DNA of 64,000 nucleotides, taken from the NCBI RefSeq assembly GCF_033126985.1, contig NZ_AP024714.1, positions 248,001 through 312,000 of the forward strand, given 5' to 3'. The stretch is from Methylomarinovum caldicuralii (GTDB lineage Bacteria; Pseudomonadota; Gammaproteobacteria; Methylococcales; Methylothermaceae). A program made the translations under genes and the position numbers. The notes beneath the pieces are model-generated. The model saw only the letters and a list, made by a program, of their open reading frames with translations, was not told where the DNA came from and ran no database searches. Positions 1-64,000 of this stretch are shown here, piece after piece; the stretch's first letter is position 1; the number at the start of each line of letters is the position of its first letter.

Positions 1-1
1 G

Positions 2-124
2 GTTTTTGGAAATTATCTTAGGTCAATCATGATTTCTATAATGGGGGAAAGGTGTTGCTATTTCTTGTTAGATGCTAAGAGAAAACTTATGGGGCAGCCT
101 CCTTATTGGTCTAAATTGGTTTGA
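2..124 (+). CDS. C-terminal end of an unidentified protein (cut by window start)
   Basis: An open frame runs from the first bases to a TGA at 122-124, giving about 40 residues ending in GQPPYWSKLV. Its AT-rich composition matches the following glycosyltransferase gene. The stop overlaps a TTG at 121 that opens the frame of the next gene (TTGA), which is typical of operon neighbours. Too little is visible to assign a family; a surface-polysaccharide role is only inferred from position. Confidence 0.45.
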   Translation, partial: VFGNYLRSIMISIMGERCCYFLLDAKRKLMGQPPYWSKLV

Positions 125-156
125 GCGTTAAGCAGGGCGTTAGTTTTTTGTTGGTT

Positions 157-1392
157 ATGACAAAATCAAAGTCTATTTTGGTAGTTTCTCCAATCCCAAC
201 GCATCCTTCGGATTCTGGCAATAGATCTAGGTTGTATCATTTGCTGAAGAAATTCCAAGATGAAGGATTTGAGGTTTGCTTGTTGTTCTTGGATAAAGGA
301 TATGGGTGTGATTATAGGGCTATGCGGGGGGAGTGGGATGGTTTTTATGGAAAGGTGTATGGAAAAGGGTTTAAAGGAAAATTGGTTTATTTTTCGAAAA
401 GATTATTGGGTGATATTGCTCCTGGTTCCTTAGGATTTATAGATAGCCTGATATCTAGATTGCCATCTCATGGAAAATATGATCCGCTGCAAATAGATGC
501 GTGGTATGATAGCTCAATTGATGAAATTGTATGTAAATTGAAAAAAGAAAACGCCTTTGATGTGGTATTGGTGGAGTACGTATACCTTTCCAAGGTGTTG
601 GAATTGTTTGATGACAGGGTTGTAAAGGTAATTGATGCCCATGATATCTTTTCTAATCGGCATGTTTGTTTCCAGGATAGGGGGAAAGCGCCTGTATTCT
701 TTTATACCTCTCCAGAAGAAGAAGCCAAAGGCTTTTCTCGTGCAAATTTAGTATTGGCTATCCAGGATGAGGATGCCGAGTTTATTTCAGAATTGAGCGA
801 TGTTGATGTGATCACAGTCGGGCATTGCCCTAAGATGAATGCAGAAAATCCAGTAGGTTTTCTTAGGGCGCCCCCTCATCGGTCGCTATATGTGGCTACA
901 AACACCGTTCCAAATCAAGATGCAATGGATTTTTTTCTCGATAATGTGTGGCCTCGTGTTTTGAGATGCCATCCTGCTGTGCAACTGCATGTAGTTGGTG
1001 GTATCTGTCATTATATAAGAAGGAGGGTGGATGACGATGACAATGTGCACCTTCATTATCTTGTGAATGATTTATCCTCTTTTTACCGGGATGACTATAT
1101 TGTCATCAATCCTGTGCGCATCGGCACTGGATTGAAGATAAAAAATATTGAAGCATTGTTTATGGGCAAGCCTCTGGTGACCACCTCTGTCGGGGCGCAG
1201 GGATTAAAAAGATGGATAAACGAAGCCTTCCTAGTGGCGGATGATGCTGAAAATTTCGCGATTCAACTCATAAAATTATTGTCTGATGCAGATGCATGTA
1301 ACGCTTTGTCCAAAGCCGCGCTTATGTTTTCGTCAGAATACCGCCGAGAATATGAAAAGTCTGTTAATGATTTGATCTCTAGGTTGACGTGA
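157..1392 (+). CDS. Glycosyltransferase, GT-B fold, group 1/GT4-like
   Basis: Probable sugar transferase of a cell-surface glycan pathway. The N-terminus (SILVVSPIPTHPSDSGN) looks like the first beta strand and Gly-rich loop of a GT-B enzyme. Near residues 320-350 it has NPVRIGTGLKIKNIEALFMG followed by KPLVTTSVGAQGL, the donor-binding region of group 1 glycosyltransferases. The ATG at 157 gives 411 aa. A TTG at 121 in the same frame overlaps the previous stop and would add 12 residues. The gene is strikingly AT-rich compared with the rest of the window, a sign of transfer. Its 3' end overlaps the convergent gene by 14 bp. Donor and acceptor cannot be read from the sequence. Confidence 0.8.
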   Translation: MTKSKSILVVSPIPTHPSDSGNRSRLYHLLKKFQDEGFEVCLLFLDKGYGCDYRAMRGEWDGFYGKVYGKGFKGKLVYFSKRLLGDIAPGSLGFIDSLISRLPSHGKYDPLQIDAWYDSSIDEIVCKLKKENAFDVVLVEYVYLSKVLELFDDRVVKVIDAHDIFSNRHVCFQDRGKAPVFFYTSPEEEAKGFSRANLVLAIQDEDAEFISELSDVDVITVGHCPKMNAENPVGFLRAPPHRSLYVATNTVPNQDAMDFFLDNVWPRVLRCHPAVQLHVVGGICHYIRRRVDDDDNVHLHYLVNDLSSFYRDDYIVINPVRIGTGLKIKNIEALFMGKPLVTTSVGAQGLKRWINEAFLVADDAENFAIQLIKLLSDADACNALSKAALMFSSEYRREYEKSVNDLISRLT

Positions 1393-2401
1393 TGTTTCTC
1401 GTTCCGGAATACAGTTCAATATATTTGTCCACTTGTTGGCTTGCATCGAATAAATTGATGACCCGCTGTCTCGCCGCCTGGCGCATCATCCGCCAACGGG
1501 CAATATCGGTTGCGAGCGTGCGCGCTGCCTGGACAAATGCATCAATAGCGTCCGCCGGGCACAGCAAGCCGGTTTGTTCATGCTCGACCACCTCCGGCAG
1601 CGAAGAGGTATTGGCCGCGATCACCGGCAAACCACACGCCATTGCCTCTGCCGCCACCAATCCAAAGCCTTCCAGCCTTGAAGGGAAAAGTAATGCGTCG
1701 GCTTGCTGGTAAGCGGTAACGAGTGACTCTCCGGAAAGCCGCCCGAGATTGCGGCAGTTGGGAGGCAGTGCATAGCGTTCATGGGCGCCCTCGCGGTCGG
1801 CGGTGTAGGCCAGCTCGAAACCATCGCCCAGCGCCTCCATGATCGGTGCCAGTAGATCAACGCCCTTGCGCCGGCTCCAGTTGCCGACATAGAGCAGGCG
1901 GAAGGGATGCTGGGGATGGTCACGCTCAATGGGGGTGAAGCGGCTGCAGTCGATGCCGTTGTAAATGACTCTGATGCCGGAAACGTCAAAAGCCTTTTCC
2001 GCCATCCCTGCCGTATAGCGGCTGACGGCTACCACCCGGGTTGCCCGCCGGAGAGTGGCGGCCTCGATAGGGCGGATCCAATAGCGGTGATAGAGTGACT
2101 GTAACCGGCTTTTGTAGCGGTTGAGCGCATCGTCGTGCACGCAGGCGTGCAAGGTGCTGACGATCGGCAGCCCCTGAGGCAAAAAACGCGGATGGAGCCA
2201 GGAATTGACATGAACGATGTTGGCCCATGCCGGCGGCTTCGGCACCGGCACACTCCAGGGCGCGTATTCGGCCCGGTGCGGCAGCCAGGTGATCGCGGCA
2301 CGGAGGCCGCGGGCGTTGAGTCCGGCGCAGAGGCGCTCGGTGAAAACGTCGGCACCACTTCCAGCACGCACGGCGGGGAACCAGACGGCAGGAGCATCCA
2401 T
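1379..2401 (-). CDS. Glycosyltransferase family 4
   Basis: Retaining GT-B glycosyltransferase, 340 aa, expected at the cytoplasmic face of the membrane and transferring a sugar from a nucleotide donor. The N-terminal acceptor half starts WFPAVRAGSGADVFTERL. The C-terminal half has LLYVGNWSRRKGVD near residue 170 and the donor-site signature EGFGLVAAEAMACGLPVIA near residue 245, with the E-x7-E spacing of GT4 enzymes. It follows the methyltransferase gene with a 5-bp gap, so the two are probably one transcript. Its GC content matches the chromosome, unlike the convergent AT-rich glycosyltransferase. The sugar specificity is unknown. Confidence 0.88.
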   Translation of the reverse strand: MDAPAVWFPAVRAGSGADVFTERLCAGLNARGLRAAITWLPHRAEYAPWSVPVPKPPAWANIVHVNSWLHPRFLPQGLPIVSTLHACVHDDALNRYKSRLQSLYHRYWIRPIEAATLRRATRVVAVSRYTAGMAEKAFDVSGIRVIYNGIDCSRFTPIERDHPQHPFRLLYVGNWSRRKGVDLLAPIMEALGDGFELAYTADREGAHERYALPPNCRNLGRLSGESLVTAYQQADALLFPSRLEGFGLVAAEAMACGLPVIAANTSSLPEVVEHEQTGLLCPADAIDAFVQAARTLATDIARWRMMRQAARQRVINLFDASQQVDKYIELYSGTRNITST

Positions 2402-2406
2402 GCGGC

Positions 2407-3105
2407 TCAGCGAATGCGCAATTTATGATAAACCTGATACTGCCAGCGCAGGGGCCAGCAGGCCAGTGCCAGTGCCTGCATCGCTCGCAGCGGAACCGCT
2501 CGCAAGCCGGCAAGACTGATCCAGGACCATGAAAGCACGTGCAGATCCCGCCATCTTTCAATCACATCGAATCCCGCTGCGTTGAAGAGCTGTTGCCATT
2601 CCTCCAGGGTTTTGACGTCTTCCTTAGCGGCGGTTTGATGGGTTCCAGAGAACAGGCCGAGTCGTCTGGTCAAAAAATCGGCATTGGGTACCAGGATGAT
2701 GATTGTGGCATTTGGTTTGGCGACTCTGCGCATTTCTGCCAAGGCCCTGAGGGGATCGATGAAATGCTCTAAAGAGCCAAGGCAGGTCACTACATCGAAG
2801 CGGTTGTCCTCGAAGGGGAGGGATTCTGCTGCTGTGACGTGAAATTCTCCGTCCGGAAAGGATTGCCGGCAAATTTCGATTGCCCGGTCTGACAGATCGA
2901 TCCCGGCAATCCGGGCGCCGCGTTCCCGGCAGGCTATGAGCCATTCTCCCGCTCCGCAGGCAACGTCGAGGACATCTTGGCCGGACTGGATGCCAGTTCG
3001 CTGTGCCAGACTCTGCAAGTGAGCGGTGATCCCGCCGGGCGAACGGGCATTGGAATAATAAGTGTCGTTGTAGAACTGGCGAATTTTCTGGAGTGATTCA
3101 TTCAT
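2407..3105 (-). CDS. Class I SAM-dependent methyltransferase
   Basis: Rossmann-fold methyltransferase of the Methyltransf_11 type. Motif I is VLDVACGAGEW, followed by the acidic ribose contact IAGIDLSDRAIE, then motif II FDVVTCLGSLEHFIDP and motif III (PNATIIILVPN). The C-terminal tail is rich in Trp, Leu and Ala, suggesting a membrane-facing or substrate-cap region. The ATG at 3105 was chosen because TGAGGATCACC precedes it as a ribosome site; an upstream ATG at 3117 lacks one. It is first in a two-gene operon with the GT4 gene, so the substrate is probably a glycan or lipid-linked intermediate. Divergent from a second, interrupted methyltransferase gene 61 bp away. Confidence 0.85.
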   Translation of the reverse strand: MNESLQKIRQFYNDTYYSNARSPGGITAHLQSLAQRTGIQSGQDVLDVACGAGEWLIACRERGARIAGIDLSDRAIEICRQSFPDGEFHVTAAESLPFEDNRFDVVTCLGSLEHFIDPLRALAEMRRVAKPNATIIILVPNADFLTRRLGLFSGTHQTAAKEDVKTLEEWQQLFNAAGFDVIERWRDLHVLSWSWISLAGLRAVPLRAMQALALACWPLRWQYQVYHKLRIR

Positions 3106-3304
3106 GGTGATCCTCATGTCTCGGGGGAGAGTTCTGACTTTAGAGGTTATTGAGGGAGGTGTCTGAATGGGTTTGCATAGCTATTTCAAGAATCTCTACC
3201 AGCGAACCATGCGGCAAGCCTACAGTTCCCCAATTGGGGAAATATGCGCGGTCTTGGGAAATGATGTCTCCGGTCAGGTTCTGGATTGTGGCGCCGGCCG
3301 TGGT

Positions 3305-4760
3305 CACCCTATTACCCACATCTCTCGCCCCTGTAGTAAGATATTGATTTCTTTGGATAGGCGTTGACATGAGCTGGGCTGAACAAGAATTTTTTCCCTG
3401 GCGCTGGGCGATGCCCGCCTGAACCGGCGGCTGTGCCGGGTGATAGAAGCGATGGCAAACGATCCGATGGCGAGCGTTCCCAACGTTTGCGGGGGTGGCT
3501 GGGCGGAGACCAAGGCGGCCTACCGGCTGCTGGACAATGCCAGGCTGGATTTTCGGGAGGTGTTGCGGGCCCACAGTGTGCCGACCCTGGAACGGATCCG
3601 GCAGCAGTCGCGGGTGCTGTGCCTGCAGGACACCACCGAGCTGGATTATTCCGGGCGGCCGTCGATGGCGGGGTTGGGACGGCTGAATTACGAGCAGCGT
3701 CAGGGGTTGTACCTGCATCCGACGCTGGTGATCAGTGAGGCGGGCGTGGCCCTGGGGGTGACCGACTGCTGGCACTGGGCGCGTTTGCCCAAGGGGGAAC
3801 CGGACCTGGCCGAAAGCCTGCGTTGGGTGGAAGGTTATGAGCGGGTGGCCGAGATGGCCGCCCTGGCGCCCGAGACCCGGCTGGTGTATGTCGCCGACCG
3901 CGAAGGTGACCTTCGGGCCCTGATCGACCGGGCCGAACAGCTGGGCTTTGCCGCCGATTACCTGATCCGGGTGCAGCACGACCGTAAGCTCAATGACCCC
4001 CTCGATGGCAAACTGCGGGCCGCGGTCGAAGCCCAGCCGGTGTTGGGGACGATCGCCTTTGACCTGCCGGCCGGCGGCAACCGCCCGGCCCGGCAGGTCA
4101 CACAAACAATCCGGCTCGCCCGGCTCGAACTGAAGACCCGAAGCGGCCCGGGTCCCCAAGTCACCGTCATCCTGGCCCGGGAAGAGGCGCCCCCCGAAGG
4201 CCAGGAAGCGGTCGAATGGTGCCTGATCACCAACGAAGAAATCACCACCCTGGAACAGGCCAGAGCGCGCATCGAATGGTACCGCAAACGGTGGTGGATC
4301 GAGGTCTACTTCCGCATCCTCAAAAGCGGCTGCCGCATCGAAGCCCTGCAACTTCGCACCCGGGAACGCCTGGAACGGGCCCTGGTGCTGTATCTGATCG
4401 TCGCCTGGCGCATCCTGATGCTGATGACGCTCGGGCGGGAACATCCCGAGTGGTGCTGTGAAGTGGTGTTCTCTGTCGAAGAATGGCAGACCGCCTGGGC
4501 CATCCACCATCGCACCCCGCCGCCCGCGACGCCGCCGGATTTGGGCACCATCGTCCGCATCGTGGCCGGCTTTGGCGGCTGGCTGGGGCGCAAGAACGAT
4601 CCCCCGCCCGGTCCCAAAGCCCTGTGGCAGGGCATGACCAAACTGAGCGCCTACGTGGAGGCCGTGACCGCCATCCGGGCGGCCGAGATCAAGTTCCCTC
4701 AGAGAAAACGGATAAGACATTGATTCCTATGAGAAGGGGGAAGATACGGGTAATAGGGTG
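3305..4760 (+). mobile_element. IS4-family (IS50/Tn5-like) insertion sequence, copy 1
   Basis: A 1456-bp element bounded by inverted repeats CACCCTATTACCC and GGGTAATAGGGTG. It is flanked by the 9-bp direct duplication GGCCGTGGT (3296-3304 and 4761-4769), the length typical of the IS50 group. It interrupts a methyltransferase gene. Two further copies in the window have the same length, and all three are in the same orientation. This copy differs slightly from them: its right repeat reads GATACGGG where the others have GATGTGGG, and the transposase differs at a few residues. Confidence 0.93.
3369..4723 (+). CDS. IS4-family transposase, copy 1 (needs -1 frameshift at T6)
   Basis: DDE transposase related to Tn5/IS50. 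The first acidic block is LQDTTELDYSG, the second VYVADREGDL, and the glutamate lies in YRKRWWIEVYFRILKSG, the YREK-like signature of IS4. The main frame is open from about 3440 (427 codons). The conserved N-terminal DNA-binding start lies in another frame: ATG 3369 reads MSWAEQEFF and stops at 3420. A -1 shift at six T's (3390-3395) joins it to SLALGDARLNRRL, giving about 451 aa, close to Tn5 transposase length. The same T-run occurs in all three copies, so it may be programmed frameshifting or transcriptional slippage rather than random decay. Confidence 0.85.
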
Positions 4761-4873
4761 GGCCGTGGTGGCATGTACGAAACCTTGAACCGACGTCTTT
4801 CCCTGGAACGTAAACGATACGTCGGTCTGGAATGGAATCCCCCCCTGGTAGAGGCAGCGATGGCCGTTACCGT

Positions 4874-6334
4874 TCACGGGCTTGCCACTGGAAGTGGTTG
4901 AGGTTCCGGCAGGGGCAGGCGGAAGGTGACCTCGCCCTCTGCCATGCCCTGGGCGCAGATGGTCCGCAGGGTCTGATAGACGCCGATCTTGAGGCGCTTG
5001 CAGGTTTCGACCAGCGACAGGATCATGGGTCGGAAGCAGTCACCGCGATGCGACTGGCTGAAGAAACTGGTCTTGCGCCAGATGACATAGGGGCGTAGGG
5101 CACGCTCTGCCGTGTTGTTGGTCATCGGTACCCCGGGATGGTCCAGGAAGGTCCAGAACCTGGGAAAATCGTCCAACAACTTGCGGCAGCTGCGACCGGT
5201 TTTGTTGTCGCCATGTCTTTGGGCGGCCTGTTCCAGTTCGCGCCGGAAGAGGGCTTTGAGGCGTTCCAATCGCCTTCGGTAGCGGTCGGATGGGTAATGG
5301 CTCTGTTGCCAGAGCTTGCCGTAGTGAACCGTCAGGCGGGCGGCCCGGAGCAGGCGTTCGCCATCTTCGCCGGCCTGTCCCTTGCGCCCGGCGATCCGTT
5401 CCAGGTTGCGGATGAGATGCGCCCAGCAGTATTGGTGTGAGTCCTGGGGATGGTCGTTGTAGGCCCCGTGGCGGTCGGTCACCAGGATTCCCTGGAAATC
5501 CCCCAACAGCTCACCGGCCGCACCCTTGCCGCGGGAATAATGGGTCAGGAAATACGCCATCTGATCGGTCGTCAGCGCCCACAGCCAATAGATGCTGCGG
5601 CCCCGGTAGTGGCGGGTCTCGTCGGCATGGGCGATCAGCGCTTTTCTGACCGCTTCGCCAATCTGGTTGTAGACCGGACCCAGCCACGCCTGCAGCGGGA
5701 TCTGGCTCTGGCTGATCGCCCCCAGGCTGAATCTCAGACCCCATTGTTCTTCCAGCAGCGCTTCGACTTCCCGCAGCGACAGGTGATAGCGCCCCGTCAT
5801 CAAGCCAATCCACGCCACCAGCCCAGGTCCCATCTGGCCGCGGGGCACCTCATCCGGTAGCCGCCCCTGGTGCTTCTGACCACAACACCCACAGCGGCCT
5901 TCATACACCCGGTGTTCGACCACCCGGTAACGAATCTCGGGCAGGTCGAACACCTGATGGGGACGGAATCCCCGCACCGCCACCGACCCACCGCACTCGC
6001 AGCGGCCATGGGGAAAGTAATGCCGGACCTCGTCCACTGCTTCTGCCGGAACCAGAGCCCGCTCGTGCCCGGGATGTCCCACCTGCGCCCCTTTCTTGCG
6101 TCCCGTCGGTCGCTTGCCCTTGCGCTCGGCGCGCTTCTTCGGGCTGTCCTGGGAAGGTGGTTGGGAGGAATTGTCGGACCCCAAGGCCAACTGTTCCTCC
6201 AGTTCTTCCACCCGCGCCTGGATCTGCTGAAATTCTCCCAGCGCCCGCCAAAGCGCTTCGATCACCCGGTGGCATTCCTCCACCGTCTCGGGCAAGGGAG
6301 GTGGGCGGCTCAGGTCCAGATCAAGTCTTTCCAT
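4874..6334 (-). CDS. IS66-family transposase (TnpC type)
   Basis: A full-length IS66 DDE transposase of about 486 aa. The order is an N-terminal coiled-coil helix (VEELEEQLALGSDNSSQPPS), the low-complexity KKRAERKGKRPTGRKKG segment, a zinc-binding region with CECGG and CGCCGQ, then the catalytic domain. The catalytic residues are visible in HADETRHY, VTDRHGAYN and TNNTAERALRP. No tnpA or tnpB accompanies it, as in the ISBst12 subgroup. The start at ATG 6334 has AGGAG 10 nt upstream; an ATG at 6343 sits too close to it. The element's ends and target duplication could not be identified. Its upstream side ends about 40 bp before the intron array and its 3' side lies in a broken methyltransferase gene. 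Confidence 0.9.
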   Translation of the reverse strand: MERLDLDLSRPPPLPETVEECHRVIEALWRALGEFQQIQARVEELEEQLALGSDNSSQPPSQDSPKKRAERKGKRPTGRKKGAQVGHPGHERALVPAEAVDEVRHYFPHGRCECGGSVAVRGFRPHQVFDLPEIRYRVVEHRVYEGRCGCCGQKHQGRLPDEVPRGQMGPGLVAWIGLMTGRYHLSLREVEALLEEQWGLRFSLGAISQSQIPLQAWLGPVYNQIGEAVRKALIAHADETRHYRGRSIYWLWALTTDQMAYFLTHYSRGKGAAGELLGDFQGILVTDRHGAYNDHPQDSHQYCWAHLIRNLERIAGRKGQAGEDGERLLRAARLTVHYGKLWQQSHYPSDRYRRRLERLKALFRRELEQAAQRHGDNKTGRSCRKLLDDFPRFWTFLDHPGVPMTNNTAERALRPYVIWRKTSFFSQSHRGDCFRPMILSLVETCKRLKIGVYQTLRTICAQGMAEGEVTFRLPLPEPQPLPVASP

Positions 6335-6375
6335 GGCCCGCATTCTCCTGAATCTTCAGGCACTTGGCAAGACCG

Positions 6376-8362
6376 GCCGGGTGACCGCGGGCGATTGCTC
6401 ACCCGCGGTTCCCACAGATCCGGACGTGCCCGATTAAGGCATCCGGCTCCTCGGACTATGGCGTCGCTACGCAACGGGCAATTCCGTGAACCACGCGCGG
6501 TGGGGGGAGTGGGTATCGTTTGTACAGCCGCCCAAAATGGTCCCGGTTCATCCGTTCCCGGTTGCGGCGGGACAACCATTTGTACCAGCGCCGTCTGACC
6601 TCGTACAGGAAGCGGGCCAGCGATTGGCTGTTGCCGACGATCCCATAGTAGGCATAATGCCCCTTGAGTTTGCGGCTCAGGGCCGCTTGTTGGTCTGCAA
6701 CCGGCCAGTGGCGGTGCATCCGGCACCAGTGGTTGATCGCCTGCAGGGAGCGGCTGAGCCGGGCTTGGGCGGTCTTGCGTTTGACGACCCAACGCCCTTT
6801 CCTTGAGCGTCCCCAGTAGTGGGTGAATCCCAGGTATTGGAAGCTCTGGCCTTTCCGTCCGGGTTTTCTGAAGTCGAGCAGGCGGGTTTTGTCCGGGTGC
6901 AGGCGCAGGCCGTATTTGGCCAGGCGCTTGCCCAGAACGGCCAATACCCGCCGGGCGTCTTCTTCCCGTTCGAACACCAGGACCGCATCGTCGGCGAACC
7001 GGACTTCGAAGGCGCTGCCTTGCAGTCGCGGTTTGACCGTCTGCTCGAACCACAGGTCGAGCACGTGATGCAGGTAGAGGTTGGCCAGCAGTGGGGAGAT
7101 CACCCCACCTTGCGGTGTCCCTTGTTCGGGGTAGTGAAGCTGTCCGCCTTCCATGACACCGGCATTCAGCCATTTACCGATCACGCGGCAGATCACGCCG
7201 TCGCGCACCCTCTGCCCCAGAAAGTTCCGCAGCCGGTCCCGGTCCACATCGTCGAAGAAGTTTTGGATGTCCAGGTCGATGACCCAGCCACCGCCCATGG
7301 CCATCAGCCCGCCCCATAGCCTCTCCAGGGCCTGGTGGGCACTGCGTCCGGGCCGGAACCCGTAGGCGCAGTCGAGAAAGTCCTGCTCGAAGATGGGTTC
7401 CAGCGCCATCAGCACCGCCCGTTGCAGCACCTTGTCTTCCAGCGTGGGAATGCCGATCGGGCGGGTCTTTCCCGTTCCCGGCTTGGGCAGGTGGACGCGC
7501 CGTACCGCAGGCGCCCGATACCGGCCGGTCTTGAACCGTTCCAGCAGGCGCGTCAGGTTCTCCTCTAAGTCGGCTGCGTATTGGGATGCAGTCACGCCGT
7601 CCACCCCGGCGGCCCCGTCCTTGCGGGTGCGCCGCCAGGCTTCTTCCAGCCACACCACGTCGATGTGGTGGGCAATCGTGGTCAGTTCCAGCTTCGGTTC
7701 GATCCGGGCCAGTTCCGCTAGCTTCCGTTGTCGTGTTGAGATGTTCTCCTGGCTCGATGTCCCGGCCATCTGTCCCTCCGAAAGCCCCATCGTCCGACCT
7801 GCCGCTTCCCTCCATCGGGTCCCTTGGGGCAGGTTCCCCGACTTCCCAGGTACTATCGGCAGGCTCCGATTGCTCGATCACCTTCCCAGCGCGCTTCGTC
7901 GCCTTCGCGCGCCGGTACCCTGCTTCGTGTCCCGTTCGCTCCCATCGGCCGGACACCGCTCCGATGGGCCTGGGCCTTTTCTCACACGGCGCCCGCACCG
8001 CTCTTCCCGCAGGGAGTGTTCGAGCCCTCCCAGGTTCCTGGGCGACCCTTGCCCTGCATGCCCCGCTCTTCGACCCCGGCGGAGGGATGATGCCAGGCCA
8101 GTACAGCACCACCCCTGTTGCCTTCCGTCCGTTCAACAACGTCGGCTCCGCATTCCGTACTTTCGAGGCTCCATCACGCGGCCTACAGGCCCCCTGTGTA
8201 CGCTTCGCAGTCGGGATCGCTCCTCGACCACGCAACACTCGGTTCCGGCTGGTGGCCAGCCTTGGCCGGACAGGACTTGCACCTGTCAGGTCGCTCTGAA
8301 GGTTTCAGCGATGTCTTTCCTTCTACATAACTTCCTCCTTCTCCAGGCTTGGCCTGGCGCAA
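6376..8362 (-). mobile_element. Group II intron, unit 1 (last in transcription order)
   Basis: Minus-strand retroelement RNA with an intron-encoded reverse transcriptase. Downstream of the protein gene the RNA reads GAGCCGGATGCC, a short loop, then GGGCACGTCCGG. This is a recognisable domain V with the AGC triad. Next comes a domain VI-like stem CCGCGGG/CCCGCGG with loop TGAGCAATCG. The 5' end reads TTGCGCCAGGCC, close to but not matching the usual GUGCG start. The left flank (CGGTCTTGCC on the minus strand) is the only 3' exon of the array that is not another intron. It lies just upstream of the IS66 transposase gene. Confidence 0.85.
6456..7769 (-). CDS. ltrA: Group II intron reverse transcriptase/maturase, unit 1
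   Basis: Multifunctional intron-encoded protein (437 aa) that helps splicing and copies the intron RNA at new sites. Reverse-transcriptase blocks appear in order: [53 protein letters not shown], the [15 protein letters not shown] block, and the catalytic FADDAVLVF (Phe where Tyr is commonest). The maturase/X region follows ([35 protein letters not shown]). No HNH endonuclease domain is present, as in several bacterial classes including class C. Start chosen at ATG 7769, preceded by GGAGGGACAG; an in-frame ATG at 7790 would add seven residues. Differs from the other two copies at two residues (Glu and Arg for Lys and Trp). Confidence 0.9.
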
Positions 8363-10349
8363 GCCGGGTGACCGCGGGCGATTGCTCACCCGCGGTTCCC
8401 ACAGATCCGGACGTGCCCGATTAAGGCATCCGGCTCCTCGGACTATGGCGTCGCTACGCAACGGGCAATTCCGTGAACCACGCGCGGTGGGGGGAGTGGG
8501 TATCGTTTGTACAGCCGCCCAAAATGGTCCCAGTTCATCCGTTCCCGGTTGCGGCGGGACAACCATTTGTACCAGCGCCGTCTGACCTCGTACAGGAAGC
8601 GGGCCAGCGATTGGCTGTTGCCGACGATCCCATAGTAGGCATAATGCCCCTTGAGTTTGCGGCTCAGGGCCGCTTGTTGGTCTGCAACCGGCCAGTGGCG
8701 GTGCATCCGGCACCAGTGGTTGATCGCCTGCAGGGAGCGGCTGAGCCGGGCTTGGGCGGTCTTGCGTTTGACGACCCAACGCCCTTTCCTTGAGCGTCCC
8801 CAGTAGTGGGTGAATCCCAGGTATTGGAAGCTCTGGCCTTTCCGTCCGGGTTTTCTGAAGTCGAGCAGGCGGGTTTTGTCCGGGTGCAGGCGCAGGCCGT
8901 ATTTGGCCAGGCGCTTGCCCAGAACGGCCAATACCCGCCGGGCGTCTTCTTCCCGTTTGAACACCAGGACCGCATCGTCGGCGAACCGGACTTCGAAGGC
9001 GCTGCCTTGCAGTCGCGGTTTGACCGTCTGCTCGAACCACAGGTCGAGCACGTGATGCAGGTAGAGGTTGGCCAGCAGTGGGGAGATCACCCCACCTTGC
9101 GGTGTCCCTTGTTCGGGGTAGTGAAGCTGTCCGCCTTCCATGACACCGGCATTCAGCCATTTACCGATCACGCGGCAGATCACGCCGTCGCGCACCCTCT
9201 GCCCCAGAAAGTTCCGCAGCCGGTCCCGGTCCACATCGTCGAAGAAGTTTTGGATGTCCAGGTCGATGACCCAGCCACCGCCCATGGCCATCAGCCCGCC
9301 CCATAGCCTCTCCAGGGCCTGGTGGGCACTGCGTCCGGGCCGGAACCCGTAGGCGCAGTCGAGAAAGTCCTGCTCGAAGATGGGTTCCAGCGCCATCAGC
9401 ACCGCCCGTTGCAGCACCTTGTCTTCCAGCGTGGGAATGCCGATCGGGCGGGTCTTTCCCGTTCCCGGCTTGGGCAGGTGGACGCGCCGTACCGCAGGCG
9501 CCCGATACCGGCCGGTCTTGAACCGTTCCAGCAGGCGCGTCAGGTTCTCCTCTAAGTCGGCTGCGTATTGGGATGCAGTCACGCCGTCCACCCCGGCGGC
9601 CCCGTCCTTGCGGGTGCGCCGCCAGGCTTCTTCCAGCCACACCACGTCGATGTGGTGGGCAATCGTGGTCAGTTCCAGCTTCGGTTCGATCCGGGCCAGT
9701 TCCGCTAGCTTCCGTTGTCGTGTTGAGATGTTCTCCTGGCTCGATGTCCCGGCCATCTGTCCCTCCGAAAGCCCCATCGTCCGACCTGCCGCTTCCCTCC
9801 ATCGGGTCCCTTGGGGCAGGTTCCCCGACTTCCCAGGTACTATCGGCAGGCTCCGATTGCTCGATCACCTTCCCAGCGCGCTTCGTCGCCTTCGCGCGCC
9901 GGTACCCTGCTTCGTGTCCCGTTCGCTCCCATCGGCCGGACACCGCTCCGATGGGCCTGGGCCTTTTCTCACACGGCGCCCGCACCGCTCTTCCCGCAAG
10001 GAGTGATCGAGCCCTCCCAGGTTCCTGGGCGACCCTTGCCCTGCATGCCCCGCTCTTCGACCCCGGCGGAGGGATGATGCCAGGCCAGTACAGCACCACC
10101 CCTGTTGCCTTCCGTCCGTTCAACAACGTCGGCTCCGCATTCCGTACTTTCGAGGCTCCATCACGCGGCCTACAGGCCCCCTGTGTACGCTTCGCAGTCG
10201 GGATCGCTCCTCGACCACGCAACACTCGGTTCCGGCTGGTGGCCAGCCTTGGCCGGACAGGACTTGCACCTGTCAGGTCGCTCTGAAGGTTTCAGCGATG
10301 TCTTTCCTTCTACATAACTTCCTCCTTCTCCAGGCTTGGCCTGGCGCAA
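8363..10349 (-). mobile_element. Group II intron, unit 2 (middle)
   Basis: Complete 1987-bp intron lying directly between units 1 and 3. Its 5' neighbour on the transcript is the domain VI end of unit 3 and its 3' neighbour is the 5' end of unit 1. At the junctions the minus strand reads GTCACCCGGC followed at once by TTGCGCCAGG. No exon sequence or target duplication separates the units. Confidence 0.85.
8443..9756 (-). CDS. ltrA: Group II intron reverse transcriptase/maturase, unit 2
   Basis: Same protein as in unit 3, with no difference seen over its length, and differing from unit 1 at two residues (LVFKREED and RMNWDHFG here). The frame is intact, with all reverse-transcriptase blocks and the FADD catalytic motif. 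The start at ATG 9756 has the same GGAGG site; the alternative is 9777. Its near-identity to its neighbours points to recent duplication. Confidence 0.9.
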   Translation of the reverse strand: MAGTSSQENISTRQRKLAELARIEPKLELTTIAHHIDVVWLEEAWRRTRKDGAAGVDGVTASQYAADLEENLTRLLERFKTGRYRAPAVRRVHLPKPGTGKTRPIGIPTLEDKVLQRAVLMALEPIFEQDFLDCAYGFRPGRSAHQALERLWGGLMAMGGGWVIDLDIQNFFDDVDRDRLRNFLGQRVRDGVICRVIGKWLNAGVMEGGQLHYPEQGTPQGGVISPLLANLYLHHVLDLWFEQTVKPRLQGSAFEVRFADDAVLVFKREEDARRVLAVLGKRLAKYGLRLHPDKTRLLDFRKPGRKGQSFQYLGFTHYWGRSRKGRWVVKRKTAQARLSRSLQAINHWCRMHRHWPVADQQAALSRKLKGHYAYYGIVGNSQSLARFLYEVRRRWYKWLSRRNRERMNWDHFGRLYKRYPLPPPRVVHGIARCVATP

Positions 10350-12336
10350 GCCGGGTGACCGCGGGCGATTGCTCACCCGCGGTTCCCACAGATCCGGACG
10401 TGCCCGATTAAGGCATCCGGCTCCTCGGACTATGGCGTCGCTACGCAACGGGCAATTCCGTGAACCACGCGCGGTGGGGGGAGTGGGTATCGTTTGTACA
10501 GCCGCCCAAAATGGTCCCAGTTCATCCGTTCCCGGTTGCGGCGGGACAACCATTTGTACCAGCGCCGTCTGACCTCGTACAGGAAGCGGGCCAGCGATTG
10601 GCTGTTGCCGACGATCCCATAGTAGGCATAATGCCCCTTGAGTTTGCGGCTCAGGGCCGCTTGTTGGTCTGCAACCGGCCAGTGGCGGTGCATCCGGCAC
10701 CAGTGGTTGATCGCCTGCAGGGAGCGGCTGAGCCGGGCTTGGGCGGTCTTGCGTTTGACGACCCAACGCCCTTTCCTTGAGCGTCCCCAGTAGTGGGTGA
10801 ATCCCAGGTATTGGAAGCTCTGGCCTTTCCGTCCGGGTTTTCTGAAGTCGAGCAGGCGGGTTTTGTCCGGGTGCAGGCGCAGGCCGTATTTGGCCAGGCG
10901 CTTGCCCAGAACGGCCAATACCCGCCGGGCGTCTTCTTCCCGTTTGAACACCAGGACCGCATCGTCGGCGAACCGGACTTCGAAGGCGCTGCCTTGCAGT
11001 CGCGGTTTGACCGTCTGCTCGAACCACAGGTCGAGCACGTGATGCAGGTAGAGGTTGGCCAGCAGTGGGGAGATCACCCCACCTTGCGGTGTCCCTTGTT
11101 CGGGGTAGTGAAGCTGTCCGCCTTCCATGACACCGGCATTCAGCCATTTACCGATCACGCGGCAGATCACGCCGTCGCGCACCCTCTGCCCCAGAAAGTT
11201 CCGCAGCCGGTCCCGGTCCACATCGTCGAAGAAGTTTTGGATGTCCAGGTCGATGACCCAGCCACCGCCCATGGCCATCAGCCCGCCCCATAGCCTCTCC
11301 AGGGCCTGGTGGGCACTGCGTCCGGGCCGGAACCCGTAGGCGCAGTCGAGAAAGTCCTGCTCGAAGATGGGTTCCAGCGCCATCAGCACCGCCCGTTGCA
11401 GCACCTTGTCTTCCAGCGTGGGAATGCCGATCGGGCGGGTCTTTCCCGTTCCCGGCTTGGGCAGGTGGACGCGCCGTACCGCAGGCGCCCGATACCGGCC
11501 GGTCTTGAACCGTTCCAGCAGGCGCGTCAGGTTCTCCTCTAAGTCGGCTGCGTATTGGGATGCAGTCACGCCGTCCACCCCGGCGGCCCCGTCCTTGCGG
11601 GTGCGCCGCCAGGCTTCTTCCAGCCACACCACGTCGATGTGGTGGGCAATCGTGGTCAGTTCCAGCTTCGGTTCGATCCGGGCCAGTTCCGCTAGCTTCC
11701 GTTGTCGTGTTGAGATGTTCTCCTGGCTCGATGTCCCGGCCATCTGTCCCTCCGAAAGCCCCATCGTCCGACCTGCCGCTTCCCTCCATCGGGTCCCTTG
11801 GGGCAGGTTCCCCGACTTCCCAGGTACTATCGGCAGGCTCCGATTGCTCGATCACCTTCCCAGCGCGCTTCGTCGCCTTCGCGCGCCGGTACCCTGCTTC
11901 GTGTCCCGTTCGCTCCCATCGGCCGGACACCGCTCCGATGGGCCTGGGCCTTTTCTCACACGGCGCCCGCACCGCTCTTCCCGCAAGGAGTGATCGAGCC
12001 CTCCCAGGTTCCTGGGCGACCCTTGCCCTGCATGCCCCGCTCTTCGACCCCGGCGGAGGGATGATGCCAGGCCAGTACAGCACCACCCCTGTTGCCTTCC
12101 GTCCGTTCAACAACGTCGGCTCCGCATTCCGTACTTTCGAGGCTCCATCACGCGGCCTACAGGCCCCCTGTGTACGCTTCGCAGTCGGGATCGCTCCTCG
12201 ACCACGCAACACTCGGTTCCGGCTGGTGGCCAGCCTTGGCCGGACAGGACTTGCACCTGTCAGGTCGCTCTGAAGGTTTCAGCGATGTCTTTCCTTCTAC
12301 ATAACTTCCTCCTTCTCCAGGCTTGGCCTGGCGCAA
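10350..12336 (-). mobile_element. Group II intron, unit 3 (first in transcription order)
   Basis: The only unit with a non-intron 5' exon: on the minus strand AATAACCGTTCA precedes TTGCGCCAGG. That exon lies just upstream of an IS481-type transposase gene transcribed in the opposite direction. Internal sequence appears the same as unit 2. Confidence 0.85.
10430..11743 (-). CDS. ltrA: Group II intron reverse transcriptase/maturase, unit 3
   Basis: Intact reverse transcriptase/maturase with the same residues as unit 2. It lies in the unit nearest the 5' exon, so if the array is read from outside on the minus strand this copy is reached first. Start at ATG 11743 with the GGAGG site; alternative 11764. 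Confidence 0.9.
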   Translation of the reverse strand: MAGTSSQENISTRQRKLAELARIEPKLELTTIAHHIDVVWLEEAWRRTRKDGAAGVDGVTASQYAADLEENLTRLLERFKTGRYRAPAVRRVHLPKPGTGKTRPIGIPTLEDKVLQRAVLMALEPIFEQDFLDCAYGFRPGRSAHQALERLWGGLMAMGGGWVIDLDIQNFFDDVDRDRLRNFLGQRVRDGVICRVIGKWLNAGVMEGGQLHYPEQGTPQGGVISPLLANLYLHHVLDLWFEQTVKPRLQGSAFEVRFADDAVLVFKREEDARRVLAVLGKRLAKYGLRLHPDKTRLLDFRKPGRKGQSFQYLGFTHYWGRSRKGRWVVKRKTAQARLSRSLQAINHWCRMHRHWPVADQQAALSRKLKGHYAYYGIVGNSQSLARFLYEVRRRWYKWLSRRNRERMNWDHFGRLYKRYPLPPPRVVHGIARCVATP

Positions 12337-12853
12337 TGAACGGTTATTCTTGGCTCGAGAGCTGATCGATGTGTTCCTTTCCTGTGAGGAGGCAGTATAG
12401 AGACCATGGCTGCAACCATCCACGCCAACGCCAGGACTACCCCCAAGATTCGCGCCGAGATCCAGGCGGCGCCACCGAGTGTGAGCAACGCGGCGCTTGC
12501 CAGGCGATTTGGCGTCACCAAGGCGACCGTTGCCAAGTGGCGGCATCGTGATCAGGTGCATGACGGCTCGCATCGCCCGCATCGGCTGAATACCACCCTG
12601 ACCGAGGCGCAGGAGGCGGTTGTTGTGGCGGTTCGGGAACTGCTGCTCCTGCCCCTCGATGACCTGCTGGTAGTGGCCCGGGAGTTTCTTAATCCCAATC
12701 TGAGCCGCTCCGCCCTGGACCGCTGCCTGCGGCGACACGGCGTAAGCAATCTGAAGGCGATGCTGCGCGAGCAGGAGGGTGAGGCGGCTTCTGGTAAGCC
12801 CTACAAGTCGTTCAAGGACTACGAACCCGGCTTTGTGCATGTAGACATCAAGT

Positions 12854-14309
12854 CTCCCTATTACCCACATCTCTCGCCCCTGCAGTAAGATATTGATTTC
12901 TTTGGATAGGCGTTGACATGAGCTGGGCTGAACAAGAATTTTTTCCCTGGCGCTGGGCGATGCCCGCCTGAACCGGCGGCTGTGCCGGGTGATAGAAGCG
13001 ATGGCAAGCGATCCGATGGCGAGCGTTCCCAACGTTTGCGGGGGTGGCTGGGCGGAGACCAAGGCGGCCTACCGGCTGCTGGACAATGCCAGGCTGGATT
13101 TTCGGGAGGTGTTGCGGGCCCACAGTGTGCCGACCCTGGAACGGATCCGGCAGCAGTCGCGGGTGCTGTGCCTGCAGGACACCACCGAGCTGGATTATTC
13201 CGGGCGGCCGTCGATGGCGGGGTTGGGACGGCTGAATTACGAGCAGCGTCAGGGGTTGTACCTGCATCCGACGCTGGTGATCAGTGAGGCGGGCGTGGCC
13301 CTGGGGGTGACCGACTGCTGGCACTGGGCGCGTTTGCCCAAGGGGGAACCGGACCTGGCCGAAAGCCTGCGTTGGGTGGAAGGTTATGAGCGGGTGGCCG
13401 AGATGGCCGCCCTGGCGCCCGAGACCCGGCTGGTGTATGTCGCCGACCGCGAAGGTGACCTTCGGGCCCTGATCGACCGGGCCGAACAGCTGGGCTTTGC
13501 CGCCGATTACCTGATCCGGGTGCAGCACGACCGTAAGCTCAATGACCCCCTCGATGGCAAACTGCGGGCCGCGGTCGAAGCCCAGCCGGTGTTGGGGACG
13601 ATCGCCTTTGACCTGCCGGCCGGCGGCAACCGCCCGGCCCGGCAGGTCACACAAACAATCCGTCTCGCCCGGGTCGAACTGAAGACCCGCAGCGGCCCGG
13701 GTCCCCAAGTCACCGTCATCCTGGCCCGGGAAGAGGCGCCCCCCGAAGGCCAGGAAGCGGTCGAATGGTGCCTGATCACCAACGAAGAAATCACCACCCT
13801 GGAACAGGCCAGAGCGCGCATCGAATGGTACCGCAAACGGTGGTGGATCGAGGTCTACTTCCGCATCCTCAAAAGCGGCTGCCGCATCGAAGCCCTGCAA
13901 CTTCGCACCCGGGAACGCCTGGAACGGGCCCTGGTGCTGTATCTGATCGTCGCCTGGCGCATCCTGATGCTGATGACGCTCGGGCGGGAACATCCCGAGT
14001 GGTGCTGTGAAGTGGTGTTCTCTGTCGAAGAATGGCAGACCGCCTGGGCCATCCACCATCGCACCCCGCCGCCCGCGACGCCGCCGGATTTGGGCGCCAT
14101 CGTCCGCATTGTGGCCGGCTTTGGCGGCTGGCTGGGGCGCAAGAACGATCCCCCACCCGGCCCCAAAGCCCTGTGGCAGGGCATGACCAAACTGAGCGCC
14201 TACGTGGAGGCCGTGACCGCCATCCGGGCGGCCGAGATCAAGTTCCCTCAGAGAAAACGGATAAGACATTGATTCCTATGAGAAGGGGGAAGATGTGGGT
14301 AATAGGGTG
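12854..14309 (+). mobile_element. IS4-family (IS50/Tn5-like) insertion sequence, copy 2
   Basis: A 1456-bp element with left end CTCCCTATTACCC (one mismatch to the other copies) and right end GGGTAATAGGGTG. The 9-bp duplication ACATCAAGT is at 12845-12853 and 14310-14318. It is nested inside the IS481-type transposase gene. Confidence 0.93.
12918..14272 (+). CDS. IS4-family transposase, copy 2 (needs -1 frameshift at T6)
   Basis: Same architecture as copy 1. ATG 12918 reads nine codons to the T6 run at 12939-12944, and a -1 shift is needed to enter the main frame that ends at 14272. It carries ASDPMAS and LARVELK where copy 1 has ANDPMAS and LARLELK, and a unique LGAIVRI. All catalytic blocks are intact. 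Confidence 0.85.
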
Positions 14310-14864
14310 ACATCAAGTATCTGCCTCAGATGGCCGACGAAAGCGCTCGCAGCTATCTGTTCGTCGCCATCGACCGGGCGACGCGGTGGGTCTATCTGGA
14401 GATCCGCAAGGACAAATCGGCCCGCTCTGCGCGTGCCTTTCTAAACAAACTCATCCAGGCCGCCCCCTTCAAGATCCAGAAGATCCTCACCGACAACGAC
14501 AGGGCCTTCACGGATCGTTTCTCTGCCGCCGGAGAACGCAAACCCACAGGCACTCATCCGTTCGATGTCCTGTGCCAGGCCCACGGCATTGAGCACCGTC
14601 TCATCAAGCCCAGGAGGCCACAGACCAACGGCATGGTCGAGCGATTCAACGGGCGAATCGCCGAGATTTTGCAGACCACCCGGTTCGATTCATCCAAGGA
14701 TCTCAAACAAACCCTCCTCAACTACCGGGAGGTCTACAATCATCACATCCCGCAGCGTGCCCTGGGCCATGTCACGCCCATCCAAGCGCTCAAGCAGTGG
14801 CAACAAAAACGCCCCGAGATTTTTGTGAAGAAGGTTTATAACCATGCGGGACTTGACAGTTAGA

Positions 14865-14891
14865 GTAAGCCATGATGCTATCGTGGCTTAC
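14865..14891. other. Perfect 8-bp stem-loop next to the IS481 gene end
   Basis: GTAAGCCA and TGGCTTAC pair around an 11-nt loop, starting just after the transposase stop and ahead of the passenger gene. There is no T-run after it. It could be part of the IS481 end or a structured leader of the next gene; the sequence does not decide. Confidence 0.4.
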
Positions 14892-14945
14892 CCTCTCACC
14901 TCCAGGTTGAGTTGCACTTACGAGTTGAATTCAAAGAGAAATATC

Positions 14946-15923
14946 ATGATCGAGCTGATAAATAACGCCCTGGTCTTCCGTTTTCCGGAAGTCCATTCAG
15001 AGGCCACCTGCACCATCGACTTTCAACGCACGCTCAGGATACCGGACGACAACCGGGAATACCCTCTGCCTCCCGGTCTTGGACGTTTTCCAGTGGAGCA
15101 CGTGGACGACTTTGCCGAGCGCCTTCCAGAGTCCTGGCGACAACATGGAGGCGTGATGATCCCTATGTATCAGTCTGAGGCCATGTGGGTCAATTTCTCA
15201 GGCAAATACCCCTGCGCCGTGAAGATCGCTGCCGGCAAAATCAATGCGGTTTCCGGCAAGGCATGGTCCAACGAGCTCTCGGCCGACCCCCAGGATTATG
15301 TGGTCATCCCTGAGCAACCCTGGCTTGATGGTTTCAACGTATCTGAGGACCACATACGACAATTCGTTGCAATGCCTCTGGGGGAAGGCTACACGGCGGA
15401 AGAGCAGATTACGGACGAAGCACAATATGGCGGGCTTCAGATCATCGTCTATCCAATGAAGCCAGAGGCCTATGAGCAGTACCGCTCACGAAAACAGATG
15501 GTAGTGGAAGATCTCTGCTGTTACAGCCTGAGCATGGATATGGAAATGGGATTGGCTCCTGGCGGCTTGATGAAGCAGAAAATCTATGAAGACGAATATG
15601 GCATCGACAGTTGGGACCAGGAACACGGTTCGCGTTGCTTCGTGCATATCGCCAACAGCGCGGTTTATGAAACCATCGTCGGTCGCAAGCCCCCTCACGA
15701 ACCGCCCACAGCCAGAGAATACACCGCCGCTGGCCTACCGTGGTTTGACTATTACGCTGACACGAAGGCTCTCGAAGGGTCGAAAATCCTGAGTGGACTT
15801 ACCAGTCTGGCAGCAAAGGCGATCGAAAAAACAGGAAAACCGCCAAAAGACAATGCTCCGGTGGAACCAAAACTCGTGAAGGAAATCCACAGCAACAACA
15901 TCGTCCGCGAAGGGGAGTTCTGA
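14946..15923 (+). CDS. Conserved protein of unknown function (passenger gene between IS copies)
   Basis: A 325-aa soluble protein with no signal peptide or membrane segment. It begins MIELINNALVFRFPEVHSEA and contains DDNREYPLPPGLGRFP, QSEAMWVNFSG, AAGKINAVSGKAW, EQPWLDGF and RQFVAMPLGEGY, then GGLQIIVYPMK. It has the look of a compact conserved beta-rich protein, but I do not recognise a named family. Start at ATG 14946, preceded by AAAGAGAAATATC; the frame is open 34 codons further upstream without a ribosome site. It is intact and isolated between IS4 copies 2 and 3 and does not itself look like a transposition gene. No function is proposed. Confidence 0.75.
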   Translation: MIELINNALVFRFPEVHSEATCTIDFQRTLRIPDDNREYPLPPGLGRFPVEHVDDFAERLPESWRQHGGVMIPMYQSEAMWVNFSGKYPCAVKIAAGKINAVSGKAWSNELSADPQDYVVIPEQPWLDGFNVSEDHIRQFVAMPLGEGYTAEEQITDEAQYGGLQIIVYPMKPEAYEQYRSRKQMVVEDLCCYSLSMDMEMGLAPGGLMKQKIYEDEYGIDSWDQEHGSRCFVHIANSAVYETIVGRKPPHEPPTAREYTAAGLPWFDYYADTKALEGSKILSGLTSLAAKAIEKTGKPPKDNAPVEPKLVKEIHSNNIVREGEF

Positions 15924-15958
15924 CTAACCGACCAGACGACTCACAGGTTGGCTAAACC

Positions 15959-17414
15959 CACCCTATTACCCACATCTCTCGCCCCTGTAGTAAGATATTG
16001 ATTTCTTTGGATAGGCGTTGACATGAGCTGGGCTGAACAAGAATTTTTTCCCTGGCGCTGGGCGATGCCCGCCTGAACCGGCGGCTGTGCCGGGTGATAG
16101 AAGCGATGGCAAGCGATCCGATGGCGAGCGTTCCCAACGTTTGCGGGGGTGGCTGGGCGGAGACCAAGGCGGCCTACCGGCTGCTGGACAATGCCAGGCT
16201 GGATTTTCGGGAGGTGTTGCGGGCCCACAGTGTGCCGACCCTGGAACGGATCCGGCAGCAGTCGCGGGTGCTGTGCCTGCAGGACACCACCGAGCTGGAT
16301 TATTCCGGGCGGCCGTCGATGGCGGGGTTGGGACGGCTGAATTACGAGCAGCGTCAGGGGTTGTACCTGCATCCGACGCTGGTGATCAGTGAGGCGGGCG
16401 TGGCCCTGGGGGTGACCGACTGCTGGCACTGGGCGCGTTTGCCCAAGGGGGAACCGGACCTGGCCGAAAGCCTGCGTTGGGTGGAAGGTTATGAGCGGGT
16501 GGCCGAGATGGCCGCCCTGGCGCCCGAGACCCGGCTGGTGTATGTCGCCGACCGCGAAGGTGACCTTCGGGCCCTGATCGACCGGGCCGAACAGCTGGGC
16601 TTTGCCGCCGATTACCTGATCCGGGTGCAGCACGACCGTAAGCTCAATGACCCCCTCGATGGCAAACTGCGGGCCGCGGTCGAAGCCCAGCCGGTGTTGG
16701 GGACGATCGCCTTTGACCTGCCGGCCGGCGGCAACCGCCCGGCCCGGCAGGTCACACAAACAATCCGTCTCGCCCGGGTCGAACTGAAGACCCGCAGCGG
16801 CCCGGGTCCCCAAGTCACCGTCATCCTGGCCCGGGAAGAGGCGCCCCCCGAAGGCCAGGAAGCGGTCGAATGGTGTCTGATCACCAACGAAGAAATCACC
16901 ACCCTGGAACAGGCCAGAGCGCGCATCGAATGGTACCGCAAACGGTGGTGGATCGAGGTCTACTTCCGCATCCTCAAAAGCGGCTGCCGCATCGAAGCCC
17001 TGCAACTTCGCACCCGGGAACGCCTGGAACGGGCCCTGGTGCTGTATCTGATCGTCGCCTGGCGCATCCTGATGCTGATGACGCTCGGGCGGGAACATCC
17101 CGAGTGGTGCTGTGAAGTGGTGTTCTCTGTCGAAGAATGGCAGACCGCCTGGGCCATCCACCATCGCACCCCGCCGCCCGCGACGCCGCCGGATTTGGGC
17201 ACCATCGTCCGCATCGTGGCCGGCTTTGGCGGCTGGCTGGGGCGCAAGAACGATCCCCCACCCGGCCCCAAAGCCCTGTGGCAGGGCATGACCAAACTGA
17301 GCGCCTACGTGGAGGCCGTGACCGCCATCCGGGCGGCCGAGATCAAGTTCCCTCAGAGAAAACGGATAAGACATTGATTCCTATGAGAAGGGGGAAGATG
17401 TGGGTAATAGGGTG
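15959..17414 (+). mobile_element. IS4-family (IS50/Tn5-like) insertion sequence, copy 3
   Basis: A 1456-bp element with ends CACCCTATTACCC and GGGTAATAGGGTG and the 9-bp duplication GGCTAAACC at 15950-15958 and 17415-17423. It sits 35 bp after the passenger gene stop. Confidence 0.93.
16023..17377 (+). CDS. IS4-family transposase, copy 3 (needs -1 frameshift at T6)
   Basis: Same protein as copy 2 except LGTIVRI (as in copy 1). The T6 run is at 16044-16049, after ATG 16023 and eight further codons, and the same -1 shift joins the N-terminal segment to the catalytic frame ending at 17377. The 17.4-17.7 kb stretch after the element (about 275 bp) shows no convincing gene. Confidence 0.85.
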
Positions 17415-17699
17415 GGCTAAACCGACACTGGCACTCAGAAACAAGCGTCCCGCTGGTTCGCATCGAGCTGGCGGTACTGTTCACGCAAATCGAACATCAC
17501 CATACAGACCACTGCAACCTGTTGATCTCCCTTACAGGACCAAGCGTCACAACAGCACTTGAGGGGGTACGCTTCCGAGGGGTGGTGGCAGAGAATATCG
17601 GCCCGTGAGAGAGCCAGAGCGGGAGAATGGCGGGATGGCGTGGCGAGGCCGAGGTGCGGTTGCATGGGCCGGAGGGCCCGGAACGACGGGACTCCGGGC

Positions 17700-17734
17700 A
17701 CAAAAAAGCCGGCTTCAGAGAACCGGCGTTTTCG
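17700..17734 (-). terminator. Intrinsic terminator after tRNA-Ser
   Basis: On the minus strand, GCCGGTTC-TCT-GAAGCCGGC forms a GC-rich hairpin followed by TTTTTT. It lies just past the encoded CCA end of the tRNA. Confidence 0.8.
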
Positions 17735-17737
17735 TGT

Positions 17738-17830
<93 letters not shown>

Positions 17831-17889
17831 GGGAACTGTGCTATTTTACACGACCGGGCCGGAATTTTCCTCTCAGCTCTCCACCAGGC

Positions 17890-19147
17890 CAGGGCAATCG
17901 CATGAACGCTACGTCCATCCAAGCAACTGAGCCCGATAGTGGTCACTGGAGGCGGCCAGGAGCCGCCTTGCCTTGATGCCCCCGCGGCGTTTGGTGGGGT
18001 CGAGGCGAAAGAGATTGAGCACCATCTGTTTGAGCAGCGCCAGGTTATGAGCCGCATGTCGGGTTCGAAGGCGCACCTGATCATCGTTGAATACGACATC
18101 CATACACCAGTGAAGCGGGTTCTCCACCGCCCAATGCTGGCGCACCGCCGAGGCCAGCCGTTCGGCATCGGCCGGCAGGCTGCTGATGTAGAAACGCCGT
18201 TCCCGGGTGGTTTTGCCGGCGACGGTGCGTTCGGACTCGACCACGGCAAAGCAGGCCAGATCCGGCCAGCGCTGGGGCCGGTCCAGGCTGTCGAGCTGGT
18301 CGAACACATAGCAGCGGCGCACTTCCAGGCGACCATGCGCCTTGTCGACCGTCTCGCATTGCTGATGCGGGGTTTTGGCGCGTCCTGAAAGGCCTGGAAG
18401 AAATCCCGGATCGATTCGGCCAGACCTTGCTGGTTGTCCTTGACCGCCAGTACATAGTCGGCCCCCCGGTCACGGATGGCCTTGGCAATCTTGGGATCGG
18501 TCCCCATGGCATCGAGGGTCACCACGCATCCTTTCAAGGCCAGGGTCTCCAGCAGGGCGGGAATGGCCGTCTTCTCGTTGGATTTGTCGGCCACCGCCTC
18601 TTGACCGACCACCAACCGGTACTGAGCCGCAAAGGCACTGACCAGATGCAGGGGATCCTGCCCCTTGGACCGGCTACGCCGACTGGTCTTGCCGTCGATG
18701 GCGATCACCTGACCTTCCAATGCCGGAACCACGCTCACCGCCCAGCGCTGGAAGGCCGATCCGAACGCTTCCGGATCGATCATCGCCAAAATCCGCCCCA
18801 GGGTGTCATGGGACGGAATCCCATGCGGCAAGGGCACATATCGACGCAGCCAATCCAGCTTCTCTTTGCCCCAAAGTTCAATCTCCACCAACGTATCGGC
18901 ACCGCAGATCACCGCACACACCACAACCACCAGCACTTCCACCAGATCGTAGGTTACCTTCGATGATTGTCGCGGGTCCGGAATCGATACGAACACCTCG
19001 CTCAGCGCCAGGGGCTTTTCCAGCATCTGTGCCTCCCACAAAAAGCATGCTCCTCAGAGAAGAAGTCTCTAATCTGCAAGTAATCTGCTGCAAGTCATCG
19101 AATCTTAAACCATCGTCTTCGTGGGGTATATTCATGCGATTGCCCTG
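17890..19147 (-). mobile_element. ISAs1-family insertion sequence
   Basis: A 1258-bp element bounded by the perfect 17-bp inverted repeats CAGGGCAATCGCATGAA (17890-17906) and TTCATGCGATTGCCCTG (19131-19147). No matching direct duplication is seen at the two outer flanks (CCACCAGG versus GCTGCAAC). So one side was probably rearranged after insertion. The right flank is the body of an IS5-type transposase gene. Confidence 0.88.
17909..19026 (-). pseudogene. ISAs1-family transposase, frameshifted
   Basis: DDE transposase in two overlapping frames. The first (from ATG 19026, preceded by GGGAGGCACAG) runs through DPRQSSKVTYDLVEVLVVVV, VIAIDGKTSRRS, VVTLDAMGTDPKIAKAI and YVLAVKDNQQGL to about 18380. 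The second gives RRCYVFDQLDSLDRPQRW, RQHWAVENPLHWCMDVVF with the catalytic Glu, and the stop at 17909. A -1 shift at the A4C4 tract (18369-18376) joins them. The fusion would be about 372 aa, normal for ISAs1. Programmed slippage is possible but a disabling indel is simpler. Confidence 0.8.
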
Positions 19148-19451
19148 GGCTGCAACCCTGATCGAGGGAATCGACGCCAAGTACCTGTTGGCGGACAAAG
19201 GTTACGACAGTGATGCCCTCATCGCCCAGGCCAAAGAGCAAGGGATGGAGCCTGTCATCCCTTCCCGCAGGAATCGCAGGCATCGGCGTGAATACGACAA
19301 GCATTTGTATCGTCTGCGCCATCTGGTCGAGAACGCCTTTTTGCATCTCAAGCGCTGGCGGGGTATCGCCACCCGTTATGCCAAAAATACGGCTTCCTTC
19401 CTTGCCGCCGTGCATATCCGCTGTATCGCCATTTGGGCATCAATCTTGTGA
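19148..19451 (+). pseudogene. IS5-family transposase, C-terminal remnant
   Basis: About 100 residues in one frame: AATLIEGIDAKYLLADKGYD, then the PVIPSRRNRRHRREYD block and HLVENAFLHLKRWRGIATRY with the catalytic Glu region. The stop is at 19451. This matches the C-terminal half of IS5/IS427-group DDE transposases. The N-terminal half is missing; the fragment begins exactly at the ISAs1 right end. Confidence 0.8.
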
Positions 19452-19474
19452 CGACACTATCCAGGAATAGCGCT

Positions 19475-23143
<3,669 letters not shown>

Positions 23144-23227
23144 GGTCGATCGCAGTCTTGTATGGATGGAACCGGGGAACTTTACCACGGGTTTTCGGGA
23201 GGATTGCCTCAATTTTTATCGGCAGTT

Positions 23228-23255
23228 TTGCGATAATGGCAACGGTTTATACAAT
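23228..23255 (+). promoter_or_regulatory. Sigma-70-like promoter for the small exported protein gene
   Basis: TTGCGA, 16 nt, then TACAAT, 30 nt before ATG 23286 and divergent from metH. Confidence 0.5.
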
Positions 23256-23285
23256 CAAAAGAACGATCCAGTCAGGAGAACTACC

Positions 23286-23723
23286 ATGTACAAGCACATC
23301 AGTCTCATCTTGCTCGCCGCCCTTCTGGGCATCGCCAGCGTGAGCCAGGCGGTCACGATCCGCAAACAGACCGCCGCCGCCGACAAGAGCAGCCGCAATC
23401 CGGTCTGTCTTCAGGACGCCAAACCCATCCTGGGCAAATGGACCCTGGTGGAAGTCGCCCCCCGGGCGAGCGGTCAGCGCATTGCCGAAAACCGCACCTG
23501 GGAATTCCGTCCCGACGGCACCCTGGTGACTTCCGGCTACAACCGTCACTTCAAACGCAACGACACCCAGACCTTCCACTACGAGATCGAAAACTGCATG
23601 ATCGTCAGCGATGTGCCCGGCCGTCCCGGCAAGAAGCTGCGTTACCGGGTCTATGACCTGCAGGACGACCGCATGGTTCTGCAAGGCGGTGTCGAAGGTT
23701 TCTACTTCTTCAAGCGTCAGTAA
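23286..23723 (+). CDS. Small exported protein of unknown function
   Basis: A 145-aa protein with a clear Sec signal peptide (Lys then ISLILLAALLGIASVSQA) and a mature part of about 120 residues. The mature part contains ILGKWTLVEVAPRASGQR, WEFRPDGTLVTSGYN and FHYEIENCMIVSD, ending GGVEGFYFFKRQ. The alternating strand pattern and the KW..WEF..G spacing suggest a small lipocalin-like or META-like beta domain, which is only an impression. Two cysteines remain in the mature form. Start at ATG 23286 with ribosome site CAGGAGAAC. The next gene follows after 27 bp, so they probably share a transcript; the membrane partner suggests a periplasmic role. Confidence 0.75.
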   Translation: MYKHISLILLAALLGIASVSQAVTIRKQTAAADKSSRNPVCLQDAKPILGKWTLVEVAPRASGQRIAENRTWEFRPDGTLVTSGYNRHFKRNDTQTFHYEIENCMIVSDVPGRPGKKLRYRVYDLQDDRMVLQGGVEGFYFFKRQ

Positions 23724-23750
23724 TCTTTTCCAGTCTAGGAGGCCGCAACC

Positions 23751-24347
23751 ATGTCCAACGAAACCGAAACGCTTCAGAGCAAGTACAAAAGCGATCTCAT
23801 CATGTGGGCCGGGATTCTGGTGGTGAGCATCATCTTCATCGTCATCTTCTCGATCTTCACCACCACCTCGCCCATCGACCTGGCCAAAAAGATCCTCAGC
23901 GCCATCCTGATCATGTTCCTGCCCGGCTACGTGATCGTCAAACTGTATCTGGACGATCTCAAGCTGAGCGAGAACCCGGCGGTGGACAAGTTCATCCTCT
24001 CCTTCGGCCTGTCGATGGTGACGGTGCAGTCGTTGGCGTTCCTGGTCAACTACTTTGCCGTCTATGGCGAAAACCTGGACCAGGAAGTGCGAATCCAGGT
24101 CGAGAACCTGATCCCGCCGATGATCGTGGTCCTGGTGATCGCCACCGCCGTGGGCCTGAAGTTCTTCTCGAACAAGATCGCCGCCGTGTGGGAGAAGCTC
24201 AACGGCTGGTTCCAGGCCAAGATGGGCGACATGGGTTCCACCCTGCTGCTGGTGCTCGCCACCGCCCTGGCCCTGGCCACGCTGCTGGGCATTCTGCGGT
24301 TGACCCTCTACATCGCCATGAAGGTCATGGGGGTCCCGCCCTACTGA
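23751..24347 (+). CDS. Integral membrane protein of unknown function
   Basis: A 198-aa protein with about five hydrophobic helices: WAGILVVSIIFIVIFSIF, AILIMFLPGYVIVKLYL, FILSFGLSMVTVQSLAFLV, PPMIVVLVIATAVGLKFF and TLLLVLATALALATLLGIL. The FLPGYVIVKLYLDD stretch resembles the loop region of DUF1616-type membrane proteins, a tentative likeness. A strong ribosome site (TAGGAGGCCGCAACC) precedes ATG 23751. It forms a probable operon with the upstream exported protein and is closed by an intrinsic terminator. No catalytic motif is visible. Confidence 0.8.
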   Translation: MSNETETLQSKYKSDLIMWAGILVVSIIFIVIFSIFTTTSPIDLAKKILSAILIMFLPGYVIVKLYLDDLKLSENPAVDKFILSFGLSMVTVQSLAFLVNYFAVYGENLDQEVRIQVENLIPPMIVVLVIATAVGLKFFSNKIAAVWEKLNGWFQAKMGDMGSTLLLVLATALALATLLGILRLTLYIAMKVMGVPPY

Positions 24348-24373
24348 GCCTTTCAGGCCGCTTTGGCGCCAGA

Positions 24374-24406
24374 GAAGGCGGGCCCGCGGGTCCGCCTTCT
24401 TCTTTT
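24374..24406 (+). terminator. Intrinsic terminator after the membrane protein gene
   Basis: GAAGGCGG and CCGCCTTC pair around a GC-rich loop and are followed by TTCTTTT. Confidence 0.85.
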
Positions 24407-24471
24407 CCGGTGCTTGCTTTCGCGGCGGCGAGGCTGCACACTGAAATCCCCCCGGCTGCAGAGGACATCCG

Positions 24472-26752
24472 ATGGACATGCCGTCCCGGCCCGAAACGGC
24501 CGGAGATTTCGACATCGACACCCGCCTCTACGACCGCGCGGTCCGCCTGTTCCGCTTCGCCCGGCGCTTTCTGCGCCTGCACATCAAGCTTCACGATCCC
24601 GACGACTACGTCCGGCAGGGCCAGATCTTCGTTTTCAATCATTTCGCCCGCTTCGAGACCCTGATTCCCCAATACCTGCTCTACGAGCATTGCGGGGCTT
24701 ACTGTTATGCCATCGCCCACCGCGAGCTGTTCGAAATCGACCCCAACCTGACACAGCTGCTGCGCGCCACCGGCGCCGTGCCCCACGACCATCCCCGGCT
24801 GCTGCCGCTGCTGGCCCGGAAGATCCTCCAGGGCCACAAGGTCATCGTCTTTCCCGAAGGCGGCATGGTCAAGGACCGCCGGGTGATCGACCGCCGCGGC
24901 CGCTACCGCATCTACTCCCGCACCGCCCGCCGCTGGCGCAAGCAGCACACCGGCGCCGCGGTCCTCGCCCTGGGGCTGGACCTGTTCAAACAAACCGTCC
25001 TGCGGGCCGCCGCCGACGGCGACGATGCCCAGCTGCAGCGCTGGTACCGGGCGCTTGGGCTGGAGGACACCGAGACCCTGCTGCAGCGCTGCCGCACCCC
25101 GACCCGGATCGTGCCGGCCAACATCACCTTCTTCCCCTTGCGCCTGGAACCCAACTGGCTGCTGGAGGTGGCCCGGCGTTTCCGCCCCGGCCTCAAACGC
25201 CGCCATCTGGAGGAGCTGCTGATCGAAGGCAACCTGCTGCTACGGGAGACCGACATGGACGTGCAGCTGGCAGCGCCGATTTCGGTGCGCCAATTCTGGC
25301 GCCCCTGGGAACTCGCCCTGGCGCCCCGGACCACGGACCTGGACACGATCTATCGCTGGCACCAAAGCCCCTCGCCGCTGCAGCGCTGGCTGGCCTGGCG
25401 TCTCCGCCGCCACGCCGAAACCATCCGCGACTGCTACATGGCGGCGATGTACCAGGCGGTCAGCGTCAACCTGTGCCACTTGGCCGCCACCCTGATTCAA
25501 CACTGGTTCCATGCCGGTCACGACGCCATCGACCGCTCCCGCTTCCGCCGCATCCTGTATCTGGCGATCAAGCACCTGCAGCGCCAGCCGCAGGTTCACC
25601 TGCACCGCAGCCTGGCCAATCCGGAAAATTACCAGTCACTGCCGGACGCTGTGCCCCCCGCCCCTGGAGCAGTTTCTCTGCACCGCCGCCGCTGCCGGCC
25701 TCATCGAACCGGTAGGGGGGCGGCTGCATTTCCTTCCCAAGCTGGGACAGGAATTCGGCCTCGACAGCATCCGCCTGGAGAACCCGATCACCGTCTATGC
25801 CAACGAGGCCGCGCCGGTGCATGCCGTGCGCCGGGCGGTGACGGCCGCCATCGACGAAGCCGGGCAGGCGGGGCCGGCCGCCCTGGCCCGCTGGCGTTTC
25901 GACGACGAGGTGCAGTCCTGGCATTGGGACCGGCGTTTCTACCAGGCCCGGTGCTTTGCCGAGATCAACCGCCGCGAGGGCCCCAAGCGGGAAGGCCGGC
26001 CGTTCCTGCTCGACCCACCCCACCGCAACGACTGCGGCGTCCTCCTGGTTCACGGCTTGCTGGCCTCCCCAGCGGTGATGCGCCCGTTGGGGGAAAATCT
26101 CGCCCGGGCGGGCTACACGGTCCTGGGGGTGCGCCTGAAGGGACACGGCACCTCCCCCTGCGATCTGCGCGAACGCAGCCGCGGGGACTGGCTGGCATCG
26201 GTCCGCCGCGGTCACCGCATCCTCGCCGACCTCTGCCCCCAGACCGCCATCGTAGGCTTTGCCACCGGGGCGCTGCTGGCGCTGCAGCTGGCCGCCATCC
26301 AGCCGGACCGACTCATGGCCGTGGTCGCCGTTTCCGCGCCCCTGCGCTTCCGCCAGCGGACGCTGCGCTGGATCCCCCTGGTCTATCAGGCCAACCGCCT
26401 GATCCAGTGGATGAGCGACGGCGGTGTGTCGGAATTCGTCCACAACCCTTCGGGACACCCGGAAACCAACTACACCCAGGTTCCCCTGCGGGCGCTGCAC
26501 GAGCTGCACCAGCTCATGGAGGAAACCCCTGAGGCGGCGGCGACGGTCCATTGCCCGGTCCTGCTGCTGCAGGGCAACCGCGACCCGGTGGTCGACCCAG
26601 ACAGCGCCCGCCGCCTGCTCGCCCACCTGAAAAGCCAGACCAAATTCCTGGCCCTGGTGCCTTCCCGCCGCCACGACATCGTGTTCCGCAATACCCTGCG
26701 GAGCCACGACACCATCCTCCATTTCCTCGACCTTTACGCAGTGCCGCCATGA
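24472..26752 (+). pseudogene. PlsC-like acyltransferase fused to alpha/beta hydrolase, frameshifted at a C6 tract
   Basis: The N-terminal half (24472 to about 25650) is a glycerolipid acyltransferase. It has FNHFARFETL (block I, with Glu where HX4D normally has Asp) and VIVFPEGGMVKD (block III). The C-terminal half, in the +1 frame, is an alpha/beta hydrolase: LLVHGLLASPAVMRPL, VRLKGHGTSP, the acid loop GNRDPVVDP and the histidine loop SRRHDIVF. The frames join at six C's (25654-25659); with five, VPPPLEQFLCTAA reads through and yields a protein of about 759 aa. The nucleophile elbow is VGFATG, with Ala instead of Ser, so ordinary ester hydrolysis is doubtful. Its stop overlaps the next start (ATGA). 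Could be phase variation, decay or a sequence error. Confidence 0.8.
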
Positions 26753-28430
26753 CCGACCGTCCCTGGTTCGCCCACTACCCGCCCGGCCTGCCCGCCGAAC
26801 TGCCGCCCCGGCGCGACCCCTCCCTGATCGCCCTGTTCGACCGCTGCTGCCGCCATTTCGCTGACCGGCCGGCCCTGGAAAACTTCGGCACCGCTCTGAG
26901 CTACCGCCGCTGGCACGACCTGTCCCGCCGTTTCGCCGCCGCCCTCCAGCAGCTGGGACTGGAAAAAGGCCAGCGCCTGGCGATCATGCTGCCCAATTTC
27001 CTCAGCTACCCGGTGGCCCTGACAGGCACCCTGCGGGCCGGGCTGGTGGTGGTCAACCTCAACCCGCTGTTCACCCCCCCCGGGAGCTGACGGTGGAACT
27101 GGAAGACGCGCGGCCGGACGCCCTCGTCATCCTCGAGCAGCTCCTTCCCAAACTGGCAAAAGTGCCTGCCGCATACCGTCCCCGACGGCAGATCGTGGTC
27201 CGGGCCGGAGACCTGCTCGAAGCCTGGAAGCGCCCGGCGGCCGACTGGCTGGCCCGCTGGCGCGGCCGCAGCTGGCCCCGCTGGCCGCAACAGGCGCTCG
27301 CCTTCCACGAACTGCTCCAGACCCGCACCGATCCCGTACCGGTCCCCCTGTCACCGGCAGACCCGGCCTTCCTGCAGTACACCGGCGGCACCACCGGCAC
27401 GCCCAAGGGTGCCGTGCTCAGCCACGCCAACCTGCTCGCCAACGTCGAGCAGGTACGGCTGTGGCTCACCTGCAGCGGCTGGCGCCGGCCGCTGCGTCCG
27501 GGGCGGGAACGGCTGGTCACCGCCCTACCCCTGTCCCACATCTTCGCCCTCACCGCCAACCTGTGGGTGGGGCTGAGCATCGGCAGCCACAACCAGCTGG
27601 TTCCCGATCCCCGCAACCTGCGCGATCTGGTCCGGGTACTGCGGCGCTCCCGTTTCACCGCCATCACCGGGGTCAACACCCTGTTCGACCATCTGCTGCG
27701 GGCCCCCGGCTTCGCGCGGCTGGACTTCTCCCACCTGGGTCTGACCGTGGCCGGCGGCATGCCCATGCACCCGACGGTGGCCGAGCGCTGGCAGGCGGTG
27801 ACCGGCTGTCCGGTCATAGAAGGCTACGGGCTCACCGAGGCATCCCCGGTGGTCACCCTCAATCCGCTCGATCTGGAACGCTACAACGGCAGCATCGGGC
27901 TGCCGCTTCCCGGCACCGACTGCCGGCTGCGCCGCGACGGCGAAGACGCCCCGCCCGGGGAGGCGGGCGAGCTGTGTGTGCGCGGGCCGCAGGTGATGCA
28001 GGGTTACTGGAACCGCCCGGAGGAAACCGCCGCCACTTTCACCGCCGACGGCTGGCTGCGCACCGGCGACATCGCCCGCATGGACGCCGACGGCTTCTTC
28101 TACATCGTCGACCGCAAGAAGGACATGATCCTGGTGTCCGGCTTCAACGTCTACCCCAGCGAGATCGAGGCGGTGGTCTCACAGCACCCCGGGGTGCGCG
28201 AATGTGCCGCCGTGGGCGTGCCCGATCCCGATACCGGCGAGGCGGTCATGCTGTTCGTGGTCCGCCAGGACCCGGATCTCGACGAGTCGGCACTGCGGGC
28301 GTGGTGCCGCGAGCGCCTGACCGCCTACAAACGCCCCCGGCGGATCGTGTTCCTGGATGAGCTGCCCAAATCCGCCATCGGCAAAGTGCTGCGCCGCCAG
28401 CTGCGGGAGGCGGCACGCGCCCGAATTTGA
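26749..28430 (+). pseudogene. Acyl-CoA synthetase (AMP-forming), frameshifted at a C8 tract
   Basis: FadD-like adenylate-forming ligase, expected to activate fatty acids to acyl-CoA for the adjacent acyltransferase. The first frame (ATG 26749) encodes ADRPALENFGTALSYRRW and LAIMLPNFLSYPVAL and stops at 27090 after NPLFTPP. The second starts within RELTVELEDARPDALVI. It carries the AMP-binding loop YTGGTTGTPKGAVLSH, GYGLTEASPVV, the hinge DRKKDMILVSGFNVYPSEIE and the catalytic lysine in PKSAIGKVLRRQL. Eight C's (27074-27081) separate the frames; six or nine would restore one protein of about 560 aa, the family's usual length. Overlaps the upstream fusion gene by ATGA. Confidence 0.85.
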
Positions 28431-28467
28431 TCCACGTCAAAACCACGGCCGGCAAAGTGCCTATAAT
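28427..28467 (+). promoter_or_regulatory. FNR/Anr-type promoter (box at about -41.5, TATAAT)
   Basis: TTGATCCACGTCAA (28427-28440) matches the FNR consensus TTGAT-N4-ATCAA with one mismatch. A perfect TATAAT lies at 28462-28467. With the start expected near 28475, the box centre is about 41 bp upstream, the spacing of class II FNR-activated promoters. The box overlaps the stop codon of the acyl-CoA synthetase gene. Confidence 0.6.
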
Positions 28468-28474
28468 TGAAACC

Positions 28475-28575
28475 AGACGTGTTGCAGCCATCGTGACAAG
28501 GTGGATTTGAAGGCGGTCAGAGACTGTGACCGCATTTTCTGTACCAAAAAGGCGGATCTTGCGATCCGCCTTTTC
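28475..28575 (+). ncRNA. Candidate FNR-controlled small RNA, about 100 nt
   Basis: Between the promoter and a strong intrinsic terminator there is no reading frame of note. There is a perfect stem-loop GCGGTCA-GAGACTG-TGACCGC (28513-28533), then an unpaired ATTTTCTGTACC and the terminator hairpin with its T-run. A single-stranded 5' region, a stem, an A/U-rich stretch and a terminal hairpin are typical of Hfq-type trans-acting RNAs such as E. coli FnrS. No sequence similarity to FnrS was recognised. Expression and targets are not known; this is an inference from signals alone. Confidence 0.5.
28546..28574. terminator. Bidirectional intrinsic terminator
   Basis: AAAAA-GGCGGATC-TTGC-GATCCGCC-TTTT. 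An A-run on one side and a T-run on the other let it serve both the plus-strand candidate sRNA and the converging rplI operon. Confidence 0.88.
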
Positions 28576-28596
28576 GCTTCCGGATACCGGGGAGGC

Positions 28597-29046
28597 TCAG
28601 GCTTCCGGCTGCACCACCACCTTGACGGTGGCGGTCACGTCCGGATGGAGCCGCAGCTCCACCTCGTATTCGCCGGTCTGGCGCAGCGGCCCTTCCGGCA
28701 GCAGCACTTCCTGACGCGATACCGGCACCCCGGCGGCGGTGATGGCCTCGGCCAGATTCTGGGTGCCGATGGAACCGTAGAGCTTGCCTTCCGGACCTGC
28801 CTTCTGGGTGATGACCACCTCCAGCTCGGCCAGTTTCTCGGCCCGCTCCCGGGCCGCCTGCAACGCCTCGGCGGCCTTGCGTTCCAGTTCCGCCCGGCGC
28901 TGCTCGAACTCGGCGATGCGCTCGGGCGTGGCCCGTACGGCCTTGCCCTGGGGAATCAGATAGTTGCGGGCATAACCGGGTTTGACGTCAACCCGGTCGC
29001 CCAGATCGCCCAGATTGGCGATTTTTTCAAGCAGAATCACTTCCAT
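28597..29046 (-). CDS. rplI: 50S ribosomal protein L9
   Basis: Binds 23S rRNA near the base of the L1 stalk. At 149 aa it has the usual length and layout. The N-terminal domain begins [17 protein letters not shown] and [14 protein letters not shown], the L9 signature. A long charged connecting helix follows ([19 protein letters not shown]), then the C-terminal domain. It is the last gene of the rpsF-rpsR-(DUF2232)-rplI operon and ends at the bidirectional terminator. Confidence 0.98.
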
Positions 29047-29072
29047 GGGTCTTGTACCTCGAAGTCAATGAA

Positions 29073-29973
29073 TTATTCAGCCGGCAAAAAACGGCCGCGC
29101 CAGTCGAACCAGGCATCGCTCAGGCCCACCAGCGCCAGCGGCAGGAAAACGTGGGGCACCAGCGCCATCAGGATGTAAAGGCCATAGAGCCAGCCGCGCA
29201 TGCCGCGGGCGGCGAGGATGGCGTGCAGGACGGCAACGCCGGCGAACACGTAGAGGACGAAAAGCACGATCCCTACGTTCACCAGCACCTCGTGCAGCTT
29301 GCCGTCGGCAAAAGTCCCCAGCACCCACCAGGGCGAACGTAAACCAGGCCAGGGAGGGGCGCAGGCGCAGCGCCAGGAACTCTTGGCGGAAACCACCGGG
29401 ATTGTAGAGCAGCGCCTGCCACCAGCGTCCCCAGATCAGACTCAACGCCAGGCTGGAAACCATCCCGGCCGCCATGATGCCGGTCATGTAACGGGCCATG
29501 GTCACCAGCTGCGGCTGCCACAGGGCGGTATCGGCGCCGGCCTGGCGCCAGACCGGTCCGAACACGGCCTGGAGGCGCTGATACCAGAAATCCGCCGGAT
29601 CGTTCATGACGGCGTACACCAGAATCACCCCGGCCATGCCGATCACCGTCAGCAGGGCCAGCGTCAGCCCCAGGTCGCGGCTCAGGCGCAGAAACAGGGC
29701 CGTCCCCCACACCGGCAGCCACAGCAGCAGGCCGTAGGCGGCGGGAAGGACGAAATTCCCCAGCACGATGGCCCCCAAAAGCCCTGCGGCCAGACTCGCC
29801 GCCAGCAGGGTGTTGAGCCCTTCGCGCCAGCCCAGACGCAAGGTCACCAGCGCCACCACCGCCGCCGCCAGCAGGCTCAGGGGCGGAAACAGCAGCGACA
29901 GCATCAGGGCGGTTGCGGCCACCGCGATGGCCTGCATCCGGCCCTGCATGATGAAGCTGGCGAGAAAGCGCAT
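29073..29973 (-). pseudogene. DUF2232/YybS-like multipass membrane protein, frameshifted
   Basis: About 300 aa with eight or so hydrophobic helices, placed between rpsR and rplI as in many gammaproteobacteria. The first frame starts at 29973 (MRFLASFIMQGRMQAIAVAA) and covers about 210 residues to LRLRPSLAWFTFAL. The conserved end (LGTFADGKLHEVLVNVGIVL to GLSDAWFDWRGRFLPAE, stop 29073) lies in another frame. Dropping one G near 29331 (CTGGTGGGTGCTGG to CTGGTGGTGCTGG) restores FALVVLGTFADGK. Either a real recent indel or a sequence error; the rest of the gene is undecayed. Function is not established. Confidence 0.8.
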
Positions 29974-29993
29974 CGACGCTGCCGCAGGTTGGC

Positions 29994-30221
29994 TTACTTG
30001 TGGGCGTCACAATACGGCAGCAGCGCCAGATAGCGGGCCCTTTTTATGGCCTTGGCGAGCTGCCTCTGATACTTGGCGCTGGTGCCGGTGATACGGCTGG
30101 GGACGATCTTGCCGGTTTCGGTGATGTATTCCTTCAGGGTGTCGAGATCCTTGTAGTCAATCTCCTTGACTCCCTCCGCGGTGAAGCGGCAGTACTTACG
30201 GCGGCGGATGAAACGTGCCAT
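29994..30221 (-). CDS. rpsR: 30S ribosomal protein S18
   Basis: A 75-aa protein with [17 protein letters not shown], then [19 protein letters not shown] and [20 protein letters not shown], ending [11 protein letters not shown]. It pairs with S6 on the small-subunit platform. It lies 19 bp downstream of rpsF in the same operon. The cysteine in KYCRF is retained. Confidence 0.98.
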
Positions 30222-30240
30222 GGTTTACCTCGTGTTCGAT

Positions 30241-30657
30241 TCAGGATTCGCTGGACTGGGCCGCGGCTTCTGCCTCGGCCGGCTTCTCTTCAGCCGGGGC
30301 CGGCTTGGGCTCGGGCCGGCGCTCGGCCGCCTCGGCTTCCTTGGCCTTCGCCATCGGCGACGGTTCGGTGACCGCCTCGTCGCGCTGGATGATCAGCTCG
30401 CGCAGGATGGCGTCGTTGAAGCGGAAATGACTCTGCAGCTCGGCGATGGTTTCCTGATCGCACTCGATGTTCATCAGGATGTAATGGGCCTTGTGCAGCT
30501 TCTGGATCGAATAGGCCAACTGGCGCCGGCCCCAGTCCTCCAGCCGGTGGATCTTGCCGCCCTTGTCCTCGATCATGGCGCGGTAGCGCTCGAGCATGGC
30601 GGGCACCTGCGGACTCTGGTCCGGATGGACCAGGAACACGATTTCGTAGTGTCGCAT
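30241..30657 (-). CDS. rpsF: 30S ribosomal protein S6
   Basis: A 138-aa protein starting [19 protein letters not shown], with [20 protein letters not shown] and [17 protein letters not shown]. This is the ferredoxin-like fold that binds S18. A C-terminal tail of about 40 residues rich in Glu, Ala and Pro follows, comparable to the Glu-rich tails that RimK extends in enterics. First gene of the operon, with GTAAGGAGCC before the ATG and its own promoter upstream. Confidence 0.98.
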
Positions 30658-30709
30658 AATGGCTCCTTACGGTTTGAAAAGCTTTCTACCCGATGTAGTA
30701 AAGCAAGGA

Positions 30710-30771
30710 GCGAATGGGAACATTCGCCGTGATAAACGGCTAATTGTAGCCGCTCAAGGGCAGGGAAACAA
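30710..30771 (-). promoter_or_regulatory. rpsF operon promoter and leader hairpin
   Basis: On the minus strand, TTGTTT (30766-30771), 17 nt, then TACAAT (30743-30748). The leader of about 80 nt holds a perfect stem-loop GCGAATG-TTCC-CATTCGC (30710-30727). S6:S18-responsive leaders are known for this operon in other bacteria; whether this hairpin is one is not decided by the sequence. Confidence 0.55.
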
Positions 30772-30842
30772 TGGTCGGATGCCCCATCGTCCACCTTGCC
30801 GGAGGAGGCTGAGAAGGCGCAAATTGACGGGCGCCAGGCGAT

Positions 30843-32078
30843 TCAGCGCCGGCACGCTCCCTGGTAGATGGTCACGGGCTCGACGGCCTCGAAACGGCAC
30901 GAAACCCCGTGGGGAATGAGATAGGACTGGCCGCGGCGCAACGGAATCTGTCCCCGGCGCCAGGCGATTCGGCACCGGCCCTCGAGCACGATGCCGAGGC
31001 GCAAAGCCCCCGAGGCGTCGAAAACGTCCCCGCCGGCCAGTTCGATACGGCTGAGGCGAAACTCGTCCACCGGGGCTTCATAGACGGCCTCCACGCCGTG
31101 CGACACCGGCCGCAGGATTTCCGCCGGCCGTCCCTCGAACCTGACGATCTCCAGCAGCGCCGGCACATCCACGTGCTTGGGGGTCAGGCCACCGCGCAGG
31201 ACATTGTTGGAGTTGGCCATGACCTCCACCCCCACCCCCTGCAGATAGGCGTGGAGTTCGCCGGCGGCCTGAAAGATCGCCTCCCCCGGCCGCAGACGGA
31301 GAAAGTTGAGCAGGAAGATGGAAAACAGCCCCCGGTCGTGGCGGCCCGCCTGGGAGTAAAGTTCATCGGCCCACAGAAACCAGAATTCCCGCTGTTCTTT
31401 CGACCACGGGCCTTCCCCCCGCAGTCGCTGCAGCACCGGCCCGAGCAGGGCGTCCACTTCGGCCTGGGGCAAGGTCATCAGCGCCTCGTAGAAGCGTTTC
31501 AGGCCGCATTCCCGCAGCTGGCGCAGCAGTCCCGCCCATTCGGGAATACGTGCCAGTTCCGCCTCGATCTCCGCCTCAGGGCGGAAGCCCTTGAGGGCAT
31601 AGAAGGGCGTCAGGGCGCTCAGCAGTTCCGGCTTGTGATTGCGGTCGCGGTAATTGCGCCGGGGCGAATCCAGCGGGATACCCTGCGCCTCCTCCCGCGC
31701 GTAGCCAGCTTCCGCCTGCCGCTTATTGGGATGCACCTGGATCGACAACGGCCGGGCCGCCGCCAGGATCTTGAGCAGAAAGGGCAGCTGGCCGTGATAC
31801 TTGTCGGCCAGCTCCCCCAGCAACTGCGTCGGCGCGGCGGCCAGCAGCCGGTCCAGCGGCACCTTGACGCCATCGATCACTGCCTGGGCCGGCAGATCGG
31901 GATGGGCGCCGATCCACAGTTCGGCGAAGGGTTTGCGTTCGGGATTGGGGATTCCCAGCAGCCGGGGGATGTAGTCGGGATCCCCCCAGGCGTAATGCTG
32001 CACCCCGCAGAACAGGGGCAACGGGGCCGGATCACGGCAGAAAGCGGCGATCGCCCGCTCGATTCGGTCCTGCATCAT
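30843..32078 (-). CDS. manA: Mannose-6-phosphate isomerase, type I
   Basis: Interconverts fructose-6-phosphate and mannose-6-phosphate, feeding GDP-mannose synthesis. The 411-aa protein carries the zinc-site segments LSIQVHPNKRQAE and HKPELLSALTPFYALKGFRP, the helical insert in the middle, and AYLQGVGVEVMANSNNVLRGGLTPKHVD, a type I signature. It ends in the small C-terminal cupin fold (PHGVSCRFEAVEPVTIYQ). Start at ATG 32078 with GGAG four bases upstream. It follows ftsZ on the same strand, separated by 50 bp and a GC-rich hairpin, so it is probably a separate unit. The nearby glycosyltransferases could use its product. Confidence 0.95.
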   Translation of the reverse strand: MMQDRIERAIAAFCRDPAPLPLFCGVQHYAWGDPDYIPRLLGIPNPERKPFAELWIGAHPDLPAQAVIDGVKVPLDRLLAAAPTQLLGELADKYHGQLPFLLKILAAARPLSIQVHPNKRQAEAGYAREEAQGIPLDSPRRNYRDRNHKPELLSALTPFYALKGFRPEAEIEAELARIPEWAGLLRQLRECGLKRFYEALMTLPQAEVDALLGPVLQRLRGEGPWSKEQREFWFLWADELYSQAGRHDRGLFSIFLLNFLRLRPGEAIFQAAGELHAYLQGVGVEVMANSNNVLRGGLTPKHVDVPALLEIVRFEGRPAEILRPVSHGVEAVYEAPVDEFRLSRIELAGGDVFDASGALRLGIVLEGRCRIAWRRGQIPLRRGQSYLIPHGVSCRFEAVEPVTIYQGACRR

Positions 32079-32098
32079 AGCGCTCCAGCTCCAGTGCG

Positions 32099-32120
32099 GG
32101 AGGCCCCGGCCGGGGCCTCC
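32099..32120 (-). terminator. GC-rich hairpin after ftsZ
   Basis: A perfect palindrome GGAGGCCCCGG/CCGGGGCCTCC lies 8 bp past the ftsZ stop. No T-run follows, so it may pause or stabilise the end of the dcw transcript rather than act as a full intrinsic terminator. Confidence 0.5.
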
Positions 32121-32128
32121 GTATGCCG

Positions 32129-33298
32129 TCAGTCCGCCTGCCGGCGCAGGAAGGCGGGAATGTCGAGGTAGTCGAGATCGTCCTCCTGGGCGGCCGGCGT
32201 GCCGCTCGGCACGTTGAGCTTGCGCACCCGTTCCGGCTGGCGCCGGATCACCGCCGGGCGGTCGAGCTCCTCGTAATCGACCTCGCCATCGGCCTTCTTT
32301 TCCACCAGCCGCACCGGCGGTTCGGCCGCCGCGCTGCGGCCGCCTTCCAGACCGGTGGCCACCACGGTGACGCGGATCTCGTCCTGCAGCTCCGGATCGA
32401 TGACGGTACCGACGACCACCACCGCATCCTCGGAGGCGAACTCCTTGACCGTATTGCCGACGACGTCGAACTCGCCGATGGACAGGTCCAGACCGCCGGT
32501 GATGTTGACCAGGATGCCCTTGGCGCCCTGGAGGTTGATGTCCTCCAGCAGGGGGCTGGCGATGGCGCTTTCGGCCGCCTTGCGGGCCCGCTCCTCGCCG
32601 CTGGCGCTGCCGGTGCCCATCATCGCCATGCCCATCTCCGACATCACGGTGCGCACGTCGGCGAAGTCCACGTTGATAAGGCCGGGACGGGTGATGAGCT
32701 CGGCGATCCCCTGCACCGCCCCCAGCAGGACGTCGTTGGCGGCGGCGAAGGCCTGCAGCAGTGACGCCTGGCTGCCGAGCACCGGCAGCAGCTTCTCGTT
32801 GGGGATGGTGATGAGGGAATCGACGTAGCGGCTCAGTTCCTCAATGCCCTGCTCGGCGATGGCGCGGCGCTTGTTGCCCTCGAAGGGGAACGGCTTGGTC
32901 ACCACCGCCACCGTCAGCACGCCCATGTCCTTGGCGATCTCGGCGAACACCGGCGCCGCGCCGGTGCCGGTACCGCCGCCCATACCGGCGGTCAGGAACA
33001 CCATGTCGGCCCCCTGGATCATCTCCTGAATGCGGTCGCGGTCGTCCATCGCCGCCTGCTTGCCCACCTCCGGGTTGGCTCCGGCTCCCAGTCCCTTGGT
33101 CAGCTCGGCGCCGATCTGCAGCACGTGCTTGGCCGCCGACTTGCGCAGGGCCTGGGCGTCGGTGTTGGCGCAGATGAACTCGACCCCCTCGATGTTGCTG
33201 TTGACCATGTGGTCCACCGCGTTGCTGCCGCCGCCGCCGATGCCGATCACCTTGATGACGGCGTTCTGCCCGTAATCGTCCACCATTTCAAATTTCAT
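32129..33298 (-). CDS. ftsZ: Cell division GTPase
   Basis: Tubulin homologue that assembles the Z-ring. The 389-aa protein has IGIGGGGSNAVDHM (nucleotide loop), the G-box GGGTGTGAAPVFAEIAKD, the T7 loop INVDFADVRTVM, and a linker of about 50 residues. The C-terminal conserved peptide DYLDIPAFLRRQ binds FtsA and ZipA. Start at ATG 33298, preceded by GGAGGAG; the frame is open 14 codons upstream without support. Last gene of the dcw cluster. The lpxC gene that commonly follows it is not here; manA is. Confidence 0.99.
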   Translation of the reverse strand: MKFEMVDDYGQNAVIKVIGIGGGGSNAVDHMVNSNIEGVEFICANTDAQALRKSAAKHVLQIGAELTKGLGAGANPEVGKQAAMDDRDRIQEMIQGADMVFLTAGMGGGTGTGAAPVFAEIAKDMGVLTVAVVTKPFPFEGNKRRAIAEQGIEELSRYVDSLITIPNEKLLPVLGSQASLLQAFAAANDVLLGAVQGIAELITRPGLINVDFADVRTVMSEMGMAMMGTGSASGEERARKAAESAIASPLLEDINLQGAKGILVNITGGLDLSIGEFDVVGNTVKEFASEDAVVVVGTVIDPELQDEIRVTVVATGLEGGRSAAAEPPVRLVEKKADGEVDYEELDRPAVIRRQPERVRKLNVPSGTPAAQEDDLDYLDIPAFLRRQAD

Positions 33299-33346
33299 GG
33301 TATTGCTCCTCCACGCTCGTGTTTTTCGAAACCATCTCAAAACCTG

Positions 33347-34582
33347 TCAAAAATTCCCTTGAAACCAGCTGCCCATCCGCCGCCACAGCGCCCGCAGGCC
33401 GGAAACCTCGTCGGCCAATCCCGGCAGCCGCTGGTGCCGGCGGCCGAACAGCAGCAGCCCCACGCCGGTGGCATAGGCGGGATTGCGGATCACGTCGGTG
33501 AGCCCGGTCACATGGCGCGGCATTCCCAGCCGCACCGGCATGTGGAAGATCTCCTCCGCCAGCTCCACCAGGCCTGTCAGCTTGGCGCTGCCGCCCGTGA
33601 GCACCACCCCGCCGGGAATCAGATCCTCGAAGCCGCTGCGGCGCAGTTCGGCCTGGATCAGCATCAGCAGCTCCTCGCAGCGGGGCTCGACAATCTCGGC
33701 CAGGTTGTGGCGCGAGATCCGCCGCAGCGGGCGGTCGCCGATGCTGGGCACCTCGATCATATCGTCGATGTCCGCCAACTGAGTCAGAGCGCAGGCGTGT
33801 TCGATCTTGATGCGTTCGGCGTGGTGGGTGGGGGTGCGCAGGGCGACGGCGATATCGTTGGTAATCTGGTCACCGGCGATGGGAATCACCGCGGTGTGGC
33901 GGATGGCGCCGTCGGTGTAGATGGCGATGTCGGTGGTGCCGCCGCCGATGTCCACCAGGCACACGCCGAGGTGGCGCTCGTCCTCGCTCAGCACCGCATG
34001 GGCCGAGGCCAGCTGCTCGAGGATGAGGTCCTCCACTTCCAGACCGCAGCGGCGCACGCATTTGACGATGTTCTGGGCCGCGCTCACCGCTCCGGTGACG
34101 ATGTGGACCTTGGCTTCCAGGCGGATGCCGGCCATGCCCACCGGCTCCTTGATGCCTGTCTGGCTGTCGATGATGTATTCCTGGGACAGGACGTGGAGCA
34201 GCTTCTGGTCCGCGGGAATCGCCACCGCCTTGGCGGAATCGAGCACCCGCTCCACATCGGCCGCTGTAACCTCCTTGTCCTTGATGGCGACGATACCGTG
34301 GGAATTGAGACTGCGGATGTGGCTGCCGGCGATGCCGACGGAGACCGCATGGATCTGGAAGCCGGCCATCAGTTCGGCTTCCTCCACCGCCCGCTGGATC
34401 GCCTGGACCGTGGCTTCGAGGTTGACCACCACGCCCTTCTTGAGACCGGTGGAGGGATGGGTGCCGATGCCGACGATCTCGATCTCGTCCGCTTCGGGAT
34501 TGTATTCGCCGACGATGGCGGCCACCTTGGAGGTGCCGATGTCGAGGCCGACGAGGATGTTCTGGTCTTTGCGTTTAGCCAT
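33347..34582 (-). CDS. ftsA: Cell division protein FtsA (actin-like)
   Basis: Membrane tether and regulator of FtsZ. The 411-aa protein opens ILVGLDIGTSKVAAIVGE (phosphate-1), with a 1C subdomain, CLVDIGGGTTDIAIY (phosphate-2) and GGVVLTGGSAKLTGL (adenosine loop). It ends ALWRRMGSWFQGNF, the amphipathic membrane-targeting helix. It overlaps the end of ftsQ by 8 bp and precedes ftsZ by 48 bp, the standard order. Confidence 0.99.
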   Translation of the reverse strand: MAKRKDQNILVGLDIGTSKVAAIVGEYNPEADEIEIVGIGTHPSTGLKKGVVVNLEATVQAIQRAVEEAELMAGFQIHAVSVGIAGSHIRSLNSHGIVAIKDKEVTAADVERVLDSAKAVAIPADQKLLHVLSQEYIIDSQTGIKEPVGMAGIRLEAKVHIVTGAVSAAQNIVKCVRRCGLEVEDLILEQLASAHAVLSEDERHLGVCLVDIGGGTTDIAIYTDGAIRHTAVIPIAGDQITNDIAVALRTPTHHAERIKIEHACALTQLADIDDMIEVPSIGDRPLRRISRHNLAEIVEPRCEELLMLIQAELRRSGFEDLIPGGVVLTGGSAKLTGLVELAEEIFHMPVRLGMPRHVTGLTDVIRNPAYATGVGLLLFGRRHQRLPGLADEVSGLRALWRRMGSWFQGNF

Positions 34583-35294
34583 GCTGCGCTTGCGTGTGTT
34601 TCACTTCGGTGGCAGGCTCGCGCAGACGCAGCGCGAAGCCGTGGTGGTAACGGGCGTCCACGTAGTCGATGCGGCGGCGGACATCCGCCGTCAGCTGCCC
34701 CAGCGCCCGCGCCACCCCTTCGAAGGCAGCCTCGGGACGCATCCGGCCGAGCACCAGGGTCATCCCCTCGCGGGTTTCCAGGCGCCAGCTGCGGCGCGCA
34801 TCCACCTGCAGGCGGGCGATGTGCCAGCCCAGCGGCGAAAGCGCCGCCGCCATGCGCCGGTAGGCGGTCAGCAGGCGAAATTCATAGCCTTCCGGACCGC
34901 TCAGCTGGGGGAGACCGGCGTACTCGTGGACGTCGTCGGCCGGGGTGAACTTCTCCCCCCGGGCATTGAGCAGGGAGGTTTCCCCCCAGCGCACCACCGG
35001 ACGCTGCTCCTTGAGATCGAGCTGAAAGGTCCGGGGCCAGATCCGCTCGGCCCGCACCGCCGCCACCCACGGGAGGTGGCGCACGGCGGCGGCTAAAGCG
35101 GTCAGATCCGTCTCCCAGTAGCCGTGCAGGTGCGGGATGACGACCCTTTTCAGCGCCGCCATGCGGACGTGGCGCAGCGGCCCGACGATCCGCACTTGGG
35201 CCGGCACCCTGTCCGTTTCCCGCATTCGCTCCACCATGCCTCCTATCATACCGATCAACAGCAGTCCCCACAGGACCGTTTTAGCGCGCGACAC
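34575..35294 (-). CDS. ftsQ: Cell division protein FtsQ
   Basis: Bitopic inner-membrane protein that forms the FtsQLB complex. The 239-aa protein has a short N-terminus, one membrane helix (TVLWGLLLIGMIGGMVERM) and a periplasmic POTRA domain (VRIVGPLRHVRMAALKRVV). The FtsQ domain follows, with LPWVAAVRAERIWPRTFQLDL and ARYHHGFALRL. The start is GTG 35294, overlapping the ddl stop by 14 bp. Confidence 0.96.
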   Translation of the reverse strand: MSRAKTVLWGLLLIGMIGGMVERMRETDRVPAQVRIVGPLRHVRMAALKRVVIPHLHGYWETDLTALAAAVRHLPWVAAVRAERIWPRTFQLDLKEQRPVVRWGETSLLNARGEKFTPADDVHEYAGLPQLSGPEGYEFRLLTAYRRMAAALSPLGWHIARLQVDARRSWRLETREGMTLVLGRMRPEAAFEGVARALGQLTADVRRRIDYVDARYHHGFALRLREPATEVKHTQAQHG

Positions 35295-36204
35295 TGGTTT
35301 CCAGGATACGCCATACCAAACGCTCGAAATCCAGACCGGCCGCCCGCGCCGCCATCGGCACCAGGCTGTGGTCGGTCATTCCCGGCACGGTGTTGACCTC
35401 GATCAGCCACGGCCGCCCCTGACGGTCGCGGAACAGGTCCACCCGGCCCCAGCCGCTCACCCGCAGCACCTCGCAGGCCCGGGCGGCCAGCTGCTGCAGC
35501 GCCCGCTCCTCGGCCGCCGGCAGACCGCAGGGACACAGATAGCGGGTGTCGTCGGCCCGGTACTTGGCCTCGAAGTCGTAGAAGGCCCGCGGCGTTTCCA
35601 GACGGATCAGGGGCAGCATTTCGCCCTGCAGCATCGCCGCGGTGTATTCCTCACCGTCGATCCAGGCTTCGGCCATCACCGGACCATAGTCCCGGGCTGC
35701 TTCCCAGGCGTCCTGCAGTTCCGCCGCCATCTCCACCTTGCTCATTCCGATGCTGGAGCCTTCCAGAATCGGCTTGACGATCAGCGGGAAACCCAGCCGC
35801 CCGGAGCACGCCGCCAGATCGCCCGCCTCCCGGAGCACTACCCAGTCCGGTGTCGGCAGCCCGGCCCCGCGCCAGCACAGCTTGGTGGCCAGCTTGTCCA
35901 TGCTCAGGGCCGATCCCAGCACACCGCTGCCGGTATAGGGCAATCCCAGCGCCTCCAGCAGTCCCTGCAGCACACCGTCCTCGCCGCCGCGGCCGTGGAC
36001 AAGGTTGAAGACCCGGTCGAAGCCCTTGCCGCCCAGGGCCGCCAGCGGCCGGTCACCGATGTCCACCGCGACGGCGTCCACCCCCTGACGCTGCAGGGCG
36101 GCGGTCACCGCCCGGCCGCCGGTGAGAGAAATCTCCCGCTCGGCGCTGGTGCCGCCCATGGCCACCGCCACTTTGCCGAATTGCCGGGGATCGTCGATCT
36201 TCAT
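35281..36204 (-). CDS. ddl: D-alanine--D-alanine ligase
   Basis: ATP-grasp enzyme (307 aa) that makes D-Ala-D-Ala for the lipid II stem peptide. Visible are VAVAMGGTSAEREISLTGG, FNLVHGRGGEDGVLQGLLE, PYTGSGVLGSALSMDK, PLIVKPILEGSSIGMSKV and the metal-binding end WLIEVNTVPGMTDHSLVP. Start at ATG 36204, in a 4-bp ATGA overlap with murB, so translation is probably coupled. Position between murB and ftsQ fits the ddlB paralogue. Confidence 0.98.
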   Translation of the reverse strand: MKIDDPRQFGKVAVAMGGTSAEREISLTGGRAVTAALQRQGVDAVAVDIGDRPLAALGGKGFDRVFNLVHGRGGEDGVLQGLLEALGLPYTGSGVLGSALSMDKLATKLCWRGAGLPTPDWVVLREAGDLAACSGRLGFPLIVKPILEGSSIGMSKVEMAAELQDAWEAARDYGPVMAEAWIDGEEYTAAMLQGEMLPLIRLETPRAFYDFEAKYRADDTRYLCPCGLPAAEERALQQLAARACEVLRVSGWGRVDLFRDRQGRPWLIEVNTVPGMTDHSLVPMAARAAGLDFERLVWRILETSVAR

Positions 36205-37106
36205 GGAGCGACTCCGATGATGCGCACTTCCAGTTCCAGGACGATACCGAAACGCGCCTCGACCTCGGCCCGGGCCAGCTCGATCAGGTTCTCGATGTCG
36301 GCAGCGGTGGCGGTACCGGTGTTGATGATGAAGTTGGCGTGCTGCTGCGAGATCCTGGCGCCGCCGATCTGCCGTCCCTTTAGGCCGCAGGCTTCGATCA
36401 GACGGGCCGCGTGCTCTCCGGGCGGGTTCTTGAACACCGAGCCGCAATTGGGCCAGCGGGTCGGCTGGGTGCGGTTGCGGCGCGCCAGCAGCTCGCGGAT
36501 GCGGCGCTGGCCCGTGCCGATGTCGCCGCGTTGCAGCTTCAGCCAGGCACCCAGGAACCATTCCCCCGGCGGCCCCTCGACCCGGCGGTAACCGACCCGG
36601 TATTCCCGGGGGCTGCGGCGCTGGACCCGGCCGCGGCGGTCGAGCGTCTCCACCTCGTCCACCCACACCCAGGTCTCACCGCCGAAGGCGCCGGCGTTCA
36701 TCGCCAGGGCGCCCCCGAAGGTGCCCGGAATGCCGGCGAGGAATTCGGTCCCCCCCAGACCGTGCAGGCTGCAGAAGCGGGCCACGTGGGCGCAGGGCAC
36801 CCCCGCCTCCACGTACACCCGCCCGTCGGCCTCCAGACGCATGTCGCCCAGCCGTTTGGCGGCAATGATCACCGTCCCCGGCACGCCGCCGTCGCGCACC
36901 AGCACGTTGCTTCCCAGGCCCAGCCAGGTCAGGGGCTCGTCCGGGGGCAGCCGGCGCAGAAAGCGGATCAGATCGTCACGGTCCGCCGGCTTGAACAGGC
37001 GTTCCGCCGGCCCGCCCACCCGCCAGGTGGTGAAGGACGCGAGCGGCACCCGGTATTCCAGGGTTCCCCGCAGTTCGGAAAGGGCAGCCCGGGCGACCGC
37101 GTTCAT
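36201..37106 (-). CDS. murB: UDP-N-acetylenolpyruvoylglucosamine reductase
   Basis: FAD- and NADPH-dependent reductase giving UDP-MurNAc. At 301 aa without the enteric extension it is a type II MurB. Motifs are [16 protein letters not shown] (FAD), [34 protein letters not shown] with the SxNP-like region, and the catalytic [18 protein letters not shown]. Start at ATG 37106, overlapping the murC stop (ATGA); its own stop overlaps ddl. Confidence 0.98.
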
Positions 37107-38551
37107 GACCAGATCTCCTGCAACCGGGGCGCCAGACGGCCGATGCTTCCCGCCCCCAGGGTCAGGACCACGTCCCCGGCCTGCAGCCGGGACTCGAGAA
37201 CCGCCGGGACCTCCGCCAGGTCCGCCACCTCGATGACCGCCTTCCCGGCCTCCCGCAGGGCCTGCGCCAGCGCCTCGCTGTCGGCGCCGGGACGGGGCGC
37301 CTCGCCCGCCCCATAGACCGGCAGCAGCAGCAGTTCGTCCACATCGGCGAGCACGCGGACGAAATCGTCGAACAGCTCCGCGGTGCGGCTGTAGCGGTGG
37401 GGCTGGAACACCAGAACCTGGCGCCGCTGCGGCCACGCCTGGCGGGCGGCCGCCAGGGTCGCCTCCAGTTCCCTCGGGTGATGGCCGTAATCGTCCACCA
37501 GCACGATCTCCCCGCCTTTCCAGGGCAGATGGGCCACCTGGAAGCGCCGGCCGATGCCGGCAAACCCCGCCAGGGCTTTCTGGATCGCCGCGGTACCGAC
37601 CCCCAGTTCCAGGGCGATGGCGATGGCGGCCAGGGCGTTGAGCAGGTTGTGACGGCCGGGCAGGTTGAGTTCCACCGGCAATGGCCGCGCCAGTCCCCGG
37701 CCCTTGACCACGAAGCGGGTCTTCAGCCCCGACGGCTCGATCCGGCGGGCGTGCAGGTCGGCCTGGGGATGGCAGCCGTAGGTCAACACCGGCTTGTGGA
37801 TCCGCGGCAGGATCTCCGCCACCCCGGGATCGTCCAGACACATCACCGCCAGGCCGTAGAACGGCAGCTGGTGGAGGAATGCCACGAAGGTGTCCTGCAG
37901 CTGCCGCCAGTCGCCCCCGTAGGTGCCCATGTGGTCGCGGTCGACGTTGGTCACCACCGCCATGATCGGCGCCAGATGGAGGAAGGAAGCGTCGCTCTCG
38001 TCGGCCTCCGCCACCAGGTAGGGGCTGGCGCCGAGCCCGGCGTTGCTGCCGGCGCTGTTGAGACGGCCGCCGATGACGAAGGTGGGATCCAGCCCGCCCT
38101 CGGCCAGGATGCTGGCCACCAGGCTGGTGGTGGTTGTCTTGCCGTGGGTGCCGGCGATGGCGATACCGAAGCGGAAGCGCATCAGCTCGGCGAGCATTTC
38201 CGCCCGCGAGATCACCGGAATCCGGCGGCGGCGGGCCTCCGCCCATTCGGGATTGGCCGGATCCACCGCGCTCGATACCACCACCACGTCGGCGCCGACG
38301 ACGTGGGCGGCGTCGTGCCCTACCTTCACTGTGATCCCAAGGCTGCGCAGGCGCTGCAGCACCAGGCTGTCGCGGGCATCGGAGCCGGACACCCGGTAGC
38401 CGAGATTGGCCAGCACTTCGGCGATGCCGCTCATGCCGACCCCGCCGATGCCGATGAAATGGATGCGGCCGATGGCCGCCATGCGCTGCCGCACCGCTTC
38501 ATTGCCGGCCGCCAATGGCCGGGCCTCAGGCACTTGGATTTTGGGTACCAT
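37103..38551 (-). CDS. murC: UDP-N-acetylmuramate--L-alanine ligase
   Basis: First amino-acid ligase of the stem peptide, adding L-Ala to UDP-MurNAc with ATP. The 482-aa protein begins with [18 protein letters not shown] (UDP site), has [18 protein letters not shown] (ATP loop), [13 protein letters not shown] and [18 protein letters not shown], and the domain-3 [16 protein letters not shown]. Start at ATG 38551, inside the end of murG (26-bp overlap). Confidence 0.98.
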
Positions 38552-39590
38552 CGATCTCTCCCAGACAAATTCGGGCCACGGTTTCGGTGGCGTCCAGACG
38601 GGCGGCGCGGCGGGCGGCGGCGCCCATCTCCCGCAGCCTCTGCGGCGCGGCCGCCAGCTCGGCAAGGGTCTGCGCCAGACGGGCCGGGGTGAGCCGGTCC
38701 TGGGGCAACAGCCGCGCCGCCCCGCGCTGCACCAGATATTCGGCGTTGCGGGCCTGATGGTCGTCGATGGCGTGGGGGTAGGGCACCAGCACCCCCGCCA
38801 CCCCGGCGGCCGCCAGCTCGCTGACGGTCATCGCCCCGGCGCGGCAGACCGCCAGATCCGCCCACCGCCACGCCGCCGCCATGTTGTCGATGAATTCGCT
38901 CACCCTGGCTGCGACGCCGGCCCGGCGGTAGGCGGCCTCGACCGCCGCTGCGTTCCCCCGGCCGCACTGGTGCCACACCTGCAGCGGTGAACCCATCTGG
39001 GCCAGCGCCTGGGGGACCACCTCGTTGAGGATCTGCGCCCCCAGGCTGCCGCCGACCACCAGCAGCCGAGGCGGGCCGTCGTGATCCGGCTTCGGGCCCA
39101 GGGCGGCGATCTCACAGCGCAAGGGATTTCCGGTCCAGCAGGGTTTGAGGCTGTCGGCGAAAGTGCCGGGAAAGCCCTCCAGCACCCGCTTCGCCCACGG
39201 CGCCAGCCAGCGGTTGGTGGTGCCGGGGACGCGGTTCTGTTCGTGGATCACCAGCGGGATTCCCTGCAGCCGGGCCATCACCCCACCGGGGCCGGCGGCA
39301 TATCCCCCCATTCCCAGCACCACCTGGGGACGGCGGCGCCGCAGAACCCGGCCGGCCTGCCACAGGGCCCGCAGCAGCATCGCCGGCGCCGTCACCAGTC
39401 TTCCCACACCCTTGCCCCGCAACCCGCCGACGGTGATGGCGTCCAGGGGAAAGCCGGCGGCGTGCACCACCTGCTGCTCCAGCCCCCGCGCGCCGCCCAT
39501 CCACACCACCTCGTGACCGTGGCCGCGCAGCCACTCGGCCACCGCCAGGGCCGGAAACACATGACCGCCGGTGCCGCCGGCGAGAATCAT
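38526..39590 (-). CDS. murG: Lipid II synthase (MurG, GT28)
   Basis: Peripheral membrane glycosyltransferase adding GlcNAc to lipid I. The 354-aa protein starts [18 protein letters not shown] (G-loop 1), with [29 protein letters not shown], the second glycine loop [15 protein letters not shown] and the donor site [23 protein letters not shown] 39590 overlaps the ftsW stop (TGATG); a GTG one codon upstream is also possible. Confidence 0.98.
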
Positions 39591-40753
39591 CACCCGCGCC
39601 ACGGCTTCCTCCCCGGCGTCGCCGCCAGCGTTTCCCGCGCCTCGGCATACACCCGCTGCACCAGCCCCAGGGTCACCAGGTCGCACACCAGAGCGCTGCC
39701 GCCGTAACTGACCAGCGGCAGAGGCAGTCCCTTGGTGGGCAGGACGCCGAGGTTGACCCCCATGTTGATGAGCGCCGTCAGTCCCAGCAGCAACCCGATG
39801 CCATAGGCCAGCCAGGCGCCGAAGGCCTCGCCGGCGCGGGCGGCCAGTTCGGCGGTGCGGAAGATCCGCCACAGCAATGCGGCGAAGGCGAGCAGGATCC
39901 CCGCCACGCCGATCCACCCCAGCTCCTCGCCGATCACCGCGAGGATGAAATCGGTGTGCCCCTCGGGCAGATAGAACATCTTTTGGACGCTGTTGCCCAG
40001 GCCGACGCCGAAAGGCCCGCCCAGGCCGAAGGCGACCAGCGCCTGCACCAGCTGGTACCCCTCGTCGCGCGCATGGGCCCAGGGATCGAGAAAACCGATC
40101 ACCCGCCGCATGCGATAGGGCTCGAAGATCACCAGCAGCGCCGCACCGCCGCCCAGCAGGGCGAACAGGCCCAGCACCGGCAGCAGACGCGCGCCGGCCA
40201 GAAACAACAGGGCGGCGGCGGCCGCCAGCAGCACGGCGGCGGCGCCGAAATCCGGCTCCCACAGCAGCAGCCCCACCCCCAGCCCCAGCAGCACCAGGGG
40301 GCGCAGCAGCGCCAGGGACTCGCGCCGCAGCGCCTCGCCGTGACGCACCAGATAACCGGCCAGATAGATCATCGCCACCAGCTTGAACGGCGCCGACACC
40401 TGCAGTCGCATAACCCCCGCGTCGAGCCAGCGGGTGCTGCCCTTGACCGTGACCCCGATTCCGGGCAGCTTCACCGCCACCAGCGCCGCCAGACCGAGCA
40501 GCAGCCACAGCGGCCCGGTCCGCTGCCAGAAACGCAGCGGGCAGCGCCACACCATCCAGGCCAGCGCCACTCCCAGCCCCAGATGCAGCACCTGGCGCAC
40601 GGCGAAATCCAGCCCCCCGCCGTGCAGGTGCACCGAAGCCGAGGTCATCATCACCAGACCCAGCCCGGTCAGCGCCGCGCCGAGCGCCAGCAACGGCCCG
40701 TCGCAGGCGGGGGCGGCGCGGGGAGGGCTTAAGGTTACGCTGCCGACTGCCAT
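39590..40753 (-). CDS. ftsW: Septal peptidoglycan polymerase FtsW (SEDS)
   Basis: Ten-helix SEDS glycosyltransferase that works with FtsI at the septum. The 387-aa protein shows GLVMMTSAS in the first helix, VKGSTRWLDAGVMRLQVSAP (the conserved WLxxG..QPSE-like loop), FLDPWAHARDEGYQLVQAL, LPEGHTDFILAVIGEELGWI with the catalytic Asp loop, and LPLPLVSYGGSAL. Its start overlaps murD by 19 bp. Confidence 0.97.
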   Translation of the reverse strand: MAVGSVTLSPPRAAPACDGPLLALGAALTGLGLVMMTSASVHLHGGGLDFAVRQVLHLGLGVALAWMVWRCPLRFWQRTGPLWLLLGLAALVAVKLPGIGVTVKGSTRWLDAGVMRLQVSAPFKLVAMIYLAGYLVRHGEALRRESLALLRPLVLLGLGVGLLLWEPDFGAAAVLLAAAAALLFLAGARLLPVLGLFALLGGGAALLVIFEPYRMRRVIGFLDPWAHARDEGYQLVQALVAFGLGGPFGVGLGNSVQKMFYLPEGHTDFILAVIGEELGWIGVAGILLAFAALLWRIFRTAELAARAGEAFGAWLAYGIGLLLGLTALINMGVNLGVLPTKGLPLPLVSYGGSALVCDLVTLGLVQRVYAEARETLAATPGRKPWRG

Positions 40754-42084
40754 CGCTGCACCAACGCGGTAAAGTGGTCGCCACGGTCCTGATAGTCGCG
40801 GAACTGGTCGAAGCTGGCGCAGGCCGGCGACAGCAGCACCGTGTCGCCGGCGCAGGCCTGACGCCGCGCCACCGCCACCGCCTGATCCAGGTCCTCCACC
40901 AGCGTCACCGGAACCGCCGGCGCCAGGGCTTCCGCCAGGCGCTGGCGGTCGCGGCCGTAGAGGATGGCTGCCTTCACCTTGCCGACGGCCGCGGCGCGCA
41001 GCGGAGTGAAATCCGCCCCCTTGCCGTCGCCGCCGGCGAGCAGCACGATCGGCCCCGCCAGACCGGCGATGGCCGCCCCGGTGGCGCCGACGTTGGTGCC
41101 CTTGGAGTCGTTGATCCAGGTCACGCCGTCGATTTCGGCTACCGTCTGCATCCGGTGCGGTAGGCCGGCAAAGCCGCGCAGGGCGCTCAACGCGGCCTCC
41201 CCGGGGAGGCCCGCCGCTTCCGCCAGCGCCAGCGCCGCCAGGGCGTTGGCCAGGTTGTGGCGCCCGCGCAGGGGAATCTCCGCCGCCGCCAGCAGCGGTT
41301 CGCCGCGGCGGGCCAACCAGGTCTGCCCCCCCTGGGTCTGAAGGTGCCAGTCGGCCCCGGCATCGAGGCTGAACTGCACCAGCCGCTGCGGCTGACGTCC
41401 GGCCAGCTGCATCACCTGACGGTCGTCAGTGTTGACCACCCGCCACCGGCTCCAGCGCAGCAGGCGGCCCTTGGCGGCGGCGTAGGCAGCGAAATTGCGG
41501 TGGTGGTCCAGGTGGTCGGGACTGAGGTTGAGCACCGCGCCCGCCAGCGGCCGCAGATACCGGCTGCGTTCCAGCTGGAAGCTCGACAGCTCGAGCACGT
41601 ACAGCTGACACGCATCGTCCAGCAGGTCCAGCGCCGGCACCCCCAGATTGCCGCCGGCCCGCACCCGCAGACCGGAAGCGGCGGCCATCTCCGCCACCAG
41701 GGTGGTGACCGTGCTCTTGCCGTTGGAGCCGGTGACCGCCACCACCGGGGCGCCGGCGGCCGCGGCGAACAGATCGACGTCGCTCACCAGGGCGACGCCG
41801 CGTTCCAGGGTGGCGCGGATCTCGGGACGGTCCAGGGGCACGCCGGGACTGACCACCAGATGGGTGGCCCAGCTCAGGATGCTGGCGGAAAGGCCGCCGG
41901 TGAACACGCTGACGCCGGGCAGCTGACGCACGCTTTCCAGCCCGGGCGGCCGGTCGCGGGTGTCCGCCGCCAGACAGTCGATGCCGCGGGCATGCAGGTA
42001 ACGCAGCACCGACACGCCGGTGCGGCCCAGGCCCACCACCGCCACCCGCGGCTCGTTTCCCAGCAAGGCATCCAGTCCGGTCAT
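40735..42084 (-). CDS. murD: UDP-N-acetylmuramoyl-L-alanine--D-glutamate ligase
   Basis: Adds D-Glu to UDP-MurNAc-L-Ala, cytoplasmic. The 449-aa protein has VAVVGLGRTGVSVLRYL, VVAVTGSNGKSTVTTLVAEM, LELSSFQLERSRYLRP, LNLSPDHLDHH, GRHNLANALAALALAE and WINDSKGTNVGATGAAI. The ATG at 42084 has GAGGTGAG upstream; a GTG codon directly before it (42087) is an alternative. Confidence 0.98.
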   Translation of the reverse strand: MTGLDALLGNEPRVAVVGLGRTGVSVLRYLHARGIDCLAADTRDRPPGLESVRQLPGVSVFTGGLSASILSWATHLVVSPGVPLDRPEIRATLERGVALVSDVDLFAAAAGAPVVAVTGSNGKSTVTTLVAEMAAASGLRVRAGGNLGVPALDLLDDACQLYVLELSSFQLERSRYLRPLAGAVLNLSPDHLDHHRNFAAYAAAKGRLLRWSRWRVVNTDDRQVMQLAGRQPQRLVQFSLDAGADWHLQTQGGQTWLARRGEPLLAAAEIPLRGRHNLANALAALALAEAAGLPGEAALSALRGFAGLPHRMQTVAEIDGVTWINDSKGTNVGATGAAIAGLAGPIVLLAGGDGKGADFTPLRAAAVGKVKAAILYGRDRQRLAEALAPAVPVTLVEDLDQAVAVARRQACAGDTVLLSPACASFDQFRDYQDRGDHFTALVQRWQSAA

Positions 42085-42090
42085 CACGGC

Positions 42091-43167
42091 TCACCTCAGT
42101 TTCAACGTTGCCAGTCCGATCAGCACCAGGATCACGGTGATGATCCAGAAGCGCACGATCACCTTGGGCTCGGGCCAGCCCTTGAGCTCGAAATGATGGT
42201 GCAGCGGCGCCATGCGGAAGATGCGCCGGCCGGTGAGCTTGAAGGACGCCACCTGGAGGATGACCGACACCGTCTCCATCACGAACACCCCGCCCATGAT
42301 CATGAGTACGATTTCCTGACGCACCAGCACCGCCAGGATGCCCAGCGCCGCCCCCAGGGCCAGGGCGCCGATGTCGCCCATGAACACCTGGGCCGGATAG
42401 GCGTTGAACCACAGAAACCCCAGCCCCGCCCCCACCAGGGCGCCGCAGAACACCACCAGCTCGCCGACCCCCGGGATGTACGGCACCGCCAGATAGTCGG
42501 CGAAATGGCTGTGGCCGGAAACGTAGGCGAACACCCCCAGGGCCCCGCCCACCAGCACCGTGGGCAGGATCGCCAGGCCGTCGAGACCATCGGTGAGGTT
42601 GACCGCGTTGCTGGTGCCGACCACCACCAGGCAGGTGATCGGCACGTAACCCCAGCCCAGGTCCAGGCGGATGTCCTTGAAGAAGGGCAAGATGTAGGTC
42701 CATTCCGCCGCCACCTGGGCGCTGCGGTAGAGGAAAACCGCCGCCGCCGCCGCCACCGCCGTCTGCCAGAACAGCTTCTGGCGCGCCGAGATGCCCTTGC
42801 TGTTGCCCAGCACCAACTTCTTGTAGTCATCGACGAAGCCGATCACCCCGTAGGCCAGGGTAACCCCCAGCACCACCCAGACGAAGCGGTTGGCGAGATC
42901 GGCCCACAGCAGCGTGGTCACGGTGACCGCGATCAGGATCAGCAACCCGCCCATGGTGGGGGTGCCGGCCTTGCTCAGATGGCTCTGGGGACCGTCGTCG
43001 CGGATCGGCTGGGCGTAGCGCCCCAGGCGGCGGATCAACGGCGGACCGATGAGGAAGGACAGGATCAGCGCCGTCAGCACCGCCACGATGGCCCGCAGGG
43101 TCAGGTACTGGAAGACCCGGAACGGTCCGTACCAGTCGCTCAGCCATTGGGTCAGCTCGTACAGCAT
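42091..43167 (-). CDS. mraY: Phospho-MurNAc-pentapeptide translocase
   Basis: Ten-helix membrane enzyme making lipid I from UDP-MurNAc-pentapeptide and undecaprenyl phosphate. The 358-aa protein has the aspartates in [32 protein letters not shown] and [15 protein letters not shown], plus the histidine loop [15 protein letters not shown]. Start overlaps the murF stop by one base (TGATG). Confidence 0.98.
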
Positions 43168-44516
43168 CAGGCGGCCTCCAGCGCGCGGACCACGTGTTCC
43201 AATCCCTGGCTGCGGGAACCCTTGACCAGAATCCGGGCGCCGCTGTGCAGGTGTTTGAGCGCTGCCTCGATCAGCGCCTCACGGGAGGAGAACCACTGCC
43301 CCCCGCCGCCGAAGCTGGCCACCGCCGCCTTGGCCTCCTCCCCCACGGCGAGCAGATAGGCGACCCGGTGGCGGCGCGCCAGCTGCCCCGCCTGGCGGTG
43401 CCAATAGGCGCTTTCCGGCCCCAGCTCGCCGAAAGCGCCGAGGACCACCCACGGCTCCCCCCCCAGCGCCGCCAGGGTTTCCAGACCGGCGGCGAAGGAA
43501 GCCGGATTGGCGTTGTAGCAGTCATCGAGCAGCCAGGCGCCTTCCCGGGCGGGCAACGGCCGCAGGCGGCCGGGCACCGGACCCAAGCCTTCCAGACCGG
43601 CGCGAATGACCTCCGGATCGCCTCCGGCCGCCAGGGCGGCGGCGATCGCCGCCAGGGCGTTGGCGACGTTGTGCCGTCCGGCCAACGCCAGATCCAGGGA
43701 AAAACGCCGCCCCAGTGCCTCGACTTCGAAGCGGTTGTGAAAGCGGCCGGCGGCGAACGCCAGGGGTGCCACCTCGACGGCGCGGACGTCGGCCTTGCCG
43801 AAGCCGAAGCTGAGAACCCGCCGCCCCCCGCTCAGGCGCCGCCACAGATCGAAGAAGGGATCGTCGGCGTTGAGCACCGCGGTTCCGTCGGGCGGCAGCG
43901 CGGCCAACAGCTCCCCCTTGGTGCGGGCGACCCCTTCGAGGGAGCCGAAACCCGCCAGATGGGCCGGCGCCGCCTGAGTGATGACGCCGACGTCGGGTTC
44001 CGCCAGGGCGGCGCAGTAGCCGATCTCGCCGGGATGGTTGGCCCCCATCTCCACCACCGCATGGCGCTGTGCCGCCGTCAGCCGCAGCAGGGTCAGGGGC
44101 ACGCCGATGTCGTTGTTGAGGTTTCCCTGGGTTTTGAGCACCGCCGGTTCCCCGCCCAGGGCGGCGGCGATCATTTCCTTTACCGTGGTCTTGCCGTTGC
44201 TGCCGGTGACCCCAATCACCCGTCCCCGGAAAATGCGGCGGCGCCAGTGGCGCGCCAGCTGTCCCAGCGCCGCGCGGGTGTCTCTCACTTGCAGCTGCGG
44301 CAGTCCGCAGTCAACCGGCCGGGAGACCAGGGCGGCGGCGGCCCCGGCGGCGGCCGCCTGGGGCAGAAAGTCGTGGCCGTCGAAGCGCTCGCCCTGCAGG
44401 GCGACGTAGAGGGCGCCGCGCAACGGCTGACGGGTGTCGGTGCCGACACCTTCGAAGTCCGCATCCTCTCCCAAAAGCCGCCCCCCGAGCACCGGAGCCA
44501 CTTCGCTCAAACGCAT
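43167..44516 (-). CDS. murF: UDP-MurNAc-tripeptide--D-Ala-D-Ala ligase
   Basis: Final cytoplasmic ligase, adding the Ddl product to give UDP-MurNAc-pentapeptide. The 449-aa protein starts [20 protein letters not shown], with [69 protein letters not shown] and [13 protein letters not shown]. Start at ATG 44516, inside the murE end (10-bp overlap). Confidence 0.98.
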
Positions 44517-45946
44517 GTCGCCTCCTCTGCCAAACGGTTCTGAATCCATTCGCGGTCGCTGAAAGGCAGGCGCCGCTCTCCGACATCTTGCCAGGTTTCG
44601 TGGCCCTTGCCGGCCACCAGCACTACATCGCCTTCGCCGGCTTCGGCCAAGGCCCGGTCGATGGCCTCCCCCCGGTCGCGGACGATGCGGGGCGGACGCG
44701 CCATGCCGGCGGCGATGGCGGCGACGATCGCCGCGCCGTCCTCGGTGCGCGGGTTGTCGTCGGTGAGGATCACCGCGTCGGCCAGACGCTCGGCGATGCG
44801 CCCCATCAGCGGCCGCTTGCCGCGGTCGCGGTCGCCTCCGCAGCCGAACACCACCCACAGCCGCCCGCGGCAGTGGCGCCGCAGGCTGGTCAGCGCCATC
44901 TCCAGCGCCGCCGGGGTGTGGGCGTAGTCCACCACCACCAGGGGACGGCCCGGGGCCCGGAAGCATTCCATCCGCCCCGGCACCGGCACCAGCCGCCCCA
45001 GAGCCTCAGCGGCCCGGGGCAGCGACCACCCCTGCGCCAACAGCAGCGCCAGCACAGCCAGCGCGTTTTCCAGGTTGCCTTCCCCCAGCAGCCCCACCCG
45101 GACCGGGTGTGAGTCTCCCTGGAAGACCGCCCCGAATTCGATCCCCGCCGCGGTGAAGCGGACCTGCCGGGCCTGAACCACAGGGAAATCCGCCGCTGGC
45201 CGGGTGCGCCAGGCGAAACCGATCACCTCTCCGGTACAGGCTTCCCGCATTGTGGGCCAGACCGGATCGTCGAGGTTGACGACCGCCGCCTGCAGCCCGG
45301 GGCACGCCAGCAGGCGGCGCTTGGCGGCGGCATAGCGCTGGAGGTCACCGTGATAGTCGAGGTGGTCGCGGCTGAGGTTGGTCCACACCGCCGCATCGAA
45401 GGCCACTTCCGCCACCCGGCCCTGATCGAGGGCGTGGGAGGAAACCTCCATCGCCACCGTGGTCACGCCGGCGTCCCGCAGCGCCGCCAAGCGGCGCTGG
45501 GTGGCGACCGCCGGGGCGGTGGTGTGGGCGCTGGGATGCAGGCTTCCGGGCCGGCCCCAGCCCAGGGTGCCCATCACCGCCCCGCCGAGCACCTGGGCCA
45601 GATAGAAGCTGCAGGAGGTCTTGCCGTTGGTGCCGGTGACGCCGATGATCTCCATCTCCCGGCTGGGATGGCCGTAGAAGCGGGCCGCCAACGCACTGAG
45701 GCGACGGCCGAGCCCGGCCACCGCCACCGCCGGGACCGGGAGCGGCGGCACGGCATCGCCGGGCTCGTGGAGCACCACCACCGCGCCGTTTGCCGCGGCC
45801 TCGGTGGCGAAATCCAGCCCGTGGCGCCGCCGTCCCGGCAGGGCGATGAAGGCATCCCCCGGCCGCACCTCGGCGGCGTGTTCCGCCAGGCCGGTGATTT
45901 CGACATCCGGCCCGGCAACGTCGGGCAGCCAGTCGCGCAGCCGCAT
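44507..45946 (-). CDS. murE: UDP-MurNAc-L-Ala-D-Glu--meso-diaminopimelate ligase
   Basis: Adds the third residue of the stem peptide. The 479-aa protein has EIIGVTGTNGKTSCSFYLAQ, the carbamylated-lysine region, TNLSRDHLDYHGDLQRYAAA and VVVDYAHTPAALEMAL. DDNPRTED is the DNPR box of meso-diaminopimelate-adding enzymes rather than lysine-adding ones, so the wall is of the Gram-negative type. ATG 45946 overlaps the ftsI stop; a GTG precedes it. Confidence 0.98.
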   Translation of the reverse strand: MRLRDWLPDVAGPDVEITGLAEHAAEVRPGDAFIALPGRRRHGLDFATEAAANGAVVVLHEPGDAVPPLPVPAVAVAGLGRRLSALAARFYGHPSREMEIIGVTGTNGKTSCSFYLAQVLGGAVMGTLGWGRPGSLHPSAHTTAPAVATQRRLAALRDAGVTTVAMEVSSHALDQGRVAEVAFDAAVWTNLSRDHLDYHGDLQRYAAAKRRLLACPGLQAAVVNLDDPVWPTMREACTGEVIGFAWRTRPAADFPVVQARQVRFTAAGIEFGAVFQGDSHPVRVGLLGEGNLENALAVLALLLAQGWSLPRAAEALGRLVPVPGRMECFRAPGRPLVVVDYAHTPAALEMALTSLRRHCRGRLWVVFGCGGDRDRGKRPLMGRIAERLADAVILTDDNPRTEDGAAIVAAIAAGMARPPRIVRDRGEAIDRALAEAGEGDVVLVAGKGHETWQDVGERRLPFSDREWIQNRLAEEATCV

Positions 45947-47661
45947 CACTGCAGCCCTCCCGCGCGCGCCAGCAGCGGCGGCGCCGCCGGAATCTCGTCC
46001 GGAGGGATGCCGAGCAGGCGCAGCGCCAGCCCCATCACCCGGGAGAACACCGGCGCCGCCACCTGACCGCCGTAATACGCCTTGCCCCGGGGCTCCTCGA
46101 TCACCACCGCCAGCACCAGCCTGGGAGCGCTGGCCGGCGCCATACCGACGAACAGGCCGCGGTAGCGGTCCTCGGCATAACCGCCGGGGACGGCCACCTT
46201 GGCGGTCCCGGTCTTGCCGGCGACCCGGTAACCGGAAACCCGGGCCCGCCGGGCCGTCCCCTCGGGCGTCACCACCCCTTCGAGCATGTGACGTACCTGA
46301 CGCGCCACCCCGGCGGGCAGGACCCGGCGGGGCTGCGGATCGGTGCTGCGGGGCAGCAGGGTGAGGGAATGGAGCATTCCGTCGTCGGCCAGCGCCGTGT
46401 AGGCACGCGCCAGTTGCAGGGTGGAGACGTTGAGGCCGTAACCGAACGCCAAGGTGGCCTGTTCGAAACGGCCCAGGCCGCGGGCTGCCGGCACGAAACC
46501 GTCCGCCTCACCGGGAAACTCGATCCCGGTAGGTTGCCCGAAGCCGAAATCGCGCAGACAGGCGGTAAAGCGGGCAGGCGACAGCCGCAGGGCCACCCGG
46601 GTGATGCCGACGTTGCTGGACTTGACCAGAATCCCGGCCAGATCGAGGACGCCGTGGCGGTGATGGTCACGCACCACGTGACGTCCCACCCGCAGCCACC
46701 CCGGGGCGGTGTCGATGCGTTCGCCGCTGCGGGCGACCCCTTCGCGCAGGGCGCAGGCCATGGCGAAGGGTTTGAGGGTGGAGCCGGGCTCGAACACGTC
46801 GGTGACCGCCCGATTGCGCCAGGCGGCGCGGCGGCGGCCGTCGCGCAGATTCGGGTTGAAGGTGGGCTGGTTGGCCAGCGCCAGCACCTCACCGGTCCTG
46901 GCATCGAGCAGGACCAGCATCCCCGCCCTGGCGTGGTGGCGGGCCACGGCGCGCTTCAGTTCCAGATAGGCCCAGTACTGCAGCCGCCGGTCGATGCTCA
47001 GGCGGACGTCGTGCCCGGGACGCGGCGCCTGCAGGCTCTCCATCGCCTCAATCAGCCGCCCCTTGCGGTCGCGGATGACCCGCACCTGCCCCGCCATGCC
47101 GGTCAGCTGGGTGTCAAAGCGGCGTTCCAACCCCTCCTGACCATGCTGGTCGATATCGGTGAAGCCCAGCAGATGGGCCGTCACCTCGGCGGCCGGATAG
47201 TAACGCCGGAATTCGGAGCGCAGGAACAGGCCGTCGAGATCGAGGGCCAGAACCCGTTCCGCCAGCGCCGGGGCCAGCTGGCGTTTGAGGTAGAGGAACG
47301 CTTGCTGGCGGTGGGCCGCGATCTTGTCTTCCAGGTCCTGCGGCCGCATCCCCAGCAACCGGGCGAGCCGGCGCAGCTGACCGGGTTCGGCGTGGAACCG
47401 GCGCGGATTGATGCACACCGCCTTGACCGGGGCGCTGAGCGCCAGCGGCACCCCCTGCCGGTCCAGCAGCCGCCCGCGGTGGGCCGGCAGGACCGCGGTG
47501 CGGATCTGCTGGCGGTCGCCGTAGCGGCGGTAGAAATCCCGCGCCCACACCTGGATGTAGAAGGCCCGCGCCAGAAGGCCGGCCAGCGCCAGGCCGAAGG
47601 TGCCCAGCAGCAGGTAGCGGCGCCAGGGGGCGACCAGGGTTGGGGCGGCCCGGGGGTTCAT
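45946..47661 (-). CDS. ftsI: Septal transpeptidase (penicillin-binding protein 3)
   Basis: Class B PBP that crosslinks septal peptidoglycan with FtsW. The 571-aa protein has a short cytoplasmic tail, one membrane anchor (YLLLGTFGLALAGLLARAF), a pedestal domain with HRGRLLDRQGVPLALS and LLGFTDIDQHGQEGLE, and the transpeptidase domain. The catalytic motifs are EPGSTLKPF (SxxK), VKSSNVGI (SxN) and VAGKTGTAK (KTG). Start at ATG 47661 in an ATGA overlap with ftsL. Confidence 0.97.
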   Translation of the reverse strand: MNPRAAPTLVAPWRRYLLLGTFGLALAGLLARAFYIQVWARDFYRRYGDRQQIRTAVLPAHRGRLLDRQGVPLALSAPVKAVCINPRRFHAEPGQLRRLARLLGMRPQDLEDKIAAHRQQAFLYLKRQLAPALAERVLALDLDGLFLRSEFRRYYPAAEVTAHLLGFTDIDQHGQEGLERRFDTQLTGMAGQVRVIRDRKGRLIEAMESLQAPRPGHDVRLSIDRRLQYWAYLELKRAVARHHARAGMLVLLDARTGEVLALANQPTFNPNLRDGRRRAAWRNRAVTDVFEPGSTLKPFAMACALREGVARSGERIDTAPGWLRVGRHVVRDHHRHGVLDLAGILVKSSNVGITRVALRLSPARFTACLRDFGFGQPTGIEFPGEADGFVPAARGLGRFEQATLAFGYGLNVSTLQLARAYTALADDGMLHSLTLLPRSTDPQPRRVLPAGVARQVRHMLEGVVTPEGTARRARVSGYRVAGKTGTAKVAVPGGYAEDRYRGLFVGMAPASAPRLVLAVVIEEPRGKAYYGGQVAAPVFSRVMGLALRLLGIPPDEIPAAPPLLARAGGLQ

Positions 47662-47936
47662 CGCCGCGGCACCGTCAGATAGACGATGGCGTCCGCTTCC
47701 GGCACCACCATGTCGAGACGCTGCTGCGCCAGGCGTTCGATGCGGGCCGGGTCGGCCCAGACGTGCTCCTCCAGCAGCAGCTGTTCCCGCTCCACCGCCA
47801 GGGCGTCGAGGCGGCGGGTCAGGCGCTGGATTTCGTTGAACAGCATGCGGCTGCGGTACTTGCCGTAAACCACACCCACCGCCGATGCGATCACCGCCAT
47901 CCCCAGAATCCCTGTCAATACGGCCATTCGCTTCAT
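47658..47936 (-). CDS. ftsL: Cell division protein FtsL
   Basis: A 92-aa bitopic protein of the FtsQLB complex. One membrane helix (AVLTGILGMAVIASAVGVVY) is followed by a periplasmic coiled coil (RMLFNEIQRLTRRLDALAVE) and a short conserved tail. Identified by size, topology and place between rsmH and ftsI. Four-base overlaps on both sides indicate coupled translation. Confidence 0.93.
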   Translation of the reverse strand: MKRMAVLTGILGMAVIASAVGVVYGKYRSRMLFNEIQRLTRRLDALAVEREQLLLEEHVWADPARIERLAQQRLDMVVPEADAIVYLTVPRR

Positions 47937-48862
47937 CGACGTTCGGCGACGCGCAGAACGGCGCTTCGGGCCCGCGGGTTGCGGGCGATTTCCAGGGCGT
48001 CCGGACGGCGCTTGCCCAGATCCCGCAACGGCAGGTCGAGTTCGGAGACCACCACCGGCAGCTTGCGGGGCAGCGGCGCCGGACGGGAATGGCGGCGGAT
48101 GAAGCGCTTGACGATACGGTCCTCGAGGGAATGGAAGGCAATGACAACCAGGCGGCCGCCGGGCGCCAGCACTTCCAGGGACTGGGCCAGCGCGGCCTCC
48201 AGCGCCTCCAGCTCGCGATTGACGTGGATGCGGATCGCCTGGAAGGTCCGGGTCGCCGGATGCTTGTGGCGCTCCCGCCGCGGGACGGCGCGCTCGACCA
48301 GTTCCGCCAGCTGGCGGGTGGTCCGCAGCGGCGTTTCCGTCCTCGCCCTGACGATGGTGCGGGCGATGCGGCGGGCGTAACGCTCCTCGCCGTAGCGGTG
48401 GATGACATCGGCCAGTTCGCGCTCGTCGGCCCGGGCCAACCACTCGGCGGCCGAAACCCCCACGGCGGGATTCATGCGCATGTCCAGCGGCCCTTCCTGG
48501 AGGAAGGCGAAGCCGCGGGCGGCGGTGTCCAGCTGCGGGGACGACACCCCCAGATCCAGCAACATGCCGGCCACGCGGCCCCAGAGGCCGGCCTCCCGCA
48601 CCACCGCGCCGAGGTCGCGGAAATCCGCCTGCACCAGGGTGAAACGGGGGTCCCGGCGCAGCCGTTCCGCCTCGGCGGAAGCGACGGCGTCCGGATCCTT
48701 GTCGAGGGCGACAAGGCGCCCTTCGGGCCCCAGCCGTTCAAGAATCGCCCGGCTGTGCCCTCCCCGGCCGAAGGTACCGTCGAGATAGACACCGTCAGGC
48801 GCGAGCGCCAACCCTTCCAGGGCGGCCTCGAGCATGACCGGCAGATGTACCATCGCATCCAT
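47933..48862 (-). CDS. rsmH: 16S rRNA (cytosine-1402-N4)-methyltransferase
   Basis: Methylates C1402 in the ribosomal P site. The 309-aa protein has HLPVMLEAALEGLAL, the SAM site VYLDGTFGRGGHSRAILE, LLDLGVSSPQLDTAARGFAF, and the C-terminal RPAPLPRKLPVVV region. Start at ATG 48862; ATG 48853 is a possible internal alternative. Two bases separate it from mraZ. Confidence 0.98.
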   Translation of the reverse strand: MDAMVHLPVMLEAALEGLALAPDGVYLDGTFGRGGHSRAILERLGPEGRLVALDKDPDAVASAEAERLRRDPRFTLVQADFRDLGAVVREAGLWGRVAGMLLDLGVSSPQLDTAARGFAFLQEGPLDMRMNPAVGVSAAEWLARADERELADVIHRYGEERYARRIARTIVRARTETPLRTTRQLAELVERAVPRRERHKHPATRTFQAIRIHVNRELEALEAALAQSLEVLAPGGRLVVIAFHSLEDRIVKRFIRRHSRPAPLPRKLPVVVSELDLPLRDLGKRRPDALEIARNPRARSAVLRVAERR

Positions 48863-48864
48863 CG

Positions 48865-49323
48865 TCAAAGTTGCAAGTCGTTCAAATCGGGGGAAGCGGC
48901 CAGATCTTCCAGGCTCTCTTCTTCCATCCACACGTTGCGGCGCACGTCCCAGGCTTCCTCGTCCCAGATCTCGAACTTGGCGCCCACGCCGACCAGGGCC
49001 ACGCTCTTGGTCAGATTGGCGTATTTGCGAAGCGGCGTGGACAACAGGAAACGTCCCTGGCCATCCAGCTCCCCCTCCTGGGCGTGCCCGATCAGAAGGC
49101 GTTGCAAACGCCGGGAACGGCGGTTCAGGCTGGACAACGCCAACAGCTGACGCTCCAGTGCCTGCCACTGGCGCCAGGGATACAGCCACAAACAACGGTT
49201 GTCGATGGCGATGGTGGCCACCAGACGCGTACCACCGAGATCCGCCCGGTGGCAGGCCGGGATCGCCACCCGGCCTTTGCTGTCCAGATTCAGGATATGG
49301 ATGCCGCGGAACGGATTCCCCAC
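48865..49323 (-). CDS. mraZ: Transcriptional regulator MraZ
   Basis: AbrB/SpoVT-like DNA-binding protein that represses its own dcw promoter. The 152-aa protein carries two swapped-hairpin repeats: GIHILNLDSKGRVAIPACHR and EGELDGQGRFLLSTPLRKY, each with the DxxGR motif. The GTG at 49323 (then GNPFRGIHIL) was chosen. A longer frame back to 49374 would place its start inside the promoter spacer, so it cannot be transcribed from that promoter. Confidence 0.93.
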   Translation of the reverse strand: MGNPFRGIHILNLDSKGRVAIPACHRADLGGTRLVATIAIDNRCLWLYPWRQWQALERQLLALSSLNRRSRRLQRLLIGHAQEGELDGQGRFLLSTPLRKYANLTKSVALVGVGAKFEIWDEEAWDVRRNVWMEEESLEDLAASPDLNDLQL

Positions 49324-49384
49324 TTGCCTGCACAATTCCCCACGCGTTGCGGGCACTATAAAGAAGCCGCTCACCCTTCGTCAA
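49318..49384 (-). promoter_or_regulatory. dcw operon promoter with MraZ-type boxes
   Basis: On the minus strand, TTGACG (49379-49384), 17 nt, then TTATAG (49356-49361) form a good sigma-70 promoter. Downstream, two TGGGG boxes lie at 49338-49342 and 49318-49322, 20 bp apart. MraZ is known to bind TGGGN repeats in phase with the helix. The second box overlaps the mraZ start codon, suggesting roadblock or start-site repression. Confidence 0.7.
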
Positions 49385-49500
49385 GCGTGACCGAAAAGCG
49401 ACAAAGATTGGGAAAATCGCGACAGCTACGGGACCGGAAAACGGCTACGGAAAATCTCCGTCACCCGGGCCGGTGGCGTTCACTTTTTGCGATCAGGTTC

Positions 49501-50082
49501 TCAGTCCGCAGCCGCGCGCTGCTGGCGATAACCCAGAACCACCACCAGGAACGCGGCGAAATCGTAGAGGGAATGCACCAGGACCGGCACCAGCAGATTG
49601 CCGTCACTCACCTGCAACAGCCAGCCGAGATAGATGCCGGTCAGCATCGCCAGAACGGTGTACAGCAGCGTCACCGAATGCGCCAGCCCGAACAGCACGT
49701 TGCTGAGCAGCAGAGCCGGCCACGGCCCCCACAGGGATTCGAACCAGGGTTGCAGCAGGCCGCGGAACAGCGCCTCCTCGCAGATTCCTGCCAAGGCCGC
49801 CACGTAGGCCAGCTCATACCAGCGGCACCGGGACAGCAGCGGCCCCAGGGTTTCCAGCAACATCCGCTTGATGCGCTCCATCTGGGGGATTTCCAGCCGG
49901 TAGGCGACGCCGAAGAACAGCAGCAGCGGCAGCGTGCCCAGCAGCCCGAGGCTCAGCGCCCTCCCCTGCCAGCGCAGACCCGCCAGGGGGTTGCGCTCGA
50001 GCCACCAGCCCAGCAGAAAGGCCAGCACCAAAAGCCCACCCTCGAATGCGGTGGCAAGGGCGAGGAAACGGCCTTTGCTCAT
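49501..50082 (-). CDS. CPBP-family intramembrane metalloprotease
   Basis: Multipass membrane protein with the Abi/CPBP motifs: CEEALFRGLLQP (EExxxR), LFGLAHSVT (FxxxH) and LVHSLYDFAAF (HxxxD-like). These form the probable metal site of Rce1-type proteases. The ATG at 50082 overlaps the SPOR gene stop (ATGA) and gives 193 aa; an ATG at 50094 adds four residues. Substrate unknown; in bacteria such proteins often process or protect against small peptides. Co-transcribed with the SPOR-domain gene. Confidence 0.85.
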   Translation of the reverse strand: MSKGRFLALATAFEGGLLVLAFLLGWWLERNPLAGLRWQGRALSLGLLGTLPLLLFFGVAYRLEIPQMERIKRMLLETLGPLLSRCRWYELAYVAALAGICEEALFRGLLQPWFESLWGPWPALLLSNVLFGLAHSVTLLYTVLAMLTGIYLGWLLQVSDGNLLVPVLVHSLYDFAAFLVVVLGYRQQRAAAD

Positions 50083-50924
50083 CGGCTCAGCCATGCCGAT
50101 TCCAGCTTCAGGGTCCGTTTCAGGCGGGCCGCCTCGCGTTTGGCCGCCTGCTGGCTCGGGAACGGACCGACGCGCAGCCGATACCAGCGTTTGCCCTTGA
50201 TCGTGACCGCATGGATTTCCGCCCTGACACCCTGACCGAGGTAACGCTGGCGCAGCTTTTCCGCCGCCTGACGGTCACCCAGGGAGGCGATCACCACGTA
50301 CCAGCCGCCCGCAGGTTTCTTCGTGACCGGCGGCGGCTTGGCCGCCGGTGCGACCTGTTGGCGGCCTGCTTTCGCGGTCTTCAGGGATTTTTCCAGTTGC
50401 TCGAGGCGCGGGGGGATCTCCTGCAACCCGGCTTCCAGCTTCGCCACCCGCGCCCTGAGATCCGCCAGAGCACTCTCGTCGATCGCCGCGGGCGTCTGGC
50501 TCTGCCGGGCCAGTTCGTCGAGGCGGGCGTTCAGCTGGGCGATTTCGGACCGCAAGGCCGCCTCGTCGGCAGCCGGGGCCTCCGCCTGCTCCTCCAGCAG
50601 GGCGAGCGATTCCTGCAGCTGTTCGACCCGGTTGCCCTGGCGCAGCAGCAACACCCCGAGGATCAGCACCAGCACCAGCGCGGCCCCGCCCAGACCAACC
50701 GCGACCCACAGCAGCCTGTCGTCGCCACCGGCCGCTGGCGCCGGCCGCCGGGCGGTGAAGACGTCATCCCTGGGCTTCCCTGGACGCTGGGAGGAGAGGC
50801 TCAGGCTGTCGTCCTCCGGCTCCCAGTCGGCGCCCTCCGCCGCCTGCCGCTCCTGACGCTTGCGCGTCGCCTGGCGCAGACGTTCGTCGAAATCGGTGCG
50901 AATGTCTTCATTGTCGTCGCTCAT
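50079..50924 (-). CDS. SPOR-domain membrane protein
   Basis: Bitopic protein of 281 aa. An acidic cytoplasmic N-terminus (DEDIRTDFDERLRQ-like) is followed by one membrane helix (LLWVAVGLGGAALVLVLILG). Next is a periplasmic coiled coil with heptads such as LRSEIAQLNARLDELARQ, a Pro/Lys linker, and a C-terminal SPOR domain (GWYVVIASLGDRQAAEKL, then WYRLRVGPFPSQQAAKR). SPOR domains bind denuded septal glycan, so a division-site role is likely. Start at ATG 50924 with AGAGGAGGGG upstream. Confidence 0.85.
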   Translation of the reverse strand: MSDDNEDIRTDFDERLRQATRKRQERQAAEGADWEPEDDSLSLSSQRPGKPRDDVFTARRPAPAAGGDDRLLWVAVGLGGAALVLVLILGVLLLRQGNRVEQLQESLALLEEQAEAPAADEAALRSEIAQLNARLDELARQSQTPAAIDESALADLRARVAKLEAGLQEIPPRLEQLEKSLKTAKAGRQQVAPAAKPPPVTKKPAGGWYVVIASLGDRQAAEKLRQRYLGQGVRAEIHAVTIKGKRWYRLRVGPFPSQQAAKREAARLKRTLKLESAWLSR

Positions 50925-51051
50925 GACGTCCCCTCCTCTGTCAGGCGCAAACATAACACAACCGCGACCGTCCCAAAACCTCGCTCCCGGTTGCCCCCGA
51001 AGTCTGCCGGCAAACGGCAGGATAGGGTGCAAACAACGGACGCCCGGCTTG

Positions 51052-51057
51052 TATAAT
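51052..51057 (+). promoter_or_regulatory. Minus-10 element of the gamma-glutamyltransferase gene
   Basis: A perfect TATAAT 18 bp before ATG 51076. No good -35 hexamer is seen at the right distance, and the short leader has no obvious ribosome site. Confidence 0.45.
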
Positions 51058-51075
51058 GAACTTTTTGCCCACGCT

Positions 51076-52620
51076 ATGTCCACGCTTCCCAAAGGCATCG
51101 TCGCTGCCGGCCATCCCGACACCGCCGCGGCGGCGACCGAGATCCTCGCCGCCGGCGGCAACGCCTTCGACGCGGCGGTGGCCGCCCACCTGGCCGCCTG
51201 CGTTGCCGAGCCGGTACTGGCCTCCCTGGGCGGCGGCGGCTATCTACTCAGTCACGACGGCCGTCAGGCCCGGCTGTTCGATTTCTTCGTCCAGACGCCC
51301 AAGTGCAAGCGCCCCCCGGAGGAGATCGAATTCTTCCCCATCCACGCCGATTTCGGCACCACCCGCCAGGAATTTCACATCGGCCGCGGCGCCATCGCCA
51401 CCCCGGGTGTAGTCCGGGGACTGTGGCAGATCCAGCGCCGCCTGGGCCGGCTGCCGATGACGGAGGTGGCGCGCCCGGCCATCGAGCTGGCGCGCCACGG
51501 GGTTGTGGTCAATGACTTCCAGGCCTACATCTTCGACATCGTCGCCCCCATCTACCGGGCCCGACCGGAAACCTTCGCCGCGTACCGGAGCCCGAATCAT
51601 CCGGACAAACTGGTGCAGGCAGGGGAGCGGTTGCGCCAACCGCACCTGGCCGACACCCTCGAGGCGCTGGCCCGCGAGGGGGAGGCGCTGTTCTACGAGG
51701 GCGAGATCGCCGCCGCCGTCGCCGCGCTGTGTGCCGAAGGCGGGCTGTTGACCCGGGCCGATCTGCAGAGCTATCCCGTCATCGAACGCCAGCCCCTGCG
51801 GCTGCGTTACCGCAACGCCGAAATCCTCACCAATCCCCCGCCCAGCTCCGGCGGAATCCTCATCGCCTTCTCCCTTGAACTGTTGTCCCATTTCAATTTG
51901 CACACCCTGCGCTTCGGCGGCCCGGGCCACGCCGGTCTGCTGGCCGCGGTTCAGGATCTGACCCGGCAGGTCCGCAACGAGCTCGACCTGGACGACACCC
52001 ATCCCGGCCGTCATCCCGCCTTGCTGGCGCCTGCGGTCGTGGAACGCTATCTGGCCCGGCTGCGGGGCCATCCCCTGTGCCGCCGCGGCACCACCCACAT
52101 CAGCGTCATGGATGCGGAGGGCAACTGCGCCAGCCTCACCACCAGCAATGGGGAGGGCTGCGGCTGGCTGATCCCGGGCACCGGCATCATGCTCAACAAC
52201 ATGCTCGGCGAGGCCGACCTCAACCCCCACGGTTTCTTCCAGTGGCCCTGCGACACCCGAATGACCTCGATGATGGCCCCTTCCCTGGCGCGCCTGCCCG
52301 GGCGCACCGTAGCCCTCGGCTCGGGCGGCTCCAACCGCCTCAGGACCGCGATCCTGCAGGTGCTGGTCAACCTGATCGACTTCCGGATGCCTCTGGCCGA
52401 GGCGGTCGCCGCCCCGCGCCTGCATCTGGAGGAAAGCGTCGTCAACCTGGAACCGGGTTTCGAGGAAACCGCCGTGGCCCGGCTGGCGTCCAACTACGAA
52501 GTCAAAGCCTGGCCGGCCCCCAATCTGTTCTTCGGCGGCGTCCATGCGGTCGCCCGCGGCCCGGAGGGGTTCGAGGGCGCCGGCGATCCGCGCCGCGGCG
52601 GCGTGTGCCGCCGGGTATGA
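51076..52620 (+). CDS. Gamma-glutamyltransferase family protein
   Basis: Ntn-hydrolase of the gamma-glutamyltranspeptidase family (514 aa). It carries GIVAAGHPDTAAAATEILAA and GGNAFDAAVAAHLA, LGGGGYLLSHDG, and FFVQTPKC, an unusual version of the loop that is normally E/RAP. The autoprocessing Thr is in GTTHISVMDAEGN and is followed by SLTTSNGEGCG and GTGIMLNNMLGEADL. No signal peptide is visible, so it may be cytoplasmic, unlike E. coli Ggt. Glutathione or another gamma-glutamyl amide is the likely substrate. It precedes the PP-loop operon by 44 bp. Confidence 0.88.
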   Translation: MSTLPKGIVAAGHPDTAAAATEILAAGGNAFDAAVAAHLAACVAEPVLASLGGGGYLLSHDGRQARLFDFFVQTPKCKRPPEEIEFFPIHADFGTTRQEFHIGRGAIATPGVVRGLWQIQRRLGRLPMTEVARPAIELARHGVVVNDFQAYIFDIVAPIYRARPETFAAYRSPNHPDKLVQAGERLRQPHLADTLEALAREGEALFYEGEIAAAVAALCAEGGLLTRADLQSYPVIERQPLRLRYRNAEILTNPPPSSGGILIAFSLELLSHFNLHTLRFGGPGHAGLLAAVQDLTRQVRNELDLDDTHPGRHPALLAPAVVERYLARLRGHPLCRRGTTHISVMDAEGNCASLTTSNGEGCGWLIPGTGIMLNNMLGEADLNPHGFFQWPCDTRMTSMMAPSLARLPGRTVALGSGGSNRLRTAILQVLVNLIDFRMPLAEAVAAPRLHLEESVVNLEPGFEETAVARLASNYEVKAWPAPNLFFGGVHAVARGPEGFEGAGDPRRGGVCRRV

Positions 52621-52664
52621 GCAGGCGTGATAGAATTCCCGAACTTTAAGGACGTGACCTGCAC

Positions 52665-53708
52665 ATGAGCCAACCACGCAAGGCAGTCGCCCTCATTTCC
52701 GGTGGTCTCGATTCCATGCTCGCTGCCAAGGTGATCATGGAACAGGGGATCCACGTGGAGGGCATCAATTTCTTCACCGGATTCTGCGTCGAGGGCCACA
52801 CCCACGCGATCCGCAAGCGCGACCAGAAAAAACCCAAGCGCAACAACGCGCTGTGGGTGGCCGAGCAGCTGGGGATCAAACTCCACATCATCGACATCAT
52901 CGAGGAATACAAGGATGTGGTGATCAATCCCAAGCACGGCTACGGCGCCAACCTCAATCCCTGCCTCGACTGCAAAATCTTCATGGTCGGCAAGGCATAC
53001 CAGTGGATGCGGGAAAACGGCTTCGACTTCATCATCACCGGCGAGGTGATCGGCCAGCGTCCCAAGTCCCAGCGCAAGGACACCATGCCGGTGGTGGCGC
53101 GCGAATCCGGGGTCGGCGACCTGCTGCTGCGCCCCCTGTGCGCCAAGAACCTGCCACCCACCAAACCGGAGCGGGAAGGCTGGGTGGACCGGGACAAGCT
53201 CTACGATTTCTCCGGCCGCACCCGCAAGCCGCAGATGGCGCTGGCCAGGCAGTTCGGGCTGGTGGATTACGCCCAGCCCGCCGGCGGCTGCTGCTTCCTC
53301 ACCGACGAGAACTATTCGCGCAAGCTCGCCGATCTGTGGCAGGCCCGCGGCCACCGCGATTACGAACTGGACGACATCATGCTGCTGAAGGTGGGACGCC
53401 ACCTCCGCCCCCGGCCCCACTTCAAGCTCATCGTCGCCCGCGAGGAGGGGGAGGGCCGCTTCCTGCAAGGGTACAAAAACCGCTTCGTCCATCTGTTCCC
53501 CACCAGCCATTCCGGCCCCCTGACCCTGATCGACGGCCAGCCCGCCGATGAGGACCTGGAACTGGCGGCCCGGATCGTGGCCCGCTACAGCCAGGGCCGC
53601 AACGCCGATCAGGTGACGGTCAAGGCGGTCACGCCCGAAGGGGAGGAAAAGGAATGCACCGTCGCCCCCCTCAAGCCCCACGAAATCCCGCCGGAGTGGG
53701 TGCTGTGA
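52665..53708 (+). CDS. PP-loop ATPase, MnmA/ThiI-like thiolation enzyme
   Basis: A 347-aa cytoplasmic protein with the ATP-pyrophosphatase loop ALISGGLDSMLAAKVIMEQ, as in tRNA thiouridylases. It then has NPCLDCKIFM, ITGEVIGQRPKSQ and AGGCCFLTDENYSRKLADL, supplying cysteines for sulfur or metal chemistry. A C-terminal region (LLKVGRHLRPRPHFKLIVAR) resembles RNA- or nucleotide-binding modules next to such domains. The downstream sulfur carrier overlaps its stop by GTGA, so it is probably the thiol donor. The exact substrate (tRNA or a cofactor) is not determined. Confidence 0.82.
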   Translation: MSQPRKAVALISGGLDSMLAAKVIMEQGIHVEGINFFTGFCVEGHTHAIRKRDQKKPKRNNALWVAEQLGIKLHIIDIIEEYKDVVINPKHGYGANLNPCLDCKIFMVGKAYQWMRENGFDFIITGEVIGQRPKSQRKDTMPVVARESGVGDLLLRPLCAKNLPPTKPEREGWVDRDKLYDFSGRTRKPQMALARQFGLVDYAQPAGGCCFLTDENYSRKLADLWQARGHRDYELDDIMLLKVGRHLRPRPHFKLIVAREEGEGRFLQGYKNRFVHLFPTSHSGPLTLIDGQPADEDLELAARIVARYSQGRNADQVTVKAVTPEGEEKECTVAPLKPHEIPPEWVL

Positions 53709-53932
53709 GCCGGGAGACCGTCGACGCCAGGGGGCTGTTGTGCCCGCTGCCGGTGATCCGCCTCCAGGAGGCGCTCCGGGATTTCACCCCGGGGACCGAG
53801 GTGGAGGTGATCGGCACCGATCCCGGCGTCCTTCACGACATCCCCGCCTGGTGCCGGGTCCATGGCCACCAGGTGGTGAAGACCGAGAAGGGCAGGGATG
53901 AATACAGGGTCGTCCTGATCGTGGGGAAATGA
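53705..53932 (+). CDS. TusA/SirA-like sulfur carrier protein
   Basis: A 75-aa protein with the TusA signature DARGLLCPLPVIRLQEAL, whose cysteine carries persulfide, and the two-strand/two-helix fold completed by EVEVIGTDPGVLHDIPAWC. The GTG start at 53705 overlaps the PP-loop gene stop and its own stop overlaps the CDF gene (ATGA). This tight coupling supports a sulfur relay to the PP-loop enzyme. Confidence 0.9.
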   Translation: MSRETVDARGLLCPLPVIRLQEALRDFTPGTEVEVIGTDPGVLHDIPAWCRVHGHQVVKTEKGRDEYRVVLIVGK

Positions 53933-55128
53933 GCGCCACCGACCTGCGCCAACAGCAGTCCCGCGCCAAACGCCGGGTCACCCTGGTAGGGGCGCTGGTC
54001 AACCTGCTGCTCGGGATCGGCAAGATCGTCGCCGGTTGCTATGGCCGCTCCCAGGCGCTGATCGCCGACGGCATCCATTCCCTCTCCGATCTGCTGACCG
54101 ACGTCCTGGTGCTGGCGACCCTGCGCATCGCCGGCCAGGCGGCCGACGAATCCCACCCTTACGGTCACGCCCGCTTCGAAACCATCGCCACGGTGCTGCT
54201 GGGGCTGGCGCTCATCGGCGTCGCCGGCGGGGTGGTGTGGGACGCGGCCCAGCGGCTCCAGGGAGAAGCGCCCCTGTGGCATCCCAACGTCTGGGCCCTG
54301 GCGGCGGCGGCGGTGTCGATCCTGGCCAAGGAAGCTTTGTACCACTATACCCGTCACGTGGCCCTCAAGACCCGCTCGCGCCTGCTCCAGGCCAATGCCT
54401 GGCACCACCGCTCCGACGCCATCTCCTCGGTAGTGGTCCTGGCCGGAGTAGTGGGCGTGCTGTACGGCTATCACTTCGCCGACGCGGTGGCCGCCATCGT
54501 CGTCGGCCTGCTGATCGCCAAGATCGGCTTTGGCCTGGTGATCGAAAGCACCCGCGAACTGGTGGACACCGCCCTGCCCGCCCACAAGGTCAAGGCCATC
54601 GAGGCAGCCATCCGCGACACCGAGGGGGTGCGCTCCCTGCACTCGCTGCGAACCCGGCAGATGGGCGGCGAGGCCCTGGTGGACGTCCACATCCAGGTGC
54701 CGCCGGACATCTCCGTCTCCGAGGGCCACGCCATCGCCGACAAGGTGCGCGACCGCCTGCTGCAGGAATTCGAGGACATCACCGACGTCACTGTCCACAT
54801 CGACGCCGAACGCGACCTCGACCAGCCCGCCCTGAAATTACCCCTGCGGCGCGAGGTGGTCGAGCGCCTGTGCCGGGCCTGGCGCCATCTGCCCTACGCC
54901 GACCGGATCGAGCGCATCCATCTGCACTATCTCGGCGGCAAGATTCACGTGGAGGTCTATCTGCCGGTGCAGCTGATCCAGACGGGCGCCGATCCGGCAA
55001 AGATCGCGGCGGAATTGCGCGCGGCGGTCAAACCCTTTAACTTTATCGGTTCGGTTCGGGTCCATTTCACGGCCGAACCGCCCGGTCGCACCAACCCGGT
55101 GCGGGACGCACCATTTGGGTGCAATTGA
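53929..55128 (+). CDS. Cation diffusion facilitator transporter
   Basis: Inner-membrane divalent metal/proton antiporter, 399 aa. Six helices are predicted, with metal-site motifs ADGIHSLSDLLTD (helix II) and NAWHHRSDAISSVVVLAG (helix V). The cytoplasmic ferredoxin-like domain holds GGEALVDVHIQVPPDISV and ITDVTVHIDAE. A C-terminal extension of about 100 residues follows, longer than FieF, with a second alpha/beta pattern (IERIHLHYLGGKIHVEVYL). Third gene of the coupled PP-loop/TusA operon. Its last codons carry the NtrC boxes of glnA. Metal specificity (Fe, Zn or Mn) is open. Confidence 0.9.
   Translation: MSATDLRQQQSRAKRRVTLVGALVNLLLGIGKIVAGCYGRSQALIADGIHSLSDLLTDVLVLATLRIAGQAADESHPYGHARFETIATVLLGLALIGVAGGVVWDAAQRLQGEAPLWHPNVWALAAAAVSILAKEALYHYTRHVALKTRSRLLQANAWHHRSDAISSVVVLAGVVGVLYGYHFADAVAAIVVGLLIAKIGFGLVIESTRELVDTALPAHKVKAIEAAIRDTEGVRSLHSLRTRQMGGEALVDVHIQVPPDISVSEGHAIADKVRDRLLQEFEDITDVTVHIDAERDLDQPALKLPLRREVVERLCRAWRHLPYADRIERIHLHYLGGKIHVEVYLPVQLIQTGADPAKIAAELRAAVKPFNFIGSVRVHFTAEPPGRTNPVRDAPFGCN
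55087..55123 (+). promoter_or_regulatory. Two NtrC-type enhancer boxes upstream of glnA
   Basis: CGCACCAACCCGGTGCG (55087-55103) and CGCACCATTTGGGTGCA (55107-55123) both fit the NtrC dyad TGCACCA-N3-TGGTGCA. Their centres are 20 bp apart, about two helical turns. They lie about 104 and 84 bp before the predicted sigma-54 start and sit inside the end of the CDF gene. Confidence 0.75.
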
Positions 55129-55172
55129 GCGAGACGGTTTCTTCCAGGCCGGCCGCCGGCGGATGCTTTAAC

Positions 55173-55188
55173 TGGCATGGTGTCTGCT
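55173..55188 (+). promoter_or_regulatory. Sigma-54 promoter of glnA
   Basis: TGGCATGGTGTCTGCT matches TGGCACG-N4-TTGCW, with the invariant GG and GC at the right spacing. It lies 44 bp before the glnA ATG. Confidence 0.8.
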
Positions 55189-55231
55189 AAGAACACCTTT
55201 TGTTGTCTTTTCATCTCAACGAGGTAACCCA

Positions 55232-56641
55232 ATGTCCGTGGACAAGGTATTCGAAATCATCAAAGAAAAAGAAATCGAGTTCGTCGATCTGCGCTTCGCC
55301 GACACCAAGGGCAAGGAACAGCACGTCACGGTTCCGGCCCACACCATCGACGAGGATTTCTTCGAAAACGGCAAGATGTTCGACGGCTCCTCCATCGCCG
55401 GCTGGAAGGGAATCCAAGAATCGGACATGATCCTGATGCCCGACCCTGACACCGCCTTCGAGGATCCCTTCTTCGAATCCCCCACCCTGGTGCTGCGCTG
55501 CGACATCGTCGAACCCAGCACCGGCGAAGGCTACGAACGCTGCCCCCGGTCGCTGGCCAAACGCGCCGAGGCCTACATGAAGTCCACCGGCATCGCCGAC
55601 ACCGCCCTGTTCGGCCCGGAAAATGAATTCTTCATCTTCGACGACGTGCGCTGGGGCGCCGACATCCACCGCTGCTTCTACGAAGTGGATTCCGAGGAAG
55701 CCGGCTGGAACACCGAAAAGGTCTACGAAGGCGGCAACATCGGCCACCGGCCCGGCCCCAAGGGCGGCTATTTCCCGGTCCCGCCGGTGGATCAGCTCCA
55801 GGACGTGCGCTCAGCCATGTGCGAAACCCTGGAGGAGGTCGGCATCAAGACCGAGGTGCACCACCACGAAGTGGCCACCGCGGGCCAATGCGAGATCGGC
55901 GTCGCCTGCAACACCCTGGTGAAGAAGGCCGACGAGGTGCTGATCCTCAAGTACGTGGTGATGAACGTGGCCCACGCCTTCGGCAAGACCGCCACCTTCA
56001 TGCCCAAACCCCTGGTGGGGGACAACGGCAGCGGCATGCACGTGCATCAGTCCCTGGCCAAGGACGGAAAGAACCTGTTCACCGGCGACCTGTACGGGGG
56101 GCTTTCGGAAACCGCCCTCTATTACATCGGCGGCATCCTCAAGCACGCCCGCGCCATCAACGCCTTCACCAACGCCTCCACCAACAGCTACAAGCGCCTG
56201 GTGCCGGGCTTCGAGGCGCCGGTGATGCTGGCCTACTCGGCCCGTAACCGTTCCGCCTCCATCCGCGTGCCCTTCATCGCCAACCCCAAGGCCCGCCGTA
56301 TCGAAGTGCGCTTCCCCGACTCCACCGCCAATCCGTACCTGGCCTTCTCCGCCATGCTGATGGCCGGCCTCGACGGCATCCTCAACAAGATCCATCCCGG
56401 CGACGCCATGGACAAGAACCTCTACGACCTGCCGCCGGAAGAGGAAGCCAACATTCCCAAGGTGTGCTTCTCCTTCGACGAGGCCCTCAAGGCGCTGGAC
56501 GAGGACCGGGAATTCCTGAAGGCCGGCGGCGTGTTCACCGACGACATGATCGACGCCTACATCGAACTGAAGATGGAGGAAGTCACCCGCCTGCGGATGA
56601 GCACCCATCCGGTCGAGTTCGACATGTACTACAGCCTGTAA
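55232..56641 (+). CDS. glnA: Glutamine synthetase, type I
   Basis: Dodecameric ATP-dependent enzyme assimilating ammonium into glutamine. At 469 aa it has [33 protein letters not shown], the metal and glutamate sites in [14 protein letters not shown] and [17 protein letters not shown], and [19 protein letters not shown]. The [16 protein letters not shown] segment holds the adenylylation tyrosine, so it is a GSI-beta enzyme. Preceded by AACGAGGTAACCC and by sigma-54/NtrC signals, so it should be induced under nitrogen limitation. ntrBC is not adjacent but lies 6 kb away. Confidence 0.99.
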
Positions 56642-56665
56642 GGCTAAAACCAGCACTGCGACCAA

Positions 56666-56690
56666 GACACCCCGCCGCGTGCGGGGTGTC
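56666..56690. terminator. Intrinsic terminator between glnA and the convergent GGDEF gene
   Basis: GACACCCCGC and GCGGGGTGTC pair around CGCGT, followed by TTCGTTT. It could serve both converging genes. Confidence 0.75.
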
Positions 56691-56696
56691 TTCGTT

Positions 56697-57716
56697 TCAG
56701 CCCCTGCAAAGCCGCCAGCAGCGCCGCCCGTCCGCCTTGGCGCGGTACAGGGCCTGGTCGGCACGCTGCAGCAACCCGGCAGCCTCGGTCCCGTGCTCGG
56801 GATAACGGGCGATCCCGATGCTCAGCCCCACATCCTGCTCCGGCGGCACCGCCCCGGCCACCGTCCCGATCAGATCGGCCGCAAGCCGGGCGTCGTCCTC
56901 GGGCGACAGCATGCTGCCGACGACGGCGACGAATTCGTCCCCCCCGAGGCGCACCAGCAGATCCCCGCGCCGCAGCCGGCCCCGCAGCACACCAGCGACC
57001 TGTATCAGCAACCGGTCCCCGGTGGCATGGCCGAAACGGTCGTTGACCCCCTTGAAGCCATCCAGATCCATCATGAACAGCGCCAGCGGACGGGATTTGC
57101 GCCGCGCCTTGGCCAGAACCCGAGGCAGATAGACCTCCAGATAGCGGCGGTTGGGCAGGCCGGTCAAAGGATCGCGGTAGGCCAGCGCCGCGATCCGCCG
57201 CAGCTGATGGTTGCGCCGCTGCAGGTCCGCCCGCTGCCCCAGCACCGCCTCCACCTCCGCCGGCAGATCCGCCAGCAGAGCCTGCCTTTCCGGGGTGAAG
57301 AAATCCGCCGGCCGGGCATAGAACTCCATCACGCCGTACAGATCCCCCTCGATGGTCAGCGGCAGCGCGCAGGCGGAGGAAAATCCCGCCACCGCCACCC
57401 CGGGCGGAAGGGCGTTGCCCCGCCCCAACCACTGGGGCGTGCGGGTCGCCACCGCCCGGCTCGCCAACAGCGGCAGGCCGATGTCGGGACACGGCCAGGC
57501 CCGGGTCAGCAGGGACGCCGGCTGGGCGGCCGCCGCCACCGGCCTCAGCCGCGACTGTCGCCGCAGGCCGATCCAGGCCAGCTGGATCTCCCCGGTCGCC
57601 ACCGCCGCATCGCAGATCTGCTGACACAGTTCGGTTTCGCTGCAAAACCGCGACAGCGCCTTCTGTATCTCCAGGCGCATCCGGTAGAAGGCGATGAGGC
57701 CGGCGGTATCGCTCAT
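56697..57716 (-). CDS. GAF-GGDEF diguanylate cyclase
   Basis: Probable producer of cyclic di-GMP, 339 aa. The N-terminal half is GAF-like (ELCQQICDAAVATGEIQLAW, ALPLTIEGDLYGVMEFYA). The C-terminal half is a complete GGDEF domain: DPLTGLPNRRYLEVYLPRVL, MMDLDGFKGVNDRFGHATGD, the active-site loop LLVRLGGDEFVAVVG and SIGIARYPEHGTEAAGLLQR. No RxxD inhibitory site is obvious before the active loop. No signal peptide, so a cytoplasmic sensor. Its start overlaps the LuxR gene stop (ATGA). Confidence 0.92.
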   Translation of the reverse strand: MSDTAGLIAFYRMRLEIQKALSRFCSETELCQQICDAAVATGEIQLAWIGLRRQSRLRPVAAAAQPASLLTRAWPCPDIGLPLLASRAVATRTPQWLGRGNALPPGVAVAGFSSACALPLTIEGDLYGVMEFYARPADFFTPERQALLADLPAEVEAVLGQRADLQRRNHQLRRIAALAYRDPLTGLPNRRYLEVYLPRVLAKARRKSRPLALFMMDLDGFKGVNDRFGHATGDRLLIQVAGVLRGRLRRGDLLVRLGGDEFVAVVGSMLSPEDDARLAADLIGTVAGAVPPEQDVGLSIGIARYPEHGTEAAGLLQRADQALYRAKADGRRCWRLCRG

Positions 57717-58672
57717 GAGCGGAAAAACCTCCGCAATTCGCTTTTGGAGTGGATGTCGAGCTTGCGGTAAATGTGGTTGACGTGATTGGTGACCGTGGAG
57801 GGCGAAATACCCAGGTCCCGCCCGACCTCCTTGTAGGTCCAGCCCTGGCTGAGGAGGAACGCCACCCGGCTCTCCGACACGCTCAGCACGTCAAGATGGT
57901 TCATGCGCCGCCCCCGCAGGAAAATCAGATCGTTCGGCAACGTGGAGGCATCAAAGAACAGATGGTCGACAAAGAAACTTTTGCGCCCCCCGGCGACAGC
58001 CTGCAGCACCGCCTCCGGCACACAGGGGCCCCGCCACCCCGGCCACGCCTCCCGCAGGAACGGTGCCAGGGAGAGAGATGCGTGATGGATGACTCCCTGC
58101 CGGTCCATCACGGCGGTGACGCTCTGGTGGTCGTTGCAGGTTTCCTCGGCCAGAAGGGCCTGAAACAGCTTCAGCCGGTAAGCGGTCAGCAGATGCGGCG
58201 TCAGCGCCTGTTTGAACCGCAGGTCCCGCTCGGTGAAGGGCGGGTCATGGCGGTCACGGTAGAAGGCGATGAAGGAGTACAGCCCCAGATCCTTATGGAC
58301 CAGCGCCGTGGCGGCGGCGTGGAAGATCCCGTAATGGCGCCCGAACTCCCGGTAGATGCGCAACTGCAGTATCTCCTCCAGGGAATAAAAGTCGCTCATC
58401 AGGTACGTGCGCCCGGGATTTGCGACGATGGCCTCGTAAAGCCGGTCATCCCCGGCATAGGGATAATAGTGTTCCAGAAGATCCGCAGGCAGATTGTGAA
58501 AATGGGCCGAATGCGGCGTCTGGGTTTCCGCCTCCCCCTCGATCCACAACCCGGCGTTGAAGGGCAGCACCTGCCTGATGCAGGCGAAGGCCGCCGTCTT
58601 GAAACGCCCTAACGGAACCGTCTCGACGAGGCCGTAGATCGACTGGATCTGCTGATTGATGGGTGCATCCAT
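57713..58672 (-). CDS. LuxR-family transcriptional regulator
   Basis: A 319-aa protein with a C-terminal GerE/LuxR helix-turn-helix: LSVSESRVAFLLSQGWTYKE, VGRDLGISPSTVTNHVNHIY. The N-terminal 240 residues show no autoinducer signature; the pattern (LRIYREFGRHYGIFHAAATA, YSFIAFYRDRHDPPFTERD) resembles PAS/GAF-like sensing regions of orphan LuxR proteins. Translation is coupled to the diguanylate cyclase gene, so the pair may form a signal-to-c-di-GMP switch. A perfect dyad lies 57 bp upstream. Confidence 0.88.
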   Translation of the reverse strand: MDAPINQQIQSIYGLVETVPLGRFKTAAFACIRQVLPFNAGLWIEGEAETQTPHSAHFHNLPADLLEHYYPYAGDDRLYEAIVANPGRTYLMSDFYSLEEILQLRIYREFGRHYGIFHAAATALVHKDLGLYSFIAFYRDRHDPPFTERDLRFKQALTPHLLTAYRLKLFQALLAEETCNDHQSVTAVMDRQGVIHHASLSLAPFLREAWPGWRGPCVPEAVLQAVAGGRKSFFVDHLFFDASTLPNDLIFLRGRRMNHLDVLSVSESRVAFLLSQGWTYKEVGRDLGISPSTVTNHVNHIYRKLDIHSKSELRRFFRS

Positions 58673-58728
58673 GGAAAACGCTCGCTATCTTCGGAAAACA
58701 TTCTCGGCACCCGTCCTATCTTCTCACA

Positions 58729-58747
58729 ATGGGTCAAAACGACCCAT
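58729..58747. promoter_or_regulatory. Perfect 7-bp inverted repeat in the LuxR/TPR intergenic region
   Basis: ATGGGTC-AAAAC-GACCCAT, between the divergent LuxR and TPR genes. Its size and symmetry suit a dimeric regulator, possibly the LuxR protein itself. Confidence 0.5.
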
Positions 58748-58828
58748 GCTCGCCGCCACCTGTCTTCATTTAGCAAAATTCCTTATAATCTGTTGCTCCG
58801 ATACAAAAACAATTGTTTTAGGGCAACA

Positions 58829-59470
58829 ATGAAACCGGTTTCCATGCTCCGGACCGCACTGTTGGTCCTGCTGTTGGCCGTCCCGCTCCAGGGGTTTGCG
58901 GTTGCGGCCGACCGTATCGGCGCCCGCTGGGACGAAATCACCTACCACTGGCCCAAGGCCCGGCGTGAGGCCGGCCTGACCCGGCTACTGGCGGAAATCC
59001 GCGCCCTGCGGCAACAGCAGCCGGATCAGGCTGATCTTCTCATCTGGGAAGCGATCGTCACCGTCAGCCGCGCGAGCCTGTCCCCGAACCTGTCCGTTCT
59101 CGGGCAACTGCAGCAGACCCGCAAGCTGCTGGAGCGGGCCATCGCCCTCGACCCCCGGGCCCTCGACGGAGCGGCCTATCTGACCCTGGCCTGCCTGTAT
59201 TACAAACTCCCGGGTTGGCCGCTGTCCTTTGGCGACCGCGACAAGGCGGAAATTTATTTCCGCAAGGCCCTGGCGCTGAATCCGGACGGCATCGAAACCC
59301 ATTACTACTACGCCCGCTATCTTCACGACCGCGGCGAGACCGCAGCCGCCCAGGCCCATTTCGAAAAGGTGCTGCAGCTTTCCGGCGATCCCGACCAGCC
59401 CTATCTCGCACAGCGCCTGAAACGCAAAGCCGCCCAAAAGCTGGGCCGGCTGCTCGCATCCCGAAGCTGA
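58829..59470 (+). CDS. Exported TPR-repeat protein
   Basis: A 213-aa protein with a signal peptide (RTALLVLLLAVPLQGFAVAA) and a helical mature part. At least one clear TPR unit is present (AEIYFRKALALNPDGIETHY, YLHDRGETAAAQAHFEKVL) and a second is weaker (LLERAIALDPRALDGAAYLT). Probably a periplasmic scaffold. ATG 58829 was chosen because it starts the signal peptide; a perfect TATAAT lies at 58784-58789. Partner unknown; it converges on the porin gene. Confidence 0.82.
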   Translation: MKPVSMLRTALLVLLLAVPLQGFAVAADRIGARWDEITYHWPKARREAGLTRLLAEIRALRQQQPDQADLLIWEAIVTVSRASLSPNLSVLGQLQQTRKLLERAIALDPRALDGAAYLTLACLYYKLPGWPLSFGDRDKAEIYFRKALALNPDGIETHYYYARYLHDRGETAAAQAHFEKVLQLSGDPDQPYLAQRLKRKAAQKLGRLLASRS

Positions 59471-59483
59471 GGCCGGATACGAA

Positions 59484-59515
59484 AACGGCGCGGAACCGTC
59501 AGATCCCGCGCCGTT
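59484..59515. terminator. Intrinsic terminator between TPR and porin genes
   Basis: AACGGCGCGG and CCGCGCCGTT pair, followed on the plus strand by CTCTTTCTTC. It serves the plus-strand TPR gene and possibly the converging porin gene. Confidence 0.75.
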
Positions 59516-59538
59516 CTCTTTCTTCGCGCCGCGGAGGT

Positions 59539-60819
59539 TTAGAACATCACCACCACATCCACGGCGAACAGCAGCTGGTCGTCCTGGCTGCCATCGTCGA
59601 AGGGCTTGGTGTTTTCCGCCCAATCGTAGCGCACTTCGGGGCGGATCTTGGCCCAATGGGTCGGCTTGAAGTTGACCCCGAAGGTCATTTCGTAGAAGTT
59701 GGCGGATTTTCCGGGCCGCACCCCCTGACCGCCATAGAGGCTGGAGACGCGCGTTCCGCCCTCGTCCCGGAACCACTCCATGCGGGTGCCGAGCGAGACC
59801 ATGTCGTTGACATCATAGGTCAGGTAGCTGTTGACGCCGTACCAGTGGGCGTCGTCATCGGTACCCAGTTGTTCCTCCCAACCGTGGTCGTGCTGGAGGG
59901 TGAAGTGCAGCGCGTCGGTGACATCGTGGTTCAGCACGATGCTGTAGAGGGAACGCGTCAGTTTATCGGAGCGGCCGTTGTTGCCGACGATGGCTCCGTG
60001 AGTGGAGGTCAGGGCCAGCGACAGGGCGCCGGCGCCCTCGACGCCGTTGTCCCAGGTCAGGCCGCCGATGAAATTCCAGGCATCGTCGATGTCGGCGGTG
60101 AAGCTGTCCCAGCCGTTGACCGCACCGACGGTAATGCTGAGATTGTTGATGAGCGGCATGGAGAACAGCACCCCGGTGTGGGTGAAGGGTTCGCCGTACT
60201 GCATGGTATAAGCGTGGGAATAGAAGAAGTTGTCTGGCGCGGTGACCACTTCATTGCCGATGATGGTGTAGAAATGCCCCACTCTGGCGGTGATGCCGTT
60301 GAGCACCGGCGCATACACTTCCAGATAAGCCTGCGGCAGGGCCATCTTGTTGAGATTGTGCATCGCATTGGTGTTCCCGACCCATTTCTGCTTGCCGGCG
60401 TCGGAGACTTCCAGACCGAGCGCCTGGGTGAAGGGCGAGTCGGTACCGATCATAAAGTCCACCCGGCCACCGAGGTCCCAACCGCCGTCGGTGCTGACCG
60501 CCCGTTCGACGAACAGATTGACCTGGTTCAGCATCACGTGGTCGTAGCGGAAATTGAAAGTGACCGGATCGTTGAGATCGTTGCGCGGATCTTCGAAGTT
60601 GTGGGTATAGCCGAAGTCGATCCAGCCGCCGGCACGCAGTCCCAGGGATTTCATGAACTGGGTTTCATTGATGTCGTAGCCGGTCAGGGCCTCGACCACA
60701 CCGTCGGCGCTGTGAATCCGCTCCGGGATGACACCTTCCGTCAGTTCATGGGCGCCGGCACCGGTGGCGGCAGCCAGGGCGACGGCCAGGGCGGTGGGTT
60801 TGAAAACACGTTCGTTCAT
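59539..60819 (-). CDS. Outer-membrane beta-barrel porin, BBP2-like
   Basis: A 426-aa protein with a signal peptide ending AAATGAGA and a barrel pattern of alternating residues ending in an aromatic (VDVVVMF), as outer-membrane proteins do. Stretches such as GGWIDFGYTHNFEDP, NLFVERAVSTDGGWDLGGRV, ARVGHFYTIIGNEVV and HWAKIRPEVRYDWAENTKPF resemble the putative beta-barrel porin-2 (OmpL-like) family. AGAGAGGATC precedes the ATG. Its place next to amtB-glnK hints at uptake of a nitrogen compound or ions, but this is inference. Confidence 0.85.
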   Translation of the reverse strand: MNERVFKPTALAVALAAATGAGAHELTEGVIPERIHSADGVVEALTGYDINETQFMKSLGLRAGGWIDFGYTHNFEDPRNDLNDPVTFNFRYDHVMLNQVNLFVERAVSTDGGWDLGGRVDFMIGTDSPFTQALGLEVSDAGKQKWVGNTNAMHNLNKMALPQAYLEVYAPVLNGITARVGHFYTIIGNEVVTAPDNFFYSHAYTMQYGEPFTHTGVLFSMPLINNLSITVGAVNGWDSFTADIDDAWNFIGGLTWDNGVEGAGALSLALTSTHGAIVGNNGRSDKLTRSLYSIVLNHDVTDALHFTLQHDHGWEEQLGTDDDAHWYGVNSYLTYDVNDMVSLGTRMEWFRDEGGTRVSSLYGGQGVRPGKSANFYEMTFGVNFKPTHWAKIRPEVRYDWAENTKPFDDGSQDDQLLFAVDVVVMF

Positions 60820-60903
60820 CGTTCGATCCTCTCTGTTGTCAATTTTTCACAACCATTTGTTGCCTTTTTGCAAACCAGGATAGCAGCCAAACGGAATGCA
60901 CGC

Positions 60904-60925
60904 CAGGGGGACAGGCATCCCCCTG
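60904..60925 (-). terminator. Hairpin after amtB
   Basis: CAGGGGGA and TCCCCCTG pair around six bases, 14 bp past the amtB stop. It lacks a T-run on the minus strand, so termination is uncertain. Confidence 0.4.
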
Positions 60926-60939
60926 TGCTCGGATGAGGC

Positions 60940-62190
60940 TCAACGCCCGCTGCCGGTGAATTCCGGATAGGCCTCCATGCCGCACTCGGCGTAGTCGGCG
61001 CCGTTGTATTCGTCCTCGGGACTGAGACGGATGCCGACGGTCAGCTTGAGGACGTACCAGACGATGAAGCTGGCGGTAAAAACCCAGGCGAAGATGGTCA
61101 CGATGCCGATCAGCTGGGCTCCCAGCCTGGCGTCAGGGTTGGACAGGCACACCGCCAGCAGCCCCCAGATGCCGACCACACCGTGCACCGACAGCGCCCC
61201 GACCGGATCGTCGATGCGCAGCTTGTCGAACCCCATGATTGAGAACACCACGATGACGCCGCCGACGGCGCCGACGATCGTCGCCAGCAGCGGGGTGGGC
61301 GTGAGCGGTTCGGCGGTGATCGCCACCAGGCCGGCCAGGGTCCCGTTGAGCATCATGGTCAGGTCCACCTTGCCGAACAGCAGGCGGTCTGTCAGCAGCG
61401 CCGCCACGGCACCGCCGGCGGCCGCCATGTTGGTGTTGACGATCACCCGGGCCACGGCGTTGGCCTCCTCGACGTTGGAAACCTTCAGTTCCGAACCGCC
61501 GTTGAAACCGAACCAGCCCAGCCACAGAATGAAGGTCCCCAGGGTCGCCAGGGGCAGGTTGCACCCCGGTATCGGGTAAATTTCCCCGTCGGGGCCGTAT
61601 TTGCCGGTGCGGGGACCGAGCAGCAGCACCCCGGCCAGGGCCGCGGTCGCCCCGCACAGGTGCACCACGCCGGAACCGGCGAAATCCAGAAATTCCAGTT
61701 GATCCAGAAAACCGCCGCCCCACTTCCAGTAGCCCTGCAGCGGATAGATGAAACCGGTCATCACCACCGCGAACAGCAGGAAGGCGCTGAGCTTCATGCG
61801 CTCGGCCACCGCACCCGAGACGATGGACATGGCGGTGGCGACGAAGACGACCTGGAAGAAGAAGTCGGCCATCACCGAGTAATAGACTTCGCCGTTGCTC
61901 TTGAGCACTTCGTCGAGGGTGTGGTCCTCGCCGATCAGAAAACCGATGCCGGGCCAGACGGCATTGACCGCCGCATCGGGATACATGAGCTTGTAACCGA
62001 TCAGCAGATACATGATGCAGGCGATGGCATAGAGGGCCACGTTCTTGGTCAGGATCTCCACCGTATTTTTGGAACGTACCAGACCCGATTCGAGCATGGC
62101 GAAACCGGCGGCCATCCACATGACCAGCGCCCCCATGACCAGAAAATACAGCGTATCGAGCGCGTAGCTGACTTCTATCACTTTCTCCAT
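60940..62190 (-). CDS. amtB: Ammonium transporter
   Basis: Trimeric eleven-helix ammonia channel, 416 aa. Visible are AMLESGLVRSKNTVEILTKN, FLDFAGSGVVHLCGATAALA with the Asp and the first pore His, LGWFGFNGGSELKV, NTNMAAAGGAVAALL and VHGVVGIWGLLAV with the second pore His. No cleavable signal peptide is obvious. It follows glnK by 34 bp with GGAGGAAAAA before the ATG. GlnK is expected to plug the channel when ammonium is plentiful. Confidence 0.97.
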   Translation of the reverse strand: MEKVIEVSYALDTLYFLVMGALVMWMAAGFAMLESGLVRSKNTVEILTKNVALYAIACIMYLLIGYKLMYPDAAVNAVWPGIGFLIGEDHTLDEVLKSNGEVYYSVMADFFFQVVFVATAMSIVSGAVAERMKLSAFLLFAVVMTGFIYPLQGYWKWGGGFLDQLEFLDFAGSGVVHLCGATAALAGVLLLGPRTGKYGPDGEIYPIPGCNLPLATLGTFILWLGWFGFNGGSELKVSNVEEANAVARVIVNTNMAAAGGAVAALLTDRLLFGKVDLTMMLNGTLAGLVAITAEPLTPTPLLATIVGAVGGVIVVFSIMGFDKLRIDDPVGALSVHGVVGIWGLLAVCLSNPDARLGAQLIGIVTIFAWVFTASFIVWYVLKLTVGIRLSPEDEYNGADYAECGMEAYPEFTGSGR

Positions 62191-62224
62191 TTTTTCCTCC
62201 TGATGTTTGGTGCTTTACCGCCCC

Positions 62225-62572
<348 letters not shown>

Positions 62573-62603
62573 TCACTCTGATATTGACAGACAATCTAGC
62601 TGA

Positions 62604-62619
62604 TGCAGCTATCGTACCA
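62604..62619 (-). promoter_or_regulatory. Sigma-54 promoter of glnK-amtB
   Basis: On the minus strand TGGTACGATAGCTGCA fits TGGCACG-N4-TTGCA with GG and GC in place, 41 bp before the glnK ATG. Confidence 0.8.
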
Positions 62620-62669
62620 AAGGGAAACAATCCCGCTACGTGCGTGCCGCCGCTCTCCGCACACCCGGC

Positions 62670-62686
62670 TGCACCAGTCTGGTGCA
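62670..62686. promoter_or_regulatory. Perfect NtrC box between glnK and ntrB
   Basis: TGCACCAGTCTGGTGCA is a complete palindromic NtrC site. Its centre is about 85 bp before the predicted glnK start, nearly the distance of the nearer box at glnA. It also lies 66 bp before the ntrB ATG. Confidence 0.85.
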
Positions 62687-62751
62687 ACCGGGCCGTTCTC
62701 ATGCCCGGCACGATGCAAAATTTCAGGCATATATATTGCTTTCATTCCCGT

Positions 62752-63819
62752 ATGAACCCTGAAAACCTCTATCGCCAGATTCTGGACAACCTTGGCAATG
62801 CGGTGCTGCTGTTCGACCGCGGGCTGCGGCTGCGTTTTCTCAATCCTGCCGGGGAAATGCTGCTCGATACCAGCGTCGCCAAGGCGCTCGGCCAACCGCC
62901 CGCCCTCCTGTTCGGTTCCCTGGGACAACACCTCGCCCGCAACCTGAGAACGACGCTCCAGACCGGCGCGCCGCTGGTCGAGCGCCATGTGCCGCTCCAG
63001 CAGGGGGAACGCACCCAGACGGTGCATTGCACCATCACCCCTCTGTTCGAAGGAGACAGGGTCGCGGCCGCCATCGTCGAGATCGAGCCGGTGGAGAATT
63101 ACAGCCACCTTTCCCGCGACCACCAGGCCCAACACCAGCAGGCCGCCGTCAACCAACTGTTGCGGGGGCTCGCCCACGAAATCAAGAATCCGCTCGGCGG
63201 CCTGCGGGGCGCCGCCCAGCTCCTCGCCCAGGAACTGGACAGCCCCCAACTGCGCGAATACACCGATGTCATCCTCCAGGAAGCCGACCGCCTCGGCACC
63301 CTGATCGACCGTCTGCTGACGCCCCACCGACCACCCCGGAAACAGCGCCTCAACATCCATCAGGTATTGGAGCGGGTCCGCCAGCTGCTGGCGGCCGAAT
63401 ATCCGGCGCTGGCGTTCCACTGCGACTACGATCCCAGCCTGCCGCTTCTGGAAGGAGACTTCGACCAGCTCATCCAGGTGTTTCTGAACCTCGCCCGCAA
63501 CGCCGCCCAGGCCGTGGCAGGCGAGGGCGAAGTCAAACTGCGGACCCGCATCGAGCACCGCCTGACCATCCGCGGCCGAATGCACCGCCTGGTGCTGCGC
63601 GTCGACATTGCCGACAATGGCCCCGGCATTCCCGCCGAACTGGGCGAGCGGATCTTCTACCCCATGATCACCGGCAAGGCCGAAGGCACCGGCCTGGGGT
63701 TGTCGATCGCCCAGGCCCTGGTCACCCGCCACGGCGGCCTGATCGAATACCGCTCCCGCCCCGGCGATACCTGTTTCTCCGTCTATCTGCCCCTGGAGGA
63801 TTCCCCTCGTGAGCCGTGA
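62752..63819 (+). CDS. ntrB: Nitrogen regulation sensor kinase NtrB
   Basis: Cytoplasmic histidine kinase/phosphatase, 355 aa. It has an N-terminal PAS domain (ILDNLGNAVLLFDRGLRLRF), the H-box LRGLAHEIKNPLGGLRGAAQ, the N-box NLARNAAQAV, and nucleotide loops DNGPGIP and GTGLGLSIAQALV. P-II controls the balance of its activities. ATG 62752 gives the family length; the frame is open further upstream into the glnK promoter. The stop overlaps ntrC by 11 bp. Confidence 0.95.
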   Translation: MNPENLYRQILDNLGNAVLLFDRGLRLRFLNPAGEMLLDTSVAKALGQPPALLFGSLGQHLARNLRTTLQTGAPLVERHVPLQQGERTQTVHCTITPLFEGDRVAAAIVEIEPVENYSHLSRDHQAQHQQAAVNQLLRGLAHEIKNPLGGLRGAAQLLAQELDSPQLREYTDVILQEADRLGTLIDRLLTPHRPPRKQRLNIHQVLERVRQLLAAEYPALAFHCDYDPSLPLLEGDFDQLIQVFLNLARNAAQAVAGEGEVKLRTRIEHRLTIRGRMHRLVLRVDIADNGPGIPAELGERIFYPMITGKAEGTGLGLSIAQALVTRHGGLIEYRSRPGDTCFSVYLPLEDSPREP

Positions 63820-64000
63820 AATCTGGGTCATCGACGACGATCAGTCGATCCGCTGGGTACTGGAAAAAGCCTTGAGCAAGGCCGGCTTCAAAGTCTGTCC
63901 CTTTGCCGAGGTCTCGGAACCCGAGCGCCTGCTGCGCCACACCCGCCCCGACGTGCTTCTGACCGACATCTGCATGCCGGGCACCGACGGCCTGATGCTG
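63809..64000 (+). CDS. ntrC: Nitrogen regulator NtrC, N-terminal receiver (cut by window end)
   Basis: GTG 63809 opens a frame to the window edge. It reads IWVIDDDQSIRWVLEKAL and RPDVLLTDICMPGTDGLML, the receiver domain with the phospho-Asp in LLTDICMPG. The first 64 residues match the start of NtrC, the sigma-54 activator. The start overlaps the ntrB end, so the two are coupled. The ATPase and DNA-binding domains lie beyond the window. Confidence 0.93.
   Translation, partial: MSREIWVIDDDQSIRWVLEKALSKAGFKVCPFAEVSEPERLLRHTRPDVLLTDICMPGTDGLML

Follow-up and report, generated by a model that had tools for sequence, protein, structure and literature searches.

Within a 64,000-nt stretch of DNA from Methylomarinovum caldicuralii, a thermophilic marine methane oxidizer (hereafter the window, in whose coordinates the features around rplI are given), we found an FNR-type promoter that very probably makes a small RNA, whose predicted 5' part is perfectly complementary to the start of an orphan pmoC gene. 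That this RNA is activated by FNR and represses pmoC at low oxygen, with pmoC as its target, is our favored reading, put forward tentatively at somewhat less than even odds. Four things are read directly from the DNA: the layout of the promoter, the presence of the element in two species, the genes for FNR and Hfq, and the complementarity to pmoC together with its uniqueness. A preliminary description of this stretch had proposed an anaerobically induced small RNA; its FNR-type promoter and terminated transcription unit are well supported, while conservation turned out to be mixed and the likeness to FnrS is one of layout only.

The promoter (28427–28467, plus strand) has a class II FNR-type layout, in which a box TTGATCCACGTCAA (28427–28440) with 9 of the 10 consensus letters is followed after 21 bp by the -10 element TATAAT (28462–28467), identical in Methylomarinovum tepidoasis. 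The near-consensus box centred about 41 bp before a predicted start and the perfect TATAAT were thus both found as first described, the start itself (about 28474–28475, 41 bp past the box centre) being a predicted position. An improbable alternative would be that no functional RNA is made here, the promoter preceding the rplI terminator by chance or being in decay, or having transcription against rplI as its sole effect. Against this, with as many as 3 mismatches allowed, the combination of box, spacing and TATAAT turned up once in the 64 kb, vs 0.02 times expected; the one site has 0 mismatches, and 2 of 100 shuffled windows contained such a site. Across the 2.69-Mb M. caldicuralii genome, TTGATNNNNRTCAA gave 12 matches, corresponding to 9 places, vs 2 for the reversed control, and TTGAYNNNNRTCAA-N19-23-TANNNT was found three times vs none for its control (46 vs 4 in ten genomes of the genus). 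Of the other two M. caldicuralii sites of the latter pattern, one precedes a pmoC gene and one is upstream of nqrA (frames named by inspection). Together with the M. tepidoasis copy, further conserved elements of the genus with this promoter pattern make the reading of an FNR-type promoter with its own terminated unit a well supported one, as far as sequence comparison goes.

The element lies in a gap that, as previously stated, measures 166 bp (28431–28596) and is flanked by two genes that converge on it with their 3' ends, an AMP-binding enzyme gene (27093–28430, plus strand; Pfam AMP-binding and AMP-binding_C) and rplI, encoding ribosomal protein L9 (28597–29046, minus strand); its G+C content is 54% vs 65% for the window. 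From layout and fold, we predicted a long form of the RNA at 28474–28577 (plus strand), with a folding energy of -40.1 kcal/mol, 3.5 sd under shuffled sequences and with none of 200 shuffles as low. The M. tepidoasis counterpart folds at -45.4, 4.4 sd under its shuffles and likewise below all 200, and this agreement of both species speaks against the absence of a functional RNA. The 7-bp stem-loop of the preliminary description was located at 28513–28533 (plus strand), followed by ATTTTCTGT; it has 11 bp in the M. tepidoasis fold and is a possible first terminator, since the terminator scan flags this stem and not the last hairpin, at a rate of 0.8 such sites expected by chance per 1 kb scanned. 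A short form of about 65 nt, ending near 28541, is possible. The last hairpin (28547–28574, plus strand) is strong, with 12 bp, and because it also faces rplI it is probably a two-way terminator shared with that gene. Of the strong terminator with T-run announced earlier, the hairpin thus stood and the T-run did not fully, as it consists of TTTT only and lies inside the stem; this short run counts in favor of a promoter without functional RNA. The longest frame that begins in the transcript (GTG 28501) crosses the hairpin and enters antisense rplI, so that the transcript has no gene-like frame, in agreement with the earlier claim; a small protein from GTG 28501 was rejected, as the frame passes through the hairpin in both species. 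As a candidate short non-coding transcript with intrinsic terminator, the element combines a strong fold and the lack of a gene-like frame with a T-run that is short.

In M. tepidoasis the element lies on the same side of rplI, with 137 of 151 positions identical (91%). The upstream gene is a different one there, with its own terminal hairpin and T-run, and similarity starts at the box. Between the two species, 7 of the 41 promoter positions differ, none of them in TATAAT and one in the box, which in M. tepidoasis becomes the perfect consensus TTGATCCACATCAA; changes that spare the -10 element and perfect the box argue against a decaying promoter. In the RNA part, 5 of 104 positions differ (95% identity; 99 are the same) and 28480–28492 is unchanged. 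As yardsticks, 11 of 447 positions differ in rplI, 2–12% of four-fold sites in five neighboring frames, 20 of 188 positions in the one other sizeable intergenic stretch (30658–30845) and none in three short intergenic stretches of 30, 22 and 19 nt, and identity over the 5.6 kb that begin at the box is 94.5%. The RNA is thus better kept than one intergenic stretch and no better than its surroundings overall, and since the surroundings are equally similar and only two close species are compared, conservation says little. The two changes near stem 1 (28529 and 28534) are single-sided, with the pair kept or added, and no compensatory change was found in the stem between these two sequences. This lack of covariation, and conservation not above that of the surroundings, count in favor of the absence of a functional RNA.

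The limitation of the element to two species points the same way. Among ten genus genomes, rplI was found in nine, and the element was absent from the rplI gap of the seven besides M. caldicuralii and M. tepidoasis. The comparison with relatives that the preliminary description had called for therefore gave a divided answer, namely retention in one sister species, absence from seven rplI gaps and no compensatory stem change. With a covariance model built from the two sequences, the element was recognized in 2 of 311 genomes of the order, M. caldicuralii and M. tepidoasis. This search returned 49 genomes of the order at E ≤0.5, and we examined the matches for 28 of the other 47, with model alignments for 9 of the 28 (13 genomes searched, 10 alignments, one locus family twice); the 19 remaining matches were weak, at E 0.126–0.5. 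The 28 examined matches were rejected as terminators or AT-rich chance fits with one exception, outside the genus at E 0.124, in which an identical box, 21 bp and TAGAAT precede an element of the nqrA-linked type described below, so that it has the same promoter and not the same RNA. A pattern of box plus a synonymous-degenerate anti-pmoC motif was present in 5 of the 311 genomes (control pattern, 2 matches), and the three genomes further to the two species were set aside, since they lack TATAAT and one match lies inside an open frame. A 17-mer from the pairing region occurred at 22 places in GTDB contigs, none with the box within 90 bases, in a scanned set that may leave out the source genome itself.

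No known family had been recognized, and this was borne out: at gathering score, Rfam gave only three group II introns and one tRNA in the whole window, and among 4227 models searched up to E 10 over 28380–28640, four weak minus-strand matches far under their gathering scores, with no FnrS. A known RNA family for the element was rejected on these results. The three introns are near-identical and form a head-to-tail array at window 6376–12336, with a period of 1987 bp.

The preliminary description had suggested target prediction with the single-stranded 5' part, and this pointed to pmoC. In both species, the predicted pairing region UGUUGCAGCCAUC (28480–28492, plus strand) matches GAUGGCUGCAACA, located at the start codon of one orphan pmoC gene, as a perfect 13-bp complement. 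We sought the complement ACGATGGCTGCAACA in both genomes at up to 3 mismatches, and found GAGATGGCTGCAACA at the start codon, behind a good ribosome-binding site, in both; the product is PmoC (Pfam AmoC, E 1.9e-119). Apart from the antisense of the element itself, no other site with up to 2 mismatches in the two genomes carried GATGGCTGCAACA. The counts of complementary sites at up to 3 mismatches were barely above control overall, with 84 vs 62 in M. caldicuralii and 87 vs 80 in M. tepidoasis.

To place the match against a background, we compared it with 385 sampled gene starts, a crude choice of open reading frames amounting to about 15% of the genome, which held no pmoC starts (these were added by hand). 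The longest perfect match to these starts was 9, and a match of 13 to at least one of them arose in 0.66% of 20,000 trials with shuffled RNAs, which scales to a chance of about 0.045 for such a match at any of the 2614 genes of M. caldicuralii (PMC10950024, for the gene count); against this orphan pmoC start in particular, 0.015% of shuffled RNAs reached 13. Counted as dimer energy minus the separate folds, the long form with the orphan pmoC gave -18.7, an energy reached by 1 of the 385 background starts. The short form gave -21.1, to which none of these starts came down, and neither did shuffled RNAs except 3 of 1000. By plain duplex energy, which ignores folding costs, pmoC came 15th in a crude list of 1213 starts that included many internal ones. 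In the predicted long-form fold the pairing region is half-paired, and in M. tepidoasis mostly paired, so Hfq, or termination at stem 1, would be needed to free it in the long form. The encoded pmoC start, MAATTQAV, is kept across the genus as coding sequence, including in genomes without this RNA, and conservation of the target therefore proves nothing.

These data also bear on a second reading, which we consider a sizeable possibility though not the favored one, in which an FNR-activated small RNA has as its main target not pmoC but other messages or a protein. The promoter evidence applies to it equally, complementary sites overall lack clear enrichment, and within a sample of about 15% of the genome the dimer energies of two starts, -20.2 and -19.2, come near that of pmoC. 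It fits less well with a 13-bp start-codon match that is unique and identical in both species, and with the low odds of finding a match like this at any gene by chance.

With pmoC as the target, its other copies have to be considered. M. caldicuralii has four pmoC copies, and M. tepidoasis the corresponding four. Two head pmoCAB operons, AMO and Monooxygenase_B following at 904473 and, by inspection, in the other; their start AUGGCUGCAACG offers the RNA 11 bp plus one G-U pair, at dimer energies that are ordinary (29 of 385 starts as low for the long form, 105 of 385 for the short form). The RNA-matched orphan pmoC (634869) has a gene for an AhpC-type peroxiredoxin behind it. The other orphan (2013257) precedes a sigma factor gene, which is rpoH-like by inspection and whose M. 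tepidoasis copy shows Sigma70 domains, and has its own class II FNR-type box in front (2014119–2014160, minus strand); this orphan differs from the complement of the RNA at two positions, and by predicted energies, with 101 and 211 of 385 starts as low, it is not a target.

A class II FNR-type box before a pmoC was observed in four genus genomes, the gene being an orphan with the sigma factor neighbor in M. caldicuralii and M. tepidoasis. Upstream of the orphan pmoC at 634869 we observed GGAACTT, 16 bp and TCATA, an arrangement resembling a sigma-E promoter, and in other genomes of the genus GGGAACTTTT is likewise found in front of pmoC copies that are partial or orphan.

From the features read above we infer that the RNA is transcribed in dependence on FNR, that it pairs with its target in the cell and represses it, and that subunits are exchanged, in the following steps. 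At low oxygen, to judge by the layout, FNR would bind the box and activate the promoter, and the product would be an RNA about 65 or about 100 nt long. Its 5' part, given the complementarity, would cover the start codon of the orphan pmoC and block translation, probably with Hfq, and the pmoCAB messages would perhaps be paired as well, more weakly (11 bp and the G-U pair). The box before the other orphan pmoC, which the RNA does not match, suggests that FNR may activate this gene directly, and the net outcome would be a different PmoC subunit made at low oxygen. In its full form, as an oxygen-controlled switch of PmoC subunits in which the FNR-driven orphan pmoC is turned on and the other pmoC messages are silenced, we regard this scheme as rather unlikely.

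The host encodes the proteins that such a mechanism would use. Two M. caldicuralii regulators pass the HTH_Crp_2 cut-off, an FNR (gene near 1483 kb of the chromosome) and a CRP (320 bits vs a cut-off of 266, NCBIfam), and Hfq is encoded in 9 of the 10 genus genomes, including M. caldicuralii. Cysteines 12, 15 and 21 of the FNR (C-X2-C-X5-C) and that in YCELP align to those of solved FNR chains, e.g. 5cvr, and we take them to be the iron-sulphur cluster ligands. That another protein of the CRP/FNR family binds the box, in response to a signal other than oxygen, is very improbable in our view. It would agree with a recognition helix in which Ala takes the place of the Glu of the aligned solved FNR, and with the score of NCBIfam Fnr, the best model for the FNR candidate, at 199.7 bits under its cut-off of 228; against it, FNR and CRP are the only HTH_Crp_2 regulators of the genome to pass the cut-off, and the host FNR retains its cysteines. 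The helix reads LALATVSR vs LTVETISR in solved FNR, and this replacement of the usual Glu by Ala was observed in all eight FNR proteins extracted from the ten genus genomes, whose boxes nonetheless look classical.

A second element with an FNR-type promoter was observed upstream of nqrA (1617237–1617376, minus strand, M. caldicuralii chromosome), about 100 nt long with its own terminator and kept in 8 of 10 genus genomes. CAGCCAT and then ATCCTCTGGGAAGGG are invariant in all eight, and the spacer diverges; close to the 5' end of the element there is a CCTCCTT similar to an anti-Shine-Dalgarno motif. It has the class II FNR-type promoter, the terminated unit of about 100 nt and CAGCCAT in common with the rplI-gap element and differs in the rest of its sequence. 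Of the two, it is the stronger candidate for a small-RNA family. Rfam gave nothing above gathering score for four of its loci, and its pairing with pmoC leaders was rejected, being not above shuffles (best, 7 of 100). Five genomes outside the genus have elements similar to this one, in which an FNR-type box is combined with an ATCCTCT core and a terminator rich in GC, and a wider methanotroph family of the nqrA-linked type is likely.

In FnrS, an FNR box lies near -41, the parts that pair are single-stranded and a terminator hairpin follows. The predicted layout of the rplI-gap element is the same, without sequence similarity, so that of the FnrS-type arrangement proposed at the outset the layout stood and the sequence did not (Rfam gave no FnrS match, and a blastn search of 5,426 E. 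coli genomes was negative). To the function proposed here, too, the enterobacterial RNA offers a parallel, as it is described as a small RNA switched on by FNR to repress functions that are not needed when oxygen is absent (PMC8139620); the predicted target here is methane monooxygenase, and the element is known from two species only. PaiI of Pseudomonas aeruginosa and PcrZ of Rhodobacter sphaeroides are likewise low-oxygen small RNAs tied to FNR-type regulators, PaiI needing NarL and nitrate and PcrZ needing PrrA and perhaps FnrL, according to the passages cited (PMC8139620); they were compared with the element through Rfam alone. In methanotrophs, EcpR1 and alpha-r45 are small RNAs of Methylosinus sporium 5, from alphaproteobacterial families linked to cell cycle and stress, with no mention of FNR in that text, and a transcription map dated 2025 is described there as the first genome-scale one in methanotrophs (PMC12403871). 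Titles and abstract beginnings in the open-licence literature searched gave no FNR-dependent or low-oxygen small RNA, and no pmo-targeting small RNA, of methanotrophs. The element would thus belong to the class of FNR-activated small RNAs without being FnrS, and what appears new is its host, its sequence and its predicted target.

M. tepidoasis IN45T (AP024718) has denitrification genes and hemerythrin and forms N2O from nitrate at low oxygen, whereas M. caldicuralii IT-9T (AP024714) is described in the passages cited as having neither (PMC10950024). Being present in both a denitrifying and a non-denitrifying species, the RNA is not tied to denitrification.

Methane oxidizers at oxic-anoxic borders curb methane release with a key enzyme that needs oxygen, and little is known of the regulation of methane monooxygenase under falling oxygen. 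The prediction comes down to one 13-bp duplex, testable by a few base exchanges. If true, it would provide the first small RNA, within the literature searched, to act on particulate methane monooxygenase, and the orphan pmoC genes would gain a role in the response to oxygen.
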